Counted from the stretch's first letter, positions 1 through 64,000 are shown. The stretch: 64,000 nucleotides of DNA from Gemmataceae bacterium (GCA_009692005.1 SHZZ01000014.1:1-64000), one strand, 5' to 3'. Program-made: numbers and translations. The notes: generated by a model from the letters alone, not told the origin.

Positions 1-357
1 GACGAACGTTATCAGCCGGGCCAGCGCGTGCGGCATTGGGTCAAAAGAAAACGCGGACTCGCCTTGACCGCGATTGTGTCGGATTTCAAGCCCGGCACAC
101 CCGATCGCGGCCACGGCGACCTCGTCGGCGCCGTCGAATTCAGTTGCCAACAAGCGGACGGAACCGTTTCGCCCATTGGCTGGATCAGCAGCTGGACCGA
201 TGCGGAACGCAGGGCCATGACGGCGATGGACGCTGCCGGTCGGGTTGTCCTGAATCCGGATTATCTTCAGAAGAAGGCCATCATCACCGGCCAGGACCTG
301 TCCGCCCGCTCACGGCGATTGCGCCATGCACGATTGGTTTGCTGGCTTGACGCTTGA
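1..357 (+). CDS. ATP-dependent DNA ligase, C-terminal part (5' end outside window)
   Basis: The reading frame is open from the first base and ends at 357, so this is the 3' end of a longer gene. The first visible residues, YQPGQRVRHWVKRKR, fit the nucleotidyltransferase motif V region of ATP-dependent ligases (Y-x-P-G-x-R-x3-W-x-K-x-K). The rest matches in style the C-terminal OB-fold of these ligases, including a GWISSW turn and the closing GQDLSARSRRLRHARL stretch. Such ligases seal nicks in double-stranded DNA using ATP. The catalytic lysine is upstream and not visible. Because it lies beside an integrase and tRNA-Cys, it is probably cargo of the integrated element. It could also be a ligase-like fragment from a larger repair protein. 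Confidence 0.6.
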   Translation, partial: DERYQPGQRVRHWVKRKRGLALTAIVSDFKPGTPDRGHGDLVGAVEFSCQQADGTVSPIGWISSWTDAERRAMTAMDAAGRVVLNPDYLQKKAIITGQDLSARSRRLRHARLVCWLDA

Positions 358-395
358 GCGCCGCCTTTCTCATTCCCCGATTTTTCGCCAGGTTC

Positions 396-424
396 TTGAC
401 ACGGGCCCCCGTTCACGATAGAAA
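396..424 (+). promoter_or_regulatory. Possible sigma70-type promoter
   Basis: TTGACA at 396-401 is followed after 17 bases by TAGAAA (419-424), a 4-of-6 match to the -10 consensus. It faces the excisionase-like gene about 180 bases downstream. Only sequence similarity supports it. Confidence 0.3.
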
Positions 425-572
425 CTGCTTGAGTTTACAGGCGCTAGGCTTCGGCGAAAGACAGGGGTGAGGCCACAAAGAACCTAGCGTTTGCGTTTTC
501 ACGAGTCCAGGCTGTTGCACATCTCGCTGTCTTGGGAACCCCTCCAATGACACGGCTTGTCCATTAGGCTCA

Positions 573-587
573 TGTCCCGAAGGGACA
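573..587 (+). promoter_or_regulatory. Perfect inverted repeat before excisionase-like gene
   Basis: TGTCCC-GAA-GGGACA forms a perfect 6-bp stem with a 3-base loop, 16 bases upstream of the GTG start at 604. There is no T-run after it, so it is not a terminator. It could be an operator or a leader hairpin controlling the excision/integration genes. This is inferred from position and symmetry only. Confidence 0.3.
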
Positions 588-603
588 GAGGCAATGGTGC
601 GCC

Positions 604-888
604 GTGAAATTGAAGCAGGCCAAGAATCCCCAAGGCAATCCCTCAAACAGTGCCCGTAGTTCTCCAGCGTTTTCGGTCGGCGTCATCCGTGCCGACGAAC
701 TCTACACCTTGAGCGAGTTCAAGCGTCGGCTTGAATTTACCAATGCCACCTTGCGTTCTGCCCGCCGGGCCGGGTTGCGCGTGTATTACGCGCATAAGCG
801 CGGCTTCGTCCTCGGCCGGGACTGGATCGACTACGTAATCAAATCTGCTGGCCACCCGGACGGAGAACGGAGGTGTGGCCATGCGTAA
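604..888 (+). CDS. Small excisionase-like helix-turn-helix protein
   Basis: A 94-residue protein with a GTG start. The core, from IRADELYTLSEFKRRL to about LGRDWIDYV, reads like the winged-helix/MerR-like fold of excisionases and small planctomycete DNA-binding proteins placed before integrases: a first helix, a second helix with TLRSARRAGL, a short hairpin (VYYAHKRGFVLG) and a closing helix. The first 25 residues are low-complexity and basic, and the true start may lie further in. It overlaps the start of the integrase gene by a few bases, which suggests co-translation. The likely role is directing excision or regulating the integrase. The assignment rests on fold-like pattern and neighbourhood, not on a recognised signature. 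Confidence 0.6.
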   Translation: MKLKQAKNPQGNPSNSARSSPAFSVGVIRADELYTLSEFKRRLEFTNATLRSARRAGLRVYYAHKRGFVLGRDWIDYVIKSAGHPDGERRCGHA

Positions 889-2104
889 CGGAAGGCCAAA
901 AATCAAGCTGACTCGTCGACCAGGGAGCCGGAATTTTGTCTTGCGGTTCGAAAACCCGGTCACCGGCAATGAGGAACAACGTTCAACGGGGACTTCCAAC
1001 AAGAAGGAAGCCCAGCGAATCGCTGGCGAACTGCGCAGCGAACTTGCCGATGGACGATACCACCGAGATTCCGGGGTTTCCTGGGAGGAATTTCGGGATC
1101 GGTACGAAGCCGAGCATCTGTCCAGTCTGGCAGACATGACGTTGAAGAAGTACGACACCGTACTGGACCTGGTCGAGGAGGTGCTCAAGCCCAAGAGAGT
1201 ATCGGAGCTGACCGCGGATCGAATCAGTTCATTTGTCGCCAAGATTCGTAACGGCGAAAGGACGGAAAGCACAATCGCTGGCTATCTGCGGCATTTGCGA
1301 GCGGCCTTGAACTGGGCCGCGAACGTCGGGATTCTGCTTCAAGCTCCCAAGATCAACAAGCCGCAACGTGCCAAGGTCTCCAATAAGGCCAAAGGACGAG
1401 CGCCGACATCCGAAGAATTTCAAAAGATTCTGGAGACCGTTCCAGCAATCGTCGGCGAAAAGCGAGCGCCGTCTTGGCGACATCTCATCGAGGGCTTGTG
1501 GTGGTCAGGCCTTCGCCTTGGTGAAGCCCTTGAACTCTCCTGGGACCGAGACGACAAGTTGCGCCCTGTTCTCACCCAAGAACATCCATTGTTTCAGATT
1601 CCGGCAGAACTCGAAAAAGGGCACCGAGATCGCCTCATCACCCTTGCTCCGGAGTTCGCGGAACTCTTGCTGAAAACGCCTGCCGCGGAGCGCTCCGGTT
1701 TTGTGTTCAATCCGAGGCCTGAGCGCGAGGGTAACCGTCGCCTCACGATCATTCAGGTGACGAGGATCATTTCCCGAATCGGGAGAAACGCGGCGATCCT
1801 CGTCCGCACCGATGTGAAAACGGGCAAGAAGAAATATGCCTCGGCACACGACTTCCGCCGTGCCTTCGGCGACCGGTGGGCGCTCCGGGTCATGCCAGCG
1901 GTCTTGATGGTGATGATGCGGCACGAAAGCATCGGTACAACGATGCAGTTTTACGTCGGCAGGAGTGCCCAGGCTACCGCCGACGTGGTTTGGCAGGCGT
2001 ATGCCCGTGTCACAACAGCAATCGGCAAAGAAAAAGGTGACAGTTTGGGTGACAGTGGGCCAAAATCAGCCAAAAATGGCGACTCGCCAAAAGGAGGCCA
2101 ATGA
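881..2104 (+). CDS. Site-specific tyrosine recombinase (integrase)
   Basis: A 407-residue phage-type integrase that would catalyse strand exchange between element and chromosome. Residues about 1-60 are a basic arm-type N-terminus, about 60-150 a core-binding SAM-like helical domain, and about 180-370 the catalytic domain. Catalytic residues are visible: Arg212 in SGLRLGEAL, His323 and Arg326 in HDFRR, His348 in RHESIG, and the nucleophile Tyr358 in MQFYVG. I chose the ATG at 881 because GGAGG at 869-873 sits 7 bases upstream; an in-frame GTG at 875 would leave too little spacing. The gene overlaps the upstream excisionase-like gene and ends 44 bases from tRNA-Cys, the probable target. The C-terminal tail is Gly/Ser/Lys-rich and probably disordered. 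Confidence 0.93.
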   Translation: MRNGRPKIKLTRRPGSRNFVLRFENPVTGNEEQRSTGTSNKKEAQRIAGELRSELADGRYHRDSGVSWEEFRDRYEAEHLSSLADMTLKKYDTVLDLVEEVLKPKRVSELTADRISSFVAKIRNGERTESTIAGYLRHLRAALNWAANVGILLQAPKINKPQRAKVSNKAKGRAPTSEEFQKILETVPAIVGEKRAPSWRHLIEGLWWSGLRLGEALELSWDRDDKLRPVLTQEHPLFQIPAELEKGHRDRLITLAPEFAELLLKTPAAERSGFVFNPRPEREGNRRLTIIQVTRIISRIGRNAAILVRTDVKTGKKKYASAHDFRRAFGDRWALRVMPAVLMVMMRHESIGTTMQFYVGRSAQATADVVWQAYARVTTAIGKEKGDSLGDSGPKSAKNGDSPKGGQ

Positions 2105-2148
2105 TGCAAGTGGCTTTCTTGAAAGCAGATGCGTCAAAACTGAAAAAG

Positions 2149-2172
2149 AGGCCCCTCCCGGATTCGAACCGG
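2149..2172. other. Probable attachment site (att) in tRNA-Cys 3' end
   Basis: Integrases of this class commonly recombine at the T-arm and acceptor 3' half of a tRNA gene. The integrase stop codon is 44 bases away. The exact core cannot be fixed because the partner direct repeat is outside the window. Confidence 0.35.
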
Positions 2173-2219
2173 GGATAGCGGATTTGCAATCCGCGGCCTT
2201 ACCACTTGGCGAAGGGGCC
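2149..2219 (-). tRNA. tRNA-Cys (GCA)
   Basis: A 71-base cloverleaf on the minus strand. The acceptor stem pairs GGCCCCT with AGGGGCC (2213-2219 with 2150-2156). The anticodon stem-loop contains TTGCAAA, giving anticodon GCA. The T arm carries GGTTCGAATCC. The unpaired position 73 is U, as expected for tRNA-Cys. CCA is not encoded. The D arm is short (CCAAGTGGTAAGG). The gene is intact although an integrase lies directly at its 3' side, so any insertion regenerated the 3' end. Confidence 0.95.
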
Positions 2220-2233
2220 GTGTAAGCGGTGGT

Positions 2234-2262
2234 ATCTTAATGACATCGTAGGGTAGGGTCAA
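2234..2262 (-). promoter_or_regulatory. Promoter of tRNA-Cys
   Basis: Read on the minus strand, TTGACC (2257-2262) is followed after exactly 17 bases by TAAGAT (2234-2239), and the tRNA begins 14 bases later. Spacing and position fit a housekeeping sigma70-type promoter. Confidence 0.6.
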
Positions 2263-2367
2263 CAAATCTTGAAGGTAGCAACCCTGGAAGCAGGGCCAAG
2301 TTGGCCGGGGAAAAACCGGGAAGGAGGTGGATGATTAAAATCTTGAAAACCGAAGGGGTAACTGAAA

Positions 2368-2580
2368 TTAAACCGGCTGCCCTTGCGTATCGGTTGATTT
2401 CTCACCCAGTTGTTTTTCGCGTTCATGGATTGCATCGAATATTTCCTGACGATGCACAGGCACATCCTTGGGCGCAACAATGCCCAAGCGAACCTTGTCG
2501 CCACGAATCTCCACCACCGTAACGGTGATGTCGTTATTAATAACGATGCACTCGTTTTTCTTTCTGGACAGGACCAACAT
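2368..2580 (-). CDS. csrA: Carbon storage regulator CsrA
   Basis: A 70-residue protein with the full CsrA/RsmA signature: N-terminal MLVLSRKKNE, a central ITVTVVEIRGDKVRLGI strand pair, and the APKDVPVHRQEIFDAI segment before a charged helix. CsrA dimers bind GGA motifs in mRNA leaders and control translation and stability. The length is normal for the family; the last dozen residues are a polar tail. The ATG is preceded by GGGGAGGA at good spacing, and this ribosome site itself contains GGA, the core of CsrA targets, so autoregulation is possible (inference). No flagellar genes are nearby, although CsrA is often linked to them. A hairpin with a U-run lies in the leader. Confidence 0.95.
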   Translation of the reverse strand: MLVLSRKKNECIVINNDITVTVVEIRGDKVRLGIVAPKDVPVHRQEIFDAIHEREKQLGEKSTDTQGQPV

Positions 2581-2658
2581 GGATCTGTCCTCCCCTTGGT
2601 TGGGGTAAACCCCGGCGCCGACAATTCAATTTCCGCAAACGGCGAGGGAGCGATGCGG

Positions 2659-2683
2659 AAAAAACCAAGGTAAAAACCTTGGC
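2659..2683 (-). terminator. Hairpin plus T-run upstream of csrA
   Basis: On the minus strand CCAAGG-TTTTTA-CCTTGG is followed by six T residues (A-run at 2659-2664 on the given strand). It may terminate transcripts from the HEAT-repeat gene ending at 2871, or act as an attenuator in the csrA leader if csrA starts further upstream. Confidence 0.5.
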
Positions 2684-2870
2684 AGTCGAATCGGGATACC
2701 CACTTGCGCCAAATTGCCTACCGCGCTGACAGTGTGGCAATCCGTAATCCGTAAGGAACTCGCTATAATTATGCTATCAGCAAGAATTTAGGAGGTCAAG
2801 GAATAATAGAGCAAAATACTGGTTAAAATGCAAAATTGTTAAAATGAGGGATATTGATAAATTCCGACCT

Positions 2871-3983
2871 TTACCGAGAACGAAGGCGCGTACTTCGCAA
2901 GTAATAATCCGCCAAAATCGCCACGGTTTGATTCGGGTCTGACCGCGCCATTTGGTCCATTCGGTCGCTCAAATCGACGGTTTCGAGATTGCTCATGACG
3001 CGCAAAGCGGCGACGCGCACGGCCGGCGAAGGGTCGTGGCTCAACTTCCTCAGCCAGACACTGGCATCGATATCGGGATCCTCCAATAAAGAATCGAGAA
3101 CTTGCAACCGGCGGGTGGCAGCCGGGTCGGTCAGGAGTTTTCCCAGGCGTATTTGTTCCGGCTTCAACCCCCGGGCAATCAGCGCTGCCTCGCACAGAGA
3201 ACGAGTTTCTGGGTCGGCATCATGAAGGGAGGGGAGAAGATTATCGACGCTGACTTGTTCCAGGGCTGGGGCGCAGGCGATCATGGCGGCGCGGCGGACT
3301 TCCGCCGAACGGTCTTGCAGGCAATTAGCTATTTGTGGGATCTCACCTATGCCATTTACCAGAGTCCATTGAATGGCCTTGATTTTCAGCTCCGAACTAC
3401 CCTTATCCAGAACATGACGCGTCACTTCATGCAAACGGGTTTTCATTTCATTTGAGGCAACCGGCGCCAGTTTCCTGGCGATTTCCAGGGCCGGTTCCAT
3501 GGCCTCGGGATTTCCCCGGTGAATAGCCTCGCCCAGCATCAAGCGAGTGGATTCCCCCAGAAGAGGCAAGGATTTTTCCGGCTGATCCCTGGGAATCCAG
3601 GCAAAGACCTGGCGAAGCACCTCCGCCTGTGCGGAATTTGAAAAACCGCTGAAGCGCAAAGTCAGGCGGGAAAGACAGCGGCTGGAAGGGGGAGATGATA
3701 ACCCTCCCCAGGAGTCGATTAGTTTTGCCAAGGCTTGAACCAGGTCCCTGGCCTGAGTGGGTTGCGCCTGGTCGAGATGATCGAGGAGGGGGAATTGGGC
3801 GTTTTCCCCAAGCCGCGCCAGGGATTCGAGGCAGGAATTCTTTTCTGGCCCTTGGGCGTGCAAGAGGTTGCGGGTCAGGTACCAACCGAGGAGATAATCG
3901 CGCTGCCACCAGCCGAGGCCGATCAAAGTTGGGCAAACGACCAGGAGGGAAAGCACAGCCATGAACTTCAGCGACTTCAACAT
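2871..3983 (-). CDS. HEAT-repeat protein with N-terminal membrane anchor
   Basis: About 370 residues. The N-terminus (MLKSLKFMAVLSLLVVCPTLIGLGWW) is a signal anchor or signal peptide. The rest is built of alpha-helical repeats resembling HEAT repeats, clearest in the last third: units such as RSAEVRRAAMIACAPAL, DADPETRSLCEAALIA, DPAATRRLQVLDSLLEDPD, DPSPAVRVAALRVMSNL. HEAT repeats are protein-binding solenoids and no catalytic motif is visible. I prefer the ATG at 3983; an in-frame TTG at 4013 adds ten residues but has no ribosome site. It lies divergent to the next gene and its biological role is unknown. Confidence 0.75.
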   Translation of the reverse strand: MLKSLKFMAVLSLLVVCPTLIGLGWWQRDYLLGWYLTRNLLHAQGPEKNSCLESLARLGENAQFPLLDHLDQAQPTQARDLVQALAKLIDSWGGLSSPPSSRCLSRLTLRFSGFSNSAQAEVLRQVFAWIPRDQPEKSLPLLGESTRLMLGEAIHRGNPEAMEPALEIARKLAPVASNEMKTRLHEVTRHVLDKGSSELKIKAIQWTLVNGIGEIPQIANCLQDRSAEVRRAAMIACAPALEQVSVDNLLPSLHDADPETRSLCEAALIARGLKPEQIRLGKLLTDPAATRRLQVLDSLLEDPDIDASVWLRKLSHDPSPAVRVAALRVMSNLETVDLSDRMDQMARSDPNQTVAILADYYLRSTRLRSR

Positions 3984-4170
3984 TAAACGACCCGGGAAGG
4001 AAAAAGGAGTCAAGCCAGGAAAGGGATGCTGCCAATTCGGTTAAGAAAAGGCAAGACGAGGGCGGAAGAAGGAAAAAACGGAAGAATCATTGAATCCGGT
4101 ATTTTCGGAAATCGATGAATGATGGGAAAAGAAACCCTGTGCTTTGAGGCGGGGTGTTTTGGAGAGACCC

Positions 4171-4926
4171 ATGCGCGATTATTCCCATTTTGCCCTTGTT
4201 TCCCTCTTTCTCTTTGGATGGGACTTTTCAGCTTTGGGCCAGGGGGAAAAAGCTGAAAAGAAGCCCGCGGGATCGTGGCCAGGCTCCGTCCGGGTGGCTA
4301 CCCGCTTCACGGAATTGAAATCCACTTCCTTCACTCATCTTGATCCCAAGGAAATGGAAAAAATCCTCGATGTTTTTCAGTCGCCCACGATAAAAGTGCA
4401 AGGGCCTTGCGAGGAATTTACCGCCCAGCCCGATTTGTACGAATGGCTTCTGGAAAACCCCGACAAGGTCGTTTCCCTATGGCGGCTGCTGGGAGCCCAA
4501 TGCGCCAATATTGAACGGGAAGGGTCAGGCGGCTTCGTCTCCGCGGATGGCAAAGGCACCCGGATGGAATTCCGTCTCTTGCTGGCGAAAAAGGGTTTGC
4601 GCGTCTGGCACGCTTCCGGGAATGGCAAATTGGCCCCCCTGCTTCCCGCTGTGCCAGTCGAGGCGTTGGTGGTCCTGCATTACCAGGCGGAAAAAGGCGA
4701 GCGCATCAAGCAGCAATTGACGGTTTACGCCAAGACGGACAGCAAGGCCGCGGCGCTGATCACCAGGGTCTTGGGCGCTTCGGTTCCCATGGCGACCCAA
4801 AAGGTTATCAGCCAGATGCAAATGTTTTTTGGCGCCATGGCCTGGTACCTGGAAAAGCATCCAGAGCGAGGCGAAAACTTGCTGAAAGCGGTTCTGGTCA
4901 CCCAGACTGGCAAGCCTGGTTCTTGA
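4171..4926 (+). CDS. Exported protein of unknown function
   Basis: 251 residues. The N-terminus (MRDYSHFALVSLFLFGWDFSALGQ) looks like a signal peptide with a possible cleavage after ALG or SALGQ. The mature part has alternating helix and strand with a WPGSVRVATRF stretch and a segment AEKKPAGSWPG rich in charged residues near its start. I do not recognise a family. The start at 4171 is favoured over an upstream in-frame TTG at 4144 because GGAGAG sits 6-9 bases before the ATG. The stop at 4926 is one base from the end of the convergent glycosyltransferase gene. Probably periplasmic. Confidence 0.65.
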   Translation: MRDYSHFALVSLFLFGWDFSALGQGEKAEKKPAGSWPGSVRVATRFTELKSTSFTHLDPKEMEKILDVFQSPTIKVQGPCEEFTAQPDLYEWLLENPDKVVSLWRLLGAQCANIEREGSGGFVSADGKGTRMEFRLLLAKKGLRVWHASGNGKLAPLLPAVPVEALVVLHYQAEKGERIKQQLTVYAKTDSKAAALITRVLGASVPMATQKVISQMQMFFGAMAWYLEKHPERGENLLKAVLVTQTGKPGS

Positions 4927-4927
4927 T

Positions 4928-6466
4928 TTATTTTTCCAGAGTGAGCAGGGAAAACTGAATTTTACTTTGTGAATCCCGACCAAGGGGGAAAGTGAAATCC
5001 TGGCGGGAAAGCAACATCCAACCCTCTGGAATGGTGGGCGAGGATGCCGCGGATGTGTCGCCTCCGGGCGGGCGCGGGGGAAGCCAAAACCAAGAGACGG
5101 GGCTTTTTCCTTCAAGGGGAAATTCTCCCGGGTGAAAGACAACTTTATTACCTCCCCGGCGCAAATACCATTCGATGGAGGGGTCGATCTGGCCAGCCTC
5201 CCGCGTCACTTGAAGCGGGTTGCCTGAATCGATTTTTGCAACCATAGTTTGAATCGCTGAACGAGTTAGTTCATCCCCGGTAGTTTTGTAAGGCTTCAAC
5301 CAATCTCTCGCGGCTTGGCCCAATCCCAGGGCAAACAGCGCCAGGAATAGAACAATTCCCAATGCCGGGAATACCTTTTTTACCAAAATGGTTCGCAGGA
5401 AAAAAGCCAATCCCAGGCCAGCCAGCAGACAAATAGAAGGCGCCAGGTGCTGGGCCACTCGAGCGCTGCCTCCGTAAGGAAACCGTCCTGGCAGGGCTGC
5501 CAGGAGGGTCAAGAAAAACGGGGCAAGCAGGAGGAAGAGGAAGGGCCATTTGCTTTTTCTGGCCAGGGAGAAAATACCGGCGAGAAAGAGAACCATAGTA
5601 AGGCTGCTGCCACCATCACGGCTTCCCACCGGGTAGGCGCTGAGGTTTCCCGCGTGAGTTTGCGCCAGCCAGGGGAAAAAGAATAAAGGGTTGGCGGGGG
5701 GGAAAGTGGCATCCCAGTAGGCAAGGTGTTTGGCCTGTTCATTTTGAAACTGGTTTTTCCCCACCAGGGAGTAATGGAGGAAAAAAGAAAGGGAGATGGC
5801 CAGAAAAGAAATTATCGCGGGGAATAGAACCCTGCGGTTTTGGCGGAGATGCACGGCCGGGACAAGAACAGCGGCCAGCGCCGTGAATACCGCAGGAAAG
5901 GAAAGGGAAATCAAAACGGGAGAGCCAAGCGCCAGCAGCCAAAGAGGCTTGGGGCGGGCTTTCAACGCCTGTGCGCCTGCCCATAAAAAGAGAACGGAAG
6001 CCAATAGGTCGGTGGCGTAAGGTTTCACCTCGCAGGCATGGCGAATGGGATAATAGGAAACCGCCAGGATGGCGACGGCCCAGAGAGAAGCCAAGCCCGG
6101 GGCGATTATTTTTGCCAGGCGGAAAAAGAATAGTAGCGCCAAAATTCCTGCCAGGCAGGGAACCAGGCGCACGGCGGCTTCGCTAAAGCCAAAGAGAAGC
6201 GTGACCAATTTCTCCAGCCAGAGAAATCCCAAGGGCGCGACCTGGTAATGGCGCAAGGGTTGAGCCAATTGATCAAAGGTTCGCTCTTCCAAATTGAGAG
6301 CGATAAAGGCCTCGTCGCCCCAGAGGGGAAAACCGAGGGCAAAACGCCAAAGCCGCAGGGCAGCCCCCAAAAGGAGAAAAAGAAAGGTCCAAAGGAGAAT
6401 GCGGTTTCTTAATCTCCCGGGCCAGGGAGAAGAGGAAGCTGATTGAATGGCTGCGCTTTGGCTCAT
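4928..6466 (-). CDS. GT39/ArnT-like membrane glycosyltransferase
   Basis: A 512-residue integral membrane protein with about ten or more hydrophobic segments. After the first transmembrane helix there is FPLWGDEAFIALN, the acidic loop typical of the PMT/ArnT/GT39 superfamily (dolichyl- or undecaprenyl-phosphate-sugar dependent transferases, GT-C fold), whose Asp or Glu is catalytic. A second hallmark is the loop with PLRHYQVAPLGFLWLEKL and the following helix VRLVPCLAGILALLFFFRLA. The C-terminal 100 residues are soluble. Such enzymes add sugars from lipid carriers to proteins or lipids at the outer face of the cytoplasmic membrane. Substrate unknown. It is divergent from the phosphatase-flippase-GT2 operon, which suggests a shared envelope role. 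Confidence 0.85.
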   Translation of the reverse strand: MSQSAAIQSASSSPWPGRLRNRILLWTFLFLLLGAALRLWRFALGFPLWGDEAFIALNLEERTFDQLAQPLRHYQVAPLGFLWLEKLVTLLFGFSEAAVRLVPCLAGILALLFFFRLAKIIAPGLASLWAVAILAVSYYPIRHACEVKPYATDLLASVLFLWAGAQALKARPKPLWLLALGSPVLISLSFPAVFTALAAVLVPAVHLRQNRRVLFPAIISFLAISLSFFLHYSLVGKNQFQNEQAKHLAYWDATFPPANPLFFFPWLAQTHAGNLSAYPVGSRDGGSSLTMVLFLAGIFSLARKSKWPFLFLLLAPFFLTLLAALPGRFPYGGSARVAQHLAPSICLLAGLGLAFFLRTILVKKVFPALGIVLFLALFALGLGQAARDWLKPYKTTGDELTRSAIQTMVAKIDSGNPLQVTREAGQIDPSIEWYLRRGGNKVVFHPGEFPLEGKSPVSWFWLPPRPPGGDTSAASSPTIPEGWMLLSRQDFTFPLGRDSQSKIQFSLLTLEK

Positions 6467-6637
6467 GCGGGAAATCCTTCTCCCTCGGGGAAGAGATTAT
6501 CGCAAAAAATGGGAACACGGGGGAAGGCAAGTTGACAGGGAAGGAAAGGCAGGGCCGCCACTAAACGGGCTGGCCCTTTTTATCCTCTTTTGGCAATATC
6601 GCCCTTTTATCAGTAGGATCTTGCGCAAGGATGTGCA

Positions 6638-7669
6638 ATGGCCTTGGCCATGGAAACCCATCGGCCGCGAATTGATTCGCGCCAGCGGGGTTTGAAAAAG
6701 AAATCGTTTTTAGTTTTTTCCCTTCTTGCGATCCTGGCATGGCTGGGATGGCGTCTTTATTACATAGTTGCTGGGGGAAACTTCTACACGGTTAAGCCCG
6801 GTTTGATTTACCGCTGTTCCCAGCTTTCCCCTTCCCGACTTGAAAAAACCATTCGCGAGCATGGGATCAAGACCGTGGTCAACCTGCGCGGTTGTTGCGA
6901 CACGGTGCCCTGGTACTTGGACCAATGCCAGGCGGTTAACGCTTGCGGGATTTCGCAAGAAGACCTGAGTTTTTCTGCCGGCCGGCTGCCTTCCACGAAA
7001 ACCCTGGCCTTGCTGGTGGATGTCATCGATCATTCGGAAAAGCCCATTCTTTTCCATTGCCACAAAGGGATTGACCGCACGGGAATGGCTGTAACCATGT
7101 CCTTGCTCCTTCTGACAGAAACATCCTTCCCTGAGGCGATCAAACAATTGGGGCCTGGGTATGGACATTTGGCGGTGGGCAGGCCGGGACACATCGACGA
7201 GTTTTTTGAGTTGTACAGCGCCTGGCTGCAATCGCAGGGATTGACCCACTCGCCGGACATTTTCCGGAATTGGGCCAAAGAGAAATACATCCCAGGCGAT
7301 TGCCTGGCCCAGTTGACTTGGCAAGATCATTCCAGCTTCATCGACTTGGAAGCGGGGAAGTACAAGGCCCTGAACCTGCGGGCGAAAAATATTTCGCTGA
7401 AGCCATGGGTGTTCAAGCCCGGGAGCAACGCCGGGATAAAACTGAAGTGGTTGCTTATTCAAGAAGATGGAAAGACCGCGGCCAGCGGGTTGTCGGGACA
7501 TTTGCAAGCCAGAGTGAACCCCGGAGAGTCGATCGAATTGGAGTTAGTCCTTCCACCTTTGGAAAAGCCTGGGAAATACCTTCTTCGCGCAGATTTGAAT
7601 GATCCGCAGCATGCCAGGTTTCACCAAACCGGGTCGGAAATTCTCGAAACCACGGTGGTGGTGCGATGA
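6638..7669 (+). CDS. Membrane-anchored dual-specificity/tyrosine phosphatase
   Basis: 343 residues. Residues 25-45 (SFLVFSLLAILAWLGWRLYYIV) form a signal anchor. A Cys-dependent phosphatase domain follows: GLIYRCSQLSPSRLEKTI, IKTVVNLRG, and the P-loop HCHKGIDRTG with nucleophile Cys141 and Arg147 (C-x5-R). This architecture resembles DSP/PTEN-like bacterial phosphatases. The C-terminal 110 residues look like a beta-sandwich with EWL-type strands and may bind a partner. The ATG follows AAGGA at proper spacing. Its stop overlaps the next start (ATGA), so translation is coupled to the membrane protein. Because neighbours are envelope glycosylation genes, a lipid- or polyprenyl-phosphate substrate is as likely as phosphoprotein (inference). 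Confidence 0.85.
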   Translation: MALAMETHRPRIDSRQRGLKKKSFLVFSLLAILAWLGWRLYYIVAGGNFYTVKPGLIYRCSQLSPSRLEKTIREHGIKTVVNLRGCCDTVPWYLDQCQAVNACGISQEDLSFSAGRLPSTKTLALLVDVIDHSEKPILFHCHKGIDRTGMAVTMSLLLLTETSFPEAIKQLGPGYGHLAVGRPGHIDEFFELYSAWLQSQGLTHSPDIFRNWAKEKYIPGDCLAQLTWQDHSSFIDLEAGKYKALNLRAKNISLKPWVFKPGSNAGIKLKWLLIQEDGKTAASGLSGHLQARVNPGESIELELVLPPLEKPGKYLLRADLNDPQHARFHQTGSEILETTVVVR

Positions 7670-8694
7670 AAATCAAATCCCTGGTGCGAATTCTCGGCAC
7701 ACTGGCCTTGCTGGCCCTGATTTTTAGAAAAGTCGATCTTGGTCAATTGGCCAACGCTTTTGCCAGTATGAACCCCTGGTATTGGCTGGCCGCCACCGCT
7801 TTGCTGGTTACGACCCAGTTCATCAGCGCCTTGCGCTGGAAAGTGATAGCCAATGTCGTTGGCTTTGGCGGCAGTTATGCCCGCTACTCGGCTTACTTTT
7901 ATATCGGCACGTTTTTTAACCTGGCCTTGCCCACCTCGGTGGGCGGGGATGTGGTCCGCGCCTGGTACCTGGCCTACAACATGCCCGACGGGCCAATACC
8001 GAACCGGCGAAGCAAGGCCGCTTTGACCGTGCTGGCCGACCGATTCAGCGGCGTGATGGTGCTGATTTGTATCGCGGCGCTGGCGACGATTTTCAGCCCC
8101 GTGGAGTTGCCCGTTTGGGTCCGCGCTTGCGTGGGACTGGTGGCGCTGGTGGCGCTGGTTTTGCTGGCCATGTGGCCTTTGGCAAAAAAGATGGGACAGC
8201 GGTTTGCCAAAGTGCAAGTAGTTTTAAACAGTGCGCGCGTGTGGATAAAAAACCGCTGGGCCTTGCTGGCCACCACCGCCATGTCGGTTTGGGTGCAAGT
8301 CGCCAGCGTGGTAATTGTTTTGCTAGTAGGCCGCGGGTTGGGCTTGGAAGTTCCCTGGACCTACTATTTCGTGATGATCCCCATAGTCACGCTTATCACC
8401 ATGCTGCCCATCAGCCTTGGGGGCATGGGGCTGCGAGAAGGGGCGATGGTCTTGCTGCTTAGCCCTTTTGGGGTCGAGCCGGCCAAGGCAGTGGCCTTGT
8501 CGGTTTTGTTTTTTTCGGTCTATGCGGCAACGAGTTTGATCGGCCTAGTTTATTACCTGGGAATCAAAACCCGGCCGGGCGTTGGAACTCTTGACCTGGA
8601 AAAAGATGCTGAAGGGGTAAGCCCCTTTCCCGCACAGGAGGATGGCCATGGCCTTACTTTCGGTGATCATTCCGCTCAAAGACGAGCGGGATAA
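7666..8694 (+). CDS. LPG-synthase-TM (UPF0104) family membrane protein
   Basis: 342 residues with about eight transmembrane helices. It has the features of the lysylphosphatidylglycerol synthase transmembrane/UPF0104 family: LRWKVIANVVGF with the following AYFYIGTFFNLALPTSVGGDVVRAWYL, the conserved loop NLALPTSVGGDVVR, RSKAALTVLADRFSGVMVL, and the late PISLGGMGLREGAMVLLL motif. Members act as lipid flippases or unknown lipid transporters. It overlaps the upstream phosphatase by 4 bases and the downstream GT2 start by about 47 bases, so the three are an operon. The last 40 residues are cytosolic and variable. Confidence 0.88.
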   Translation: MKIKSLVRILGTLALLALIFRKVDLGQLANAFASMNPWYWLAATALLVTTQFISALRWKVIANVVGFGGSYARYSAYFYIGTFFNLALPTSVGGDVVRAWYLAYNMPDGPIPNRRSKAALTVLADRFSGVMVLICIAALATIFSPVELPVWVRACVGLVALVALVLLAMWPLAKKMGQRFAKVQVVLNSARVWIKNRWALLATTAMSVWVQVASVVIVLLVGRGLGLEVPWTYYFVMIPIVTLITMLPISLGGMGLREGAMVLLLSPFGVEPAKAVALSVLFFSVYAATSLIGLVYYLGIKTRPGVGTLDLEKDAEGVSPFPAQEDGHGLTFGDHSAQRRAG

Positions 8695-9643
8695 TTTGCG
8701 CCCGCTGCATCAAAGGATCACCAGTTCCCTGGGACCCTATTGTTCCAGGGAGAACCGCTCTGGGACTACCGACTACGAAATCGTTTTCATTGACGATGGC
8801 AGCATCGACGGCACCGATTCACTACTGCAAGAAATCGCCGGCGAAGATGAGCGGGTCAAGGTGGTAATCTTGCGCAGGAATTTTGGCCAGACTCCAGCCT
8901 TGCAAGCCGGCATCGACCATGCCTCCGGCGACTTAATTGCCACCATGGATGGCGATTTGCAAAACGATCCCGCCGACCTGCCCATGCTGGCGGACAAAAT
9001 TTCCGACGGCTACGATGCCGTGCTCGGCCAGCGGGCCAACCGACAGGATGGTTTCTGGCTGCGCAAGTTCCCCAGCCTGATTGCCAACTGGGTGATCCGC
9101 AAGGTCACCGACTGTTCCATCAAGGACATGGGTTGCACCATTCGGGTATTGAAAAGAAACCTGGCCCAGTCCTTGCCGCTTTACGGCGAGATGCACAGGT
9201 TTATTCCTGTATTGGCCCAGATGTGCGGCGGAAAACTGCTGCAGGTGCCGGTGCTGCATCATCCACGCACCGCCGGGAAAACCAAGTACAATCTCACACG
9301 CACCTTCCGCGTGATTCTCGACTTGATCACGGTGAAATTCCTGTACTCCTACCTGACGCGGCCGATGCATTTCCTCGGCAGCGCCGGACTGCTTTCCATT
9401 TTCCTCGGCAGCTTGAGCCTGATTGGCACTTTAGGGATGAAGTGGGGGCAGGGGACCGACATGACTGGCAACCCACTCTTGCTGTTAAGCGTTTTGCTTG
9501 TGTTGGTGGGGGTGCAATTGATTTCCATGGGATTGCTGGGCGAGATAATGACGCGGACTTATTTTGAAAGCCAGGGAAAGCCCTCCTACCTGGTGCGGGA
9601 AGCGCTAAATTTGCCTGAACGGGAAAAAGCCAAGGCTGCCTAG
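8648..9643 (+). CDS. GT2 glycosyltransferase, ArnC/DPM1-like
   Basis: 331 residues from the ATG at 8648. I prefer it over the ATG at 8642 because AGGAG ends at 8640. The N-terminal GT-A domain shows LSVIIPLKDERDNL, the nucleotide-binding IVFIDDGSIDGT, the RRNFGQTPALQAGID segment typical of polyprenyl-phosphate glycosyltransferases, and the DxD-type MDGDLQNDP. Two C-terminal transmembrane helices (about 235-300) follow, as in ArnC, GtrB and DPM-like enzymes. It should transfer a sugar from a nucleotide donor to undecaprenyl phosphate. Overlap with the flippase-like gene suggests the sugar-lipid is made here and moved across the membrane, possibly feeding the GT39-like enzyme encoded divergently (inference). 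Confidence 0.9.
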   Translation: MALLSVIIPLKDERDNLRPLHQRITSSLGPYCSRENRSGTTDYEIVFIDDGSIDGTDSLLQEIAGEDERVKVVILRRNFGQTPALQAGIDHASGDLIATMDGDLQNDPADLPMLADKISDGYDAVLGQRANRQDGFWLRKFPSLIANWVIRKVTDCSIKDMGCTIRVLKRNLAQSLPLYGEMHRFIPVLAQMCGGKLLQVPVLHHPRTAGKTKYNLTRTFRVILDLITVKFLYSYLTRPMHFLGSAGLLSIFLGSLSLIGTLGMKWGQGTDMTGNPLLLLSVLLVLVGVQLISMGLLGEIMTRTYFESQGKPSYLVREALNLPEREKAKAA

Positions 9644-9728
9644 AGAAATTACTTGCTCGATTACTCATGGGGCTGGGATGCCTAACCCGGTGGGCAAAAG
9701 CAAGGGTCAGGTTTATTAACGCCAACCG

Positions 9729-9760
9729 GACAAGCCGCCAGGGCGACAAGCCGCCAGGGC
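9729..9760. repeat. Tandem duplication of a 16-base unit
   Basis: GACAAGCCGCCAGGGC occurs twice without interruption (9729-9744 and 9745-9760). It may be a REP-type fragment or replication slippage. Confidence 0.85.
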
Positions 9761-9795
9761 GTAAAAAGGCAAAATCATTCCAAAAATAAAGAAGG

Positions 9796-9815
9796 AACGA
9801 CGGGCTGTCGTTTTT
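9796..9815 (+). terminator. Possible rho-independent terminator after the GT2 operon
   Basis: AACGAC-GGGCT-GTCGTT followed by T residues. It lies about 150 bases after the GT2 stop. The stem is short. Confidence 0.4.
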
Positions 9816-10134
9816 CCTGAAAATGCGGAAAAAGCCCCCGTGGTGGTGAAATAGGAAAAAGAGGCGGAATTGCCCCCGTCGTGGTAATAAAAATAGACCC
9901 CATAGCAAGGTCAAACAGCAGAATCTCCCCAACATGCAAAGTTATTTCTCATCCCGGTGATCGGATTAACCGATTTATCTGGTAGCCAAGGCGGAAGAGC
10001 TTTACCGCAAAGGCCGGGTGGAAACTCAAGGGATTGAGCCATCCGGGCCTTAAGGAACTTCCGATAATTGGCCGACTCTCCCCTGTGTGGAAGCCCAAAC
10101 CCTGATGGCAGTGGCTGCTTTCGGGATGCGGGAA

Positions 10135-10152
10135 GTCGGCGCGTGAGCCGAC
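10135..10152. repeat. REP-like hairpin
   Basis: GTCGGC-GCGTGA-GCCGAC is a perfect 6-bp stem with a 6-base loop and no T-run. Its look is that of dispersed extragenic palindromes; only one copy is visible here. Confidence 0.4.
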
Positions 10153-10283
10153 ACCAGGCTTGGTTTTAAGAGACGGGAACCAGGCGAGGATCAGCACGGG
10201 ACGGGATGGATGCTTTTCAAGGGCTAACCGCATGCCTTTGAATAGGGACCCAGCCACCCTGAATTGAGAATGGAGTATTTTTC

Positions 10284-10862
10284 ATGAAGAAGGTTTTTAC
10301 GACTGGGCAGGTCGCCAAGATCTGCAAAGTCGCGCCAAGGACGGTCAGCAAGTGGTTTGATTCGGGCCGGCTCCGGGGATATCGCATTCCGGGCAGCCAG
10401 GACCGCAGAATTCCCCGAGAGCAGTTGATCCGTTTCCTCAAGGAACACGGCATGCCCCTGGGGGAACTGGAAGAAGAAGGCTGGCACAAAATTCTCTTGA
10501 TCGGCACGGAAAAGATCTTTACGGGCCGTATCAAGGAGCTGCTGCCAGAAGACGAAGATTACAAATACGAGATCGCGCACAGCGGTTTCGAAGCCGGCAT
10601 CCAGGCGGAAAGCTTCCACCCGGATACCATTATCATCGATCTGGCCATGGGGCGGAGCGAAGGGCTGCAAATCGCGCAGAACCTGCGCCGCAACCCGGCT
10701 TATGAATCCACGGTCATCATGGCCCTGGCCAGCGAAGACGAAGCCAGCCCGGAGGGGCTGACCCAGTTCGGTTTCAACGAGGCTTTCAAGAAGCCTTTCG
10801 ATTCCTCCCTGCTGGCGGAACGGGTGCGCACCATCGTCGACGAGAAGCGCGATAACCTTTAA
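10284..10862 (+). CDS. HTH plus atypical receiver-domain regulator
   Basis: 192 residues. Residues 1-60 are a helix-turn-helix of the MerR/excisionase type: FTTGQVAKICKVAPRTVSKWFDSGRLRGYRIPGSQDRRIPREQLIRFL. Residues about 70-192 look like a response-regulator receiver domain: strand KILLIGTEK, strand TIIIDLAMG with the possible phospho-acceptor Asp, MALASEDE, and FKKPFD with the conserved Lys. The usual acidic pair after the first strand is missing (IGTEKIF). DNA-binding at the N-terminus and receiver at the C-terminus is the reverse of most response regulators. GGAG lies 9 bases before the ATG, and a strong terminator follows. No kinase gene is adjacent. It may be a phosphorylation-independent transcription factor, and its target is unknown. 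Confidence 0.8.
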   Translation: MKKVFTTGQVAKICKVAPRTVSKWFDSGRLRGYRIPGSQDRRIPREQLIRFLKEHGMPLGELEEEGWHKILLIGTEKIFTGRIKELLPEDEDYKYEIAHSGFEAGIQAESFHPDTIIIDLAMGRSEGLQIAQNLRRNPAYESTVIMALASEDEASPEGLTQFGFNEAFKKPFDSSLLAERVRTIVDEKRDNL

Positions 10863-10901
10863 TCCGGGTTCAAGGGTCCCAACTGGACCCGATAGCAAAA
10901 C

Positions 10902-10949
10902 CCGCGCGGATTACCCAGGTCGGGAAATCCGCGCGGTTTCTTTTCTTTT
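10902..10949 (+). terminator. Strong rho-independent terminator
   Basis: CCGCGCGGATT (10902-10912) pairs perfectly with AATCCGCGCGG (10926-10936), followed by a T-rich tail. It separates the HTH-receiver gene from the PilM-like operon. Confidence 0.92.
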
Positions 10950-11111
10950 GCACTCCATCTTCACTTTTCACCAACAAATCCACTTCACCAGTGTTTTCCA
11001 GGTGGGATTATTAACCGGGAAGTCCCGGGCGCGGGTTCCCACCATTGGCAATTGTCCCCCCGGCATGGGATAATGACCAGCAGGTGTTTTTCCCTTTTTC
11101 ATGAGGCTGAC

Positions 11112-13784
11112 ATGGTCAAGTTCAAGGGTGTTTGGGGCATCGACATGGGGATCTGCTCCATGAAAGCCATCCGCCTGGAGATGCAGGACGGCAAGCAGGT
11201 GGCTACCCATTTTGATTTCATCGAGCATCCCAAGCTTTTGTCGCAGCCCGATGCCGACAAAAACCAGTTGGTTCGCGAAACCCTCTTGAAGTTCCTCCAG
11301 CGCAACAAAGTCAAAGGCGACTTGGTTTGCCTGGCCGTGGCCTCGGCCAGCAGCATCGCCCGCTTCGTCAAACTCCCACCTGTAGAAGAATCCAAAATCG
11401 TTGACATTGTTCGCTTCGAGGCCAAGCAGCAAATTCCCTTCCCCTTGTTGGAAGTGGTTTGGGATTTTCAAAAACTCGGCACGGGCATGGTAGTGGATGG
11501 TTTGGCGCTCGACACCGAGGTTGGCCTGTTCGCCATGAAGCGCGACTTCATCAATGAAACGCTGAATCAATATCGCAATTTGAACATTGAACTCGACCTG
11601 GTGCAGATGTCCCCGCTCTCCCTTATTAACTTCCTGGCCTACGATGTCCTGGGCCAAGATTTCAAGGCAGATGGTTCCCCCGCCAAGGAAGATGATGGCC
11701 CCAAGAAGTGCATTCTCGGCCTGGATATTGGCGCCGACATGAGCAACCTGGTCCTTACCGATGGCGGGCGCATTATTGAACAGCGCACGATCAGCATTGG
11801 CGGCAGCCGGTTCACCAAGGAAATCTCCAAGGAATTCAAGCTGACCTTTCCCAAGGCAGAGCATTTGAAACGCACGGTGAACAAAACCGCCAGCAAGGAC
11901 GGGCCCGATCTGAAAGAAGTGGTCACCGCGGTCAAGCCAGTCATGCAGGATTTTGTCGGCGAATTGCAGCGCTCGCTGACCTACTTCACCAACCGCCACC
12001 GCAACTCGGAAATTGAATACATGGTGGCCTTGGGGAATGGCTTCAAGCTGCCCGGGCTGCAGCGGTTTCTCCAGGAAAAGCTGGGGTTGGAGTTACGCAA
12101 GCCGACGAAATTCAACCGGCTGAGCGGCGACAGTGTGGTCAAAGCCAACAATTTCACCGACAACCTGGGCTCGTTCGCGGTCGCTTACGGCCTGGGCATT
12201 CAGGGGTTAAAGCTGGCGCGCATGGTCACCAACCTGCTGCCGCCGGACATGGCCTCCGACCGGGAATTGAAGGCCAAACGCCCGTGGGCGGTTGCGGCAG
12301 CGGCGGCAATTCTCGTGGGCCTGAGCACCTATTCCCTGAAAAACCACTTGCAAGCCAGGGCCTATGTCAACGAAGAGGTCAAGAAGTCGATCGGTTCCGC
12401 CGACCGCGTCTTTTCCCAGGTCGGCGCCGGAAAGAAAGCCTTTGAAGTCGCCAAGGACAAAGTCGCCAAGGAGAAAGCCAACTTGGAAAGCCTGCTCTCC
12501 GGTCAAGGGGAGCGCTTCAACTGGCTGGAATTTTACGCCTTTTTGAACGAGGCTTTGCCCCGGCCCGATGGCAACAACCTCGATAAAAGGCAGCGATCGA
12601 CCTACTGGGAAGCCCTTCAAGGAAAACCTCGAGGCGAATCCGCTTACAACTTTCTACGCTTGCGCCAGTCGATGGACCGTGATCGCGAGGGAAGGGATGG
12701 CAATGAACTGGGCGACCCGCTGGGAGTGGGCATCGACCAGTTAGTTGAAGTCAATATTACCGGGGTAAATTGCCGGTATACCGGGGCATTGGAAACCTTT
12801 TGGCAACAGGTGAAAACGGGCGGTAGCACCGGTGAACGCCGCGTCAAAGAGGATGTGCGGCCGTTGGAACATTGGGAAAAAGCCCCCTCGGGCGCTGGCT
12901 GGGTTGTGGAACTGCGCGGTTACACTTTCCATCAAGACAAGAAAAAGTTCCTGGTGGAAGTGCTTTTGGAAAATCTGGCGCGATATGGCATCGTGGCCGG
13001 CCGACCGGCTGGCCAGCCCATGCCCATGGGAGAAAACCCACCCATGGGAGAAACACCTGCTGGTGGTTTGGCCGACATGGGCCCGGTGGTCAACCGAGTC
13101 ACTCACGCGGTGGTTTTTCAAAACCTCAGCAAGCGGACTTCCGACCGGAACAATTTCGAACTCATTGAGCAAAGCCACCTCGGTTCCGCGATGCGGGTAA
13201 GCGGTGGTTTTGGCGAGGGGGCAATGTTCGGCGGGGGCGGTGGAGGCGGAGGGCCATTGGCTGGCGGTTCACCCGCGGGGCCTGGCGGACCTGGGCCCGG
13301 TGGGCCGGGGGGCGGCGAAGGTGGAGGCGGACCAGCCGCAAGCCCTGAAGCCATGCGGGATGCCTGGCAGCCCTTGGGCCGGGGTGGACAGGTAGGAGGT
13401 TCGTTTGGTGGAGGACCGTCTGGTCCGGGAGGGCCGGGGGGTATGCCAGGCGGGCCAGGCTTTTCGGGGCCAGGTGGCTCAAGCGGGCCGGGGTCCTCTG
13501 GCAGCGCCAGCAAGTCCCCGCATGAAAGAACCGAGTTCGTGGTGTTCTTTATTTGGAAAGAACCGACTCCTTCAGATTCCATGCGGGCCTCGGCTGGAGC
13601 CGAAAGCGCTCCGCCCCCGCCGCCAACTGATGGCGCGACAGGTGGTGGCAGCCCCTTGACTTCAACCGGTGAAGGAAAAGGGACTGCAAGGGGTATTATC
13701 CCCCCAGAGAAGAGTTTCGGCACTGAGCGCCCGCGGGGAGTGGGGCCGGGCGCGCGCCCGCCCATCCCAGGCAGTGGTTCCTAA
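11112..13784 (+). CDS. PilM-PilN-like fusion protein with Gly/Pro-rich tail
   Basis: 890 residues. I chose the ATG at 11112 (VKFKGVWGIDMG follows), with GAGG just upstream; an in-frame start at 11052 adds 20 unlikely residues. Residues 1-380 are an actin-like ATPase fold of the PilM family: GIDMGICSMKAIRLE, FVKLPPVEESKIVDIVRFEAKQQIPFP, LGLDIGADMSNLVLTDGG, and ALGNGFKLPGLQRFLQEKLG. A transmembrane helix (about 390-405) and an adjoining coiled region follow, as in PilN. After about residue 550 there are alpha/beta stretches, then a Gly/Pro-rich tract at about 698-800 and a proline-rich end. PilM and PilN form the inner-membrane alignment complex of type IV pili and are usually separate proteins. 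It leads a three-gene operon. No pilus motor, secretin or pilin gene is in view. Confidence 0.8.
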   Translation: MVKFKGVWGIDMGICSMKAIRLEMQDGKQVATHFDFIEHPKLLSQPDADKNQLVRETLLKFLQRNKVKGDLVCLAVASASSIARFVKLPPVEESKIVDIVRFEAKQQIPFPLLEVVWDFQKLGTGMVVDGLALDTEVGLFAMKRDFINETLNQYRNLNIELDLVQMSPLSLINFLAYDVLGQDFKADGSPAKEDDGPKKCILGLDIGADMSNLVLTDGGRIIEQRTISIGGSRFTKEISKEFKLTFPKAEHLKRTVNKTASKDGPDLKEVVTAVKPVMQDFVGELQRSLTYFTNRHRNSEIEYMVALGNGFKLPGLQRFLQEKLGLELRKPTKFNRLSGDSVVKANNFTDNLGSFAVAYGLGIQGLKLARMVTNLLPPDMASDRELKAKRPWAVAAAAAILVGLSTYSLKNHLQARAYVNEEVKKSIGSADRVFSQVGAGKKAFEVAKDKVAKEKANLESLLSGQGERFNWLEFYAFLNEALPRPDGNNLDKRQRSTYWEALQGKPRGESAYNFLRLRQSMDRDREGRDGNELGDPLGVGIDQLVEVNITGVNCRYTGALETFWQQVKTGGSTGERRVKEDVRPLEHWEKAPSGAGWVVELRGYTFHQDKKKFLVEVLLENLARYGIVAGRPAGQPMPMGENPPMGETPAGGLADMGPVVNRVTHAVVFQNLSKRTSDRNNFELIEQSHLGSAMRVSGGFGEGAMFGGGGGGGGPLAGGSPAGPGGPGPGGPGGGEGGGGPAASPEAMRDAWQPLGRGGQVGGSFGGGPSGPGGPGGMPGGPGFSGPGGSSGPGSSGSASKSPHERTEFVVFFIWKEPTPSDSMRASAGAESAPPPPPTDGATGGGSPLTSTGEGKGTARGIIPPEKSFGTERPRGVGPGARPPIPGSGS

Positions 13785-13820
13785 GCGATTTTCCAGTTTC
13801 TATTTTGAAAGAGCACCATC

Positions 13821-15782
13821 ATGGCCAAGGCAAAAGGAAAAGTAGACCTCAAGAAAATCATGAAGTACCGCTTTTGGATCGGCCTGGGAACCCTTTCCCT
13901 CTGCCTGGCCGTCCTGGCGTTTTTTCAGATGACTACCAGTCTGGGAGCCAAGGAGAAAAAAGATTTTGAAGACAAGCTGAAATCAGTCAAGGGCTTGAGC
14001 GATTTCAAAAACGAAAAGTTTCTGCCTTCCTGGAGCGAGCGGGAAGAGAAGCTCCGAAAGCAACTCGACGAAATTTGGGACAAAGCCTGGCGGCCGCAAA
14101 GCATCATTCAAACCTGGTTCGCCGAGCCCTTTTGGGAAAAAGATAACGACTTGAAAACAGGCAAAGTAATCTGGAAGCAGGTCACTCCTACTATCCCCCA
14201 CCGCCTGACCTGGAATAGAAATACCGGGGATTGGGATTGGAAGTTTCCTTCCGAAACGGTGGATGGCACCACCCTCGATTTCTACAAAGACACCCTTTAC
14301 ATCACCCAGTTCGCCTCCTTCGAGAAAGAACTTGCCGACGCCGGCTTCCCGGTCGAATTTGGCGGCGGCTTCAATAGTCTGATGGGCCCTGTGCGCTGGA
14401 ACCGCGGCACACCCACCGCAGAGGAAGTCTGGATCTCCCAGGAGGACTTCTGGGTCAAGCGAGAGATTATCCGCGACATTAAAAGGGCCCTCGATTCCAT
14501 CGCGCTTTTACACCCAGACGCGATTGGAAAGGAAGAGAAAACCCCAGCAGGAGCGGCTCAGCGAAAGCGGTTTTACAACAACTTCTGGGAATTGGACCTG
14601 ATGTTTGAAACCGATGGCCGGGAAAAGTTCATTTCCTCACAATCGCGAGTTATGAATGTCCATTTGCAACAACGGGCCATGACCCTGGACAACCCAAACA
14701 GCGGCACCAGCACGGAATTCCTTCTCACTCAGGGGCAAACCAAAGTCAAACTGAAAGTCCAAGGGGAACCTTTGGGCTATGGCCAATCGCGGGAGTTTTT
14801 GAAAACCCGCCAGGTCGTCCCCTTCTCCTTTGACCCCGCCAAAGATTTCACCGTGGAACAATCCTTCTCCCCAAGGAATTCCCCAGTCCGCGCGGTGGCC
14901 AACCTTGCCCTGGCCCACCGGAGCCACCGCATGGCCAACATTAGTTTGGTTTCTCGGTCGGAGGAGGTGTTGAAAAAGGAAAAAGCAGAAGGCGCCGCCG
15001 ACCCTGGGAGTGGTGGGGGCGGGCCGATGGGTCCCGGCGGACCGGGCGGCCCGATGGGGCCTGGTGGCGCGCCGGGCGGACCTCCCCCCATGGCAGCGGG
15101 CGGACCGGGCGGGTTCAGAGGGTCCAACGAAGGCGAAGGCGGCTTTGGCAGGTCCGGCGGATTTGGCGGCAACCGCTCCGGGGCGCTTGACGGCACCATG
15201 GTTAATTTCATCGAACGAGGCAGGTACATTCAGGCCACCAAGCAATGCAGGCATATTCCCTTTGGCATCAACCTGGTGGTGGACCAGACCGTAATGAATG
15301 AAATCCTGGCGGCGTTGGCCAACTCGAAGTTGCGCGTGCAACTCACCCAGTTCCATTACCAACATGTGCCGGGATTTCAATCAGCGGGTTTGATCGCCGG
15401 CGCATTCACCGGGGAAGACCCTGGTGCAGGCGGCTTTGGCCCTGGCGGCCCCGGCGGGCCGAGGGGACCTGGCGGCTTTGAAGGCGGTGGGTCAGGCGGA
15501 CCGCTCCGTCCCATGGGACCTGGGGGATCCAAAGATGGGGGCCCTGGGCCCGGACCTGGAGGGCCAGCAGGCTTTGGCCCTGGCGGACCCGGCGGACCAG
15601 GAATAATGGGTCCAGGTGGCGCCGGACCTTTAGGACCGGTTTACGAAACCAACCTCGTGGAATTCACCGTTTATGGCGTCGCTTCCCTCTTTGAACGGCC
15701 GGGGGCGCCGCCAATTCCTCCCACTGGAGAAAACCCCGGACCGGGGCCAATGGGAGAAAATAAGGGGCCGAAGCCCAAGTAA
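13821..15782 (+). CDS. Membrane-anchored Gly/Pro-rich protein, possibly PilO-like
   Basis: 653 residues. Cytosolic basic start (MAKAKGKVDLKKIMKYR), one transmembrane helix at about 17-37, then a helical charged stretch and mixed alpha/beta. Two Gly/Pro-rich tracts of GPGGP type lie at about 396-455 and 531-606. Between them is a short folded piece with CRHIPFGINLVVDQTVMNEILAALANSKLRVQLTQFHYQHV, which resembles the ferredoxin-like end of PilO-type proteins. The single-helix topology and its place after a PilM-PilN-like gene suggest the PilO position of the alignment complex, but sequence identity is too weak to claim it. The start is supported by a GAAAGAG ribosome-site-like sequence. Confidence 0.65.
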   Translation: MAKAKGKVDLKKIMKYRFWIGLGTLSLCLAVLAFFQMTTSLGAKEKKDFEDKLKSVKGLSDFKNEKFLPSWSEREEKLRKQLDEIWDKAWRPQSIIQTWFAEPFWEKDNDLKTGKVIWKQVTPTIPHRLTWNRNTGDWDWKFPSETVDGTTLDFYKDTLYITQFASFEKELADAGFPVEFGGGFNSLMGPVRWNRGTPTAEEVWISQEDFWVKREIIRDIKRALDSIALLHPDAIGKEEKTPAGAAQRKRFYNNFWELDLMFETDGREKFISSQSRVMNVHLQQRAMTLDNPNSGTSTEFLLTQGQTKVKLKVQGEPLGYGQSREFLKTRQVVPFSFDPAKDFTVEQSFSPRNSPVRAVANLALAHRSHRMANISLVSRSEEVLKKEKAEGAADPGSGGGGPMGPGGPGGPMGPGGAPGGPPPMAAGGPGGFRGSNEGEGGFGRSGGFGGNRSGALDGTMVNFIERGRYIQATKQCRHIPFGINLVVDQTVMNEILAALANSKLRVQLTQFHYQHVPGFQSAGLIAGAFTGEDPGAGGFGPGGPGGPRGPGGFEGGGSGGPLRPMGPGGSKDGGPGPGPGGPAGFGPGGPGGPGIMGPGGAGPLGPVYETNLVEFTVYGVASLFERPGAPPIPPTGENPGPGPMGENKGPKPK

Positions 15783-15823
15783 CTCGTGTCCATCTTTGCG
15801 GGATATTTTCAGGGAGATTTATC

Positions 15824-18031
15824 ATGGCTAAAGGTAAGTTCGCGGTCAAGATGGCAGGGCTGTTGCAGATCCTCAAGGACAAGAGCGAGAAAATCGCCCT
15901 GGGAATCTGCGTGGCCATTATGGTCCTTTTTGGCGGCATGGGCCTGTGGGGAAGCATCACTGCGCCCAACCCCGAAGACAACTCCAAAGAGATGAAAAAA
16001 ATGGTCGATGGGAAATCCCAGCAGTTTAAAAACGCCTCTCCCGGCGACAATGACGGGCCCGGGCCAGACAAGGGACCAGTCAATCTCGCCGCAATCGACC
16101 GCATCGACCCCAACCCCTATCGCCCAAGGCAGCTCTTTTCCGATGGCGAACTCATGGAAGCCAAACGCAGGGTTCCCGAAATCCTTAATATTGATGAAGC
16201 CCTGGTGTCGGTTTCCCGCGTGGCGGTCAAGAGTTACATGTTTGGCAAGGATTACAAAACCCTGACGGTTCTCAAAGGGGCAGCCTCGGCCGGCGGACCC
16301 AATTTACCAGGCGCTGGCGGCCCCATGCCCCCCCCCGGCAAACAGGGAAAAATGTCGTTTGTCGGCGCGCGCAGGCCGGTTGCGGGAGCCACTCAGATTC
16401 AAGGCTACAGCGCCCAGCAGTTGGTCATGTTGAAACAGTTGGAATTCACACGCAAACCTTTGGAACAATTGACTATCACCAAGGATGAATTCGAGAAGAG
16501 CCAGGGCTACCGCCCGGCGGAAATGGCCATCCCCACCCGCATGGTCATCGTCAACGCCACCTTCCCTTACAAGGCGCAGTTGGAGGAATTCCGCAGCAAG
16601 CTGCGCCTGAATTCCTTTAACGAAGTCCTCGGCGACGGCACTTACAGTCCCATCGACAAATCCCAGGTGGTTCCAGCTTTTCGCTTCATTGGCCTGCATA
16701 TCCAGCGTCGGGTGAAAAAAACCGATGGCGCTTTTGACGACTGGAAAGACCTCGATGTCCGCAAGAACTATCTTGCCTATGCCAACGCCACAGATTTCCG
16801 TTTTGAGGAAGAAGACCCCAATCTGGCATTCTTCCAATTCAACGGGCTCAGCATGCCCAAGCTCAAAGCCTTCGACAGCACCCAATACCCGGCCCTGGCC
16901 AATACCGAGTACAAGCTTGGAAAAATCAAGGCCCAAGTGGACGAACTGGAACGGAAAAACAAAGAGTCCTTGGCCATGGCCAAGCCGCGGGGAAAAGGCG
17001 AGTCGTTTGATGTCTTTTCGTTTGGCGGCGGCGTTACAACCGGAGGGCTCGGCACGGGTGGCGAAGGATCACCGTTTGGCCCCATGGGAGTTCCAGGACC
17101 TGGCGGCGGGCCGTTAGGCGCTGGCGGCAACCGACCGATGGCTTTTCCAAGCCCCATGGGGCCTGGTGGCGCCACCGGCTTTAACCAGCAGGACGCCGAT
17201 CCTCCCATTCATGTTCTCGTGCGCTTTATCGATGTCGATGTGCTACCGGGACAGACCTACGATTACCGCGTTCAGGTCCGCATGGGAAATCCCAATTTCC
17301 AGCGAAAAACCGAAGTCGCTTCTCCCACCTATGCCGATGCCACTGAACTCGTATCCGAATGGTCAAAGGCGCCCATCCGCGCCACCGTCAGCAATGAATT
17401 CGATTATTTCGTGGTCGATCAACGCAAGGTGGATGATCCCAAGGCGAAAGCCCTCATGGCAGAAGATGTCAAAAGGCAGTTGCCCATGCAAGTTCACAAG
17501 TGGGTTCTCAACGCCGGCCAGCAGGGGCAATTCCTGCCGGTGGGGAATTGGGGCATTGCCGAGCGCATTCCGGTTTTCCGCGGAGAGAATGTCGGCCGCG
17601 AACAGGTGGCAAAAGTGCCTTTGTGGATTTACTTCTACGAGGGCTTTGGCCTAGTCACGCCAAGAAAGGTCAAAGGGCAAAAGACTGGCGATGGCATCCC
17701 CATCGATTTCGGACATCACGATAAAGTCAACCAGGAGGTCCTCTTGGTCGACTTTGAAGGGCCGGATTTCTCTCTTGAAAGGAGAAAAGTCTCTCCTGAA
17801 GGGCGAGTCAGCATTTCCCGCGTGGAGGAAAAAGACGCTCTGACTGAGGCCTACCTGCTTGGCCCCAATGGCAAGCTTCAAGTAAGGTCGCCCTTGACCG
17901 ACAAGGATAACAAGGCCCGCGTCGAGCGTCTGAGCAATTATCGCGATCGGGTCAACCAGGCGGAATCCTTCATGAAAGGCGAAGACGCTCCGGGGGGCAA
18001 CCCCAACAGTCCCTTCAACAAAGGCTCCTGA
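15824..18031 (+). CDS. Membrane-anchored protein of the same operon, unknown function
   Basis: 735 residues. A basic N-terminus is followed by a transmembrane helix at about 25-45 (IALGICVAIMVLFGGMGLWG), then a large soluble part presumed to be outside the cytoplasm. Gly/Pro/Met-rich insertions occur at about 149-175 and 400-455, like those in the two preceding proteins. After the second insertion a beta-rich piece reads VLVRFIDVDVLPGQTYDYRVQVRMGNPNF, which resembles an immunoglobulin/fibronectin-like strand pattern. No catalytic motif is visible. It follows the upstream gene by 41 bases with GGGAGA before the ATG. Probably a structural partner of the PilM-PilN-like protein; this is inferred from operon structure and shared composition. 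Confidence 0.65.
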   Translation: MAKGKFAVKMAGLLQILKDKSEKIALGICVAIMVLFGGMGLWGSITAPNPEDNSKEMKKMVDGKSQQFKNASPGDNDGPGPDKGPVNLAAIDRIDPNPYRPRQLFSDGELMEAKRRVPEILNIDEALVSVSRVAVKSYMFGKDYKTLTVLKGAASAGGPNLPGAGGPMPPPGKQGKMSFVGARRPVAGATQIQGYSAQQLVMLKQLEFTRKPLEQLTITKDEFEKSQGYRPAEMAIPTRMVIVNATFPYKAQLEEFRSKLRLNSFNEVLGDGTYSPIDKSQVVPAFRFIGLHIQRRVKKTDGAFDDWKDLDVRKNYLAYANATDFRFEEEDPNLAFFQFNGLSMPKLKAFDSTQYPALANTEYKLGKIKAQVDELERKNKESLAMAKPRGKGESFDVFSFGGGVTTGGLGTGGEGSPFGPMGVPGPGGGPLGAGGNRPMAFPSPMGPGGATGFNQQDADPPIHVLVRFIDVDVLPGQTYDYRVQVRMGNPNFQRKTEVASPTYADATELVSEWSKAPIRATVSNEFDYFVVDQRKVDDPKAKALMAEDVKRQLPMQVHKWVLNAGQQGQFLPVGNWGIAERIPVFRGENVGREQVAKVPLWIYFYEGFGLVTPRKVKGQKTGDGIPIDFGHHDKVNQEVLLVDFEGPDFSLERRKVSPEGRVSISRVEEKDALTEAYLLGPNGKLQVRSPLTDKDNKARVERLSNYRDRVNQAESFMKGEDAPGGNPNSPFNKGS

Positions 18032-18043
18032 CAATCAGGTTTT
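18027..18043 (+). terminator. Weak terminator-like hairpin at end of the PilM-like operon
   Basis: CCTGA-CAA-TCAGG then TTTT, overlapping the stop codon. The stem is only five base pairs. Confidence 0.3.
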
Positions 18044-18103
18044 CGGGGCCCTTTGCCTGGGAGGCCAGTGGTAATTGCCGGTTCCTTCAAGCACCGAGCC
18101 CCA

Positions 18104-19684
18104 TCAGGATCCTCGCTTCAAACCCCGGCCCGGAAGGGTCGCGGTGCGAACGCCATTCTCCAATACCGCCTGGCCATTGACATAGACATGCTTCATGCCC
18201 GCGGCCAGTTGCGCGCCGCTGCCGAACCAGGCCTGGTCTTGAATTTTCTCCTGGTCAAAAACGATGACATCCGCGGCCATGCCCTTGAGCAAGAGCCCGC
18301 GGTCCCTTAACCCGTGCCTGCGAGCGCCATGATAAGACAGGCGCGAAATAGCGGTTTCCAAAGTCCAAACTCCCTGGCGGACATAATGTCCCAGGTAGCG
18401 GGCGAAGCACCCCCGACCGCGCGGATGAGGCGACCCGCCCGTGTAAATTCCATCGCTGCCGCCCATCATGGCCGGGTGGGTCATGAAGCCGGCAATGTCG
18501 GACTCATCGCGGTTGCGGTGCGGGGCGATGCAGCCCACCGCCAGTTGGCATGCCACCAGGGCATCGCAAACGAAACGGCCAATCTCCTTCGGCCCCTCGC
18601 CTCCGGCATATTGCAGCGCCGCCACTGGCAAGGAAAGCCCCTCAAACCGCGTCCATTCCGGATGAGCAAGATAAGTCAGGCTGACATTTCCCAAGAGCAC
18701 CCGGGGGGACTCAAACCACGCGGCAAGCTTTTGCCTTTCCACAGCATCCGCCAGTCGTTGCAGCGTGGCTTCTCTTCCCCCCTGTTGAATTTCCGCAGGC
18801 AGAGCGATCATGCCCAGAATTGTGCTGCCCGCTAAATAGCAATAGAGATCGAAAGTGCAATCACCGCCGGCGGCCCGTTCCTGGTCAAGTAAAGGAAGAG
18901 CAAGATTCGCCGCGCTGTTGAAGTGGGAGATATGAGTTCCCAGGCCGGCCTCTCGCCCGATTTGAAAAACCTCGGCCATCGAAACGGCCAGGCCTTCAGG
19001 ATCGTAGCGGCGCATATGCGTGACATAAATCCCCCCATAGGGCGCCACCGCCTGGCAAACTTGTATCAGTTCTTGCGTATCGGCAAAGCGACTGGGAATG
19101 TAATCCAAACCGGTGGAAAGGCCCACCGCGCCTTCCTCCATTCCCTCGCGAATCAACTCCTGCATCCGCTGCATTTCCACTGGCGTGGCCGACCGATTCT
19201 CATGCCCCAACACTTCCATCCGCACATTGCCATTGGGGATTAGTGTGGCGATATTCAAAGCGCATTTCCCCTTCACCGCTGCCAGGTATTCCCCAATACT
19301 GGTCCAGAAAGGTGACATTCCCTTGTCGAGAAAGACCTTGCCCATGCTGAATCCGGCGGTGTACTGGCACATCGATTCGATGGTGGCGCGTTTTCCAGGC
19401 GCCATGGCCACCCCGTCCTGCCCAACGATATAGGTGGTGATTCCCTGGCGGATGGCCGGTTCATGCATCGGGTCCAGAAAGGGAACCAGATCTCCATGCA
19501 CATGGGTGTCGACAAGGCCTGGGGCGACGACTTGCCCCGAGCAATCGATTTCTTTTCTGGCTTTTATCCCGGGAAATTTACCCACATCGACGATGCGGTC
19601 GCCGAGTAAGGCCACATCGGCCGAGAACCAGGGTTGGCCGCTGCCGTCCACCACGCGGCCATTCTTGAATAGCAGATCGAACAT
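18104..19684 (-). CDS. N-acyl-D-amino-acid deacylase family amidohydrolase
   Basis: 526 residues of the amidohydrolase (D-aminoacylase/dihydroorotase-like) superfamily. N-terminal beta-sandwich strands (LLFKNGRVVDGSGQPWFSADVALLGDRIVDVG) precede the TIM barrel. The first metal motif is visible as VDTHVHGDL, later ligands as YVTHMR and THISHF, and the D-aminoacylase-like signature near the end as SPHPRGRGCFARYLGHYVR, followed by the closing ADVIVFD strand. These enzymes cut N-acyl groups from D-amino acids or related imides. The exact substrate cannot be read from sequence. No signal peptide. It follows the PD40 gene by 11 bases on the same strand, so they are probably co-transcribed. Confidence 0.88.
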   Translation of the reverse strand: MFDLLFKNGRVVDGSGQPWFSADVALLGDRIVDVGKFPGIKARKEIDCSGQVVAPGLVDTHVHGDLVPFLDPMHEPAIRQGITTYIVGQDGVAMAPGKRATIESMCQYTAGFSMGKVFLDKGMSPFWTSIGEYLAAVKGKCALNIATLIPNGNVRMEVLGHENRSATPVEMQRMQELIREGMEEGAVGLSTGLDYIPSRFADTQELIQVCQAVAPYGGIYVTHMRRYDPEGLAVSMAEVFQIGREAGLGTHISHFNSAANLALPLLDQERAAGGDCTFDLYCYLAGSTILGMIALPAEIQQGGREATLQRLADAVERQKLAAWFESPRVLLGNVSLTYLAHPEWTRFEGLSLPVAALQYAGGEGPKEIGRFVCDALVACQLAVGCIAPHRNRDESDIAGFMTHPAMMGGSDGIYTGGSPHPRGRGCFARYLGHYVRQGVWTLETAISRLSYHGARRHGLRDRGLLLKGMAADVIVFDQEKIQDQAWFGSGAQLAAGMKHVYVNGQAVLENGVRTATLPGRGLKRGS

Positions 19685-19695
19685 GGGCTTATGGA

Positions 19696-20724
19696 TTACC
19701 TGGGAAGCGGGGGCGGAAAGAAATCGGCAAGGTAAAGCTGCGCTGGGCTGCGGCCATCACGGGTGGAGGTCCACATGACTTTCTTGCCATCCGGGGAAAA
19801 GACCGGAAGGACATCGGCACCCGGAGCGTAAGTTACACGGGCGAATTTCCCTGTCTCCACTTGCATCCAGTAAAGGTCGTAGTTCGGCCGCATGCCAGTG
19901 GCATGGTCGGCGGCAGCGTAAAGAATGTGCTTGCCATCCGGATGCCAGAAAGGCCCCCACTGCACCCAGTTGAGGTCCTCCGCCAATGCTCGTTCGTTTT
20001 TGCCGTCAATATCAATGACATGCACCTGCAAGTGGTCTTTCTTCTTGCGGTCTGAACGAAAGATCACGCGCTTGCCATCCGGGGAAAAGAACGGCCCGCC
20101 GTTGTAACACCCGGGGGCGTTGGTAAGTTTGCGGGTATTCTTGCCATCGGCATCCATGAGGTAAAGTTCCAGGTTGTCCGGATTGCCGCGATTGCTGCAA
20201 AAAACAATGCTCTTGCCGTCTGGGGAGTAGCTGGCCTCGGCATCGTACCCGGGGGAGTTGGTCAACCGTCGCAGGCTCGTGCCATCGGGGTTGGCTTCAA
20301 ATATTTCCATGTGGGAATCGAAGTCCCAGCGGTAGGTTCTTCTTTTCCCGGCCTTGCGCTCTTCCTCGCGGGCTTGCAGTTCTGGGGCATATCTTTCCTT
20401 GGCCATGGGGTCGAGGTGACTGCTTGCGAAGAGGATTTTTTTTCCGTCCGGGGAAAAATAGCTGCAAGTGGTTTTCCCCACGCCGGGGCTAACTCGCCTG
20501 GTTTTCCCGCTGGCCAAGTCCATGGAAAAGATCTGGTAAAAGGGGTTGCCACCTTCCTTCTCCTCGGCTTGAAAAATAATAGAAGCGGCATCAGGAGAAA
20601 AATACCCTTCTCCCGCCCGGACATAGGCGCTGGTTAACTGTTTCGTGTTGCGCAAAAATTGGCCTTCTTTTTCTTGCCAATCGCCTCCCTGCGCGGCCGC
20701 CAGAGCGGTAATCAATACCCACAT
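19696..20724 (-). CDS. Exported TolB-like PD40 beta-propeller protein
   Basis: 342 residues. A short hydrophobic start (MWVLITALAAAQGG) is a likely signal peptide. The rest is six repeats with the PD40/WD40-like signature FSPDGKKI followed by a strand, for example GYFSPDAASIIFQ, SYFSPDGKKILFAS, SYSPDGKSIVFCSNR, FFSPDGKRVIFRSDR, FWHPDGKHILYAA and VFSPDGKKVMWTS. TolB-type propellers bind proteins or act as peptidase-associated domains; here no enzyme domain is attached. GAGGAGA lies 8 bases before the ATG. The downstream gene, an amidohydrolase, starts 11 bases after the stop. Confidence 0.88.
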   Translation of the reverse strand: MWVLITALAAAQGGDWQEKEGQFLRNTKQLTSAYVRAGEGYFSPDAASIIFQAEEKEGGNPFYQIFSMDLASGKTRRVSPGVGKTTCSYFSPDGKKILFASSHLDPMAKERYAPELQAREEERKAGKRRTYRWDFDSHMEIFEANPDGTSLRRLTNSPGYDAEASYSPDGKSIVFCSNRGNPDNLELYLMDADGKNTRKLTNAPGCYNGGPFFSPDGKRVIFRSDRKKKDHLQVHVIDIDGKNERALAEDLNWVQWGPFWHPDGKHILYAAADHATGMRPNYDLYWMQVETGKFARVTYAPGADVLPVFSPDGKKVMWTSTRDGRSPAQLYLADFFPPPLPR

Positions 20725-20849
20725 TTTCAGGTCTCCTCGGTAATTGGTTCGAATCAGGGATTATAAGCCATTCCTGGCGGAACAAAACGGGCTTCTTTTC
20801 TTGTTAGTAAAACGGTTCTCAAGAGGCGGGGAAACTGAAAAATCGAGGC

Positions 20850-21203
20850 CTACTCTTTTTTCTTCAGCCGCTCGAGTTCCTCAAGAAAGAACTCCTTGGC
20901 TGTTACCTTTTTCCCGTTGCCGAATAGGATTTCATACGGCTTGCCCGAAGTGGAGGAGACGGTGGCGGCCTTGTCGAGAAAATCCTGAACGGACTTGATC
21001 TGCTTCTTGCTGGAATCCCATTTCCCGCGTAAAAAGCGCCCCGCTGTTTTCGCGTCATACTCCGCGCCATTGCGGAGCATTTTGGCCCCGGGCAATTTTT
21101 CCACCACTTCAATAAGCGCCTCGATCTTTTTCTTTTCTTCTGGGGGAAGCCCCTCCTCGACTGCTGAACCCAAGAACGCCAAAAGAGAAAGTAACATGGC
21201 CAT
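20850..21203 (-). CDS. DUF5329-like small exported protein
   Basis: 117 residues with a hydrophobic N-terminus (MAMLLSLLAFLGSA) likely to be a signal peptide. The mature part shows the pattern I associate with DUF5329: EKKKIEALIEVVEKL, RNGAEYDAKTAGRFLRGKWD, a central KQIKSVQDFLDKAATVSSTSGKPY, and a C-terminal FFLEELERLKK helix. Function unknown. GGAG lies 6 bases before the ATG. It starts 15 bases after the stop of the isomerase-like gene, so the two are likely one transcript. Confidence 0.72.
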   Translation of the reverse strand: MAMLLSLLAFLGSAVEEGLPPEEKKKIEALIEVVEKLPGAKMLRNGAEYDAKTAGRFLRGKWDSSKKQIKSVQDFLDKAATVSSTSGKPYEILFGNGKKVTAKEFFLEELERLKKKE

Positions 21204-21218
21204 GGTGGTCTCCTTTGG

Positions 21219-22082
21219 TTACCAGTTATCGGCTTTTTGCACGGCCAGCGCCGCCGCCAGTTCCGTGGACTTCGGCCGCAGTTCCAGCCCGATGTAGCCC
21301 TTGTATCCCAGGCCTATGATTCCCTGGAACAACTTGAGGAAATCAATCTCGCCCGTGCCGGGCTCATTTCTTCCAGGGTGATCGGCAACCTGCAAGTAAG
21401 CCATGCAGTCGAGGCCATTTTTCAGATTTTCCAACAGGTTGGCCTCGGTGATGTACATGTGGTAGAGGTCCCAATTGATTTTCACCCGCGGGCTGTTGAC
21501 AGCACGAATGATTTTCGTCGCCGGACCGCTGCCGTAAAGGCAATGACCCTTGTGATCGACCTTGATGTTCATCGGTTCCAAAATCAGGGTGATGCCATGC
21601 TTCTCGGCGATGGGAGCGGCCTTTTTCAACCCCTCAATAATGGTGGCGTGCATTTTCTCTTGCGAAACCCCGGGGATGTCGTCGCCACCCACAACCGTCA
21701 TCATGGGACAGTGGAGCTTTTTCGCCACCTCGCACGACGCCTCGACTTCCTCAACGAAGTGGTTATGGTTCTTGGGGTCGTTTAAACCGGGCTTGAAACC
21801 CCAGGCGGTGAACTGGGCTATATCGAGTTTGTGTTTCTTGCAGGTATCGAAGACGGCGTTCAAGTCTTTGTTGCGCCAGGGCCAGAATTCCACCGCCGGG
21901 TAACCCACCGCCCCAGCCGCTTCCAACCGTTTGATGAAATCTTTCTGCTTCGACCACCACATTTCGACATTGACGGCAAATCGGGTGTTCTTGGTTTGGC
22001 CGGGCAGAGTCTCTGCCGCAGGAGACGCCCCCGCCAAAAAAATCCCGCCAGAAAGCGCCGTGAATTCTCTGCGATTCAGCAT
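21219..22082 (-). CDS. Hydroxypyruvate-isomerase-like sugar isomerase/epimerase, exported
   Basis: 287 residues. The start MLNRREFTALSGGIFLAG looks like a Tat-type leader (NRREF). The rest is a xylose-isomerase-like TIM barrel close to the Hyi family: GYPAVEFWPW, TAWGFKPG, LILEPMNIKVDHKGHCLYG, VKINWDLYHMYITEANLLENLK, YLQVADHPGRNEPGTGEIDF and GYIGLELRP. The metal ligands expected in such barrels are the Glu of LEPMN, the Asp of NWDLYH, the His of VADHPGR and the Glu of LELRP. Planctomycetes carry many exported members of this family with unknown substrates. AAGGAG lies before the ATG. It is first of a probable minus-strand run down to the amidohydrolase. Confidence 0.88.
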   Translation of the reverse strand: MLNRREFTALSGGIFLAGASPAAETLPGQTKNTRFAVNVEMWWSKQKDFIKRLEAAGAVGYPAVEFWPWRNKDLNAVFDTCKKHKLDIAQFTAWGFKPGLNDPKNHNHFVEEVEASCEVAKKLHCPMMTVVGGDDIPGVSQEKMHATIIEGLKKAAPIAEKHGITLILEPMNIKVDHKGHCLYGSGPATKIIRAVNSPRVKINWDLYHMYITEANLLENLKNGLDCMAYLQVADHPGRNEPGTGEIDFLKLFQGIIGLGYKGYIGLELRPKSTELAAALAVQKADNW

Positions 22083-22164
22083 GGGTAAATCTCCTTGCGA
22101 GTATTCGGCAAGAGGCCGGAGTCAGTTCGCTGTTTCATGATTAATCTTCTAATTCCTCACCTGT

Positions 22165-23181
22165 TTACTTTCCCGCTTTTTTCCCTTGCAGGGGTGGAAA
22201 ACCAGGGGATTCAATCAGCTCCAACCCCTTTTCTGCCAGGTAAGTAATTCTGCAAGAGGCCCCGGGAACCAAGGCGATTTTCTTCAAACTGATCTCGGGA
22301 GGCAAAATGCAGGCAACCTTGGTCAAGGCATCGGCATCGATGCCGCGCCGGGCCACTACCGTGGCCGCCACCCGCCGCGTCAACCCAATCCCCGTCTTTG
22401 GATCGACCAGGTGCGAATAGCGCTTGCCCGCGATTTCAACATACTGTTCCGTGTCGCCAGAGGTGGAAACCGCGCAATGGGAAAGAACCAAGTAGCGGTC
22501 CGAGGCATCGCCTTCCTCTAACACCGGGGCAATGCCGATCTTCCAGCCTTTTTCCTTAGGTGGCGGCGCGCCAACCGCGATGTCGCCCCCAAGCACTACC
22601 AGCGCCGATGCAAAACCCTTCGCCTGCAAAACCTTTAAGGCCTCGTCAGCCGCGTAACCCTTGGCAATCCCCCCCAGGTCGATTTGCATTCCCTTCAACG
22701 CCAGACGCACCGTGCCTTTTCCCTTGTCAATTTCCACTTTTTGGAAACCGACCAGGGCCAGCGCACCGCGCAGTTCCTCCGCGTCAGGGAGTTGAATGCT
22801 CTTTCTTGCCCGCCGCCAGAGTTTGATCACTGGCGAAATCGTCGGGTCGAAGCCGCCATCGGATAATTGAAATATTTCCTGCGAACGAACGAGCACCGTT
22901 AAAAGGTCTTTGCTTACTTTGACCGGGCCCTCACCGGCCTGGGCGCAAAGTTTGCGCAATTCGCTTTGGGCATCGTAATCGCTCATGATATTATTGAGTT
23001 CGGCGATGCGGTCGAAAGCGGCTTGCGCGGCTTGCTTGCACGCCGGCGCCTCACTGCCAAAAAGGACCACTTTGCAAGTGGCGCCCATTTGCTGGCTGGC
23101 GAAGGTATGGCGCTGAGGATTGCTCGGGCTCTCCTGAAATGCCAAACCTGCCAGAATGAGTAAGATATTTGGATTAATCAT
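22165..23181 (-). CDS. apbE: FAD:protein FMN transferase (ApbE family)
   Basis: 338 residues from the ATG at 23181. A longer frame starts at 23232 but would overlap the divergent gene, and the later start places a lipoprotein/signal-like stretch (MINPNILLILAGLAFQ) at the N-terminus. ApbE features: MGATCKVVLFG, the AFDRIAELNNIMSDYDAQSEL helix, SDGGFDPTISPVIKLW, GMQIDLGGIAKGYAADEAL (conserved DLGGIAKGYA), ALVVLGGDIAVG and the SHLVDPKTGIGLTRRVAATVVA metal-site region. ApbE attaches FMN covalently to Thr/Ser of target proteins such as NqrB/C and RnfG outside the cytoplasmic membrane. No NQR or RNF genes are in the window. Confidence 0.9.
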   Translation of the reverse strand: MINPNILLILAGLAFQESPSNPQRHTFASQQMGATCKVVLFGSEAPACKQAAQAAFDRIAELNNIMSDYDAQSELRKLCAQAGEGPVKVSKDLLTVLVRSQEIFQLSDGGFDPTISPVIKLWRRARKSIQLPDAEELRGALALVGFQKVEIDKGKGTVRLALKGMQIDLGGIAKGYAADEALKVLQAKGFASALVVLGGDIAVGAPPPKEKGWKIGIAPVLEEGDASDRYLVLSHCAVSTSGDTEQYVEIAGKRYSHLVDPKTGIGLTRRVAATVVARRGIDADALTKVACILPPEISLKKIALVPGASCRITYLAEKGLELIESPGFPPLQGKKAGK

Positions 23182-23213
23182 TCCCTGATTCCCATTTAAA
23201 AGGTGAGACGCGG

Positions 23214-24266
23214 ATGTCAGACAGGATAACAAAGAAACAGCATTTGTCGAAGAAGATGTGGCTTGGGATGCTCTATTTTCTGGCCGCGCTGCTCGGTGGC
23301 TGGCCCCTGGGCCAGGAAGCCATTCAGGCCCAGCCCAAGCCCGCCGCCAAAGACTTCAAACCCTTTGTGGAAAAACTGCAAGGCTCTAATATCACCTTCG
23401 ACATGATGCCCATTCCCGGGGGAGACTTCCTCATGGGCAGCCCCGAGGGGGAAAACGGCCGCAACGCCGACGAGGGCCCGCAACACCCCGTGACCATCAA
23501 GCCATTTTGGATGGGCAAGTGCGAAGTCACCTGGGATGAGTACGACCAATACTGGAAAACCGATGATCAACCGAAGGATAACCAGAAGGATGTCGACCCG
23601 AAAAGCGTGGATGCCATAACCCGCCCTACGCCTCCGTACGCTGACGAAACATTCGGCCATGGGCGCGAAGGTCAACCGGTACTATGCATTACGCAACACG
23701 CAGCCATTGAATATTGCCGTTGGCTTTCCCGAAAGACCGGGCATAACTACCGTTTGCCGACCGAAGCCGAATGGGAATACGCTTGCCGGGCCGGAACCAA
23801 GGGGCTTTATTCCTTTGGCGACGATGGATCGAAGCTGGGAGATTACGCCTGGGTCGCGTCTAATTCCGAGGAATTGACGCACAAGGTCGGGCAGAAAAAG
23901 CCCAACCCCTGGGGCTTGTTCGACATGCACGGCAATGTGGCGGAATGGTGCCTGGACCATTATCGAAAAGATGTTTACGCCAGCTTTCCAAAAGACCGGG
24001 CCACCGTACAACCTGTGCTGCTGCCCAGCGCCAACCGTTTTTCCCATGTGGCTCGCGGTGGCTCCTGGGCCGATCAGCCGGCCGGCTGCCGCAGCGCCGC
24101 CCGCCGCGGTTCCGACAAGACCTGGATCAAGCTCGACCCGCAACGGCCCCAAAGCATCTGGTGGTTGACCAGCGCGGAATTTGTCGGTTTTCGAGTTGTC
24201 AGGGCCGTGGAAGAACAGGAAAATCTCAAAGGGCTGCGGTCGAAGGTGACCAAGCAAAGCGATTGA
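23214..24266 (+). CDS. SUMF1/formylglycine-generating-enzyme-like protein, exported
   Basis: 350 residues. N-terminus with a signal anchor (MWLGMLYFLAALLGGWPLG), then a SUMF1/FGE-sulfatase domain: MMPIPGGDFLMGSPEGENGRNADEGPQHPVTIKPFWMGKCEVTWDEY in style, YCRWLSRKTGHNYRLPTEAEWEYACRAG, and MHGNVAEWCLDHY, closing with HVARGGSWADQPAGCRSAARRG. In true aerobic formylglycine enzymes this last segment has two copper-ligand cysteines; here the first position is not Cys and only the second (AGCRS) is present. A lone Cys is common in FGE-like proteins without that activity. So a maturation role for the sulfatase in this window is not secure. It is divergent from apbE and 45 bases before the oxidoreductase. 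Confidence 0.88.
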   Translation: MSDRITKKQHLSKKMWLGMLYFLAALLGGWPLGQEAIQAQPKPAAKDFKPFVEKLQGSNITFDMMPIPGGDFLMGSPEGENGRNADEGPQHPVTIKPFWMGKCEVTWDEYDQYWKTDDQPKDNQKDVDPKSVDAITRPTPPYADETFGHGREGQPVLCITQHAAIEYCRWLSRKTGHNYRLPTEAEWEYACRAGTKGLYSFGDDGSKLGDYAWVASNSEELTHKVGQKKPNPWGLFDMHGNVAEWCLDHYRKDVYASFPKDRATVQPVLLPSANRFSHVARGGSWADQPAGCRSAARRGSDKTWIKLDPQRPQSIWWLTSAEFVGFRVVRAVEEQENLKGLRSKVTKQSD

Positions 24267-24311
24267 TTTCCAAGTGTTTACTTAAAGAAAGAAAAGAACA
24301 GGGAGAAAACC

Positions 24312-25619
24312 ATGAGCGGAAAGAAAACATCAAGCCATCGCCGGGATTTCCTGCGAGCCTCGACCGCGGTTGCCGCAGGAGGCATCCTGCTTAACGCCAC
24401 CTTGCCGGCCGGCGCCTACGCACAGGGCAGCGACGAAGTCCGCGTCGGGGTGATCGGGTGCGGCGGGCGTGGCAGCGGCGCGGCGCACAATGTTCTCCAT
24501 TCCGCCCGCAATGTCACCATTAGCGCCCTGGCTGACGCCTTCGAAGGCAACGCCAAGGGGCTGCAAGATCGACTGAAAAAAATCGCCTCCAGCGATGAGA
24601 AGGTCAAGGAACTGGGTAACAAAGTTGAAGTCCCCAACGACCGGGTCTATTCCGGCCTCGACGCCTTTCAAAAAATCGTCGACGACCCGAAGATCAACTA
24701 TGTGATCCTGGCCACCCCGCCCGGCTTTCGCTCAATTCACATTGCCGCCGCTGTCAAAGCCAAGAAAAATATCTTCACGGAAAAACCGGTGTGTATTGAC
24801 GGGCCCGGCGCCCGCACCTGCCTGGCCGCCTTCGACGAGGCCAACACCAAAGGCCTGGCCATCGCCGCCGGAACCCAGCGCCGCCATCAGGCCACCTACA
24901 TTGAAACCATCAAGCAGCTTCACGAAGGGGCCATTGGCGAAATCACTGCCGCCAGGTGTTACTGGAACCAGGGCATCCTCTGGGCCCGCGAACCCAAACC
25001 GGAAATGACACCCGTCCAGGCCCAGGTTCATAACTGGTACAACAACACTTGGCTGTGCGGCGACCACATCGTCGAACAGCATGTTCACAACCTCGATGTC
25101 ATCAACTGGATTATGCGCGCCCACCCGGCCAAGGCCGTCGGCATGGGGCACCGCACCCGAACGGATCCCCGTTATGGGCACATCTTTGATTTCTTCGCCA
25201 TCGATTATGAATACCCGAACGGCGTGCACATGCTTTCCATGAGCCGCCAGATTAGCAACTGCGCCAACAGCGTTTCCGAAGCGGTGGTGGGAACCAAAGG
25301 AAACTGCCAGGTAAACCAGTTCATGATCAATGGCAAATCGGCGGTGAATCGCAATTTGCGCAATGTCGACCCCTATGTGCAGGAACACACCGACTTGATT
25401 GAGAGCATTCGCGCCGCCAAGCCGATCAACGAGTTGAAAAATGTCATGGAAAGCTCGCTGACCGCGGTGATGGGAAGGATGTCGGCTTACACTGGCAAGG
25501 AAGTGTCCTGGAACCAAGCCTTGAATTCCAAGCTGCAGTTGATGCCCGACAACCTCACCTGGGAGACCAAGCTGCCGGATTGGACGGTGGCAGTTCCCGG
25601 CAAAACTCCGTTGATCTAA
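24312..25619 (+). CDS. Exported Gfo/Idh/MocA family oxidoreductase
   Basis: 435 residues. A twin-arginine leader (SSHRRDFLRASTAVAAGG) precedes the Rossmann fold: VRVGVIGCGGRGSGAA, then ALADAF and YVILATPPGFRSIHIAAAVKAKKNIFTEKP (the EKP motif common in the family), and the C-terminal Gfo/Idh domain with GTQRRHQATYIETIKQL, ICWARE-like and DHIVEQHVHNLDVINWIM segments. These enzymes are NAD(P)-dependent sugar or inositol dehydrogenases. The Tat leader implies folding with the cofactor before export. AGGGAG lies 6 bases before the ATG. A clear terminator follows. Confidence 0.92.
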   Translation: MSGKKTSSHRRDFLRASTAVAAGGILLNATLPAGAYAQGSDEVRVGVIGCGGRGSGAAHNVLHSARNVTISALADAFEGNAKGLQDRLKKIASSDEKVKELGNKVEVPNDRVYSGLDAFQKIVDDPKINYVILATPPGFRSIHIAAAVKAKKNIFTEKPVCIDGPGARTCLAAFDEANTKGLAIAAGTQRRHQATYIETIKQLHEGAIGEITAARCYWNQGILWAREPKPEMTPVQAQVHNWYNNTWLCGDHIVEQHVHNLDVINWIMRAHPAKAVGMGHRTRTDPRYGHIFDFFAIDYEYPNGVHMLSMSRQISNCANSVSEAVVGTKGNCQVNQFMINGKSAVNRNLRNVDPYVQEHTDLIESIRAAKPINELKNVMESSLTAVMGRMSAYTGKEVSWNQALNSKLQLMPDNLTWETKLPDWTVAVPGKTPLI

Positions 25620-25638
25620 ATCAATCAACTGCAAACGC

Positions 25639-25677
25639 AACTCCGCTTCCCTTTCGGGTGGCGGAGTTTTTCTTTTT
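25639..25677 (+). terminator. Rho-independent terminator
   Basis: AACTCCGC (25639-25646) pairs with GCGGAGTT (25661-25668), with an inner CCC/GGG pair, followed by a T-rich tail. It follows the oxidoreductase gene by 20 bases. Confidence 0.88.
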
Positions 25678-25961
25678 CCCGCCTGGGCACCACTAGTGAA
25701 GGGGGAAAGCCTCACTTCCTCATCCCGTCGAGCCAGCACAGTAAAAACCACCACTAATGGCTCCGGGCCTCCAAGGAACCCCAAGGGTTTACTTTAATCA
25801 GGATAAACAAAGTCTCCACGCACCCCCACACCAGAAAAGCAAACCGCGATGGAGACAAGTTTCCCGATTGGAAAGGGAAATGTCAATTCCCCGCCTGGGA
25901 ATTTCCGCCACCCGCCCGCCTTTCCTTAGAATAATCTCCTTGAATCGCGAGGGGAGAGTTC
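25678..25961. other. Intergenic region, nothing recognised
   Basis: Between the terminator and the inositol-phosphatase-like gene I see no coding frame, RNA gene or clear promoter. GAGGGGAG just before 25962 is the ribosome site of the next gene. Confidence 0.5.
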
Positions 25962-26762
25962 ATGAGCCAATTGCTGGAATGGAAATCGGCGGCCTGCGAG
26001 GCGGCGCGGAAAGCGGGCGATTTGATCCTTTCCATGCGCAAAAAATTTCAGGTGCGAGAGAAAGGCCGTTTCGATCTCGTAACCGACGCCGACACCGCTT
26101 CGCAAAAACTTATTCGCGAACATCTGATGGCCTTGTTCCCCGACCACGGGTTCCTGGGCGAGGAGGACGGCAAAGGAGAACAGGAACCTTCACCTGGATC
26201 ACCTCCAATCTGGATTGTCGACCCCATCGACGGCACCACGAATTATGTCCACGATCTGCCCCTTTACGGCGTTTCCATCGGCCTGTGGCACGAAGGGAAA
26301 ATGAAAGTCGGCGTTGTGTTTGACCCGCCGAGAAACGAAATGTTCCATGCCGCCATGGGGCACGGCGCCTTCCTCAACGACAGCCCCATTCATACCAGCG
26401 AGACTGCCGAGCTTGGAACGGCCCTGATCACCACCGGTTTTCCTTACTCCGCCAAGGGCCTGGAATTTCTCTTTGACTGGTGGGAACATTTTTCCAGCCG
26501 CTGCCAGGCGCTCAGGCGGATTGGTTCCACTGCCCTAAACATGGCCTGGGTAGCCTGCGGTCGCTGCGACGCTTTTTACGCCTTCGACAACCATGTCTGG
26601 GACATCGCCGGGGGATTGGTTCTGTTGCAGGAAGCAGGCGGCATCATCACGCAAGTGGACGGCTCCGCTTATTCGCCTTTTCGAAAGGACTCGTTGGCAG
26701 CCAACCCGCTTTTGCACGCGCAATTGCTGCAACAATTCCAGGGCGGCCCGAAAGGTTACTAA
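25962..26762 (+). CDS. Inositol monophosphatase family protein
   Basis: 266 residues. Family motifs: FLGEEDG (metal-binding Glu), WIVDPIDGTTNYVHDLPLYGVSIGL (the DPIDGT metal and lithium-site motif), and NHVWDIAGGLVLLQEAGG (the WD motif). These Mg-dependent enzymes hydrolyse inositol monophosphate, but related members act on PAP, fructose-1,6-bisphosphate or histidinol phosphate. Histidinol-phosphatase activity is conceivable since a his cluster without hisN lies elsewhere in the window, but it is not linked here. The length is normal. The next gene starts one base after the stop, so translation is likely coupled. Confidence 0.92.
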   Translation: MSQLLEWKSAACEAARKAGDLILSMRKKFQVREKGRFDLVTDADTASQKLIREHLMALFPDHGFLGEEDGKGEQEPSPGSPPIWIVDPIDGTTNYVHDLPLYGVSIGLWHEGKMKVGVVFDPPRNEMFHAAMGHGAFLNDSPIHTSETAELGTALITTGFPYSAKGLEFLFDWWEHFSSRCQALRRIGSTALNMAWVACGRCDAFYAFDNHVWDIAGGLVLLQEAGGIITQVDGSAYSPFRKDSLAANPLLHAQLLQQFQGGPKGY

Positions 26763-26763
26763 C

Positions 26764-27888
26764 ATGAATCCCCATGCCGCCGCCCCGCAGCGGCGTCAAT
26801 CCTTGCGCGCCACACTCACCGTCGATGGAATCGACGCCTTCCTGGTATCCGCCGCCGCCAATGTCACCTACCTCACCGGATTCACGGGCGAAGCCAGCTA
26901 CCTGATCGTGGGAAAAAAGAAGGACTTGCTGGTTTCCGACGCCCGCTTCACGGAACAAATCGCCGAAGAATGCCCGGATGTGGAAATCGTGATCCGGCCG
27001 CCAACCGGGAAAACGCTCGACTGCGTGGCCGAGGCCCTGCGGTCCCTGGGAGCAAAATCCACCGGGTTCGAATCGCAGGCAATGACCGTATCTGACTTTG
27101 ATTACCTGAAGGGATTGCTTCCTGAGGTTTTCTGGCTAGCCACTCGCGACCGTGTTGAAAGCCAGCGAATCATCAAGGATTCCGCCGAGATCATGGCTAT
27201 TCGCCAGGCCATTTCCCAGGCGGAACAAGCTTTCCTGACCTGGAAAAAATGGCTCCGACCGGAATGCACGGAAAAGCAGTGCGCTGATGAACTCGAACGC
27301 CTGTTGAGGCTCACGGGGGCGCGGGGATCGGCCTTCCCTCTCATTGTTGCCGCCGGGGCCAGAGCCGCACTTCCCCATGCCATCCCCTCGGAACATTCCA
27401 TTGGGAAGGCCGCCCTTTTACTGGTAGACTGGGGCGCCAACAGCCTGGTGGGTTATAAAAGCGACTTGACGCGGGTTCTCGACACCCATAACTATCTGGG
27501 GAAGGGCTGCGGAGACATTGCGAAACTGCGGGAGATTCACCAGGTTGTGTGCCGGGCTCAGCAAGCGGCCCGAGAGGTGATCCGCCCGGGGGCGCTGGCA
27601 AGCGAAGTCGATGCCGCTGCCCGCAAGGTGATCGCTGAAGCCGGGTACGAGAAGTTTTTCGGTCACGGACTGGGCCATGGTTTTGGCCTTCTCATTCACG
27701 AAGGACCGTGGTTGCGGCCCAAGTCGGAAACGCCCCTGCAACCGGGCATGGTGTTGACTTTGGAGCCAGGCATTTATCTTCCCGGTGTGGGCGGAGTAAG
27801 AATTGAGGATGATTTCTTGGTAATACCCGATGGGGTGGAGCGCTTGACAAGCCTTCCCACAAGCCTGGAAGAGAATCAAGTGGCATAG
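26764..27888 (+). CDS. pepP: Xaa-Pro aminopeptidase (M24 family)
   Basis: 374 residues from the ATG at 26764, one base after the previous stop; a longer frame from 26593 would overlap it entirely. The N-terminal creatinase-like domain (LRATLTVDGIDAFLVSAAANVTYLTGFTG) is followed by the pita-bread M24 domain with five dinuclear-metal ligands: Asp in LLVDWG, Asp in KSDLTRV, His in GHGLGHGFGL, Glu in LTLEPGIY, and Glu in VRIEDDFLV. It removes N-terminal residues next to proline, with Mn or Co. Placement just upstream of accB-accC is common in bacteria; the two functions are not obviously linked. The symbol is by family resemblance; PepQ-like dipeptidase is the alternative. Confidence 0.9.
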   Translation: MNPHAAAPQRRQSLRATLTVDGIDAFLVSAAANVTYLTGFTGEASYLIVGKKKDLLVSDARFTEQIAEECPDVEIVIRPPTGKTLDCVAEALRSLGAKSTGFESQAMTVSDFDYLKGLLPEVFWLATRDRVESQRIIKDSAEIMAIRQAISQAEQAFLTWKKWLRPECTEKQCADELERLLRLTGARGSAFPLIVAAGARAALPHAIPSEHSIGKAALLLVDWGANSLVGYKSDLTRVLDTHNYLGKGCGDIAKLREIHQVVCRAQQAAREVIRPGALASEVDAAARKVIAEAGYEKFFGHGLGHGFGLLIHEGPWLRPKSETPLQPGMVLTLEPGIYLPGVGGVRIEDDFLVIPDGVERLTSLPTSLEENQVA

Positions 27889-27939
27889 ATTTCCTTCACA
27901 AGTGAAGGGCGAAGGGTCGGATTTTTCCGAAAGGAGAAT

Positions 27940-28428
27940 GTGGTGGCGGATAAACCTGGAAGCAAGCCAAACCCGTTTGATGTGGAAACCATTCGCGAAA
28001 TGGTCCGCTTGATGACCAAGCATGGACTAAGCGAGTTGGATATCCAAGATGGCGACCGAAAAGTGAGGTTGAAAAGGGAAGGCAAGGAAGGCGCCAGTTC
28101 CGCGGTTGCCCTGCCAGCCCAAGCGGCGGCGCCAGTAGTTTCCGCTGCCCCCGCCAACCCAACTCCAAGCGCCCCACCCAAAAACCTCATCGACATCAAG
28201 AGCCCCACCCCGGGCACCTTCTATTCCCAGGAAAAACCCGGCACGCCTCCCTATGTCAGCAAGGGGACCAAAGTCACCCCCGCCACCATTGTCTGTCAGA
28301 TTGAAGCCATGAAACTCTTCAACGAGATACCAGCGGAATGTAGCGGGACCATCGCCGAGATTCTCGTGGAAAACAAGCAGCCCGTCGAATACGGCCAGAT
28401 TCTCTTCCGGGTCGACCCCAACGGCTAA
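27940..28428 (+). CDS. accB: Biotin carboxyl carrier protein of acetyl-CoA carboxylase
   Basis: 162 residues. The N-terminus has the helix [32 protein letters not shown] typical of AccB, then an Ala/Pro-rich linker (about 55-85), then the biotinyl domain with [10 protein letters not shown], the conserved thumb-like insertion [14 protein letters not shown], and the biotinylation motif EAMKLFNEI, where Lys125 carries biotin. It holds CO2 for fatty-acid synthesis. The start is GTG (27940 or the next GTG at 27943), after AAGGAG at 27931. accC follows after 37 bases. accA and accD are not in the window. Confidence 0.95.
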
Positions 28429-28465
28429 TCAGGAGTTTTCGCCGTCGAGGCGGACCAAGCAGCAT

Positions 28466-29812
28466 ATGTTCCAAAGAATTCTCGTCGCCAATCGTGGTGA
28501 AATCGCCCTGCGGGTAATCCGCGCCTGCAAGGACATGGGCATCGAAGTGGTGGCGGTCTACAGCGAAGCGGACCGAGGCGCACCCTACCTGGACCTTGCC
28601 GACCAGGCCATTTGCATAGGCCCCGCCGCCAGCGCCGATAGTTACCTCAACATCCCGCGGCTGATCAGCGCCGCTGAGATCGCCGATGTTCAGGCCATCC
28701 ACCCCGGTTACGGCTTCCTCTCCGAAAACGCCCACTTCGCCGAGGTCTGCCGTTCCTGCAAAATCGAATTCATCGGCCCGCCCCACGAGGCCATGCGCAA
28801 GCTCGGAAACAAAAACGAAGCCAGGAAACTTGCCCAGGCAGCCAAGGTCCCAGTGGTTCCAGGAAGCGACGGGCTGATTACCAAAGATGAAGAGGCCCTT
28901 GCCCTGGCCCACGCCATGGGCTACCCGGTGTTGATCAAGGCCGCGGCTGGCGGCGGCGGACGCGGAATGCGCGTGGCTCACAACGACATCAGCTTGCGAT
29001 CCGGACTGGCTTCCGCCAGGCAAGAAGCCGAGAACGCCTTCAAAGATGGCAGTGTCTATTTGGAAAAATACATTGAGCAGCCCCGCCATGTGGAAGTGCA
29101 AATTCTCGGCGATACCCAGGGCAATATCGTGCATCTGTGGGAACGCGACTGCTCGCTGCAGCGCAGACATCAGAAACTGGTGGAAGAGTCCCCCGCCCCC
29201 AACCTGCCGGAAAAGGTCCGGCAAGAAATCTGCGAAGCCGCCGTCCGCCTGGCCCGCTCTGCCGGGTATTATTCCGCAGGCACTTGCGAATTCCTCCTCG
29301 ACAAGGACTTCCGCTTTTACTTCATCGAAGTCAACGCCCGCATCCAGGTGGAACACCCGGTGACGGAACTGGTGACAGGAATCGACCTGGTGCAAGAGCA
29401 GATCCGCATCGCCTCTGGATTACCCCTGCGCTTCCGCCAAAAAGAGATCGTATCTCAAGGCTGCGCTATTGAATGCCGCATCAACGCCGAGGACCCGGCC
29501 AACGGCTTCCGGCCCTTCCCTGGCCTGATCACGAAATGGCAACAGCCCGGCGGGCCGGGAGTGCGCGTCGATACCCACGCTACGCAAGGCTACCGCGTGC
29601 CGGCGAATTACGATTCCCTCGTGGCCAAGCTACTGGTCCGCCAGCCAACCCGCGCCCAGGCCATTGCCACCATGAAGCGGGCTTTGGCCGAGTTCAAAGT
29701 GGAAGGCATCAAGACTACCATTCCCATCCTGCGGGATATTTTCAACAGCACCGCTTTCGCCGATGGTAAAGTCGACACCACATTCATCGAGCGCCATTTC
29801 GCCAAGGCCTAG
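28466..29812 (+). CDS. accC: Biotin carboxylase of acetyl-CoA carboxylase
   Basis: 448 residues, the normal length. Clear AccC motifs: [63 protein letters not shown], the glycine-rich ATP loop [69 protein letters not shown] (biotin and ATP site) and [10 protein letters not shown]. It carboxylates biotin on AccB with ATP and bicarbonate. It is co-directional with accB at a short gap, so they are an operon. A downstream weak inverted repeat (GCGTT-GGC-AACGC at 29813) has no T-run. Confidence 0.97.
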
Positions 29813-29850
29813 GCGTTGGCAACGCTGCGAATTTTATGCCGGCCAGGCCC

Positions 29851-32013
29851 TTAAACATGAGCAACATTTTGGTCGACTGAACTTAGTAACCGTAATCCAT
29901 TGAAGATGACCAGCAGCGAGGCGCCCGTGTCGGCCGCGATGGCAGCCCAAAGCGACGAGTAGCCCACAAAGGTCAGCGCCACAAAAATCGCCTTGACCAA
30001 CCGCGAAAAGCCGATGTTCTGCCGGATGCCGCCATGGTGCGCCGGGAATGCCAAATTAGCCACGGGAGTTTGGAAAGGTCGTCGGACATCAGGGCGATGT
30101 CCGCTGTCTCAATCGCCGCATCGCTGCCCACTGCGCCCATGGCAATGCCAAGCGTGGCCCGTCCCATCGCCGGGGCGTCGTTCACACCGTCGCCGATCAT
30201 CGCCACATTGCCATACTTGGCGACCAGGGCTTCCACGGCATCCACCTTGTCTTCGGGCAGCAGTTCCGCATGAACCTCGTCCACGCCCGTTTCTCTGGCG
30301 ATGGCCTCGGCCGTTCCCCGGTTATCCCCAGTCAGCATGACAAGGCGCTTCACGCCGGCATCGCGCAACGCCTGAAGCGTCTGCCTGGCTCCTGGCCTAA
30401 CCGTATCGGCGAGGGCGATGAAGCCGCAGACATGGCTGGCATTCCCCACAACAACCACCGTGCGGCCGGCCTCCCCCAGCTTTTCCAGCCGCTGATGAAC
30501 CTCCGCGGTTTCCTGACCCCGTTCCTCCAAATAACGGTGCGACCCCAGCCAGAATTCCTGGCCCTTGAAACGGGCCGTTGCCCCCTTGCCCTGGATGATT
30601 TGAAAGTCCTCGGCAGGACCGCCTTCCACTCCTTGCTGCTGGGCGTAAGCAACCACGGCCCGCGCCAGGGGATGGGTGCTGCGGGTCTCAAGCGCCGCCG
30701 CACGCTCCAGCAGTTCCCTTTCGTCGTGGCCGTTCATGGGCGCGATCTCCACCACCGATGGCTTGCCTTCGGTCAGGGTCCCCGTTTTGTCGAAGGCGAA
30801 GGCCCGCAACCGCGCCGGCGACTCCACATACAAGCCCCCCTTGATGAGCACGCCGTTGCGGGCCGCTGCCGCCAGGGCCGCCACAATGCTCACCGGCGTC
30901 GAGATCACCAGCAGGACGAGGGAACGGTAAAACCAGTCCTGCCAAACCCCGCCAAAGAAGAGAGGCGGAACCAACAGGACGACCAGGGCAAGCGCCATGA
31001 CAGCGGGAGTGTACACGCGGGCAAACTTTTCAACCCACTGTTCCGACGGGGCGCGGCGGAACTGCGCCTCCCCTACCATGCGGATGATTTGGGCCAGCGT
31101 GGTGTTCCCGGCGGACTTGGTGCAAACGACCGTCAAGGCGCCGTCGCCGTTGATTGTCCCAGCGAAGACCTCCTGCCCTGGCGTTTTAGTAACCGGGACA
31201 CTTTCACCGGTTATGGGCGCCTGGTTGACCTCGCTTGTCCCCTTGATGACTCGGCCGTCGAGGGGGATGCGTTCGCCGGGTTTTACAAGGAAGTGTGACC
31301 CAATAGGCGCTTGATCCGGAGCAACCTGTTTCTCACCACCATTGGCGTCCAGCAGGCGGGCCAGCGGCGGAGCCAAGTCCATTAGCGCTGCCACCGCCCG
31401 GCGGGCCCGGCCCACGCTCCAGGATTCAAGGGCCAAGGATAGAGCGAAGAGGAAAGCGACGGTGGCCGCCTCGAGCCATTCACCAATGGCTGCCGCGCAC
31501 AACACTGCCACCGTCATGAGCAGGTTCATATCGGGGCGCAGCCTTCGGGCCGCAAACCACACCTTGGGCAAGACATACCATGCCCCAGCCAGAGCGCCCA
31601 GGCCGTAGAGCCAGCGGCATATCATGCGCGGCATCCGTTCCCCCGGCCCCCAGCGCGGCCCGGAATCCCCCAGCCATCCAGGCATGCACGAGGAACCCCA
31701 GCGCAGTGAAGAAGCTGCTGGCCAAGGTCAAGACTGTGCGCCCGCGACGGCTCCAGAACCGTTCCACTTTTGGGCCGGTCGGTTCGTCCCGCCAGGCCTC
31801 CGCCTTCATCCCGGTTCGCGCCACTGCCTGGCAAATGGAATCAAGAGTAACATTGGTTGAGGCTGGGGTAACGGTCATCCGCCCGTTGAGAATATCGAAC
31901 CCCAGGCGGTCCTCGCCTCCAACGAGGGGCCCAACTTCGCGCTTCAAAACCGCTACTTCCTCCGCGCAGTCCATGCCTTGAATCTTGAAGAATGCGGGTT
32001 GATCTTTCACCAT
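29851..32013 (-). pseudogene. Zinc/cadmium-type heavy-metal P-type ATPase, broken
   Basis: Reads as ZntA/CadA-like across three frames. 32013 to about 31610 encodes a GMDCAEEV metal-binding domain and the first helix. Around 31610 the frame shifts and continues to about 30030 with ITGESVPVTK, FDKTGTLTEGKP, STHPLARAVV, MLTGDN and MIGDGVNDAPA. At about 30030 it shifts back, and the last helix pair (IRQNIGF to TGASLLVIFNGLRLL) lies in the first frame, ending at 29851. In addition the helix that should read LLVIACPCALVISTPVS reads LLVISTPVS: eight residues with the Cys-Pro-Cys metal site are gone, bounded by LVI repeats. AAGGAG precedes the ATG at 32013. Three independent lesions make sequencing error an unlikely full explanation. 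It converges on accC and does not look like part of an operon. Confidence 0.85.
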
Positions 32014-32222
32014 CGGTGCGCACTCCTTTGGATGCCGTTGCCCAAATGCTAACACGGCTTTGCATTGGGTTCTATTGCGGGAACAGGCTGGAGGGGCAAT
32101 TGCCTTTCAAGAGCAAGTGAGGAAATGCTGGGGCCTCAATCACGCGACCAGTTTTGCCATAGACCCGATTCCCGCCCTTGGGGGAACCACGGTGAATGCC
32201 CATGGTTGAAAAAGCTGAATGG

Positions 32223-33677
32223 TCAGGCGAGCAATTCAGGAATGACTCGCGCCGTTTCCACTCCAGTTAGCTTTTGATCCAGCCCCTGGTAGCGGACTGT
32301 GAAGCGCTCGTGATCGAAGCCCATGAGTTTGAGAATGGTGGCGTGAAAATCACGGATGTGGACGGGATCCTTGACGATGTTGTAAGAGAAGTCGTCGGTT
32401 TCGCCGTAAATGGCGCCGGGCTTGCAACCGCCCCCCGCCATCCACATGGTAAAACAGCGCGGGTGGTGGTCGCGGCCATAGTTTTGCTTGCTGAGCCCGC
32501 CCTGGGAATAGATGGTCCGGCCAAACTCACCGCCCCAAATGATGAGGGTGGAATCGAGCAGTCCGCGCTGCTTCAGGTCTTGGACAAGGCCAAAACAAGC
32601 CTGGTCGACATCACGGCACTGGTCGGGCAAACGGCCGGCAGCATTGGCATGGGTATCCCAATTGTTGTGGTAAATCTGCACGAAACGCACGCCCCGCTCC
32701 ACCAGCCTGCGCGCCTGTAGAACGCTATTGGCAAACGAGCCAGGTTTCTTGGCCGCCTCGCCATAAAGTTTAAAAGTCGTGACAGGTTCCGTGGCCATAT
32801 CGGTGAGTTCTGGCACGCTCGTCTGCATGCGGAAAGCCATCTCGTACTGCTGGATGCGGGTCAAGGTTTCCGGATCGCCCACGGATTGCGAAGTGATCTC
32901 ATTTAATTGCTTGATGCCATCTAGGGTGCGGCGGCGGATGGCCGAACTGACCCCGGGTGGATTATTGAGGTAGAGGATGGAGTCGCCGCGAGAGCGGAAA
33001 GGAACGGCGGCGTGCTCGCCCGGCAGGTACCCCGCTTGCCACAGCCGCGCCGAGATCGCTTGCACCTGCTCGGTGTTGGTCGGATTGGCGACCATGACCA
33101 CAAAAGTGGGCAGGTTGCGGTTCAAGCTTCCGAGCCCGTAGCTGACCCAGGCGCCCAGGCAGGGCCGCCCTGTCACCTGGTTGCCCGTTTGCATGTAGGT
33201 GATGGCGGGTTCGTGATTGATCGCCTCGGTGTTCATGGAGCGAATAAAACAGAGGTCGTCGGCCATGCGTGCCTTCCAGGGCAGCAATTCGGAAAACCAC
33301 ATGCCGGCCCGGCCATGCTGGCTGAACTTGAACTTGGAAGGAGCGATGGGAAAGCGCGCCTGCCCGCTGGTCATGGTGGTAAGGCGCTGGCCTTTGCGAA
33401 TGGAATCGGGCAAGTCCTTGTCGTACCACTGTTCCATCATCGGCTTGTAGTCGAAGAGGTCCATCTGGGCGGGCCCGCCGACCATGTGCAGGTAGATGAC
33501 ATTCTTGGCCTTGGGAGCGAATTGATTGAAGGGCTTTCCGCCCAGATTGTCGGCGGCGAGAACGCCGGTTCCCAAGGACGCCAGCGCCGCCGCGCCCAGG
33601 GCATTTCCCCCGGCTTGGAAAAAATGCCTGCGGGTCAGGGCCAAACCGTGCTCATGGTATAGATGATTGAAGCTCAT
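32223..33677 (-). CDS. DUF1501 family exported protein
   Basis: 484 residues. A Tat-type leader (LTRRHFFQAGGNALGAAALASLG) is followed by the DUF1501 fold, which resembles alkaline phosphatase/sulfatase-like proteins: AKNVIYLHMVGGPAQMDLFDYKP, WFSELLPWKARMADDLCFIRSM, a long middle part, and STLIIWGGEFGRTIYSQGG with NYGRDHHPRCFTMWMAGGGCKPGAIYGETDDF. These proteins are abundant in planctomycetes, nearly always next to DUF1549/DUF1553 genes, and their activity is unknown. It starts 16 bases after the DUF1549 gene stop, as the last of three genes on this strand. Confidence 0.92.
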   Translation of the reverse strand: MSFNHLYHEHGLALTRRHFFQAGGNALGAAALASLGTGVLAADNLGGKPFNQFAPKAKNVIYLHMVGGPAQMDLFDYKPMMEQWYDKDLPDSIRKGQRLTTMTSGQARFPIAPSKFKFSQHGRAGMWFSELLPWKARMADDLCFIRSMNTEAINHEPAITYMQTGNQVTGRPCLGAWVSYGLGSLNRNLPTFVVMVANPTNTEQVQAISARLWQAGYLPGEHAAVPFRSRGDSILYLNNPPGVSSAIRRRTLDGIKQLNEITSQSVGDPETLTRIQQYEMAFRMQTSVPELTDMATEPVTTFKLYGEAAKKPGSFANSVLQARRLVERGVRFVQIYHNNWDTHANAAGRLPDQCRDVDQACFGLVQDLKQRGLLDSTLIIWGGEFGRTIYSQGGLSKQNYGRDHHPRCFTMWMAGGGCKPGAIYGETDDFSYNIVKDPVHIRDFHATILKLMGFDHERFTVRYQGLDQKLTGVETARVIPELLA

Positions 33678-33693
33678 GGCGCTGCTCGCTTTC

Positions 33694-36600
33694 TTAGCGG
33701 GTAAGAACCTCGTCGAGGTTCATCAAGCTGTTGATGGTCAAGGTCCAGGCGGCCAGTTCGGCCCGATCAAGCTTGGCATCCGCCTTGGAGTCCCCGAAGG
33801 AAATCAATTTCCCCGCATCTTCCTGGCACTTCTGGTAATAAGCCAGAAGTTCCTGGAACTCATTCTGTATCAGGTCTTTTTCCTTGAGTGTGAACTTCCT
33901 GGCGACAAGGCAGGTGGAGACGAAATCGAGCCGGGTGGAAAAATCTTTCCCCCCATCTCGCATGGCGCGTTCCCCCAAGAAGCGGGCGGCTTCGACAAAT
34001 TGCGGGTCATTGAGGGTGACCAGCGCCTGCAGGGGCGTGTTGGTCCGCTCCCTGCGAACTGCGCAAGTTTCCCGATTTGGGGCGTTGAGAATTTCCATGC
34101 TGGCCGGGGGCGCGGCGCGCTTCCAGAAAGTGTACATGCTGCGACGGTAGAGGTTTTCCCCGATGTCGGTCTTGTAATCGCGTGTGTTGCTGCCGATCAT
34201 GGCCACCGCTTCCCACACTCCCGGGGGCTGGTACGGGCGCACACTCGGCCCGCCCACTTTTCTCACCAGAAGGCCGGAAGAAGCCAGGGCGTAATCGCGA
34301 ATGACCTCGGCGTCAAGTCGGTAGCGAGCCCCGCGGGAAAGCAGGCGGTTGTCCAAGTCTTTCGCCAGTTTCTCTGGGCTGATTTGCGCCGACTGCCGGT
34401 AGGCCGCGCTGGTGACAAGCATCTTGAAAAACTTTTTTATATCCCACTTCTGCGCCTGAAACTCCAGAGCCAGCCAGTCGAGCAGCTCCGGATGCGAGGG
34501 CAATTCGCCCGTGACACCGAAGTCGCCAGTCGTGCGCACCAGCCCTTGGCCGAATATCTCCTGCCAGAAGCGGTTGACAGTCACGCGTGAGGTCAGCGGG
34601 TGCTCCGGGGACAGCAGCCACTTGGCGAAACCGAGACGGTTCCTGGGCAGATCCTTGGCCATGGCAGGCAAGACCTGAGGAGTGAAAGGGGAAACCTTGT
34701 CTTTCCTGCGATCGTATTCCCCACGCTGCAAAATGAAAGCCATGGCCGTTTCAGGCTTCTCATTCATGACATGGGCCACGGTCCCCAGGGAACGAAGCTG
34801 TTTTTCCTCGCGATCGAGCTGGGCGGATTTTTTCGCCAGTTCAATCGACGATTCATCCAGGGTGGAAATCCACCAGTCGAAGAGCTGGTTGTTTTCGGCG
34901 GGAGTTCTTTGGGCGGCAGGTTTGGCAATAAGTGCGGCGAGCTTTCCTGCCGGCCCCAGAGCTGCCACTTCCTCCACCGCCAGGGCGCGGTTGTAAATCC
35001 TGAGGTCATGGAAAGTCGCCCGCTGCAGTCCATCGCCCGCCTGCCGCGATCCCAGGCGGAACGGCGCCTTCGTTCGCGTGCTGGCAGTTAAATTGTTGTT
35101 CACAATTTCCATGATTTGCGGCACGCCATTCACATAGACCTTGATCCCTTCCGCCTTGCTCGATCCGTCGTAAGTGACGAAGGCATGGTGCCAAACATTG
35201 GGGTTGAAGCCGGCCTTGGTCAGAACCTTGATGGCGCTGCCGTTCCACGAGGAGATCAGGTTCATGCCGAATTTGCCGTTCTCGTACCAGAAGTCCCATC
35301 CCTGGAAGGCGGGAGGAACATCCATGCGAGCGAAGAAAGGCCCGTAGGGCTGCCTCGGCGCCAGCACCCAGGCGCCAAACGAGAAGGGCTGATCGCGTTC
35401 GAAATCGCCCACATCATCGAGAGTGATGGCGCCGGACTTGTTGACTTGCAGCGCCTTTTCCTCGGGCTCCGCCGCCTTAGCCCAGGCGATGTCCGGGGAA
35501 TCGATGACCCGGTCTTGCCCGTTGACCTTGAAAGTAATCTTCTGGCCTTTTCCCTCTTGCAGTTTTGCAGAAGCGACTAACCCCTTGGTGGGAAACTTGT
35601 CCATCAAGGCATCGGCCTTGGCAGTGCAAAGCCACTTATCAAAATCCCCCTTGGACTTGACCTTTCTCTCTTCCAGCCGTTTGTTCAATTCCTCGAGATC
35701 GCGGACTTTGGCTTGCCACAGGGGCAGGTCCTTCCTCTGGGGCACGGGCAAAATGGGCGGAGTGTCCTTGATGTTCCCATCCATCGCCCCTTGTGTGGTG
35801 TTGTTGAAAAACGCCGACAGCGAATAAAAATCTTTCGTCGACAGCGGGTCGAACTTGTGATCATGGCAAACGGCGCAGTTGAAGGTCAAACCGAGCCAGA
35901 CCTGCGACACGGTTTCCGTCCGGTCGCGAGTGTAAAGCACCAAATACTCTTCCGAGATGGCGCCACCTTCGTTGGTGGTGATGTTGCAACGGTTAAAACC
36001 AGTGGCGATCTTCTGGTCCAAGGTTGCCTGGGGCAAAAGATCCCCGGCCAACTGCTCCAGGGTAAACTGGTCGAAGGGCATGTTGGCGTTCAAGGCCTGG
36101 ATGACCCAATCGCGGTAGCTCCACATTTCGCGGAAATTGTCGAAGTGGATTCCATGGGTGTCGGCGTAGCGGGCGGCGTCAAGCCAGTAGCGGCCGCGTT
36201 GCTCGCCCCAGGCTGGGCTTTCCAACAGCTTGTCCACGAAGCGCTCGTAAGCATCAGGGCGCGTGTCAGCGAGGAACTCCTTTAGCATGGAGGAACCAGG
36301 TGGCAAGCCGGTAAGGTCGAGGCTCAGCCTGCGGGCCAAAGTTTCCTTGCTGGCTTCCGCTGCCGGGGAAAGCCCAGCCTTTTCCAGCCCAGCCAGGATA
36401 AAACGGTCAATGGGGTTCCTGACCCAGGCGTTGTTTTTCACCTGAGGAAGCACAGGTTTTTTCGGGAGAAGGAAGGACCAATGAAGCTGGTACCCCGCGC
36501 CCTCCGCTACCCAGCGTTTTAAAACCTCTTTTTGCACCGCCGTGAGAACCTTGTGGGTTTTCACCGGTGGCATGACCTGTTTTGCATCGGCGCTGAAGAC

Positions 36601-36849
36601 CCGTTCAATCAGGTGGCTTTCTCCAGGTTTACCCGGAACGAAAACCCCTGCTTTCAGGGCATCTTCACCCCGGTCGAGCCGGAGGCCGGCTTTCCTGGCC
36701 GCCGAATCGGGCCCATGGCAAGGAAAGCAGTTTTCCGCCAAGATGGGTCGGATGTCGCGGTTGTATTCGAGGGGAACCGCAGCGGCGCCAAGGCCCGCGT
36801 AGGATCCCAAAACCACAAGGGTAGCTAGCGCTGGAATTTTCAAGGACAT
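33694..36849 (-). CDS. PSCyt1-DUF1549-LamG-DUF1553 exported multidomain protein
   Basis: 1051 residues. Signal peptide (LATLVVLGSYAGLGAAA), then a PSCyt1 cytochrome-like domain with the c-haem motif CFPCH (about residue 40), then DUF1549 with NPIDRFILAGLEKAGLSP, RRLSLDLTGLPP and a second CAVCHDHKFDPL motif at about 325. A LamG/concanavalin-type insertion follows (about 480-640: FSFGAWVLAPRQPYGPF to LRIYNRALAVEEVAALG). The C-terminal DUF1553 has SPEHPLTSRVTVNRFWQEIFGQGLV and LPSHPELLDWLALEF. This set is typical of planctomycetes and their relatives; function is unproven, with roles in redox or glycan handling proposed. It sits between two DUF1501 genes with 16- and 21-base gaps, hence one operon. 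Confidence 0.93.
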   Translation of the reverse strand: MSLKIPALATLVVLGSYAGLGAAAVPLEYNRDIRPILAENCFPCHGPDSAARKAGLRLDRGEDALKAGVFVPGKPGESHLIERVFSADAKQVMPPVKTHKVLTAVQKEVLKRWVAEGAGYQLHWSFLLPKKPVLPQVKNNAWVRNPIDRFILAGLEKAGLSPAAEASKETLARRLSLDLTGLPPGSSMLKEFLADTRPDAYERFVDKLLESPAWGEQRGRYWLDAARYADTHGIHFDNFREMWSYRDWVIQALNANMPFDQFTLEQLAGDLLPQATLDQKIATGFNRCNITTNEGGAISEEYLVLYTRDRTETVSQVWLGLTFNCAVCHDHKFDPLSTKDFYSLSAFFNNTTQGAMDGNIKDTPPILPVPQRKDLPLWQAKVRDLEELNKRLEERKVKSKGDFDKWLCTAKADALMDKFPTKGLVASAKLQEGKGQKITFKVNGQDRVIDSPDIAWAKAAEPEEKALQVNKSGAITLDDVGDFERDQPFSFGAWVLAPRQPYGPFFARMDVPPAFQGWDFWYENGKFGMNLISSWNGSAIKVLTKAGFNPNVWHHAFVTYDGSSKAEGIKVYVNGVPQIMEIVNNNLTASTRTKAPFRLGSRQAGDGLQRATFHDLRIYNRALAVEEVAALGPAGKLAALIAKPAAQRTPAENNQLFDWWISTLDESSIELAKKSAQLDREEKQLRSLGTVAHVMNEKPETAMAFILQRGEYDRRKDKVSPFTPQVLPAMAKDLPRNRLGFAKWLLSPEHPLTSRVTVNRFWQEIFGQGLVRTTGDFGVTGELPSHPELLDWLALEFQAQKWDIKKFFKMLVTSAAYRQSAQISPEKLAKDLDNRLLSRGARYRLDAEVIRDYALASSGLLVRKVGGPSVRPYQPPGVWEAVAMIGSNTRDYKTDIGENLYRRSMYTFWKRAAPPASMEILNAPNRETCAVRRERTNTPLQALVTLNDPQFVEAARFLGERAMRDGGKDFSTRLDFVSTCLVARKFTLKEKDLIQNEFQELLAYYQKCQEDAGKLISFGDSKADAKLDRAELAAWTLTINSLMNLDEVLTR

Positions 36850-36870
36850 TGAATGTTTCTCAGGTCGGGG

Positions 36871-38253
36871 TTAATCAAAAATGCTGGCGGGGGCAAGGGC
36901 GCTTGAAACTTCACGGGGAGTGACCGGCAGAGCGCGCAGACGGGAGGAATCCAACAGAGTTTGCAAAACCGTGGACACCACCATGCCCTGGGTCACCGGC
37001 GCGGAAGAAGGCTCGCCGCCATTGGCCCGCGATTGGCCAATCACCCGGCCCATCGACTGACCGCCCCCCGCGAGGAGAAGCGGCCCAAGGTTTCCCCAGT
37101 GATCCCGGCCGCCTTTGCCGTTCACCCTGGGCGTGCGCCCCATCTCGCCTGTGCACACAAGCATAATCTTATCGGATAATCCCCGCGTTTGCACATCTTC
37201 CAAAAAGGCGCTGACCGCGTGATCAAGCGGCCCGCCCATGTAACCCATCCCTTCGCTAATGGTGGCATTGTTTACATCAGCGTGCATGTCCCAAACGAAA
37301 TTGGTGGTGACGGTGACAAAGCCGGCGCCCCTCTCGCACATTCTTCTGGCCAGGCACAGGAGTTTGCCCAGTGTTTTGACATTGTCGGTGTAGTTCTTGA
37401 AGTTCTTCCACTTCTTGTCGATCTTGTCGGGGGCGATGAGCGGGGCGGTGTCGTAACGCGCCACGGTTTTCGCGTCTTCCTTGGATAGGTCCAAAGCATC
37501 AGCCAGTCCGCCCAAAAGAGCCAGCAGCGCCAGCTTTCTTGAATTGTCGGTGGCTTCCCCGCGCAGTGTGTCTTCAATCGACCAGCGCACGCCGTCGAGT
37601 GTTTTCAAAAGTTGCATGCGGTCATCGAGGCGTTCGCGAGGCAGGTTGATGCGCAGGTCTCGCAAAAGACCGCTCCCCGCGCCAGGCTGCACCGGGGCCA
37701 AGGATCGAGGAAAGGGACCGGTGTCGTCGAACTTGCCAAAGGACATGGTGCCGGCCTGAGTTTCCGGATCAACGGCGCGGGGAAAAAGCAAGGCGTTGCG
37801 CGGGACCGCATTTTGCGGGTGGGAAATGCCCGCGATGGAAGCGTAAAGGCTGCCGAGGTTCATTTTCGAACTGGCGGGGCAAACAATCGGCTTGATGTCG
37901 TGGTTGGCATTGCCTGGTACATACGAGCGCACAATGGTCAGCAGGTTGGCCAGGGCGGCCAGTTTGGGGAAGACGCTGGAAAAACGGACCGAGGGAATAG
38001 CGGTGGCGATAGATTCGAGCGGCCCGCGGAATTCCATGGGCGCGTTGGGCTTGGGATCAAAGGTGTCGATCTGGCTGGGGCCGCCATGAAGAAAAAGAAA
38101 GATGACGGATTTTCCCGTGAGGGCGGATTGGAAATCGTTGCTGGCCAGAGCCGGGGAGGCAAGGCCTGCCAGGCCGAAGCCCCCAACCCGCAAAAAATCC
38201 CTTCGCCCAACAGCTTTGTTTTCATCCCAAAAAGTTAGCATAAGTTTATTCAC
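36871..38253 (-). CDS. DUF1501 family exported protein
   Basis: 460 residues. A Tat-type leader (AVGRRDFLRVGGFGLAGLASPALA) leads into the DUF1501 fold: KSVIFLFLHGGPSQIDTFDPKP, VFPKLAALANLLTIVRSYVP, and DKIMLVCTGEMGRTPRVNGKGGRDHWGNLGPLLLAGGGQSMGRVIGQS. This version is more typical of the family than the paralogue at 32223. It is the first gene of the DUF1501/DUF1549/DUF1501 operon. A 285-base gap separates it from divergent mqnE and probably holds both promoters, though none is obvious. Confidence 0.92.
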   Translation of the reverse strand: MNKLMLTFWDENKAVGRRDFLRVGGFGLAGLASPALASNDFQSALTGKSVIFLFLHGGPSQIDTFDPKPNAPMEFRGPLESIATAIPSVRFSSVFPKLAALANLLTIVRSYVPGNANHDIKPIVCPASSKMNLGSLYASIAGISHPQNAVPRNALLFPRAVDPETQAGTMSFGKFDDTGPFPRSLAPVQPGAGSGLLRDLRINLPRERLDDRMQLLKTLDGVRWSIEDTLRGEATDNSRKLALLALLGGLADALDLSKEDAKTVARYDTAPLIAPDKIDKKWKNFKNYTDNVKTLGKLLCLARRMCERGAGFVTVTTNFVWDMHADVNNATISEGMGYMGGPLDHAVSAFLEDVQTRGLSDKIMLVCTGEMGRTPRVNGKGGRDHWGNLGPLLLAGGGQSMGRVIGQSRANGGEPSSAPVTQGMVVSTVLQTLLDSSRLRALPVTPREVSSALAPASIFD

Positions 38254-38538
38254 GCCTTTCTGGTAGGAACTTAAGTTTAGTCGATTCCTGAAGCAAAAGC
38301 CAGAAAAACCAGCCGGGTTTTGGGTTCAGTCTGGGATTTTGCAACCGTTCACGAGGTTGAGGAAAAGGGGAAAGTCATGGGAACAGCCGACTAACAAAGG
38401 CCCTTCCCCAATTCCTGCAAGCGATGCGCGCCCGCGCCCTGTTTCTATGCTCCCCCCCGGCGATCTTTACGGTTGCCTTTGCCTTCCTATTACGGTTCCT
38501 AAGATGGAGAATAGAAAGCCGAGTGCGGGGATAGTAAA

Positions 38539-39675
38539 ATGACCCAGTCAACACAATTGAAAAAAATCCGGGAAAAGGTTTTTGCCGGGCAGCGTCTCGA
38601 CTTCGACGAAGGCCTGTTCCTTCACGACCAGGCGGACCTGTTCGACCTTGGTGAAATGGCCAACCAGGTGCGTGAAAGAAAGAACGGGAAAACCGCCTAT
38701 TACAATGTCAATGTCCATTTGAATCCGACCAATATCTGTGTCTACCGCTGCGTCTTTTGCGCCTTTCGCGCTGACCTGAAAAGCCCCAAGGGCTACCGCA
38801 TGAGCGACGGGGAAATCCTGGAGCGGGCGGCGGAGGCGGAAGCGCGCGGGGCGACGGAAATGCACATCGTCGGCGGCTTGCACCACGAAATGCCCTACGA
38901 TTGGTACCTGAACATCGTCAGGATCATCCACCAGGCGCACCCGAAACTGCATTTGAAGGCCTTCACGGCGGTGGAATGGGACTGGTTCGCTCGGTTAACC
39001 AAGAGGCCGCTGAAAGAGCTGATGCAGGAATTCCGCGAGGCCGGCCTGGGCAGCATTCCCGGCGGGGGCGCGGAGATCTTCCATCCTGAAGTTCGCGATA
39101 TTCTTTGCGAACACAAGGCCGATGCCGAGGCCTGGTTGAAAATCCACCAGGAGGCCCACGAACTGGGAATCAAGTCCAACGCCACGATGCTTTACGGCAG
39201 CATCGAAAAACCGATGCACCGGATCGACCACCTGTTGCGCCTGAGGGATTTGCAAGACCGCACCGGGGGCTTCCAGACTTTCATCCCCCTGGCCTTTCAT
39301 CCGGATAACACCAAACTCAGCCACATCAAGAAACCCGATGCCATCACCGACCTCAGAATCATGGCTCTGAGCCGCATCCTGCTCGACAACTTCCCGCACA
39401 TCAAAGCGTATTGGGTGATGCTGGGTATTCGCACGGCGCAGGTGGCGCTGAGTTTCGGCGCTGACGACCTCGATGGCACGGTGGTGCATGAAAAAATCTA
39501 CCACGATGCCGGGTCCGACACGCCGCAGGAACTTTCAACTATGGATATCCGCCGCCTGATTCAGGAAGCCGGGCGCATTCCCGTCGAACGCGACACCCTG
39601 TACCACGAGGTGTTGCGCGAGGAAGGCCAACGGGCGTTTCGTATTGGGGAACGGCTGGAGCTCAACCAGGTTTGA
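38539..39675 (+). CDS. mqnE: Aminodeoxyfutalosine synthase (radical SAM, menaquinone pathway)
   Basis: 378 residues. The radical-SAM cluster motif CVYRCVFC has cysteines at 67, 71 and 74 (C-x3-C-x2-C). Flanking sequences fit MqnE: NVNVHLNPTNIC, GGLHHEMPYDWYLNIVR, LKAFTAVEWDWFAR, SIPGGGAEIFHPEVRD and the end region WVMLGIRTAQVALSFGADDLDGTVVHEKIYHDAGS. MqnE joins 3-[(1-carboxyvinyl)oxy]benzoate with SAM to give aminodeoxyfutalosine, so the organism likely makes menaquinone through the futalosine route. MqnC is the closest alternative, but these signatures favour MqnE. It stands alone and converges on the decarboxylase gene with a 3-base gap. Confidence 0.92.
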   Translation: MTQSTQLKKIREKVFAGQRLDFDEGLFLHDQADLFDLGEMANQVRERKNGKTAYYNVNVHLNPTNICVYRCVFCAFRADLKSPKGYRMSDGEILERAAEAEARGATEMHIVGGLHHEMPYDWYLNIVRIIHQAHPKLHLKAFTAVEWDWFARLTKRPLKELMQEFREAGLGSIPGGGAEIFHPEVRDILCEHKADAEAWLKIHQEAHELGIKSNATMLYGSIEKPMHRIDHLLRLRDLQDRTGGFQTFIPLAFHPDNTKLSHIKKPDAITDLRIMALSRILLDNFPHIKAYWVMLGIRTAQVALSFGADDLDGTVVHEKIYHDAGSDTPQELSTMDIRRLIQEAGRIPVERDTLYHEVLREEGQRAFRIGERLELNQV

Positions 39676-39678
39676 AAC

Positions 39679-40620
39679 TTAGTCTTTCAACTTCATCAAG
39701 ATAGTAGATCCACCCGAAACCTTGGATCCAACGCGGACGCGGACTTCACCGACGCGTTCCAGTGGAATAAGGAAATCGGTGCGCGAGCCGAACTTGATCA
39801 TGCCGTAAAGTTCCCCCCGTTGCAGGGGGTGGCCGGGACCAACCTGGCACACAATTCGCCTGGCGATGGCGCCGGCAATTTGCTTCACACGCACGGTGTA
39901 GCCCTCCGCGGTTTCAAGATCGAGCCAAAGCTGTTCGTTGCGCCGGGAGCATTGTTGATCACGAGCATCGAGGAACTCGCCGGGAAAATACAGCGCCTGG
40001 CGAACCACGCCCGCCACAGGCGATCGGTTTACATGCACATTGAAGACGGAGAGAAAAACACTGACGCGGAACATTTTCCCCATTCCTGGTTCGTCCACTT
40101 CTTCCAGATGAGAGACGACGCCATCGGCGGGGCTAACGGCCAAGCTGGGATCCGAGGGAATTTTTCTCGGCGGATTGCGAAAGAAAGAAACGATGAAAAG
40201 CCAGAAGACGCAAACCACGGCAGAGGGCGCCCACCAGCCCGGATGGTGAAACTGCCCCAGCGCGGCGGTAAGCGCAGCCAGGGGCAGCATTACCGCTGAA
40301 AAACACAACAGTTCCATAATCCCCGGCCGGGCGAACCAGAGGTTTTTGCGCCAGGCGTAGGGGTCCGTGGCAGGCGGAAAAGAAAAGCCGCAGACATTGG
40401 AATAGTGTTTGAGGTCGCGGGAATCGATGATGTCGTGCGGGCAGCCCGGGCACTCCCCAAAGCGGAGCCCGGCCATTTTTTTGACATGGCCCGGGAAGAA
40501 AAGGCGCAAGAAGAAACGCCTGCAGCGGTGCCAGGATTTTTCCAGTTCGAAGAAGTACCCGCCGCCCGGTTGGATCGATTCAATGGGCGACGAACCCTGG
40601 TTTTCAACCCTGGGTGTCAT
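39679..40620 (-). CDS. psd: Phosphatidylserine decarboxylase proenzyme
   Basis: 313 residues from the ATG at 40620, which has GGAG eight bases upstream; a TTG at 40641 is weaker. The last 170 residues hold the PSD fold: FFRNPPRKIPSDPSLAVSPADG, VSVFLSVFNVHVNRSPVAGVV, RNEQLWLDLE, VKQIAGAIARRIVC, and MIKFGSRTDF, where self-cleavage at Gly278-Ser279 would give the pyruvoyl group. It makes phosphatidylethanolamine. The first 100 residues are an extra region with a Cys-containing stretch (GECPGCPHDII, SNVCGF) and two transmembrane helices near 100-145. It ends a minus-strand run from hisD. The small protein encoded just upstream stops 21 bases before this start. Confidence 0.93.
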   Translation of the reverse strand: MTPRVENQGSSPIESIQPGGGYFFELEKSWHRCRRFFLRLFFPGHVKKMAGLRFGECPGCPHDIIDSRDLKHYSNVCGFSFPPATDPYAWRKNLWFARPGIMELLCFSAVMLPLAALTAALGQFHHPGWWAPSAVVCVFWLFIVSFFRNPPRKIPSDPSLAVSPADGVVSHLEEVDEPGMGKMFRVSVFLSVFNVHVNRSPVAGVVRQALYFPGEFLDARDQQCSRRNEQLWLDLETAEGYTVRVKQIAGAIARRIVCQVGPGHPLQRGELYGMIKFGSRTDFLIPLERVGEVRVRVGSKVSGGSTILMKLKD

Positions 40621-40641
40621 GAAAAAGTCTCCGGTTGGCAA

Positions 40642-41052
40642 TCAGGTTTTTTCTTGGGCTGAGCTGGATGGGCGCGACAAACCCAGGGCTTTGAGTTTTT
40701 CCCGCATCTCCTCGCCAAGAACTCGTGACAAGTTCGACGGGCCACTTTCCTTTCCCGGGGTCTTGGCCGTTTCCCTCTTGGGGCCAAGGATTTTCTCCAT
40801 CACTTTGGCCATCTCGTCGTCCTTGGTCGGCTTTTGCACACATAGGTATTCGATGCGGTCGATGGGAATGAAATAAGCGAGGCCTTGGTCGGCGGTCCCG
40901 GCCACCCGCCCGCGAATCAACAGGTAATTCTCATCAACCCAAATAATGTTTTGAACCGCCACCTCGGTGCCATTGATCGTCTTTACCACCAGAGATTCTT
41001 TGAGATTATCAGGGAGTTGGGCCAATAAAACTTCGAAAGGAACTTTAGCCAT
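40642..41052 (-). CDS. Small protein of unknown function
   Basis: 136 residues, no signal peptide. The first 80 residues read as beta-rich (VKTINGTEVAVQNIIWVDENYLLIRGRVAGTADQGLAYFIPIDRIEYLCVQ), possibly an Sm- or PRC-barrel-like strand pattern, ending in a charged helical tail with PKRETAKTPGK. I do not recognise a family. The ATG has only a weak GGGA upstream. The end of the gene overlaps the ribosome-site region of psd, so expression may be coupled. Between hisB and psd; a link to lipid or histidine synthesis is not supported by sequence. Confidence 0.65.
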   Translation of the reverse strand: MAKVPFEVLLAQLPDNLKESLVVKTINGTEVAVQNIIWVDENYLLIRGRVAGTADQGLAYFIPIDRIEYLCVQKPTKDDEMAKVMEKILGPKRETAKTPGKESGPSNLSRVLGEEMREKLKALGLSRPSSSAQEKT

Positions 41053-41087
41053 TCAAAAATCCCAGTTAAGTTACAACCCAAAGGGGG

Positions 41088-41306
41088 TCATGAAGAAATA
41101 TCTTTGAGCAACTGCCTGGCCATCTTATAGGCCAATTTCAAAGTGGAGTTCCGAACATCCATTTGGCCTTCATTGAAATTGCGACCGATTTCCCCTTGGG
41201 GGAGGCCGGCGATCTCCCGGGTCAGTGGAAGCAAGGTCATGAAATCCTTGATCTTCTGCGCCCGTTGTGCGTCCGTTACGCCTTCTTGCACTGGTTCCTG
41301 GCTCAT
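41088..41306 (-). CDS. Small helical protein of unknown function
   Basis: 72 residues, mostly alpha-helical, hydrophilic. It reads VTDAQRAQKIKDFMTLLPLTREIAGLP followed by GEIGRNFNEGQMDVRNSTLKLAYKMARQLLKDI, with no membrane segment and no catalytic motif. GAGGG lies 9 bases before the ATG. It lies in the minus-strand run between hisB and the 136-residue gene, with gaps of 83 and 35 bases. I do not recognise the family. Confidence 0.6.
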   Translation of the reverse strand: MSQEPVQEGVTDAQRAQKIKDFMTLLPLTREIAGLPQGEIGRNFNEGQMDVRNSTLKLAYKMARQLLKDISS

Positions 41307-41389
41307 AATCTGGACCCTCTAAAGCGGGAAAATGTATCGTCAAGGTATCCGCTTTCCTTGCAAGGCTCAAGGGGCGCTGCCAACGGCTT

Positions 41390-41974
41390 TTACAAAACTC
41401 CCTTGGTCGAGGGAATTGCCGTCGATCGCGAGTCCGGTTCCACCGCCTGGCGCAGGGCCCGGGCAACGGCTTTGAAAATCCCCTCCACCTTGTGGTGGCC
41501 ATTCTGCCCATAATGCAATTTCACATGGAGATTCATGAGAGCATTTGAAGCAACGGCGCGCCAAAACTCTTCCGCAAGTGAAGTGGGAAACGCACCCAGT
41601 ATTTCTAAAGGAATTTCCGCCTGCCAGACGCAAAAGGGCCTGCCGCCCAAATCAACCGCCGCCGTCACCAGGGTTTCGTCCATCGGCAGAGTGGCCCAGC
41701 CATAACGGCGGATACCCGCCTTGTCGCCCAGCGCTTGCTTCAAGGCCTGGCCAAAGCATATTCCCACATCCTCCACCGTGTGGTGGGAATCGACATGGAG
41801 ATCCCCCGCCGCGCGGATCGAAAGATCAATCAGGCTGTGCCTGGACAAAAGATTGAGCATGTGGTCGAAAAACCCAATGCCGGTCTCCAGCTTGGAGACC
41901 CCTTGGCCATCGAGGTTGATCTGCAAATCGACCTGCGTCTCGCCGGTCTTTCTTGAAATTGCCGCGCTTCTCAT
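41390..41974 (-). CDS. hisB: Imidazoleglycerol-phosphate dehydratase
   Basis: 194 residues, the single-domain form of normal length. The two histidine-rich metal motifs are clear: DSHHTVEDVGICFGQAL and GQNGHHKVEGIFKAVARAL, with GIGFFDHMLNLLSRHS near the start and the family-typical C-terminus PSTKGVL. It dehydrates imidazole glycerol phosphate with Mn, the sixth step of histidine synthesis. No histidinol phosphatase domain is fused. The spacing to hisC (197 bases) is wider than between hisD and hisC. Confidence 0.97.
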   Translation of the reverse strand: MRSAAISRKTGETQVDLQINLDGQGVSKLETGIGFFDHMLNLLSRHSLIDLSIRAAGDLHVDSHHTVEDVGICFGQALKQALGDKAGIRRYGWATLPMDETLVTAAVDLGGRPFCVWQAEIPLEILGAFPTSLAEEFWRAVASNALMNLHVKLHYGQNGHHKVEGIFKAVARALRQAVEPDSRSTAIPSTKGVL

Positions 41975-42171
41975 GGAACCATGCCCAGGGACAATAATTT
42001 CGCCATCGTTTCCCGTAGCGTGAGGGATGTCAATCCCCCATGAGATGCTGACGGGAAAAGCTGAACTCTACCTTTTATTATGTTAACCGAGGGCCGAAGC
42101 GGGCCAAAGGCGATTGGCCCTTCACCTTAAAGCCCCGGCCCAAGCGCCCTGGAATAACCCGCACATCGGGA

Positions 42172-43251
42172 TTATTTCCCCTTTTCCTGAACGATACTCT
42201 GCAGCACTTCCAGCAGGCGATCGATTTCCAGGTCGCTGCCGACTGAAATCCGCAACCCTTTTTCCTCGGGGTAGCCCATCAAGCGGACGAGAATGCGCTG
42301 GTTTTTCAGTTCCAGATGTATGCTGGTGGAATCGTGGACCGGGTGTCGGCACCAGACGAAATTCCCCTGGCTGGGCGTGACCAGAAAACCCAACTCGGCC
42401 AGCGACGCTTCCAACCTGGCTCGGGTGGCCAGGATTTTTTCCCTTGTCTGTCGCAGGTAGTCCTGGTCCGAGATGGCGGCGCTGGCGGCGGCTAAACTCA
42501 GCGCGTCGCAATTGTAGGAATCCTTCACCTTGAGAAACTCCCGGATCAGGGCCGGCGAGGCAACTGCAAAGCCAAAGCGGATGCCTGCCAGCGAGTACGA
42601 CTTGCTTAGCGTCCGGGTGATAATCAAATTCTCTGGCGCGCGGCCTTGTTGAAAGAGTGTTACACAATTGGACTGGGCAAAATCTGCGTAGGCTTCGTCA
42701 ACGACCAAGGCCCCAGGCAGCGATTGAGCCAGCTTGAGCACAACCGCCTCTTCCACCACCGTGCCCGAGGGGGAATTGGGGTTGGCCAGGAAAGTCAGGT
42801 TGGCATCCACCTGGGGCCAAGGGTGGGGCAGTTTCCAGCCCGGGGCAAACGAAACCGTGGCAAAGCGGGCGCCCTGGATTTCCGCCAAAGTTTTGTAAAG
42901 CAGGTAGCTGGGAGAAAGGGAAACAGCCAGGCCGTTTTCCGGCACACACGACCGGGTCAGGATGGTTAACACATCATCCGAGCCGTTGCCAATCAGGATG
43001 GAATCCGGATCGATGTTGAGAGCTTTGCCCGCTGCAAGGCAGAACTGCATGCCCCGTGGGTCGGGGTATTTCCTAAGAATGTCGCCGTCCACAGCAGCCT
43101 TCAACGCCTCGAACACGCGGGGTGAGGGCGGGTAAGGGTTCTCGTTGGTGTTCAGCTTGATGATGCCAGGCTCGCGAGGTTGCTCGCCCGGTGTGTAGGC
43201 GAACATTTCCCGGATGGCCGGCCTGACCCACTTCATGCTGTCGTTTGCCAT
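42172..43251 (-). CDS. hisC: Histidinol-phosphate aminotransferase
   Basis: 359 residues, PLP-dependent fold type I. Family features: IKLNTNENPYPPSPRV at the start, LIGNGSDDVLTIL, FLANPNSPSGTVV, ALVVDEAYADFAQ, and the PLP-lysine motif TRTLSKSYSLAGIRFGF. It converts imidazole-acetol phosphate to histidinol phosphate, the step after HisB. AGGA lies 7 bases before the ATG. It follows hisD by 18 bases, so it is translated from the same message. Confidence 0.96.
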   Translation of the reverse strand: MANDSMKWVRPAIREMFAYTPGEQPREPGIIKLNTNENPYPPSPRVFEALKAAVDGDILRKYPDPRGMQFCLAAGKALNIDPDSILIGNGSDDVLTILTRSCVPENGLAVSLSPSYLLYKTLAEIQGARFATVSFAPGWKLPHPWPQVDANLTFLANPNSPSGTVVEEAVVLKLAQSLPGALVVDEAYADFAQSNCVTLFQQGRAPENLIITRTLSKSYSLAGIRFGFAVASPALIREFLKVKDSYNCDALSLAAASAAISDQDYLRQTREKILATRARLEASLAELGFLVTPSQGNFVWCRHPVHDSTSIHLELKNQRILVRLMGYPEEKGLRISVGSDLEIDRLLEVLQSIVQEKGK

Positions 43252-43269
43252 GAAAATTCCTGGGCTGGA

Positions 43270-44652
43270 TTAATCCCTGTTTGTGGAGCGCGACTTTTTC
43301 TCGAGACGAAATAGAACACTGGCCTTGTGCCCGGTCAGGCCTTCGCGGTCGGCGAGGGAGCAAATATCAGGCGCCAGGTGTTCCAGCCCCTCGCGAGTGA
43401 GGGAAATCACGCTGGAGCGGCGCAGAAAATCATTGGAGGTCAACCCGGAGGAAAAGCGCGCGGTACCCCCGGTGGGCAACACATGGGAAGGCCCAGCGGC
43501 ATAATCCCCGGCAGCGACCGGGCTATATTCCCCGAGGAAAATCGCCCCGACACTGTCGATCTTTTCCGCCTGGGATTCTGGGCAGGCGGTGGCGATATGC
43601 AAATGTTCCGGCGCCAGCCGCTCCACGCATTCCAGCGCTTCGGCTTCCGTCGGGGCAGACACCAGGGCGCCAAATTGTTCCAGGCAATCCCGGGCCAGCT
43701 CACCCCGTTCCAGATTGACCAACTGGAGGTTCAATTCCCTTTCCACCTCGTCGAGAATTTCCTTTTTCCAGGTGACCAGCAGGCTGGAGCCCGGGGAATG
43801 TTCGGCCTGGGCGATCAGTTCCGCCGCCAGGAATTTAGGGTTGGCCGTCTGGTCCGCCAATACCACGACCTCGCTGGGCCCGGCGATGCAGTCGATGGCC
43901 ACTTGGCCAAAGACCTTCTTCTTGGCCAGGGCGACAAAGAGGTTTCCGGGGCCAACGATCATATCGACTGCCTTAACCCCGCGCACCCCGTAGGCCATCG
44001 CCGCGATGGCCTGGGCCCCGCCAATCCGGTAAACCTCGTCCACGCCCAGTTCCTGGCAGACGGCCAGCATGTCCGGGCAAAAGGCGCCATGCTTTGTCGG
44101 CGGCAGCGTCACCACCAGTTCCTTGACCCCGGCCGCCCGCGCTGGCGCCACGGTCATCAGCAAGGTGGATGGGTAGGCGGCGGCGCCTCCTGGAATGTGA
44201 AAACCGACCCGCTTGAGGGGCCGCACCCGCAGTTTCAACGATCCCCGCCGGCCCAGGGAAAGCTCGGCATCCCGCTGAATCAGCCCCGATTGAAAGGCCA
44301 GAATGTTTTGTTTGATCCGGCGAACGGAGTCGAGAAACTTGGGCGAAGCCGCTGCGTGCGCCATGCGCATTTCCGCGTGGCTGACCTGGATGGTTTCCTC
44401 CTCCAGGTCGAAGCCGTCGAACATTTTCGTGTAGTGAAGGACCGCCTCCAGACCCTTCGTTCGCACATCTTCACACACGCGGTCCACCACTTCGGCGGGA
44501 GTCAGCTCCCGGCCAAAAACCTGGCGGGTTAGCTCCCGTCCCTTGGCGGAAACCACATTGCCGGAATTACCCAACAGGGCCATCAAAGAATCGAGGTCGG
44601 CGCGGCCGCCTGCATTTCCCAGATCGATACGCCTCATGACCAGGGTCTTCAT
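43270..44652 (-). CDS. hisD: Histidinol dehydrogenase
   Basis: 460 residues. Family motifs: FHIPGGAAAYPSTLLMTVAPARAAGV, AYGVRGVKAVDMIVGPGNLFVALAKKKVFGQVAID, the metal and catalytic region IAGPSEVVVLADQTANPKFLAAELIAQAEHSPGSS, and the C-terminal DYAAGPSHVLPTGGTARFSSGL. The Zn enzyme oxidises histidinol to histidine in two NAD-dependent steps. It is the first gene of the hisD-hisC-hisB run; GGGA lies before the ATG. The 25-residue stretch before the domain is somewhat longer than usual. Confidence 0.97.
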   Translation of the reverse strand: MKTLVMRRIDLGNAGGRADLDSLMALLGNSGNVVSAKGRELTRQVFGRELTPAEVVDRVCEDVRTKGLEAVLHYTKMFDGFDLEEETIQVSHAEMRMAHAAASPKFLDSVRRIKQNILAFQSGLIQRDAELSLGRRGSLKLRVRPLKRVGFHIPGGAAAYPSTLLMTVAPARAAGVKELVVTLPPTKHGAFCPDMLAVCQELGVDEVYRIGGAQAIAAMAYGVRGVKAVDMIVGPGNLFVALAKKKVFGQVAIDCIAGPSEVVVLADQTANPKFLAAELIAQAEHSPGSSLLVTWKKEILDEVERELNLQLVNLERGELARDCLEQFGALVSAPTEAEALECVERLAPEHLHIATACPESQAEKIDSVGAIFLGEYSPVAAGDYAAGPSHVLPTGGTARFSSGLTSNDFLRRSSVISLTREGLEHLAPDICSLADREGLTGHKASVLFRLEKKSRSTNRD

Positions 44653-44763
44653 GAAATTCCCAACCTCTGCTACTCCCGGCTGTCTCCACCTTGGAAGAAA
44701 CCAACCGGTGAAATTTATCTTATTGCCAGGTAAAGAGGAAAATCCAAGGAGGGAATAATTCCC

Positions 44764-45252
44764 CTAGCCCGGCCCCTGGAAAGCCTTCTCCAGCCCGGCG
44801 ATGTCGAACTTGGCCATGTTCATCATGGCCGCCATTACCCGCCGAGACTTTTCCTGATCGGCATGGCACATCATGCTCTCAAAGCAAGTCGGCACAATTT
44901 GCCATGAGACGCCGAAGCGGTCTTTCAACCAGCCGCAAACGCGCTTTTCTCCCCCTTGGGATAGTTTCTCCCAGTAGTGATCAATTTCTTCCTGGTTTTC
45001 ACAAAGGACAAAAAGCGAGATGCCATCGGAGAATTTGAAATAGGGGCCGCCATTGCCAGCCCAGAATTTCTGCCCACCCACCTGAAAAGTCACCGTGCGC
45101 ACGCTCCCCGCGGGGCCCATTTCCCCCTCATGGCAACGGCTAATCTCGAGAATTTTGGAATTGGGAAACAACGAGACATACCACTGAGCCGCTTCTTCCG
45201 CCCCCGATTCGTAAAACAAAAAGGGCGTGATCTTTTGCACGGCAGGACTCAT
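44764..45252 (-). CDS. PhnB-like VOC-fold protein
   Basis: 162 residues from the ATG at 45252 (SPAVQKITPFLFYESGAEEAA follows); a start at 45288 would add an unlikely 12 residues. It has the PhnB/'3-demethylubiquinone methyltransferase-like' VOC pattern: ITPFLFYESGAEEAAQWYVSLF, VRTVTFQVGGQKFWAGNGGPYFKFSDGISLFVLCENQEEIDHYWEKL, GWLKDRFGVSWQIVP and a closing MMNMAKFDIAGLEKAF. Members bind metal or small ligands; substrate unknown. It is separate from the his run and its upstream gene. Confidence 0.88.
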   Translation of the reverse strand: MSPAVQKITPFLFYESGAEEAAQWYVSLFPNSKILEISRCHEGEMGPAGSVRTVTFQVGGQKFWAGNGGPYFKFSDGISLFVLCENQEEIDHYWEKLSQGGEKRVCGWLKDRFGVSWQIVPTCFESMMCHADQEKSRRVMAAMMNMAKFDIAGLEKAFQGPG

Positions 45253-45462
45253 CCCGATTCCCTCCGCGGGTAAGAAAAAGCTGCTCAAGACAGGGCCGTT
45301 TCTTTATACACCCGTCCCTTGCGCAAGAAAGAAAAATCTTTTCGCCCCGCGGCTTTTTCCTTGGCCCTAAAAAACCCTGACTCCTTTGAGGTTTTTCCCA
45401 CTGCCCTGGGGGTATTCGTGGTAAAGTAAGGCCTCGCTTTTCTCTTGATAAAGGAGGTTCTA

Positions 45463-45930
45463 ATGAGGTTTCCTGTTGCACTGGCGGCCATGGCTGCCTT
45501 GGGTTTGTTCTTTACTCCGGTTCGCGCTGACGAAAAATCCGAAAAGCTCGCCCGTGAAGCCGTCGAGAAAATCTTCAAAGCCCTCAAGGCGGAAGATATC
45601 GACGGCGTCATGAAAGCCGTCTCCTTCCCCTACTACGATGGGAAGGAACTCATTCGCGACTCGGCCGAATTCAAGAAAAAGATCTCCAATTTCTTCGAAA
45701 ACGCCGATTTCACCACCCTCACTTTTGAAATCAAAGAAATTCATGAGTTTGCCAAGATCAAGGATCAGATCAAGGACGAAGATAAAGAGAAGGTCAACGA
45801 AATCCTCAAGGATGGCGACATGGTGGTCATGACCAGTTTCGAAAAGGATGGCAAAGCCTCCAAGATCGGCTGGGGTGTGGCCATCCGCGACGGCAAGGCC
45901 AAAATCGTTGGCGGTAAACCCAGCGAATAA
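45463..45930 (+). CDS. Small exported protein, unknown function
   Basis: 155 residues. The start at 45463 follows the near-perfect ribosome site AAAGGAGG at ideal spacing; an in-frame start at 45445 is excluded by it. A signal peptide (RFPVALAAMAALGLFFTPVRA) is cut after ARA-like VRA. The mature protein is charged: DEKSEKLAREAVEKIFKALKAEDIDGVMKAVSFPYYDGKEL, then helices and a strand end VVMTSFEKDG...GWGVAIRDGKAKIVGG. The layout resembles NTF2/SnoaL-like small folds, but I would not assign it. The following gene starts 3 bases after the stop. Confidence 0.72.
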   Translation: MRFPVALAAMAALGLFFTPVRADEKSEKLAREAVEKIFKALKAEDIDGVMKAVSFPYYDGKELIRDSAEFKKKISNFFENADFTTLTFEIKEIHEFAKIKDQIKDEDKEKVNEILKDGDMVVMTSFEKDGKASKIGWGVAIRDGKAKIVGGKPSE

Positions 45931-45933
45931 AAC

Positions 45934-47118
45934 ATGCCCGCGCCAAAAAAAAAGGTGGCCGCGATCGGCACGGTTTACCACCGGCACAGCCATTGCGATG
46001 TCATCCTCGGGAAAATTCTCGAAGGCTTCAACTACGATGGGAAAGCCGGCCCCAACATGGAGCTGGCTTCCCTTTATATCGATCAAATCAACAAAAATGA
46101 CATGTCGCGGGATCTGGCCAAACGCTACGGCTTCCGCCTGGCTAACTCCATGGCCGACGCCCTGACCCTGGGCACAGGCAAGCTGGCTGTCGATGGCGTC
46201 ATCTGCGTAGGCGAGCATGGCGCCTACCCCGACAACGCCAAGGGGCAAAAGCTCTACCCGCGCAGGCGCTTTTTCGAAGCTGTCGATCAGGTCTTCACTG
46301 CCTCCAAAAAAGGCGTGCCGCTTTTCAACGACAAGCACCTCGGCCCCCAGTGGGAAGATGCCAAGTGGATGTACGACATGGCGCGCAGGCACCATGTGCC
46401 GTTTCTGGCTGGATCCTCCCTGCCGGTCACCTGGCGGAAACCACACCTGGATATTCCCAAAGGGACCCCATTGAAAGAGGCCGTGCAGATCGGCTACGGG
46501 CCGTTTGAAGGGTATGGCTTTCACGCCTTGGAATCGCTGCAGTGCCTGGTGGAAAACCGCCAGGGGGGAGAAACCGGTGTGAAGGCGGTCCGCAGCCTGA
46601 GTGGCAATGCCATGTGGGAAGCTTGGGACGCGGAAAAATGGCCCAATGATCTGCTGGAAGCGGCGCTGGCCAGGGTGCCCGCTCATGCCAATGGGGAATT
46701 ACGCAAGGTTTCCGCCGCCACCAAGGACGCCGGGATTTTCTTCATCGAGTACACGGATGGTTTCCGCGCCGCCATGGTCATGCCCAACGGCTGGATTCAT
46801 GAAGGTGACGGCGGCGGCTTCTGCTTTGCCACCAAGTTGCCAGGCAAGACGCCGATTGCTTGTCAGTTCTATCTGCAAAACACCGATCCTTTTGGGCATT
46901 TTGCCGAGCTGGTGAAAGCGATTGACCACCTGGTCAACACGATGCACGAGCCTTACCCGCCCGAGCGCACGCTGCTGACGAGCGGAATTTTAGACGCCGC
47001 CATGACCAGCCGGTTTCAAAATGGGAAAAGGGTGGAAACACCGCACCTCAACATCCGCTATGAAGGAAGCACCTGGGCCTACCCCAAGGGCGCCGTCCCG
47101 CCAACAGTAAAGAGATAA
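45934..47118 (+). CDS. Conserved-looking protein of unknown function
   Basis: 394 residues, no signal peptide. It begins KKKVAAIGTVYHRHSHCDVILGKILEG, a Rossmann-like start with several histidines, and contains VDGVICVGEHGAYPDN, YPRRRFFEAVDQVF, NDKHLGPQWEDAKWMYDMARRHHVPFLAGSSLPVTWR, and a beta-rich C-terminal half (FFIEYTDGFRAAMVMPNGWIHEGDGGG). The overall plan resembles Gfo/Idh-type proteins with a second alpha/beta domain, but the nucleotide motif is not classical. It is translationally close to the small exported protein upstream (3-base gap). After the stop come two hairpins listed separately. Function not known to me. Confidence 0.72.
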   Translation: MPAPKKKVAAIGTVYHRHSHCDVILGKILEGFNYDGKAGPNMELASLYIDQINKNDMSRDLAKRYGFRLANSMADALTLGTGKLAVDGVICVGEHGAYPDNAKGQKLYPRRRFFEAVDQVFTASKKGVPLFNDKHLGPQWEDAKWMYDMARRHHVPFLAGSSLPVTWRKPHLDIPKGTPLKEAVQIGYGPFEGYGFHALESLQCLVENRQGGETGVKAVRSLSGNAMWEAWDAEKWPNDLLEAALARVPAHANGELRKVSAATKDAGIFFIEYTDGFRAAMVMPNGWIHEGDGGGFCFATKLPGKTPIACQFYLQNTDPFGHFAELVKAIDHLVNTMHEPYPPERTLLTSGILDAAMTSRFQNGKRVETPHLNIRYEGSTWAYPKGAVPPTVKR

Positions 47119-47167
47119 TTTACCCTCGGGGCCAAGCGTGAGGCGTGATTTGTCCTTCGCTGGGATC

Positions 47168-47213
47168 GCCGCGCTCCAGCGCGGCCAATCAATCTGCCAG
47201 GCTGGAGCCTGGC
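47168..47213. repeat. Twin hairpins with complementary loops (REP-like)
   Basis: GCCGCGC-TCCA-GCGCGGC (47168-47185) and GCCAGGC-TGGA-GCCTGGC (47196-47213) are each perfect 7-bp stems with 4-base loops. Loop TCCA is the reverse complement of loop TGGA, and the cores GCTCCAGC/GCTGGAGC are inverted copies. They are in the gap between the 394-residue gene and the convergent FAH-family gene. Confidence 0.85.
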
Positions 47214-47246
47214 GTTCCCAGGGAGAGGGTGGGGCGAGTGGTATGG

Positions 47247-47265
47247 CCTAAACTGCTATCACTTT
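47247..47265. repeat. 17-base direct repeat, copy 1
   Basis: TAAACTGCTATCACTTT occurs here and again at 48889-48905, 1641 bases apart, in the same orientation. This copy overlaps the stop codon of the FAH-family gene. Confidence 0.6.
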
Positions 47266-48179
47266 CCGCCCTCCGCCGCCATCAAAGTCGTAAGCGTGCC
47301 GATCCTTTCAATCGCGCCCTGCATTTGGTCGCCGGGCTTCAAATAGGTTCCGGTTGTGTTGCCAACCCCGGATGGCGTGCCCGTGGAAATGATGTCCCCC
47401 GGTTCCAAAGTCACCATGGTTGAAATGAACTCGATCAATTGCGCCACGGAGAAAATCATCTTCGAGGTATTGGAACCCTGGCGGGTTTCCCCGTTGAGCT
47501 TCAGTTCCAAACGCAGGTTTTGCGGGTCGGGAATGGCCCCAGTATCCGCCACACACGGCCCCATAGGGCAAAAGTTGTCGAACCATTTGCCATGCAACCA
47601 GTCGAAGAACCCGTCCTTTTCTCTTTTCTTCCTGCCCGGGTTGGGGTGGAACTTCCGATTGGAAATATCGTTGATGATGGTGTAGCCAGCCACATGCGAG
47701 AGGGCTTCCGCTTCCTTGACATACTTGGCTTTTTTTCCGATGACCACCCCGAGTTCCAACTCCCAATCGATGGCGCCGGGCGAAACCGAAGGGATGATCA
47801 CCGGCTTGCCAGGATCATTCAAAGTTGTGGACGGGGGTTTCATGAACACATAGGGGAAGGTCTCGGCTCGTTCGACGGCCATGCCGCCCCCTTCTTTAAT
47901 GTGGTCCGCGTAGTTGCCTGCCAGGAGAAAGATTTTCTTTGGGTTGGAAACGGGGACTAAAATCTCCACCCCCTGTAGCCTGGGAGCAGTACTGCCGGAT
48001 AATTCCCTGGCCAGTTCATAATGGGGCCCGCCCGGCAGATATTCCAGGATGCAACTCCCTTGAGCCCAGCCAGGGTTTTGTCCCTCGTGGCGCGCGGCTT
48101 CCTCCAGGGGAAGAATGCCTCTCTCTTCGTAATAAGCAATTCGGGGTCCGGCAGGAGTTTTAATGCGACATAAGCGCAT
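47259..48179 (-). CDS. Fumarylacetoacetate hydrolase family protein
   Basis: 306 residues from the ATG at 48179, preceded by GAGGA; longer in-frame starts lack a ribosome site. The FAH domain shows ILVPVSNPKKIFLLAGNYADHIKE, KPPSTTLNDPGKPVIIP, the metal motif IDWELELGVVIGKKAKYV (Glu-x-Glu), YTIINDISNR, and the end pattern LEPGDIISTGTPSGVG with YLKPGDQMQGAIERIGTL. These enzymes cleave C-C bonds or isomerise/hydrolyse acylpyruvate-type compounds. Substrate unknown. The gene is 15 bases from no co-directional neighbour; it stands alone on this strand. Confidence 0.9.
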   Translation of the reverse strand: MRLCRIKTPAGPRIAYYEERGILPLEEAARHEGQNPGWAQGSCILEYLPGGPHYELARELSGSTAPRLQGVEILVPVSNPKKIFLLAGNYADHIKEGGGMAVERAETFPYVFMKPPSTTLNDPGKPVIIPSVSPGAIDWELELGVVIGKKAKYVKEAEALSHVAGYTIINDISNRKFHPNPGRKKREKDGFFDWLHGKWFDNFCPMGPCVADTGAIPDPQNLRLELKLNGETRQGSNTSKMIFSVAQLIEFISTMVTLEPGDIISTGTPSGVGNTTGTYLKPGDQMQGAIERIGTLTTLMAAEGGK

Positions 48180-48331
48180 GGGAGGATTCCTCATGGTCAG
48201 GTAGGTGCCTACGGGCTTTGGCAATCTACTCGAAGGACACCGTTGGCGCCAACATTCGCGCTCAACCCCTTGCGATTTTTTCCCGCGCGGGATAATTTGG
48301 ATCAGGGCCGGAAAAACAACCTGAGGTCTCA

Positions 48332-48685
48332 ATGGTTGCATTGTCCTCGCCGGGCGAAGAGCGCAAGGGCTTCTATTGCCCGATCTGCAAACGGCTTGTG
48401 GAAGTGGAAATCATTCCCCCGGCGCAAACCACATCATGCCCACTGTGCGGGGGCTTGATCTGGGAAGGAAACCAACCCGATTCAATCCTGAGTCGGGAAG
48501 AACGGCGCAAGATTACGATAAAGGGGTTGATCGGTTTGGAGCTTTTTGCCGTTATCATCTTGGTCGGGCGAACGGTTGGAATTGGTGTGACTGAAATCTT
48601 GATCCTGGCGGTTATTGGGGTCTTGCTGTTTGCGGGAGACTTGGTGAAATTCGCCCGGCTGTGGGGCCGAACCAGCCATTATTAG
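48332..48685 (+). CDS. Zinc-ribbon membrane protein
   Basis: 117 residues. The N-terminal half holds two C-x2-C pairs (CPIC and CPLC, about residues 16-41), so a zinc ribbon is likely. A hydrophobic stretch (about 68-100: FAVIILVGRTVGIGVTEILILAVIGVLLFAG) would make two membrane helices, with a short cytosolic tail. GAGG lies before the ATG. No function can be assigned; the gene is divergent from the FAH-family gene and followed by a 640-base gap. Confidence 0.6.
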   Translation: MVALSSPGEERKGFYCPICKRLVEVEIIPPAQTTSCPLCGGLIWEGNQPDSILSREERRKITIKGLIGLELFAVIILVGRTVGIGVTEILILAVIGVLLFAGDLVKFARLWGRTSHY

Positions 48686-49323
48686 CACCGCTTGTTTATT
48701 AATAAAGAATATCGTCAGAAGACATTCCGGGCGAAACTCGTGGGAGTTCTAGCGCCAACATGACCCTGGAATACAAAATTCCTTTGCAATTTGCATATTA
48801 GGAATTTAGATTAAGATAAGTTGAATGCGATAAATGCACAAACTTTGCTGACGGTTTTTCAAAGTCTAATTGTGTGTTGGCAAGGTTTTAAACTGCTATC
48901 ACTTTTGTCGACGCCCAGTTAAGGGTGTATGGGTTGGTCCTTCTTTGCCGGCACCCAGGGTTTTCCTTTTGGGCTTTCGAAATATTGCTGGTGTCCCCGG
49001 GCCTGTCCCCAAGGTCCTGGCGTTCCCGGGGAGGGGAAAAAGACGGGCCGTTGGGGCCTGGACGGTACGACGGGCCGCCTTTTTTTTCCACCCCCGCCTC
49101 GCTGCAAAGCAGTTGGGGTGGGGGTAAGGAATAAGCTAAAAGGGTTGATGAGGTAAACGAAGATTCAAAGGCAATTTCGAGGAAGAATCGGGGTGCCAAC
49201 CAGGCCAGATTAATTGGTGTAAGTGTTTTACTAATAAAGAAATGCGGAGAATAATCCAAGAAATAATAATGTGAAAATCTAAACAACATTGTATTTTTAA
49301 TATATGATGTTAGAATTGCAAGA
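48686..49323. other. 640-base gap with AT-rich ends and a GC-rich core
   Basis: No convincing gene. About 48690-48900 and 49200-49320 are AT-rich, unlike the surroundings. The middle (about 48940-49130) is GC-rich with G and C runs and an 8-T run at 49080-49087. A nested hairpin is possible near 49088-49122: CCACCCC with GGGGTGG and inside it CTGC-AAA-GCAG. The second copy of the 17-base repeat lies at 48889. It could be a decayed gene, a repeat or a structured RNA. Confidence 0.5.
48889..48905. repeat. 17-base direct repeat, copy 2
   Basis: TAAACTGCTATCACTTT, identical to 47249-47265. It could be chance at this length in a 64-kb window, though the two copies lie close together. Confidence 0.6.
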
Positions 49324-50496
49324 ATGATTGTCAGACAGGCTAAAAACCAGATCCTTTTGGCCCTTTCCCGCCAGGCGGCTGTGGCTCTTCTCGGGCCGCG
49401 ACAAGTGGGAAAAACCACCTTGGCCCTGGAAATCGCTGAACAACAAAAGGCCCTTTACTTTGATCTGGAAGACCCCTTGGAAAGGGACAAACTCGCCAAC
49501 CCGGGCCCCTTTCTTGCTGGCCTTGAAGACCGGCTGGTAATCCTCGATGAAATCCACCGCCTGCCAGGATTGTTTCCCGTTCTCAGGGGCCTAATTGACC
49601 AGGGCCGCCGCAAGGGAAAACGGTTTGGCAGATTCCTTCTCCTCGGCTCGGCTTCCCCAGAATTATTAAGGCAAAGCGGGGAAACCCTGGCAGGGCGGAT
49701 CAGCTTTCTTGATTTGAATCCCTTTAGCATTCTCGAGGTGCCAATTGAGGAAATGGAAACTCTTTGGCTGCGGGGAGGGTTTCCCGATAGTTTTTTAGCA
49801 GCGAATAACCCCCACAGTTTGGCCTGGCGCAAAGACATGATCCGCACCTATCTGGAAAGGGATATCCCTCTATTCGGCCCACGGCTACCGGGAGAAACCC
49901 TGCGCCGATTCTGGACTATGATTGCCCACACCCAAGGCTCTTTGCTGAATTCCGCCAAACTGGCCGGGGCCTTGGAGGTGAGCAACCCCACCATTAACCG
50001 TTACACCGACCTGCTTGTGGACTTGCTCCTATTACGCAGGCTGCAACCCTACCATATCAATGTGAAGAAACGCCTTGTCAAGAAGCCGAAAATTTATATC
50101 CGCGATAGCGGGTTATTGCACGCCCTTCTTCACCTTGAGAATGCCAGCGCTGTTCTTGGTCACCCCGTTGCGGGAGGAAGCTGGGAAGGATTCGTGATTG
50201 AAAACCTGATTCAAGCCGCGCCTGTTGGCACGGTGCCAGGGTTTTACCGGACCAGCGCCGGCGCTGAAATGGATTTAGTGATGGAGCTTCCTGGAGGGAA
50301 GCGCTGGGTTTTTGAAATAAAACGCTCCAAGACAGGGAAAACCAGCCGAGGGTTTTTTGAAGCCTGTCAGGACCTCCGGCCCGACAGGAATTTTTTGATC
50401 CATTCCGGCCGAGAACGGTTTCCCTTGAGCAATCAAACCGAAGTAATGGGCTTAGGGGAAATGGCCGGTCTCTTGCAAACCCTGGATTCCCTTTGA
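49324..50496 (+). CDS. AAA ATPase with DUF4143 domain
   Basis: 390 residues. N-terminal P-loop AAA_14 domain: AVALLGPRQVGKTTLALEIAE (Walker A GPRQVGKT), then LVILDEIHRLPGLFPVLRGLID (Walker B LVILDEIHRL) and FLLLGSASPELLR. The C-terminal half is DUF4143-like: SLLNSAKLAGALEVSNPTINRYTDLLVDLLLLRRLQPYHINVKKRLVKKPKIYIRDSGLLHALL, then FVIENLI and an end resembling the PD-(D/E)xK-like fold of this family (MDLVMELPGGKRWVFEIKRSK). Such proteins are widespread, often near mobile or toxin-antitoxin genes, with no firm function. The ATG has only a weak ribosome site. Confidence 0.9.
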   Translation: MIVRQAKNQILLALSRQAAVALLGPRQVGKTTLALEIAEQQKALYFDLEDPLERDKLANPGPFLAGLEDRLVILDEIHRLPGLFPVLRGLIDQGRRKGKRFGRFLLLGSASPELLRQSGETLAGRISFLDLNPFSILEVPIEEMETLWLRGGFPDSFLAANNPHSLAWRKDMIRTYLERDIPLFGPRLPGETLRRFWTMIAHTQGSLLNSAKLAGALEVSNPTINRYTDLLVDLLLLRRLQPYHINVKKRLVKKPKIYIRDSGLLHALLHLENASAVLGHPVAGGSWEGFVIENLIQAAPVGTVPGFYRTSAGAEMDLVMELPGGKRWVFEIKRSKTGKTSRGFFEACQDLRPDRNFLIHSGRERFPLSNQTEVMGLGEMAGLLQTLDSL

Positions 50497-50569
50497 CACC
50501 CCCTCCCTTGCCTTAATGCATCCATGAAGCCAGAAGGGGTTTTTAGTTTTGCTATCCAAATGAAAATCG

Positions 50570-51793
50570 TCAGGCCAATAACCCGCCCTGCCCCATTTCA
50601 GTCTTTGTCCCTGGCTTTTCTTTCGCCCCTTGCAGGATCCCCGCCAGAATCAGGACAACGCCATAAGTTTGCGGGGTGAGAAGGAACAATCCCCAACCGT
50701 TGCGAAGGAATTGAAAAGCCTCCCGCTGCCAGGCGTAGGGCGAATCAGATCCCAAGGAAAAATCAACAGGGATCCAGGTTAAGGCCAATCCTGTAATCAG
50801 CAAGGCTCTGGAAAGATTTCCCTTGGCAGAAGTTGGGAAGACAATTGCTGCCGCCAGCCAAGCCAGATTGAGATGATAGAAACCCGCAATGGGGCTACCC
50901 AGCAACATAAGGCAAAGTCCCGCGGCGTAAAGTGAGGCAAATCCTGGCCGGTTTATGAACCACCATCTGCCAACCCAAAACGCTAATATTCCCATGACTG
51001 CCACTTTGAAGCCCAGGCAGAGCGCTGGGGAATCGGTCAGGGGGCCGGCATAGGGGGTCGCGTGGAACAGCCGTTCACCCATGCCCCCCAGGGAGATATT
51101 GAAAGCGCTGGCCGTAGGATAGAAATTAGCCGCGATAAACTTGCAGTAAAACTCCAGGTGCTGGTCCGCGGTAAGGAGAAGAAAAAGTAAAACCCCGGCC
51201 CCGGCCACAGCGGCTGGCCGCCAGCGCTTTTTTAAAAGTAACGCCAAGATCAAAAGCCCGGGGAAAAGTTTGCTCAGCACGGCCAGAGCGAGAAAAAGGC
51301 CGGCGAGGGAATCGCGAATAAGCAATTCCCTGGGAGAAAATTGCCCTTTCTCCAGGCTTGTTTCACCCGAGAGCGCCAAAAAAGCCCCGGCCAGCAGAAT
51401 TGCTATCCAGGCGTGACATTGCCCGATTAGCAATCCACCTAGATAAGGTGGACTGGCAAACAAAAGGACCGCGCCAAGCAAAGCGGATTTCCCAAGATTG
51501 TTTGCCTTCAATACCCGGGCCAATTGCCAGGCTAGCAGCAGGGAAAATAGCAAATTGAGCGACAGCCAAAGCCAGGAAGCCGCCGGCAATGAGAGCCAGG
51601 CAAAAGGGAGGAAAAGGCAAGCCATTCCAGGCGGGTAACAAAAAGCCCAGTGCCGGCTTTCAACGCCAAGTTCTTCAGCGGACAAGCGATAGGGATCACC
51701 CGTCAAATGCAGGCTGCGGGCGCCGATATAGTATTGAACCGAGTCATTGTTGCCGGCGTTGAAATGCAAGAAAATCGCCGACAGATTTATCAT
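50570..51793 (-). CDS. GT87-like membrane glycosyltransferase
   Basis: 407 residues with about ten transmembrane helices. It shows the DUF2029/GT87 (mannosyltransferase-like, GT-C) pattern: GNNDSVQYYIGARSLHLTGDPY, YPPGMACLFLPFAWL, LLIGQCHAWIAILLAGAFLAL and AVLSKLFPGLLILALLLKKR. The N-terminus is uncertain. Upstream of 51793 the frame stays open to about 51900 and encodes a hydrophobic stretch (FYPWLAVLAIGAMINLSAIFL) that would complete the first helix, but no good in-frame start exists. A short frame starting ATGAGGATG at about 51858 lies one base out of phase, with a G4 run between, so a frameshift is possible. Confidence 0.82.
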   Translation of the reverse strand: MINLSAIFLHFNAGNNDSVQYYIGARSLHLTGDPYRLSAEELGVESRHWAFCYPPGMACLFLPFAWLSLPAASWLWLSLNLLFSLLLAWQLARVLKANNLGKSALLGAVLLFASPPYLGGLLIGQCHAWIAILLAGAFLALSGETSLEKGQFSPRELLIRDSLAGLFLALAVLSKLFPGLLILALLLKKRWRPAAVAGAGVLLFLLLTADQHLEFYCKFIAANFYPTASAFNISLGGMGERLFHATPYAGPLTDSPALCLGFKVAVMGILAFWVGRWWFINRPGFASLYAAGLCLMLLGSPIAGFYHLNLAWLAAAIVFPTSAKGNLSRALLITGLALTWIPVDFSLGSDSPYAWQREAFQFLRNGWGLFLLTPQTYGVVLILAGILQGAKEKPGTKTEMGQGGLLA

Positions 51794-51901
51794 GGCCCCA
51801 ATCGCCAGGACCGCAAGCCAGGGATAGAAAATTGGGCCCCTTTGCCATTCATCCTCATGAAGGGCAGGGAAACCATTCGGCTTATGGGAGTTGTCTGGAA
51901 T

Positions 51902-52018
51902 TTATTTGTTGGCCTTCTTTTTGGTCAGGTAGGAAACCACACCGAAGATGCCGCCAATTAGACCGCCAAGGGTGCCGAAAATAAGCATGCGGCCCCAATC
52001 GAATTCGCCAAATAACAT
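51902..52018 (-). CDS. Small membrane protein, 38 residues
   Basis: A 38-residue reading frame, ATG to TAA, preceded by the strong ribosome site GAGGAGAGG. It starts MLFGEFDWGRM, then a hydrophobic segment (LIFGTLGGLIGGIFGVVSYL) and a basic end (TKKKANK). This is the pattern of a single-helix membrane protein with a positive cytosolic tail. It lies about 110 bases upstream of the GT87-like gene on the same strand. No family is recognised. Confidence 0.65.
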   Translation of the reverse strand: MLFGEFDWGRMLIFGTLGGLIGGIFGVVSYLTKKKANK

Positions 52019-52124
52019 TGACCTCTCCTCTAACAGGTTTCGATTCTCAGATAGAAAGGTATTCTAGCAAAAGGAATCTCACCGCATTGGTTCCTTTAGT
52101 TTGCGGAAATCCTCAATCCTTGGC

Positions 52125-53375
52125 TCAAGCCTTTCTTCCGGAAATATCGATCAGGTACAACTGCCGCCCTTTACCCTCGTGGGGCGAGTCGATGCAAACC
52201 AAATTGCCATCAGGGCTGAAGCGAGGATGGGTGTCGCAGCGCCATTCACCCGCGTATTCCTTGGGAGAAAGGAAACGGCCCAGGGGCAGGTTTTTCCCGG
52301 TGGGGAGGTGAAAGAGGTAGGGGTGCTGCAAGCGTTCCCTGTCTGGGTAGGTATCGTTCAAAATCCAGTCATTGCCCGGGATGTAGGAGCAATGGCCGTT
52401 CTTGGTCATGATGCCCGCGCCGACTTGCAAGACCTCCGCAGTTTTGTCCTTGAAGAGATAAAAACCCGCGCCTTTGCCTTCGGGTTTGGTCCAGGCCAAA
52501 ATGTGATTGGGATCGCGCCAGATGAAGTGCGAGGTTTCCCCGGAAGGATCCAATACGAAAAGATCGCTGCCATCAGCCCTGGCGGTGACCATGCGGGTCT
52601 TGAAGGAAACTTTCCCCTCGGCCGGTTTCCATCGGTGCAAGAAAACAAAGCGCGAGCCATCGGTGTTAAAAAGCAGGTGGTTGAACCAGTGCTTGGCGCC
52701 TTTCATGCTGGGGGAGAGTTCGCCGAAAGCCGCCAATTGCGCCATGGAAAAGAGTAATTTCTGCGTTCCGGTTTGCAAATCGACCGAGAAGATTCCAGAA
52801 TCTTTGGGCGCCAGTTCGAGTGATGGATCGGGGACGCCAGCATAGCCATAACCCGGGCGAGTGTCGTGCAGTCGGCGAAAATCAGCGGCGATGGCGGTTT
52901 TGCCATCCGGAGACACGGCATAGATAGGGTGGGGTAGAGTCCGCTTCTTGCCGGTTTTCACATCGAGAACATGGCAAACGAACTCGCCCTCTTGCCGGTC
53001 GTTCCAGAGAATTTCCTTCGCCGACCCCGGCAGCCATTGCAGCATGCACCCCTGCTGCCAGCACCAGGCCTTGCTCGTTCCCAGGTTGATCCAGTTGTCT
53101 TTGTCCTGAAGGTCCACCATGCCGATTTGGATGGCGTCCTCGGGCTTGGGCGACCGGTGTTCAATACTAACCCGCATTCCCAGGGCAAATCTGGACGAGG
53201 GGTCAAATTGCAATTTGTCGTAATAGCCAAACCAGTGAAACCCCGGTCCCTTGGTAATAGCGCGCACGGGAAAACCGCTTTTTTCCCCCTGCGCCCAGGC
53301 GGGGAAAACCGCGCTCAAGGCATACCCCGATGCCAGGGAAAGGAAGTTTCTCCGGCTTTGCAATTGTTCGTTCAT
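52125..53375 (-). CDS. Exported beta-propeller protein, possibly oligogalacturonate-lyase-like
   Basis: 416 residues from the ATG at 53375 (SD GAAAGG, 7 bases). A Tat-type leader (QSRRNFLSLASGYALSAVFPAWA) comes first. The mature protein reads as a propeller: GFHWFGYYDKLQFDPSSRFALGMRV, IQIGMVDLQDKDNWINLG, HPIYAVSPDGKTAIAADFRRL, then NHLLFNTDGSRFVFLHRW, HFIWRDPNHILAW and HPRFSPDGNLVCIDS. The opening and blade patterns are reminiscent of oligogalacturonate lyases (PL22) but the active-site residues are not confirmed. It may bind or cleave a polysaccharide in the periplasm. Confidence 0.7.
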   Translation of the reverse strand: MNEQLQSRRNFLSLASGYALSAVFPAWAQGEKSGFPVRAITKGPGFHWFGYYDKLQFDPSSRFALGMRVSIEHRSPKPEDAIQIGMVDLQDKDNWINLGTSKAWCWQQGCMLQWLPGSAKEILWNDRQEGEFVCHVLDVKTGKKRTLPHPIYAVSPDGKTAIAADFRRLHDTRPGYGYAGVPDPSLELAPKDSGIFSVDLQTGTQKLLFSMAQLAAFGELSPSMKGAKHWFNHLLFNTDGSRFVFLHRWKPAEGKVSFKTRMVTARADGSDLFVLDPSGETSHFIWRDPNHILAWTKPEGKGAGFYLFKDKTAEVLQVGAGIMTKNGHCSYIPGNDWILNDTYPDRERLQHPYLFHLPTGKNLPLGRFLSPKEYAGEWRCDTHPRFSPDGNLVCIDSPHEGKGRQLYLIDISGRKA

Positions 53376-53658
53376 GGCTGGCCTTTCAAAAACATGATCC
53401 AGGCATTTTCCAGCAACCTTCGGCACTTGCAAGGGTAGGACGGATTACCCGGTTTGTCTTGTAGAAAATTACTTTTAGGCGCCTTTGCCCTTACAGTTTT
53501 TCCCAATCCGTCGCTCACGCTTCGGGTTCTGAAAGAATGCCCCAGTTCAAATGCGAGCGACTCTGCCGGTACTTTTAATTGCCCGAACGCACCCCCGCAA
53601 TTAGAATGCACCAACCCTCCTGACGCGGAGGCACACCCTGGTTTAGGAATCCTGTTTC

Positions 53659-56600
53659 ATGACCGAGTCCCTCCTCTTGATGTTTTCCCTGGCTTTGGCT
53701 GGCCAGGGGAGGCCCGCCGAACAACTCAACCCCGACTCCCTCTACCGAAAGGAAAACCTGGTCGCCTGGTGCATCGTCCCCTTTGATGCCAAGAAGCGCA
53801 CCCCGGCCCAGCGGGCTGAAATGCTGAAACGCCTCGGGTTCCAGAAATTCGCCTACGACTGGCGCGATGAGCACATCCCCACTTTCGATGAAGAAATCGC
53901 CCAGTTGAAAAAACAAGGCATCGAGCTGACGGCCTTCTGGTTCCCCGGCGGGTTGAACTCCCAGGCCAAAAAGATTTTGGAAGCTTTGGAGCGGAACCAG
54001 GTGCGGACCCAGCTCTGGATATCCATGGGAGACCCAGCGCCCGGCAAAGGGCAGCCAGAAAAGCTAAAAGCAATTGTGGAGCAGATCCGCCCGATCGCCG
54101 CAGCGGCAAAAAAAATCGGCTGCAGCGTCGGGCTGTACAACCATGGCGGCTGGTTTGGCGAGCCGGAAAACCAGGCCCAGATCATGCAACTCCTCAACGA
54201 ACCGAATGTCGGCATCGTTTACAACCTGCACCATGGCCACGACCACCTCGAGCGCTTCACCCTGGCCTTTAAGAAAATCCAACCCTGGCTCTTTTGCGTG
54301 AATATCAACGGCATGGACGCGCAGGGGGACAAAACCGGCCGCAAGATCCTGCAGCTTGGCCAAGGGGAAAAGGATCTGGAACTGCTCCAGGCCATTTTGA
54401 AAACAGGGTACAAGGGACCAATCGGCATTCTCGGCCACACCCAGCACGATGCTGGACTTACCCTCCACGATAATCTCGACGGCCTGGCCTGGCTGGTGAA
54501 AAAGATGAAGAAGGAACCTGCAGGGGCCAAGCCAGTTCCACGCACGCCAGTGCCTAATCGTGTGGCCCCGCCACCGCCTAAACCGCTGACGCAAACACCA
54601 CCACCAGCATTCAAAGAGATCCCTTACAACCCGCAAATGGCCAGCGCGCTTTTGGCCGAGGCCAAAGAAAAAGGTGACAGCGCCAACGGCGCCAGGGTCT
54701 TCGCTTCCGCCAAATACGCCTGCGTTTCCTGCCACAAGGTCGGCGCTCAGGGCGGACAGATCGGGCCGGAACTGACTGCAATCGCCACCTGCATTCAACC
54801 TCAGGAAATCGTGGAAGGCCTGCTCTGGCCATCACGGCAAATCAAAGACGAGTACAAGGCCTGGAGCCTGGTCACTTCCAAGGGGAAATTCCTGCAAGGA
54901 TACAAACTAAAAGACAACGGCAAGGAAATCGTGTTGAAAGAGGCTTCCACTTCCAAGGAATGGAACCTCAATAAAGACGACATCGAGGAAATGAAGGAAG
55001 TGGGCAGCCTGATGCCGGTCGGCATCGCCGAGGCCATGACACCCATTGAACGGCGCGACCTGGTAAAGTTCCTCCTCGACCTGGGAAAAGATCCGAAAGC
55101 CGTTGGCCTGATGCCAGCCATGCGCCCCATGGACATGAAACCCGCCACCTTTACTTACCTGCGCGATCCGCTGGAAAAAGCTGCCTGGCCATCGTGGGAA
55201 TCGTTCGTCAACCGCGAACGACTGTACGATTTTTATTTCAAGCAGGCGGCGCACTTCGCCTCATTAGAAAAGAGGCCGCTGCTGGTGGAGGCGTTCCCCG
55301 GGCTCGACATGGGTAAGCACGGCCACTGGGGGAACCAAAACGAGGAAACCTGGAAGAGCAGCAACTGGAACAAGGCCGACCTGGGGCGAGTGCTGAGCGG
55401 AGTCTTCCGCGGCCCCGGGGTCATGGTGCCACGCGCCGTTTGCGTCCTTTTGGGCGACCAGGGCGAAATGGCCGTCTGCTTTAACCCGGAGACACTTAAC
55501 TATGAAACGCTGTGGCAAGGCGGGTTCCTCAGCTTTTCCAACATCCGACATGGATTCATGGATGGTCTCAGACCAGTCGGCACGATCCTTCCCCTCCCTT
55601 CGGGACGCAAGCTCGACAAGCCATTTACCTACCATGGTTTTTACAGGCATGGCAACCGCGTGATCTTCGCTTATTCCATTGACGGGGTGGAATATCTCGA
55701 TTCCCCCTGGGTGCGCGAGGGGAAGTATCACCGCGAGGTGGCGCCGAGAAAAGTCCATTCGCTAGCCCCGGTGTTGAACGCCCCACCGATGCGCTTTCCA
55801 CAAAAAATCACGGGCAAAATCTCCCTGGGAAAAGGGTCGCCCTACGCCATCGATACCATCGAGGTGCCGTTTGAAAACCCCTGGAAGGCCCCCTTTTACC
55901 CGGGGGATCTGGCATTCCTGGCCAATGGCGCCGGCCTGGTCTGCACCATGCAGGGCGATGTCTGGCGCGTCGATGGACTTGAGCCTTCCTCCACCCAGGC
56001 CACCTGGAAAAAAGTCGCGTCGGGCATGCACCAGGCTCTGGGCATGGTCGTTCATAACGATGCGCCCTATGTCCTCGGTCGCGATCAGATCACCCGCCTG
56101 CACGACTTGAACAACGATGGCGAGTACGACTTTCACGAATGTTTTTGCAACGCTTACAAGACCTCGCCCTCGGGCCACGACTTCCTCTGCGGGTTGGTGC
56201 GCGCCAGTGACGGCTCCTTTTACTTCGCCTCGAGCAACCAGGGCGCCATGCGCGTCTCCCCCGATGGCAAGAAAGCCGAGTCGCTCGCCACCGGCTTTCG
56301 CAATCCCGATGGCATTGGCCTGACACCCGAAGGCAAGATTACCATCCCCTGTTCCGAAGGGGATTGGACACCCAGTTCGATGATCTGCCAGGTAAAGGAA
56401 GGCGGCTTTTTCGGTTCTGGCGGACCGAAGAACGGGGCCGCGCCCGATTTACCCCTCGTCTACCTCCCGCGGGGACTGGATAACTCTGCTGGCGGACAGG
56501 CCACGGTAACTTCCGATCAATGGGGACCGTTGAAAAACCAAATGATCCACTTCTCGTTCGGCGCCTGCTCACACATGCTGCTCTTGCGCGACGAGGTCAA

Positions 56601-57609
56601 GGGCAAGCCGCAAGGAGCGATAGTGCTGTTGCCGGGTGAATTCCTTTCCGGCGCCCACCGGGGAAAGTTCTCCCCAACCGATGGGCAACTCTATGTCGCT
56701 GGCATGCAGGGATGGGGAACCTACGCCATGGCGGAAGGGTCGTTCCAACGGGTGCGCTACACCGGCGCGCCGGTGCAACTGCCGGTGGCAATCCATTCCC
56801 ACGCCAACGGCGTTTACCTCCGCTTCAGCTCCCCTGTCGATGCCAGTCTTCTTGGGAAAACCACCAGCCGGCTGGCCATGGCCTGGAACTACCGGTATTC
56901 CGCCGCCTACGGGTCGGCTGAGTATTCGCCTTCCCATTTCGGCTTGCGCGGACACGACCTTCTCGACATTCCCGCGGCCCATGTTCTGGAAGGGGGCAAA
57001 GCGGTCTTCCTGGAAATTCCCGACCTGCAACCGGTCAATCAACTTTTGCTGCGTCTTCAAGTGGGTCCGGGGGCGCCCGTGAACCTCATCGCCACCGTGC
57101 ATGAACTCGACAACGACTTCACCGCCTACCCCTCCTACAAACCAGTAAAGAAGGCCATTCACCCCCACCCGATTCAATCGGACCTGGCCTTTGCCATCAA
57201 GACTTTGCCCAACAAGTGGAAGTACCCGATCGGCGGCACGCGGGCGCTCAAGGTCGAGGCGGGGCCAAACCTCTCCTTTATTCCCAACCAGTTCAAGGTG
57301 AAAAAGGGCGAGTTGCTGGCCCTGACCTTTCACAACCCCGATGTGGTCCCGCACAACCTGGCGATATTGAAACCGGGAAAACTGCCAGTCGTCGGCCAGC
57401 TCGCCAACGCGCTGATCAGCGACCCGGAAGCGATTGTCCGCCATTATGTTCCCAACTCGCCTGATGTATTCGTCCACACCGATGTGGTCATGCCTTCGGA
57501 CAAATTCACGATTTACTTCAAGGCGCCCGATCAACCAGGCAACTACCCGATGGTCTGCACCTTCCCTGGGCATTGGATGGCGATGAATGGCCTCCTTCAG
57601 GTGGAATAG
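53659..57609 (+). CDS. TIM barrel - cytochrome c - propeller - cupredoxin fusion, exported
   Basis: 1316 residues. A short signal peptide starts at residue 1 (LLLMFSLALAG). Residues about 30-285 are a xylose-isomerase-like TIM barrel (LVAWCIVPFD, TAFWFPGG, GLYNHGGWFG, NINGMD, GHTQHDAG). A Pro-rich linker (about 290-330) leads to a c-type haem site, CVSCH (C355, C358, H359), in a planctomycete-type cytochrome c domain (335-480). A beta-rich region follows (about 500-1190), with HGHWGNQNEETWKSSNWNKADLG in style and a sugar-dehydrogenase-like propeller. The C-terminus is a cupredoxin with His1232, Cys1300, His1305 and Met1309, the type-1 copper pattern C-x4-H-x3-M. It could pass electrons from a sugar or other donor to copper. 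AGGA lies 9 bases before the ATG. The sulfatase follows. Confidence 0.87.
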   Translation: MTESLLLMFSLALAGQGRPAEQLNPDSLYRKENLVAWCIVPFDAKKRTPAQRAEMLKRLGFQKFAYDWRDEHIPTFDEEIAQLKKQGIELTAFWFPGGLNSQAKKILEALERNQVRTQLWISMGDPAPGKGQPEKLKAIVEQIRPIAAAAKKIGCSVGLYNHGGWFGEPENQAQIMQLLNEPNVGIVYNLHHGHDHLERFTLAFKKIQPWLFCVNINGMDAQGDKTGRKILQLGQGEKDLELLQAILKTGYKGPIGILGHTQHDAGLTLHDNLDGLAWLVKKMKKEPAGAKPVPRTPVPNRVAPPPPKPLTQTPPPAFKEIPYNPQMASALLAEAKEKGDSANGARVFASAKYACVSCHKVGAQGGQIGPELTAIATCIQPQEIVEGLLWPSRQIKDEYKAWSLVTSKGKFLQGYKLKDNGKEIVLKEASTSKEWNLNKDDIEEMKEVGSLMPVGIAEAMTPIERRDLVKFLLDLGKDPKAVGLMPAMRPMDMKPATFTYLRDPLEKAAWPSWESFVNRERLYDFYFKQAAHFASLEKRPLLVEAFPGLDMGKHGHWGNQNEETWKSSNWNKADLGRVLSGVFRGPGVMVPRAVCVLLGDQGEMAVCFNPETLNYETLWQGGFLSFSNIRHGFMDGLRPVGTILPLPSGRKLDKPFTYHGFYRHGNRVIFAYSIDGVEYLDSPWVREGKYHREVAPRKVHSLAPVLNAPPMRFPQKITGKISLGKGSPYAIDTIEVPFENPWKAPFYPGDLAFLANGAGLVCTMQGDVWRVDGLEPSSTQATWKKVASGMHQALGMVVHNDAPYVLGRDQITRLHDLNNDGEYDFHECFCNAYKTSPSGHDFLCGLVRASDGSFYFASSNQGAMRVSPDGKKAESLATGFRNPDGIGLTPEGKITIPCSEGDWTPSSMICQVKEGGFFGSGGPKNGAAPDLPLVYLPRGLDNSAGGQATVTSDQWGPLKNQMIHFSFGACSHMLLLRDEVKGKPQGAIVLLPGEFLSGAHRGKFSPTDGQLYVAGMQGWGTYAMAEGSFQRVRYTGAPVQLPVAIHSHANGVYLRFSSPVDASLLGKTTSRLAMAWNYRYSAAYGSAEYSPSHFGLRGHDLLDIPAAHVLEGGKAVFLEIPDLQPVNQLLLRLQVGPGAPVNLIATVHELDNDFTAYPSYKPVKKAIHPHPIQSDLAFAIKTLPNKWKYPIGGTRALKVEAGPNLSFIPNQFKVKKGELLALTFHNPDVVPHNLAILKPGKLPVVGQLANALISDPEAIVRHYVPNSPDVFVHTDVVMPSDKFTIYFKAPDQPGNYPMVCTFPGHWMAMNGLLQVE

Positions 57610-57686
57610 CGTAATGGCATCAGCGCCGCAAGCGTTCACGGATTGAATTTCCCGTCGCTGGCGCTGCGGACTCGGATTGGTTAGAA

Positions 57687-59207
57687 ATGGAAACAAACAT
57701 GAAACACTGGTGTCTGGCGCTTATGGCGCTGTCCCTGGCGCCTTGCTCATTCGCGGCGGATGCCACCCGTCCCAATATTCTCGTCTTCATCGTCGATGAC
57801 CTGGGATTTGGCGATATAGGATGCCAGGGCGCCACGCGGGTGAAAACACCGCAGGTGGACCGGCTGGCGAAAGAGGGATTGCGCTTTACCGATGGCCACT
57901 GCGCCGCCGCCACCTGCACCCCTTCGCGTTATGCTTTGATTACGGGAGAATACCCCTGGCGCAAGCGCGGCACCGGGGTGCTGCCAGGCGATGCCGGGCT
58001 GGTTATTGAAACCAACCGGGGAACTCTTCCACTCACTTTGAAAAAGGCCGGCTACACCACCGGTGCGGTGGGCAAGTGGCACCTCGGCCTCGGGCCCGAG
58101 GGCGGCCCCAATTGGAACGGCGAAATCAAGCCTGGCGCCCGCGAAGTGGGCTTCGATTTCAGCTTCATCATGGCAGCAACCGGCGACCGCGTCCCTTGTG
58201 TGTATGTCGAAAATGGCCGCGTGGCCAACCTCGATCCCGCCGACCCGATTGAAGTCAACTACCGCCAACCCTTCCCCGGCTTGCCCACCGGAAAAGCCAA
58301 TCCAGAATTGCTCAAAACGCACCCCAGCCACGGCCACGACATGGCCTTGATCAATGGCATAAGCCGGATCGGCTACATGAAGGGCGGAACCAAAGCCCTG
58401 TGGAAGGATGAGGACATGGCTGATGTCTTTACGAAAAAGGCCATCGGATTCATCGAACAGAACCAGAGCAAACCCTTTTTTCTTTACTTCGCCACACAAG
58501 ATATTCATGTGCCGCGAGCGCCTCACCCCCGCTTTTCTGGCGCCACACCGATGGGCCCCCGAGGAGATGCCATCGCCCAAATGGACTGGTGCCTGGGCGA
58601 ATTGCTGAACACTTTGGAACGGCTGAGTCTGAAGGACAAGACCTTGATCGTCTTCACCAGCGACAACGGCCCGGTGATTGACGATGGCTACAAGGACGAT
58701 GCCGTGCTGAAGCTGGGGGATCATAAAGCGGCGGGCCCCTGGCGGGGCGGGAAGTACAGCAATTATGAAGCCGGCACCCGCGTCCCCTTTATCGTCTCCT
58801 GGCCAGGCCGCATCAAACCGGGGGTGTCCAATGCCCTGGTGTCGCAGGTTGATTTGCACGCTTCATTTGCCGCGCTTTCAAGGGGCCCGGCCCCCCAGGA
58901 GACCGACAGCAAGCAGATCCTTCCCGCCCTGCTGGGCGATTCTCCCCAGGGCAGAGAGTCGCATGTCGCCAGCGCCAGCGCTCTTTCCTTGCGGAAAGGA
59001 AATTGGAAGTACATTGCTCCAGGGAAAGGGGTCAAGGTCACCAAGGCCACGAATACTGAAACGGGGAACGACCCAGCCGGACAGCTTTATAACTTGTCCG
59101 CCGACCCGGGGGAAAAGCAAAACCTGGCCAAACAGCAGCCCAAGAAGCATGAGGAACTGGTGGAAGAGTTGCAAAAAATTCGCCAGGCCGGCCGTTTGCC
59201 GAAGTGA
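57687..59207 (+). CDS. Exported sulfatase (arylsulfatase family)
   Basis: 506 residues. A signal peptide (KHWCLALMALSLAPCSFAAD) precedes the sulfatase domain: NILVFIVDDLGFGDIGCQG with the metal-binding Asp pair, and the active-site motif CTPSRYALITG, in which Cys77 is converted to formylglycine. Further motifs are YTTGAVGKWHLG, FTSDNGP and RGGKYSNYEAGTRVPFIVSWPG. It hydrolyses sulfate esters, likely on a polysaccharide. The start could also be the ATG at 57699. It sits 77 bases after the multidomain gene and 65 bases before the metallo-beta-lactamase-fold gene. The FGE-like protein at 23214 lacks one catalytic Cys, so its maturase is not in view. Confidence 0.95.
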   Translation: METNMKHWCLALMALSLAPCSFAADATRPNILVFIVDDLGFGDIGCQGATRVKTPQVDRLAKEGLRFTDGHCAAATCTPSRYALITGEYPWRKRGTGVLPGDAGLVIETNRGTLPLTLKKAGYTTGAVGKWHLGLGPEGGPNWNGEIKPGAREVGFDFSFIMAATGDRVPCVYVENGRVANLDPADPIEVNYRQPFPGLPTGKANPELLKTHPSHGHDMALINGISRIGYMKGGTKALWKDEDMADVFTKKAIGFIEQNQSKPFFLYFATQDIHVPRAPHPRFSGATPMGPRGDAIAQMDWCLGELLNTLERLSLKDKTLIVFTSDNGPVIDDGYKDDAVLKLGDHKAAGPWRGGKYSNYEAGTRVPFIVSWPGRIKPGVSNALVSQVDLHASFAALSRGPAPQETDSKQILPALLGDSPQGRESHVASASALSLRKGNWKYIAPGKGVKVTKATNTETGNDPAGQLYNLSADPGEKQNLAKQQPKKHEELVEELQKIRQAGRLPK

Positions 59208-59272
59208 CCCAAGGACAAACCCTTCGGGGACAATGAATCAACTTTTTCACCCGCAATCCCTGGGAGGCGCAC

Positions 59273-61123
59273 ATGAAGTTCCGGGAAATCTCCAAGGATG
59301 TCTTCCTCTTCGAGGACACCTGCAATGTTTATGTGGTGAGGGACGGCGACGCGGGTCTGCTGATCGACTTGGGCGCCGGCGCGGTACTCGATCATTTACA
59401 TGAAATCGGCGTGAAGAAAATCGAATGGGCGCTCTTCACGCATCACCACCGCGAGCAGTGCCAGGGGCACCCGCGGTTAATAGGAACCGGCGCCAAGACC
59501 GCCGCGCCAGAAGCCGAGCGCGCCCTTTTCGAAAACCCAACCTCCTTTCGCAAGATCGCGCCCACCCTCGGGGATGCCTTCACCGTGCATGGCGCCAGTT
59601 TTGTCCGGCCCCCCATCATTCCCCTAAAACTTGACCTCACTTTTCAAAAGATGGACGACTTCAACTGGCGCGGCCGCGAGTTCTGGTGCCTCGACACCTC
59701 CGGCAACAGCCCGGGCGGAATGTCGTATTTGTTGAAAACGAGCGAGGGCTGGCTGGCGTTTTCCGGCGATGCCATGCTGGCCGGGGGAAAGCTGCACACC
59801 TGGTTTGATTCCGAATGGGATTATGGGTTCAGCAAGGGAATTTACGCGCTGCACAACGCCGCCGGGCAGTTGGAAGGATTCAACCCAGCCTGGTTGCTGC
59901 CTTCGCATGGGGAACCGGTCCGCTCACCTCGCGCCCAGCTCATCCGTTTCAGAGAAACCCTGCGGGAGATGAACCAGCATTATCTGCGCGGCTGGGAGGT
60001 AATGACTTTCGCCAGCGCCGACCAAGACCGGGTTTCCCAGCCGACCGTGGTGCCGCACATTTGGCAGGTTTCCAAGCACCTGTTCAAATTCCGCGGCCCA
60101 GATTACTGGCCCAACTTCCATATGCTGCTGGCTGATTCCGGCAAAGCCATGGTCGTCGACTGCGGCTTGTTCAAAAAGGAATTCCTCGACAAGGCCCTGC
60201 GGCTGATGCAAGAGCGCCTCGGGTTGAAAAGCATCGAGGTCGTGGTGGTCACGCACATGCATGGCGACCACTGTCTGGAGGCGCCTCACCTGCGCGAGAA
60301 ATACGGCGCCAAACTCTGGACCCTCGACCGCGTCGTCCCCCTGGTTCAACGCCCGCTTCACTTTGATTACTGCGCCCAGATAAACACCTACGGGAAAGGG
60401 ATCGACTCCATTTCCTTCGACCGCATTCTCCGCGATGGCGAAACTTTCCACTGGGAAGGCTTCACTCTCACCGCCGACTGGATGCCCGGGCAGACCGAGT
60501 TCGCCCTTTGTTTGCATGGCGACATCGATGGAAAAAAAGTGGCATTCACCGGCGACAATGCCTTTGGCGCTTCCGCCGACCCGAAACAGACCGGGCACGA
60601 AGCCGTGGTGGCGCGCAACAGTTGCATCCTTGAGGAAAGTTACATTTACGCCGCCAAGTACTTGCAGAAACTGAAGCCCGATCTGTTACTGGGCGGGCAC
60701 TGTTGGGCCATACCCGAGCCCAAGGCGCTGATCGACCGCGGCCTGGCCTCCGCCTTGAAGCTGAAAGACCACTTCACGCGCCTGAGCATCGAGCCGGATT
60801 ACCGCTGGATGTACGACCCGTATTGGGTGCGGCTGGAACCGTACCGCGTGGTGCTGAAGGGCCAGAGCGCCGAGGCGCGTTTGTACTTGCGAAATTTCGC
60901 CGTCAAACCGATGGAGATTCAGATTCAGATCGCCTTGGCCAAGGGCTTCCGCGCCGAGCCCGCGGTAATCGCCACCAGGGTGGCGGGGGAAGCCACGATT
61001 TCCGTGCCAGTGCGCTTCATTAATGAAGGAGCAGCCAAGGGCCTGCACTTGGCGGGGTTCGACATCACCCGTGAGGGGAAACGCCACGGCCAACTCTTCG
61101 ACGGCGTTCTGTTTGTCCAATGA
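59273..61123 (+). CDS. Two-domain metallo-beta-lactamase-fold protein
   Basis: 616 residues, no signal peptide. Two beta-lactamase-fold regions can be read. The first (about 1-210: YVVRDGDAGLLIDLG, FTHHHREQCQGH) has a degenerate metal motif, with Glu-Gln where Asp-His is usual. The second (about 270-500: YWPNFHMLLADSGKAMVVDCG, VVVTHMHGDHCLEAPH, FTGDN, LGGHCW) has a complete H-x-H-x-D-H motif and later His and Asp ligands. The C-terminal 100 residues look like a beta-sandwich. GGGAGG precedes the ATG. It follows the sulfatase by 65 bases, so one operon is likely. Substrate unknown; alkylsulfatase- or glyoxalase-like activity are possible. Confidence 0.85.
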   Translation: MKFREISKDVFLFEDTCNVYVVRDGDAGLLIDLGAGAVLDHLHEIGVKKIEWALFTHHHREQCQGHPRLIGTGAKTAAPEAERALFENPTSFRKIAPTLGDAFTVHGASFVRPPIIPLKLDLTFQKMDDFNWRGREFWCLDTSGNSPGGMSYLLKTSEGWLAFSGDAMLAGGKLHTWFDSEWDYGFSKGIYALHNAAGQLEGFNPAWLLPSHGEPVRSPRAQLIRFRETLREMNQHYLRGWEVMTFASADQDRVSQPTVVPHIWQVSKHLFKFRGPDYWPNFHMLLADSGKAMVVDCGLFKKEFLDKALRLMQERLGLKSIEVVVVTHMHGDHCLEAPHLREKYGAKLWTLDRVVPLVQRPLHFDYCAQINTYGKGIDSISFDRILRDGETFHWEGFTLTADWMPGQTEFALCLHGDIDGKKVAFTGDNAFGASADPKQTGHEAVVARNSCILEESYIYAAKYLQKLKPDLLLGGHCWAIPEPKALIDRGLASALKLKDHFTRLSIEPDYRWMYDPYWVRLEPYRVVLKGQSAEARLYLRNFAVKPMEIQIQIALAKGFRAEPAVIATRVAGEATISVPVRFINEGAAKGLHLAGFDITREGKRHGQLFDGVLFVQ

Positions 61124-61173
61124 ACTCTGTTGTTACAACCGGTCCGGAGCCTGGCCACAACCGACTGCTTTGG

Positions 61174-62442
61174 CTAAAAGAGTTCCTTGACCACCTGGCC
61201 GCCGTCAACGATTTTGACCGGGCGGTTGAGCGGACCCGGGTTTTCCCTCCGGGCGCTTATGCCTAGCGAATGGCAGAAAGAACAGAAGAGATCCGGAACG
61301 GTAACCGGTCGAGATTTCACAGCCATGCCATCGGATGAGGTTTCGCCGATCACCTGGCCGCCGCGAATGCCTCCTCCCGCCAGGGCGATGGAAAACGCCC
61401 GCGGGTAATGGTCGCGCCCGGTGCGCGGATTGATCAACGGCGTGCGGCCGAATTCACCCATCCAAATCACCAGAGTTTTTTCCAACAAACCGCGTTGATG
61501 CAAGTCTTCCACCAGGGCGGAAAACCCGGCATCCACCGCCGAGTTCAACGGTTTAATCCGCTCAAAATGATCAAAGTGCGTGTCCCAATCGCGGGATTCC
61601 ACTTCCACGAAGGGAACTCCCTGTTCAACCAGCCTGCGTGCCAGCAAGCAGCCGCGGCCAAAAGGCGTTTTACCGTACTTCTCTTGCAGACCGTCCTTTT
61701 CCTTGGAAATGTCAAAGGATTCCAGCTTGGGACTGCGCACCAGGCGGGCAGCGTTGGCGTAGATCGCCTGGTGGTCCTCGACTTTCTCCTTGGCGCCATT
61801 GCGGGCATATTCCTTTTCCAGATCGCCAAGCAAATCGAGCCTTCCGCCGAAACGAGAATCATTGACACCCGGCCCGCGGACGGCATTGTTCGGCATGCGC
61901 GATGGGTCGTTGACGGTGAAGGGCGCGTGGGACATGCCAAGGAACCCAGAACCTATGGTGTTGCCTGGAGTGCCAATGGAAACAAAGGAAGGCAGATCGC
62001 CCGGCGGTGGCGGGAGTTGGCTGGAGACAGTGGAACCCAGCGTGGGAAACTTGACCCCGCCAGCGGGAATGTAACCGGTGTGCAAGTGGTATTGTGCTCG
62101 GGTGTGCTCGGCGACATTGTTGGTCATGGAGCGGACAAGAGCGATATGTTTCATCTGGGCGGCGGTTTTCTCCCAGCCGGTGGCAATGTCGATGCTGGAA
62201 ACCGCCGTGCCGATTTTTTCCGTCGGCCCGCCGTTCTTCACCCCAGGCTTGGGGTCGAATGTCTCCAACTGGCTGGGCCCGCCTGTCATGAACAACAGGA
62301 TGCACGACTTGCCTTGCTTTTGCAGTTCCCTGGCGTTGGCCATGACGGCGGCTTTCCAGCCAATGGCCCCGGCCATGCCGGTTTCAAAAAAAGACCGGCG
62401 GCTGACCACCCGTTCTCCATCCACTCCCAAACGCATCCACAT
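61174..62442 (-). CDS. DUF1501 family exported protein
   Basis: 422 residues from the ATG at 62442, with AAGGAG six bases upstream; a longer frame from 62565 overlaps the neighbouring gene and is rejected. A Tat-type leader (VVSRRSFFETGMAGAIGWKAAVMA) leads to the DUF1501 fold: SCILLFMTGGPSQLETFDPKPG, HIALVRSMTNNVAEHTRAQYHLHTG, TLVIWMGEFGRTPLINPRTGRDHYPRAFSIALAGGGIRGGQVIGETSSDG. It is the third DUF1501 protein here and closest to the typical pattern. It starts 23 bases after the DUF1549/DUF1553 stop. Confidence 0.93.
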   Translation of the reverse strand: MWMRLGVDGERVVSRRSFFETGMAGAIGWKAAVMANARELQKQGKSCILLFMTGGPSQLETFDPKPGVKNGGPTEKIGTAVSSIDIATGWEKTAAQMKHIALVRSMTNNVAEHTRAQYHLHTGYIPAGGVKFPTLGSTVSSQLPPPPGDLPSFVSIGTPGNTIGSGFLGMSHAPFTVNDPSRMPNNAVRGPGVNDSRFGGRLDLLGDLEKEYARNGAKEKVEDHQAIYANAARLVRSPKLESFDISKEKDGLQEKYGKTPFGRGCLLARRLVEQGVPFVEVESRDWDTHFDHFERIKPLNSAVDAGFSALVEDLHQRGLLEKTLVIWMGEFGRTPLINPRTGRDHYPRAFSIALAGGGIRGGQVIGETSSDGMAVKSRPVTVPDLFCSFCHSLGISARRENPGPLNRPVKIVDGGQVVKELF

Positions 62443-62465
62443 GGGGTTCTCCTTTTTGCCGACTG

Positions 62466-64000
62466 TCAACGGCGGGTTTGAAACTCCGTGGAATTGATCA
62501 GGGCCCACAGGACATCCTCGAAACCGGCTGCCCGGTCGGGGGCTTTTTTCACATGCTCCAGGCACTTTTTCACTTCTGCCGCCGTCGGTTCCCTTGAAAG
62601 CACCCGCTGATAAATGGCCTTGAGCGCCTGAGAATTATCCGGATTGTCTTGCAGGATCTTTCCCAGCAGGGTGAAGCCGCGAGCGCGGATTTTTTCCTCG
62701 ATCTGCGGACTGTTCATCAGCCACAATGCTTGCGCCACCCCCCCTTCCACCTCGTCCGGGTTTGCAGAGGGATCGAACTTGAAGAGTTCCCGAAACATTC
62801 CTTCATACGAGCGGGCAAAAATCAGCGGGTTGACGCGCACCATTGAGGCGCCACCCACCTGCCCGAGTGAACCGGTAAGTTCCTGCCAGAGGGAGATGGC
62901 CGGCAAGCGCGCCGGGTATACCGCGCTGAAAAGCAGGTGCTCGTCCTGGGTTTGCCCAAGGCGGGTTTCCCGCTGGTAGGCGCGGGTCATGGCGACAGCC
63001 CGCAAGAATTCCTTGGGATTGTAATTGCCGCCCTGGAAGGCGCCAACCAACCGCAAAAACGCCGCGTGCTGCACCGCTTCCTTTTGCGGGCCCATGTCGT
63101 CAATCGGCTGATAAAATCCCTGACCGAGAAGTTTCCCCCAAACGCGGTTGACATAAGCGGCGGCGAACCAGGGGTTGTTCTTGTCCACGATCGACTTGGC
63201 CAGGTCTTCGCGCCGTTTCACATCCGAAGCGAATTTCGGCCCCTCCTGCCCATCGAGGAACTTCGGGTTCATCCGGGTCGACTTGCTGGGATCATCCTTC
63301 AAAGGCATCTGGTGTTCGCCGAAGAATTTCGACACCACGCGCAAGCCGAAGCGGTTGTTGCCGGCGAAGACCAGGCGGTCGCTGGTGCGGGCGAAGTAAG
63401 CCGCGAAATGATGAAACTGTTCTCGTTTCCAAATGTCGCTGGGATGGTCGTGGCACTGGGCGCACTGAATCTGCATGCCGAGGAAAATGCGCGAGACTTC
63501 GGCGGCGCGGTCCACCGGGGCATCGGGGCCCAAGTGCGCCAGCATTAGAAAGGTCTGCCCGTTGGCGGGTTCTCCTGGCATGACTTGCCCCTCGGCGCAA
63601 ATCAGATCCCGAGCCACCTGATCCCACGGGGTGTTTTTTTTCACCTGCTGGGTCATCCAATCCTCAAACGGACGGTAGGCCAGCATGGCCCTGCGGTCGG
63701 TGACTTTCGCCTGAATGACCTCGCCCCAATACATGGCCCAGAAGCGGGCATGGTCATCCGATTCCAGAAGGTCATCCAGCAATTTCTGCCGTTTGTTCGG
63801 TGATTTCGCGCTCAGGAATGATTGGGATTGTTCTGGTGTCGGCGGGCGGCCGGTCATGTCGAGGCAAACCCTGCGGAGGAAGTCGGCATCAGAGCAGAGT
63901 GGAGCGGGACTTTTCCCCAGGCGGGACAGTTCTTTTTCCAACAGGGTGTCGATTTCACCCGGCTGGAGCGGGCCACGGTTCAGGTTCTTCCAGGCGGGTT
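62466..64000 (-). CDS. DUF1549/DUF1553 protein, N-terminus beyond the window
   Basis: At least 511 residues, open to the window edge, so the start and any signal peptide or cytochrome-like domain are missing. DUF1549 is visible as DFLRRVCLDMTGRPPTPEQ with the haem-like motif CAQCHDHPSDIWKREQFHHFAAYF, and DUF1553 as NKNNPWFAAAYVNRVWGKLLGQGF-type sequence, AFLRLVGAFQGGNYNPKEFLRAVAMTRAYQRE and the end ALWLMNSPQIEEKI, VLSREPTAAEVKKCLEHV, DVLWALINSTEF. This is a more compact form than the 1051-residue LamG version. It pairs with the DUF1501 gene 23 bases downstream. Confidence 0.92.
   Translation of the reverse strand, partial: PAWKNLNRGPLQPGEIDTLLEKELSRLGKSPAPLCSDADFLRRVCLDMTGRPPTPEQSQSFLSAKSPNKRQKLLDDLLESDDHARFWAMYWGEVIQAKVTDRRAMLAYRPFEDWMTQQVKKNTPWDQVARDLICAEGQVMPGEPANGQTFLMLAHLGPDAPVDRAAEVSRIFLGMQIQCAQCHDHPSDIWKREQFHHFAAYFARTSDRLVFAGNNRFGLRVVSKFFGEHQMPLKDDPSKSTRMNPKFLDGQEGPKFASDVKRREDLAKSIVDKNNPWFAAAYVNRVWGKLLGQGFYQPIDDMGPQKEAVQHAAFLRLVGAFQGGNYNPKEFLRAVAMTRAYQRETRLGQTQDEHLLFSAVYPARLPAISLWQELTGSLGQVGGASMVRVNPLIFARSYEGMFRELFKFDPSANPDEVEGGVAQALWLMNSPQIEEKIRARGFTLLGKILQDNPDNSQALKAIYQRVLSREPTAAEVKKCLEHVKKAPDRAAGFEDVLWALINSTEFQTRR

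Follow-up and report, generated by a model that had tools for sequence, protein, structure and literature searches.

Domain organisation of the locus

The window, that is, the whole stretch of DNA analysed here (64,000 nucleotides from a Gemmataceae bacterium), contains at positions 53659-57609 an open reading frame (ORF) of 1316 amino acids. Like all its features described below, it lies on the plus strand. The ORF starts with ATG, has in-frame room for only 4 codons upstream, and encodes in succession a TIM barrel, a haem c domain, DUF6797, a beta-propeller, a small beta domain and a cupredoxin; full-length relatives exist. A sulfatase gene with a CTPSR motif is found downstream (57687-59207).

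Pfam matches above the curated cut-offs were obtained for AP_endonuc_2 at residues 58-257 (39.9 vs 31.1 bits), Cytochrom_C at 342-475 (22.4 vs 21.3 bits), DUF6797 at 606-681 (53.4 vs 24.9 bits) and Copper-bind at 1197-1316 (32.6 vs 21.2 bits). Two AlphaFold2 models, computed from alignments of the window and locus proteins, cover residues 323-1316 (pLDDT 88.7, pTM 0.84) and residues 21-490 (model mc1f61ec3c9b4, pLDDT 87.0, pTM 0.60); both were compared with the PDB by Foldseek and VIA superposition. Ligand conservation was counted in an alignment of 60 sequences (A1). The initial annotation had described a barrel, a cytochrome c, a propeller and a cupredoxin in one chain, and had suggested a domain search and a survey of other genomes. 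All four parts are present according to Pfam, NCBIfam and the models, with barrel, haem and copper domains each above a curated cut-off. The CVSCH motif and the copper ligands are exactly where they had been placed, and the full domain order was found again in many Planctomycetota at 46-75% identity. The occurrence of haem, blue copper, barrel and propeller in one planctomycete chain is thus real and conserved. It had not mentioned DUF6797, the small beta domain (residues 1096-1185), M452 as probable distal haem ligand, or the DxNxDGExD loop at residues 816-824.

The protein had also been described as exported. Its N-terminus (MTESLLLMFSLALAG) begins with a short hydrophobic segment, judged by eye to be a possible signal peptide (residues 1-16, 53659-53706), but lacks a basic start. 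Several relatives (e.g. L025, L048 and L054) have clear signal peptides, also judged by eye, and export of the window protein is likely.

The haem and copper sites

The haem c domain (residues 336-477, 54664-55089) belongs to NCBIfam family TIGR02603, which matches residues 339-472 with 76.6 bits (cut-off 68.15, E 1.7e-21) and includes the CxxCH motif, here CVSCH (residues 355-359, 54721-54735). It is homologous to the diheme cytochrome c Kustd1711 (7zs0), with 30% identity and a VIA Z of 16.3 over 144 residues. In anammox bacteria Kustd1711, with its two haems, is a protein by itself, whereas here one haem domain is embedded in a multidomain chain. M452, in the sequence SLMP (55012-55014), aligns with Met292 of Kustd1711, the residue altered in the 7zs1 and 7zs2 mutants, and is the probable distal ligand. 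C355, C358, H359 and M452 are invariant in every one of the 38 Planctomycetota sequences in which the haem domain is present. The haem c site is complete (Cys-Cys-His and a distal Met), and haem binding is predicted.

The C-terminal cupredoxin (residues 1198-1316, 57250-57606) is of the azurin/auracyanin type, and its model superposes on auracyanin A with a VIA Z of 18.7 and an rmsd of 1.4 A over 118 residues. Its ligands are H1232 (57352-57354) and C1300, H1305 and M1309 in the loop CTFPGHWMAM (57556-57585), all four invariant in the 58 planctomycete and verrucomicrobial sequences checked. With ligands and fold both in place, the type-1 site is complete (His-Cys-His-Met), and copper binding is predicted. 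The initial annotation had staked its reading on a haem-binding fold around CVSCH and on the four C-terminal residues converging; at the fold level both hold, as the former region adopts the Kustd1711 haem fold and the C-terminal domain that of auracyanin A. The metal ligands are not there by chance, for they do not vary among relatives that are 46-75% identical, and Verrucomicrobiota (36-40%) keep the copper set as well.

The top Foldseek rows were nitrous oxide reductases, which have the same order of propeller then cupredoxin. The superposition is poor, with an rmsd of about 25 A over long alignments, and the window protein has a type-1 copper loop; homology was rejected. Going by titles and abstracts, we recognised no planctomycete cupredoxin-cytochrome fusion in a literature search. 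The cupredoxin is preceded by the small beta domain (residues 1096-1185, 56944-57213), which has no Pfam name and was found with our own profile in the members that reach this part.

Kustd1711 has redox potentials of about +350 mV (PMC11791136). Potentials of this size are within the range of blue copper proteins.

The barrel

The xylose-isomerase-like TIM barrel (residues 27-290, 53737-54528) is a member of the AP_endonuc_2 superfamily by Pfam score and by fold (Z about 20 vs sugar epimerases). Its nearest PDB structures are sugar 3-epimerases and YcjR (Foldseek E 3e-10, VIA Z about 20, 11-17% identity), YcjR coming first by Foldseek with a VIA Z of 19.8. In AtOGE, a 3-keto-glycoside eliminase, the metal is held by His, Asp, His and Glu on strands 5-8 (PMC10628242). 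PuCGE and YcjR likewise have metal ligands, whereas the window protein has Asn189, Asn215, Leu258 and probably Tyr160. The first three of these align with the metal Asp, His and Glu of YcjR (hhalign probability only 28%) and lie at the termini of model strands 6-8; the strand-5 position is ambiguous, and is probably Y160, at the end of model strand 5. The set of divalent-metal ligands that a metal-dependent epimerase or eliminase would carry where strands 5-8 end was not found in the barrel. At least three of the four canonical ligands appear to be replaced, and the metal site appears to be gone.

The Asn and Tyr residues standing at the former metal positions never vary. The residues invariant in 30 of 30 barrel sequences are Y66, D67, R69, H72, E79, W94, W120, Y160, N161, H162, Y188, N189, H191, H192, H194, N215 and H260. 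An hhalign match of YcjR EPLN on EPEN near residues 168-171 was judged a probable coincidence, since in the model strand 5 already terminates at Y160.

DUF6797 and the propeller

DUF6797 (residues 606-681, 55474-55701) lies inside a conserved block at residues 505-702. The propeller that follows (residues 714-1090, 55798-56928) resembles DUF7133, which matched 38 of 51 family members, and PQQ sugar dehydrogenases. Fold comparison gave a Z of 15.7-15.8 with the PQQ sugar dehydrogenases 2ism and 3a9g, and unrelated propellers such as PknD and Pizza6 scored alike (16.2-16.8). By hhalign, the propeller profile matched the YliI family with 93-95% probability. R881-N882 (56299-56304) align with the RNP motif of these enzymes, and H840 (56176-56178), a candidate catalytic His, misses the YliI position by one residue. 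R1001 (56659-56661), matched by eye, is a candidate C-terminal PQQ-binding Arg. The propeller has a polar core that is conserved. H840, R881, E900, R938, D941 and R1001 are invariant in 60 of 60 sequences, and N882 in 59 of 60. The same 60 of 60 holds for D816, D820, E822 and D824 in the calcium-like DxNxDGExD loop (residues 816-824, 56104-56130), which may bind calcium.

GSDH (PF07995) did not match the window protein at E 0.1, and was found in 2 of 51 members with a best E of 0.22; TIGR02604 scored 13.1 bits against a cut-off of 122.2; the propeller profile found no credible match among PDB sequences. Soluble PQQ sugar dehydrogenases (sGDH, YliI and fungal AA12) share their fold, and probably some residues of the active site, with the propeller of the window protein. 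Lys377 of sGDH, however, has no counterpart in the propeller by alignment, and the host lacks PQQ genes: pqqC is absent from its genome, with 2 matches among 59 relatives, one of which (G003) carries the gene studied here, and pqqE gave no match over the cut-off. These searches do not indicate PQQ synthesis by the host itself, which is not strictly required. Fungal AA12 enzymes are also fused to a cytochrome, but one of type b, as opposed to haem c and copper here.

Also similar in composition are the PVC-type propeller-haem proteins (TIGR02604/DUF7133 with TIGR02603), large chains that likewise unite a propeller with a haem domain of the TIGR02603 family. They differ from the window protein, in which haem precedes propeller and DUF6797, the epimerase-like barrel and the cupredoxin are present. 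One of them, Lac161_ORF7, joins a TIGR02604 propeller, HEAT repeats and a TIGR02603 domain, its kinship to the window protein being judged from the published description (PMC5342196). Our literature search found no paper on DUF6797 or on 'PVC-type heme-binding'. The window protein is a variant of the propeller-haem proteins of planctomycetes that also has the blue-copper domain and the epimerase-like barrel.

Distribution and variants of the family

Of 199 genomes drawn evenly across the phylum, 10 contained a strong match, which in one of them was to the propeller only. Besides the full order of barrel, haem, DUF6797, propeller, beta domain and copper, some Planctomycetota have the haem-to-copper chain without the barrel, and at two loci (L030 and L031) the barrel is encoded by a gene of its own, directly upstream. 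In yet other members, barrel and haem are separated by about 220-236 residues with matches to LamG families, over the Pfam cut-off in 2 of the 8 scanned. In a tree of the propellers, the presence of the barrel requires at least 4 changes on well-supported branches. The window lineage is nested in a supported group that mostly bears the LamG-like insert, and an ancestor of the window protein may therefore have had the insert and lost it.

Verrucomicrobiota have a DUF6797-propeller-beta-copper protein without haem, at 36-40% identity, forming a single well-supported group in the propeller tree. Our own profile found no haem domain in the genes adjoining these versions, on contigs several of which are short. 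The haem domain is thus not obligatory for the propeller-copper unit. One verrucomicrobial member (L084) bears in front a match to 3-keto-disaccharide hydrolase, below the cut-off; together with the LamG-like inserts, it points to sugars.

A second family pairing copper and haem

Profile searches of stretches of the host genome yielded 20 TIGR02603 domains. Another protein of the host (G000:C96, 1654 amino acids) is composed of GDSL, a DUF7133 propeller, HEAT, F5/8, a cupredoxin and then haem. Its cupredoxin is related to that of the window protein (42% identity), and the same type of haem is in one chain with a propeller, but the order of copper and haem is reversed and both the epimerase-like barrel and DUF6797 are absent. 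Members of this second family mostly have 1,550-1,820 residues, and copper precedes haem in 15 of the 15 relatives fetched.

We found 28 plastocyanin-type (Copper-bind) domains in 59 related genomes, 25 of which share a chain with a haem domain: 10 belong to the first family and 15 to the second, the remaining 3 lying outside both. That haem and copper stay together despite differing order and neighbours is the strongest evidence that they form a functional pair. Their recurrence, differently ordered, in a second giant protein of the same bacteria suggests that the pair is probably a built-in electron wire, serving a sugar oxidation that we infer.

Possible function of the protein

The reading that we favour, tentatively and at slightly less than even chances, is that of a probably periplasmic, multidomain redox enzyme, in which the propeller oxidises a sugar, haem and copper carry the electrons and the barrel processes the product. 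The propeller, related to PQQ sugar dehydrogenases but diverged from them, would act on a sugar or glycoside. Its electrons would pass singly through haem and copper to a respiratory-chain partner, the recurring haem-copper pair being the wire. The barrel, whether fused or encoded by a neighbouring gene as in some relatives, would rearrange or cleave the oxidised sugar, as YcjR or 3-keto-glycoside eliminases do elsewhere. In favour of this reading are the domain matches and models, the invariant metal ligands and propeller residues, the haem-copper pairing in two families, the barrel gene upstream at L030 and L031, the hints at sugars, the activity of Lac161_ORF7 on lactose and the potentials of Kustd1711. 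Against it stand the lack of pqq genes, of a Lys377 counterpart and of exact register for H840, the weak sequence match to GSDH, the equal fold scores of unrelated propellers, the apparent replacement of the barrel ligands and the haem-free verrucomicrobial forms. The initial annotation had proposed an electron relay linking a carbohydrate reaction to the respiratory chain. The haem-copper part of that proposal is strengthened by the second family with swapped order; its carbohydrate part we infer. The propeller is similar to PQQ sugar dehydrogenases by fold and, in part, by residues. A more elaborate version, in our view quite improbable, would make the protein a self-contained machine for oxidative glycan cleavage: glycosides would be oxidised without NAD or PQQ, perhaps at C3, the haem-copper wire would take the electrons, and the barrel, with a rebuilt site devoid of metal ligands, would cleave or epimerise the keto-sugar, the second family being a separately assembled version of the wire.

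The propeller could instead be a true PQQ sugar dehydrogenase that relies, like E. coli YliI, on external PQQ, with haem and copper removing the electrons. E. coli retains YliI without PQQ synthesis, so the missing pqq genes weaken a role of PQQ but do not exclude it. The fold match to 2ism, 3a9g and sGDH, the RNP motif and the C-terminal Arg all favour such an enzyme, as does the fact that AA12 enzymes, likewise without Lys377, still bind PQQ (PMC6881789). However, pqqC is missing in nearly all carriers as well as here, the catalytic His is out of exact register and GSDH similarity stays below Pfam thresholds, and we consider this explanation unlikely. A somewhat better case, though still a rather unlikely one, can be made for a glycoside hydrolase or lyase, formed by propeller and barrel and working without net electron transfer, in which haem and copper would have another task, for instance in docking, in sensing or in a redox step inside the protein. 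Lac161_ORF7, a propeller-HEAT-haem protein, hydrolyses lactose in vitro with a Km of 1.8 mM and was reported as a beta-galactosidase (PMC5342196), which supports a glycoside substrate rather than a redox step, and the haem-free verrucomicrobial forms fit as well. What speaks for a redox role, however, is that both metal sites are invariant and occur as a pair in two families. Very improbable, finally, is a mere tethering of domains that each work alone, with no direct electron exchange between haem and copper: the barrel has indeed been fused or split several times and haem is absent in Verrucomicrobiota, but the association of haem with 25 of 28 plastocyanin-type domains, in two orders, speaks against it.

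The haem-copper pair, present in two differently built families, points to a reusable electron-transfer module. Planctomycetes are rich in giant haem-binding proteins (about 20 in the host genome), whose role becomes testable through this pairing. If the propeller does oxidise sugars, this would explain how extracytoplasmic glycan breakdown is coupled to respiration.

The neighbouring sulfatase

The sulfatase gene had been taken to suggest sulfated sugar as the context. It does follow the ORF, but in the closest relatives (74-75% identity) the sulfatase is not adjacent, which leaves this suggestion little support, and the sulfatase was rejected as a functional partner. The host genome (4.19 Mb) has about 28 sulfatase genes (32 matches, some split), so that one would be a direct neighbour by chance in roughly 2% of cases (an estimate for about 3,500 genes), which is uncommon without being remarkable. 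Given this figure, and since a sulfatase does adjoin the gene at some verrucomicrobial loci (L084 and L094), we regard the link as weak rather than excluded.

Domain arrangement in the two copper-haem proteins

The small beta domain of the main protein (residues 1096-1185, window 56944-57213, + strand), which has no Pfam name, is placed between the propeller and the cupredoxin in planctomycete and verrucomicrobial forms alike. A second giant protein with copper and haem domains, G000:C96, is encoded in the same genome (locus L138, 6258-11219, - strand). Its domains are GDSL, DUF7133 propeller, HEAT, F5/8, cupredoxin and haem, and the copper domain precedes the haem domain in all 15 relatives whose sequences were fetched.

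Other genes of the window

Ahead of the main ORF, and divergent to it, lies the gene of a propeller-like protein (52125-53432, - strand), whose Pfam match is only weak and whose start resembles an RR signal. Downstream, the sulfatase gene is adjoined by that of a 616-aa protein (59273-61123, + strand) carrying two metallo-beta-lactamase-fold stretches on a single chain. A DUF1501 gene and its neighbour, a putative DUF1549/DUF1553 gene, are found at 61174-62565 and 62466-63998 (both - strand); a pair resembling them is present downstream of the main gene in its nearest relatives. Elsewhere, an ORF of 394 aa (45934-47118, + strand) gave no Pfam match and reads like an oxidoreductase-type protein.
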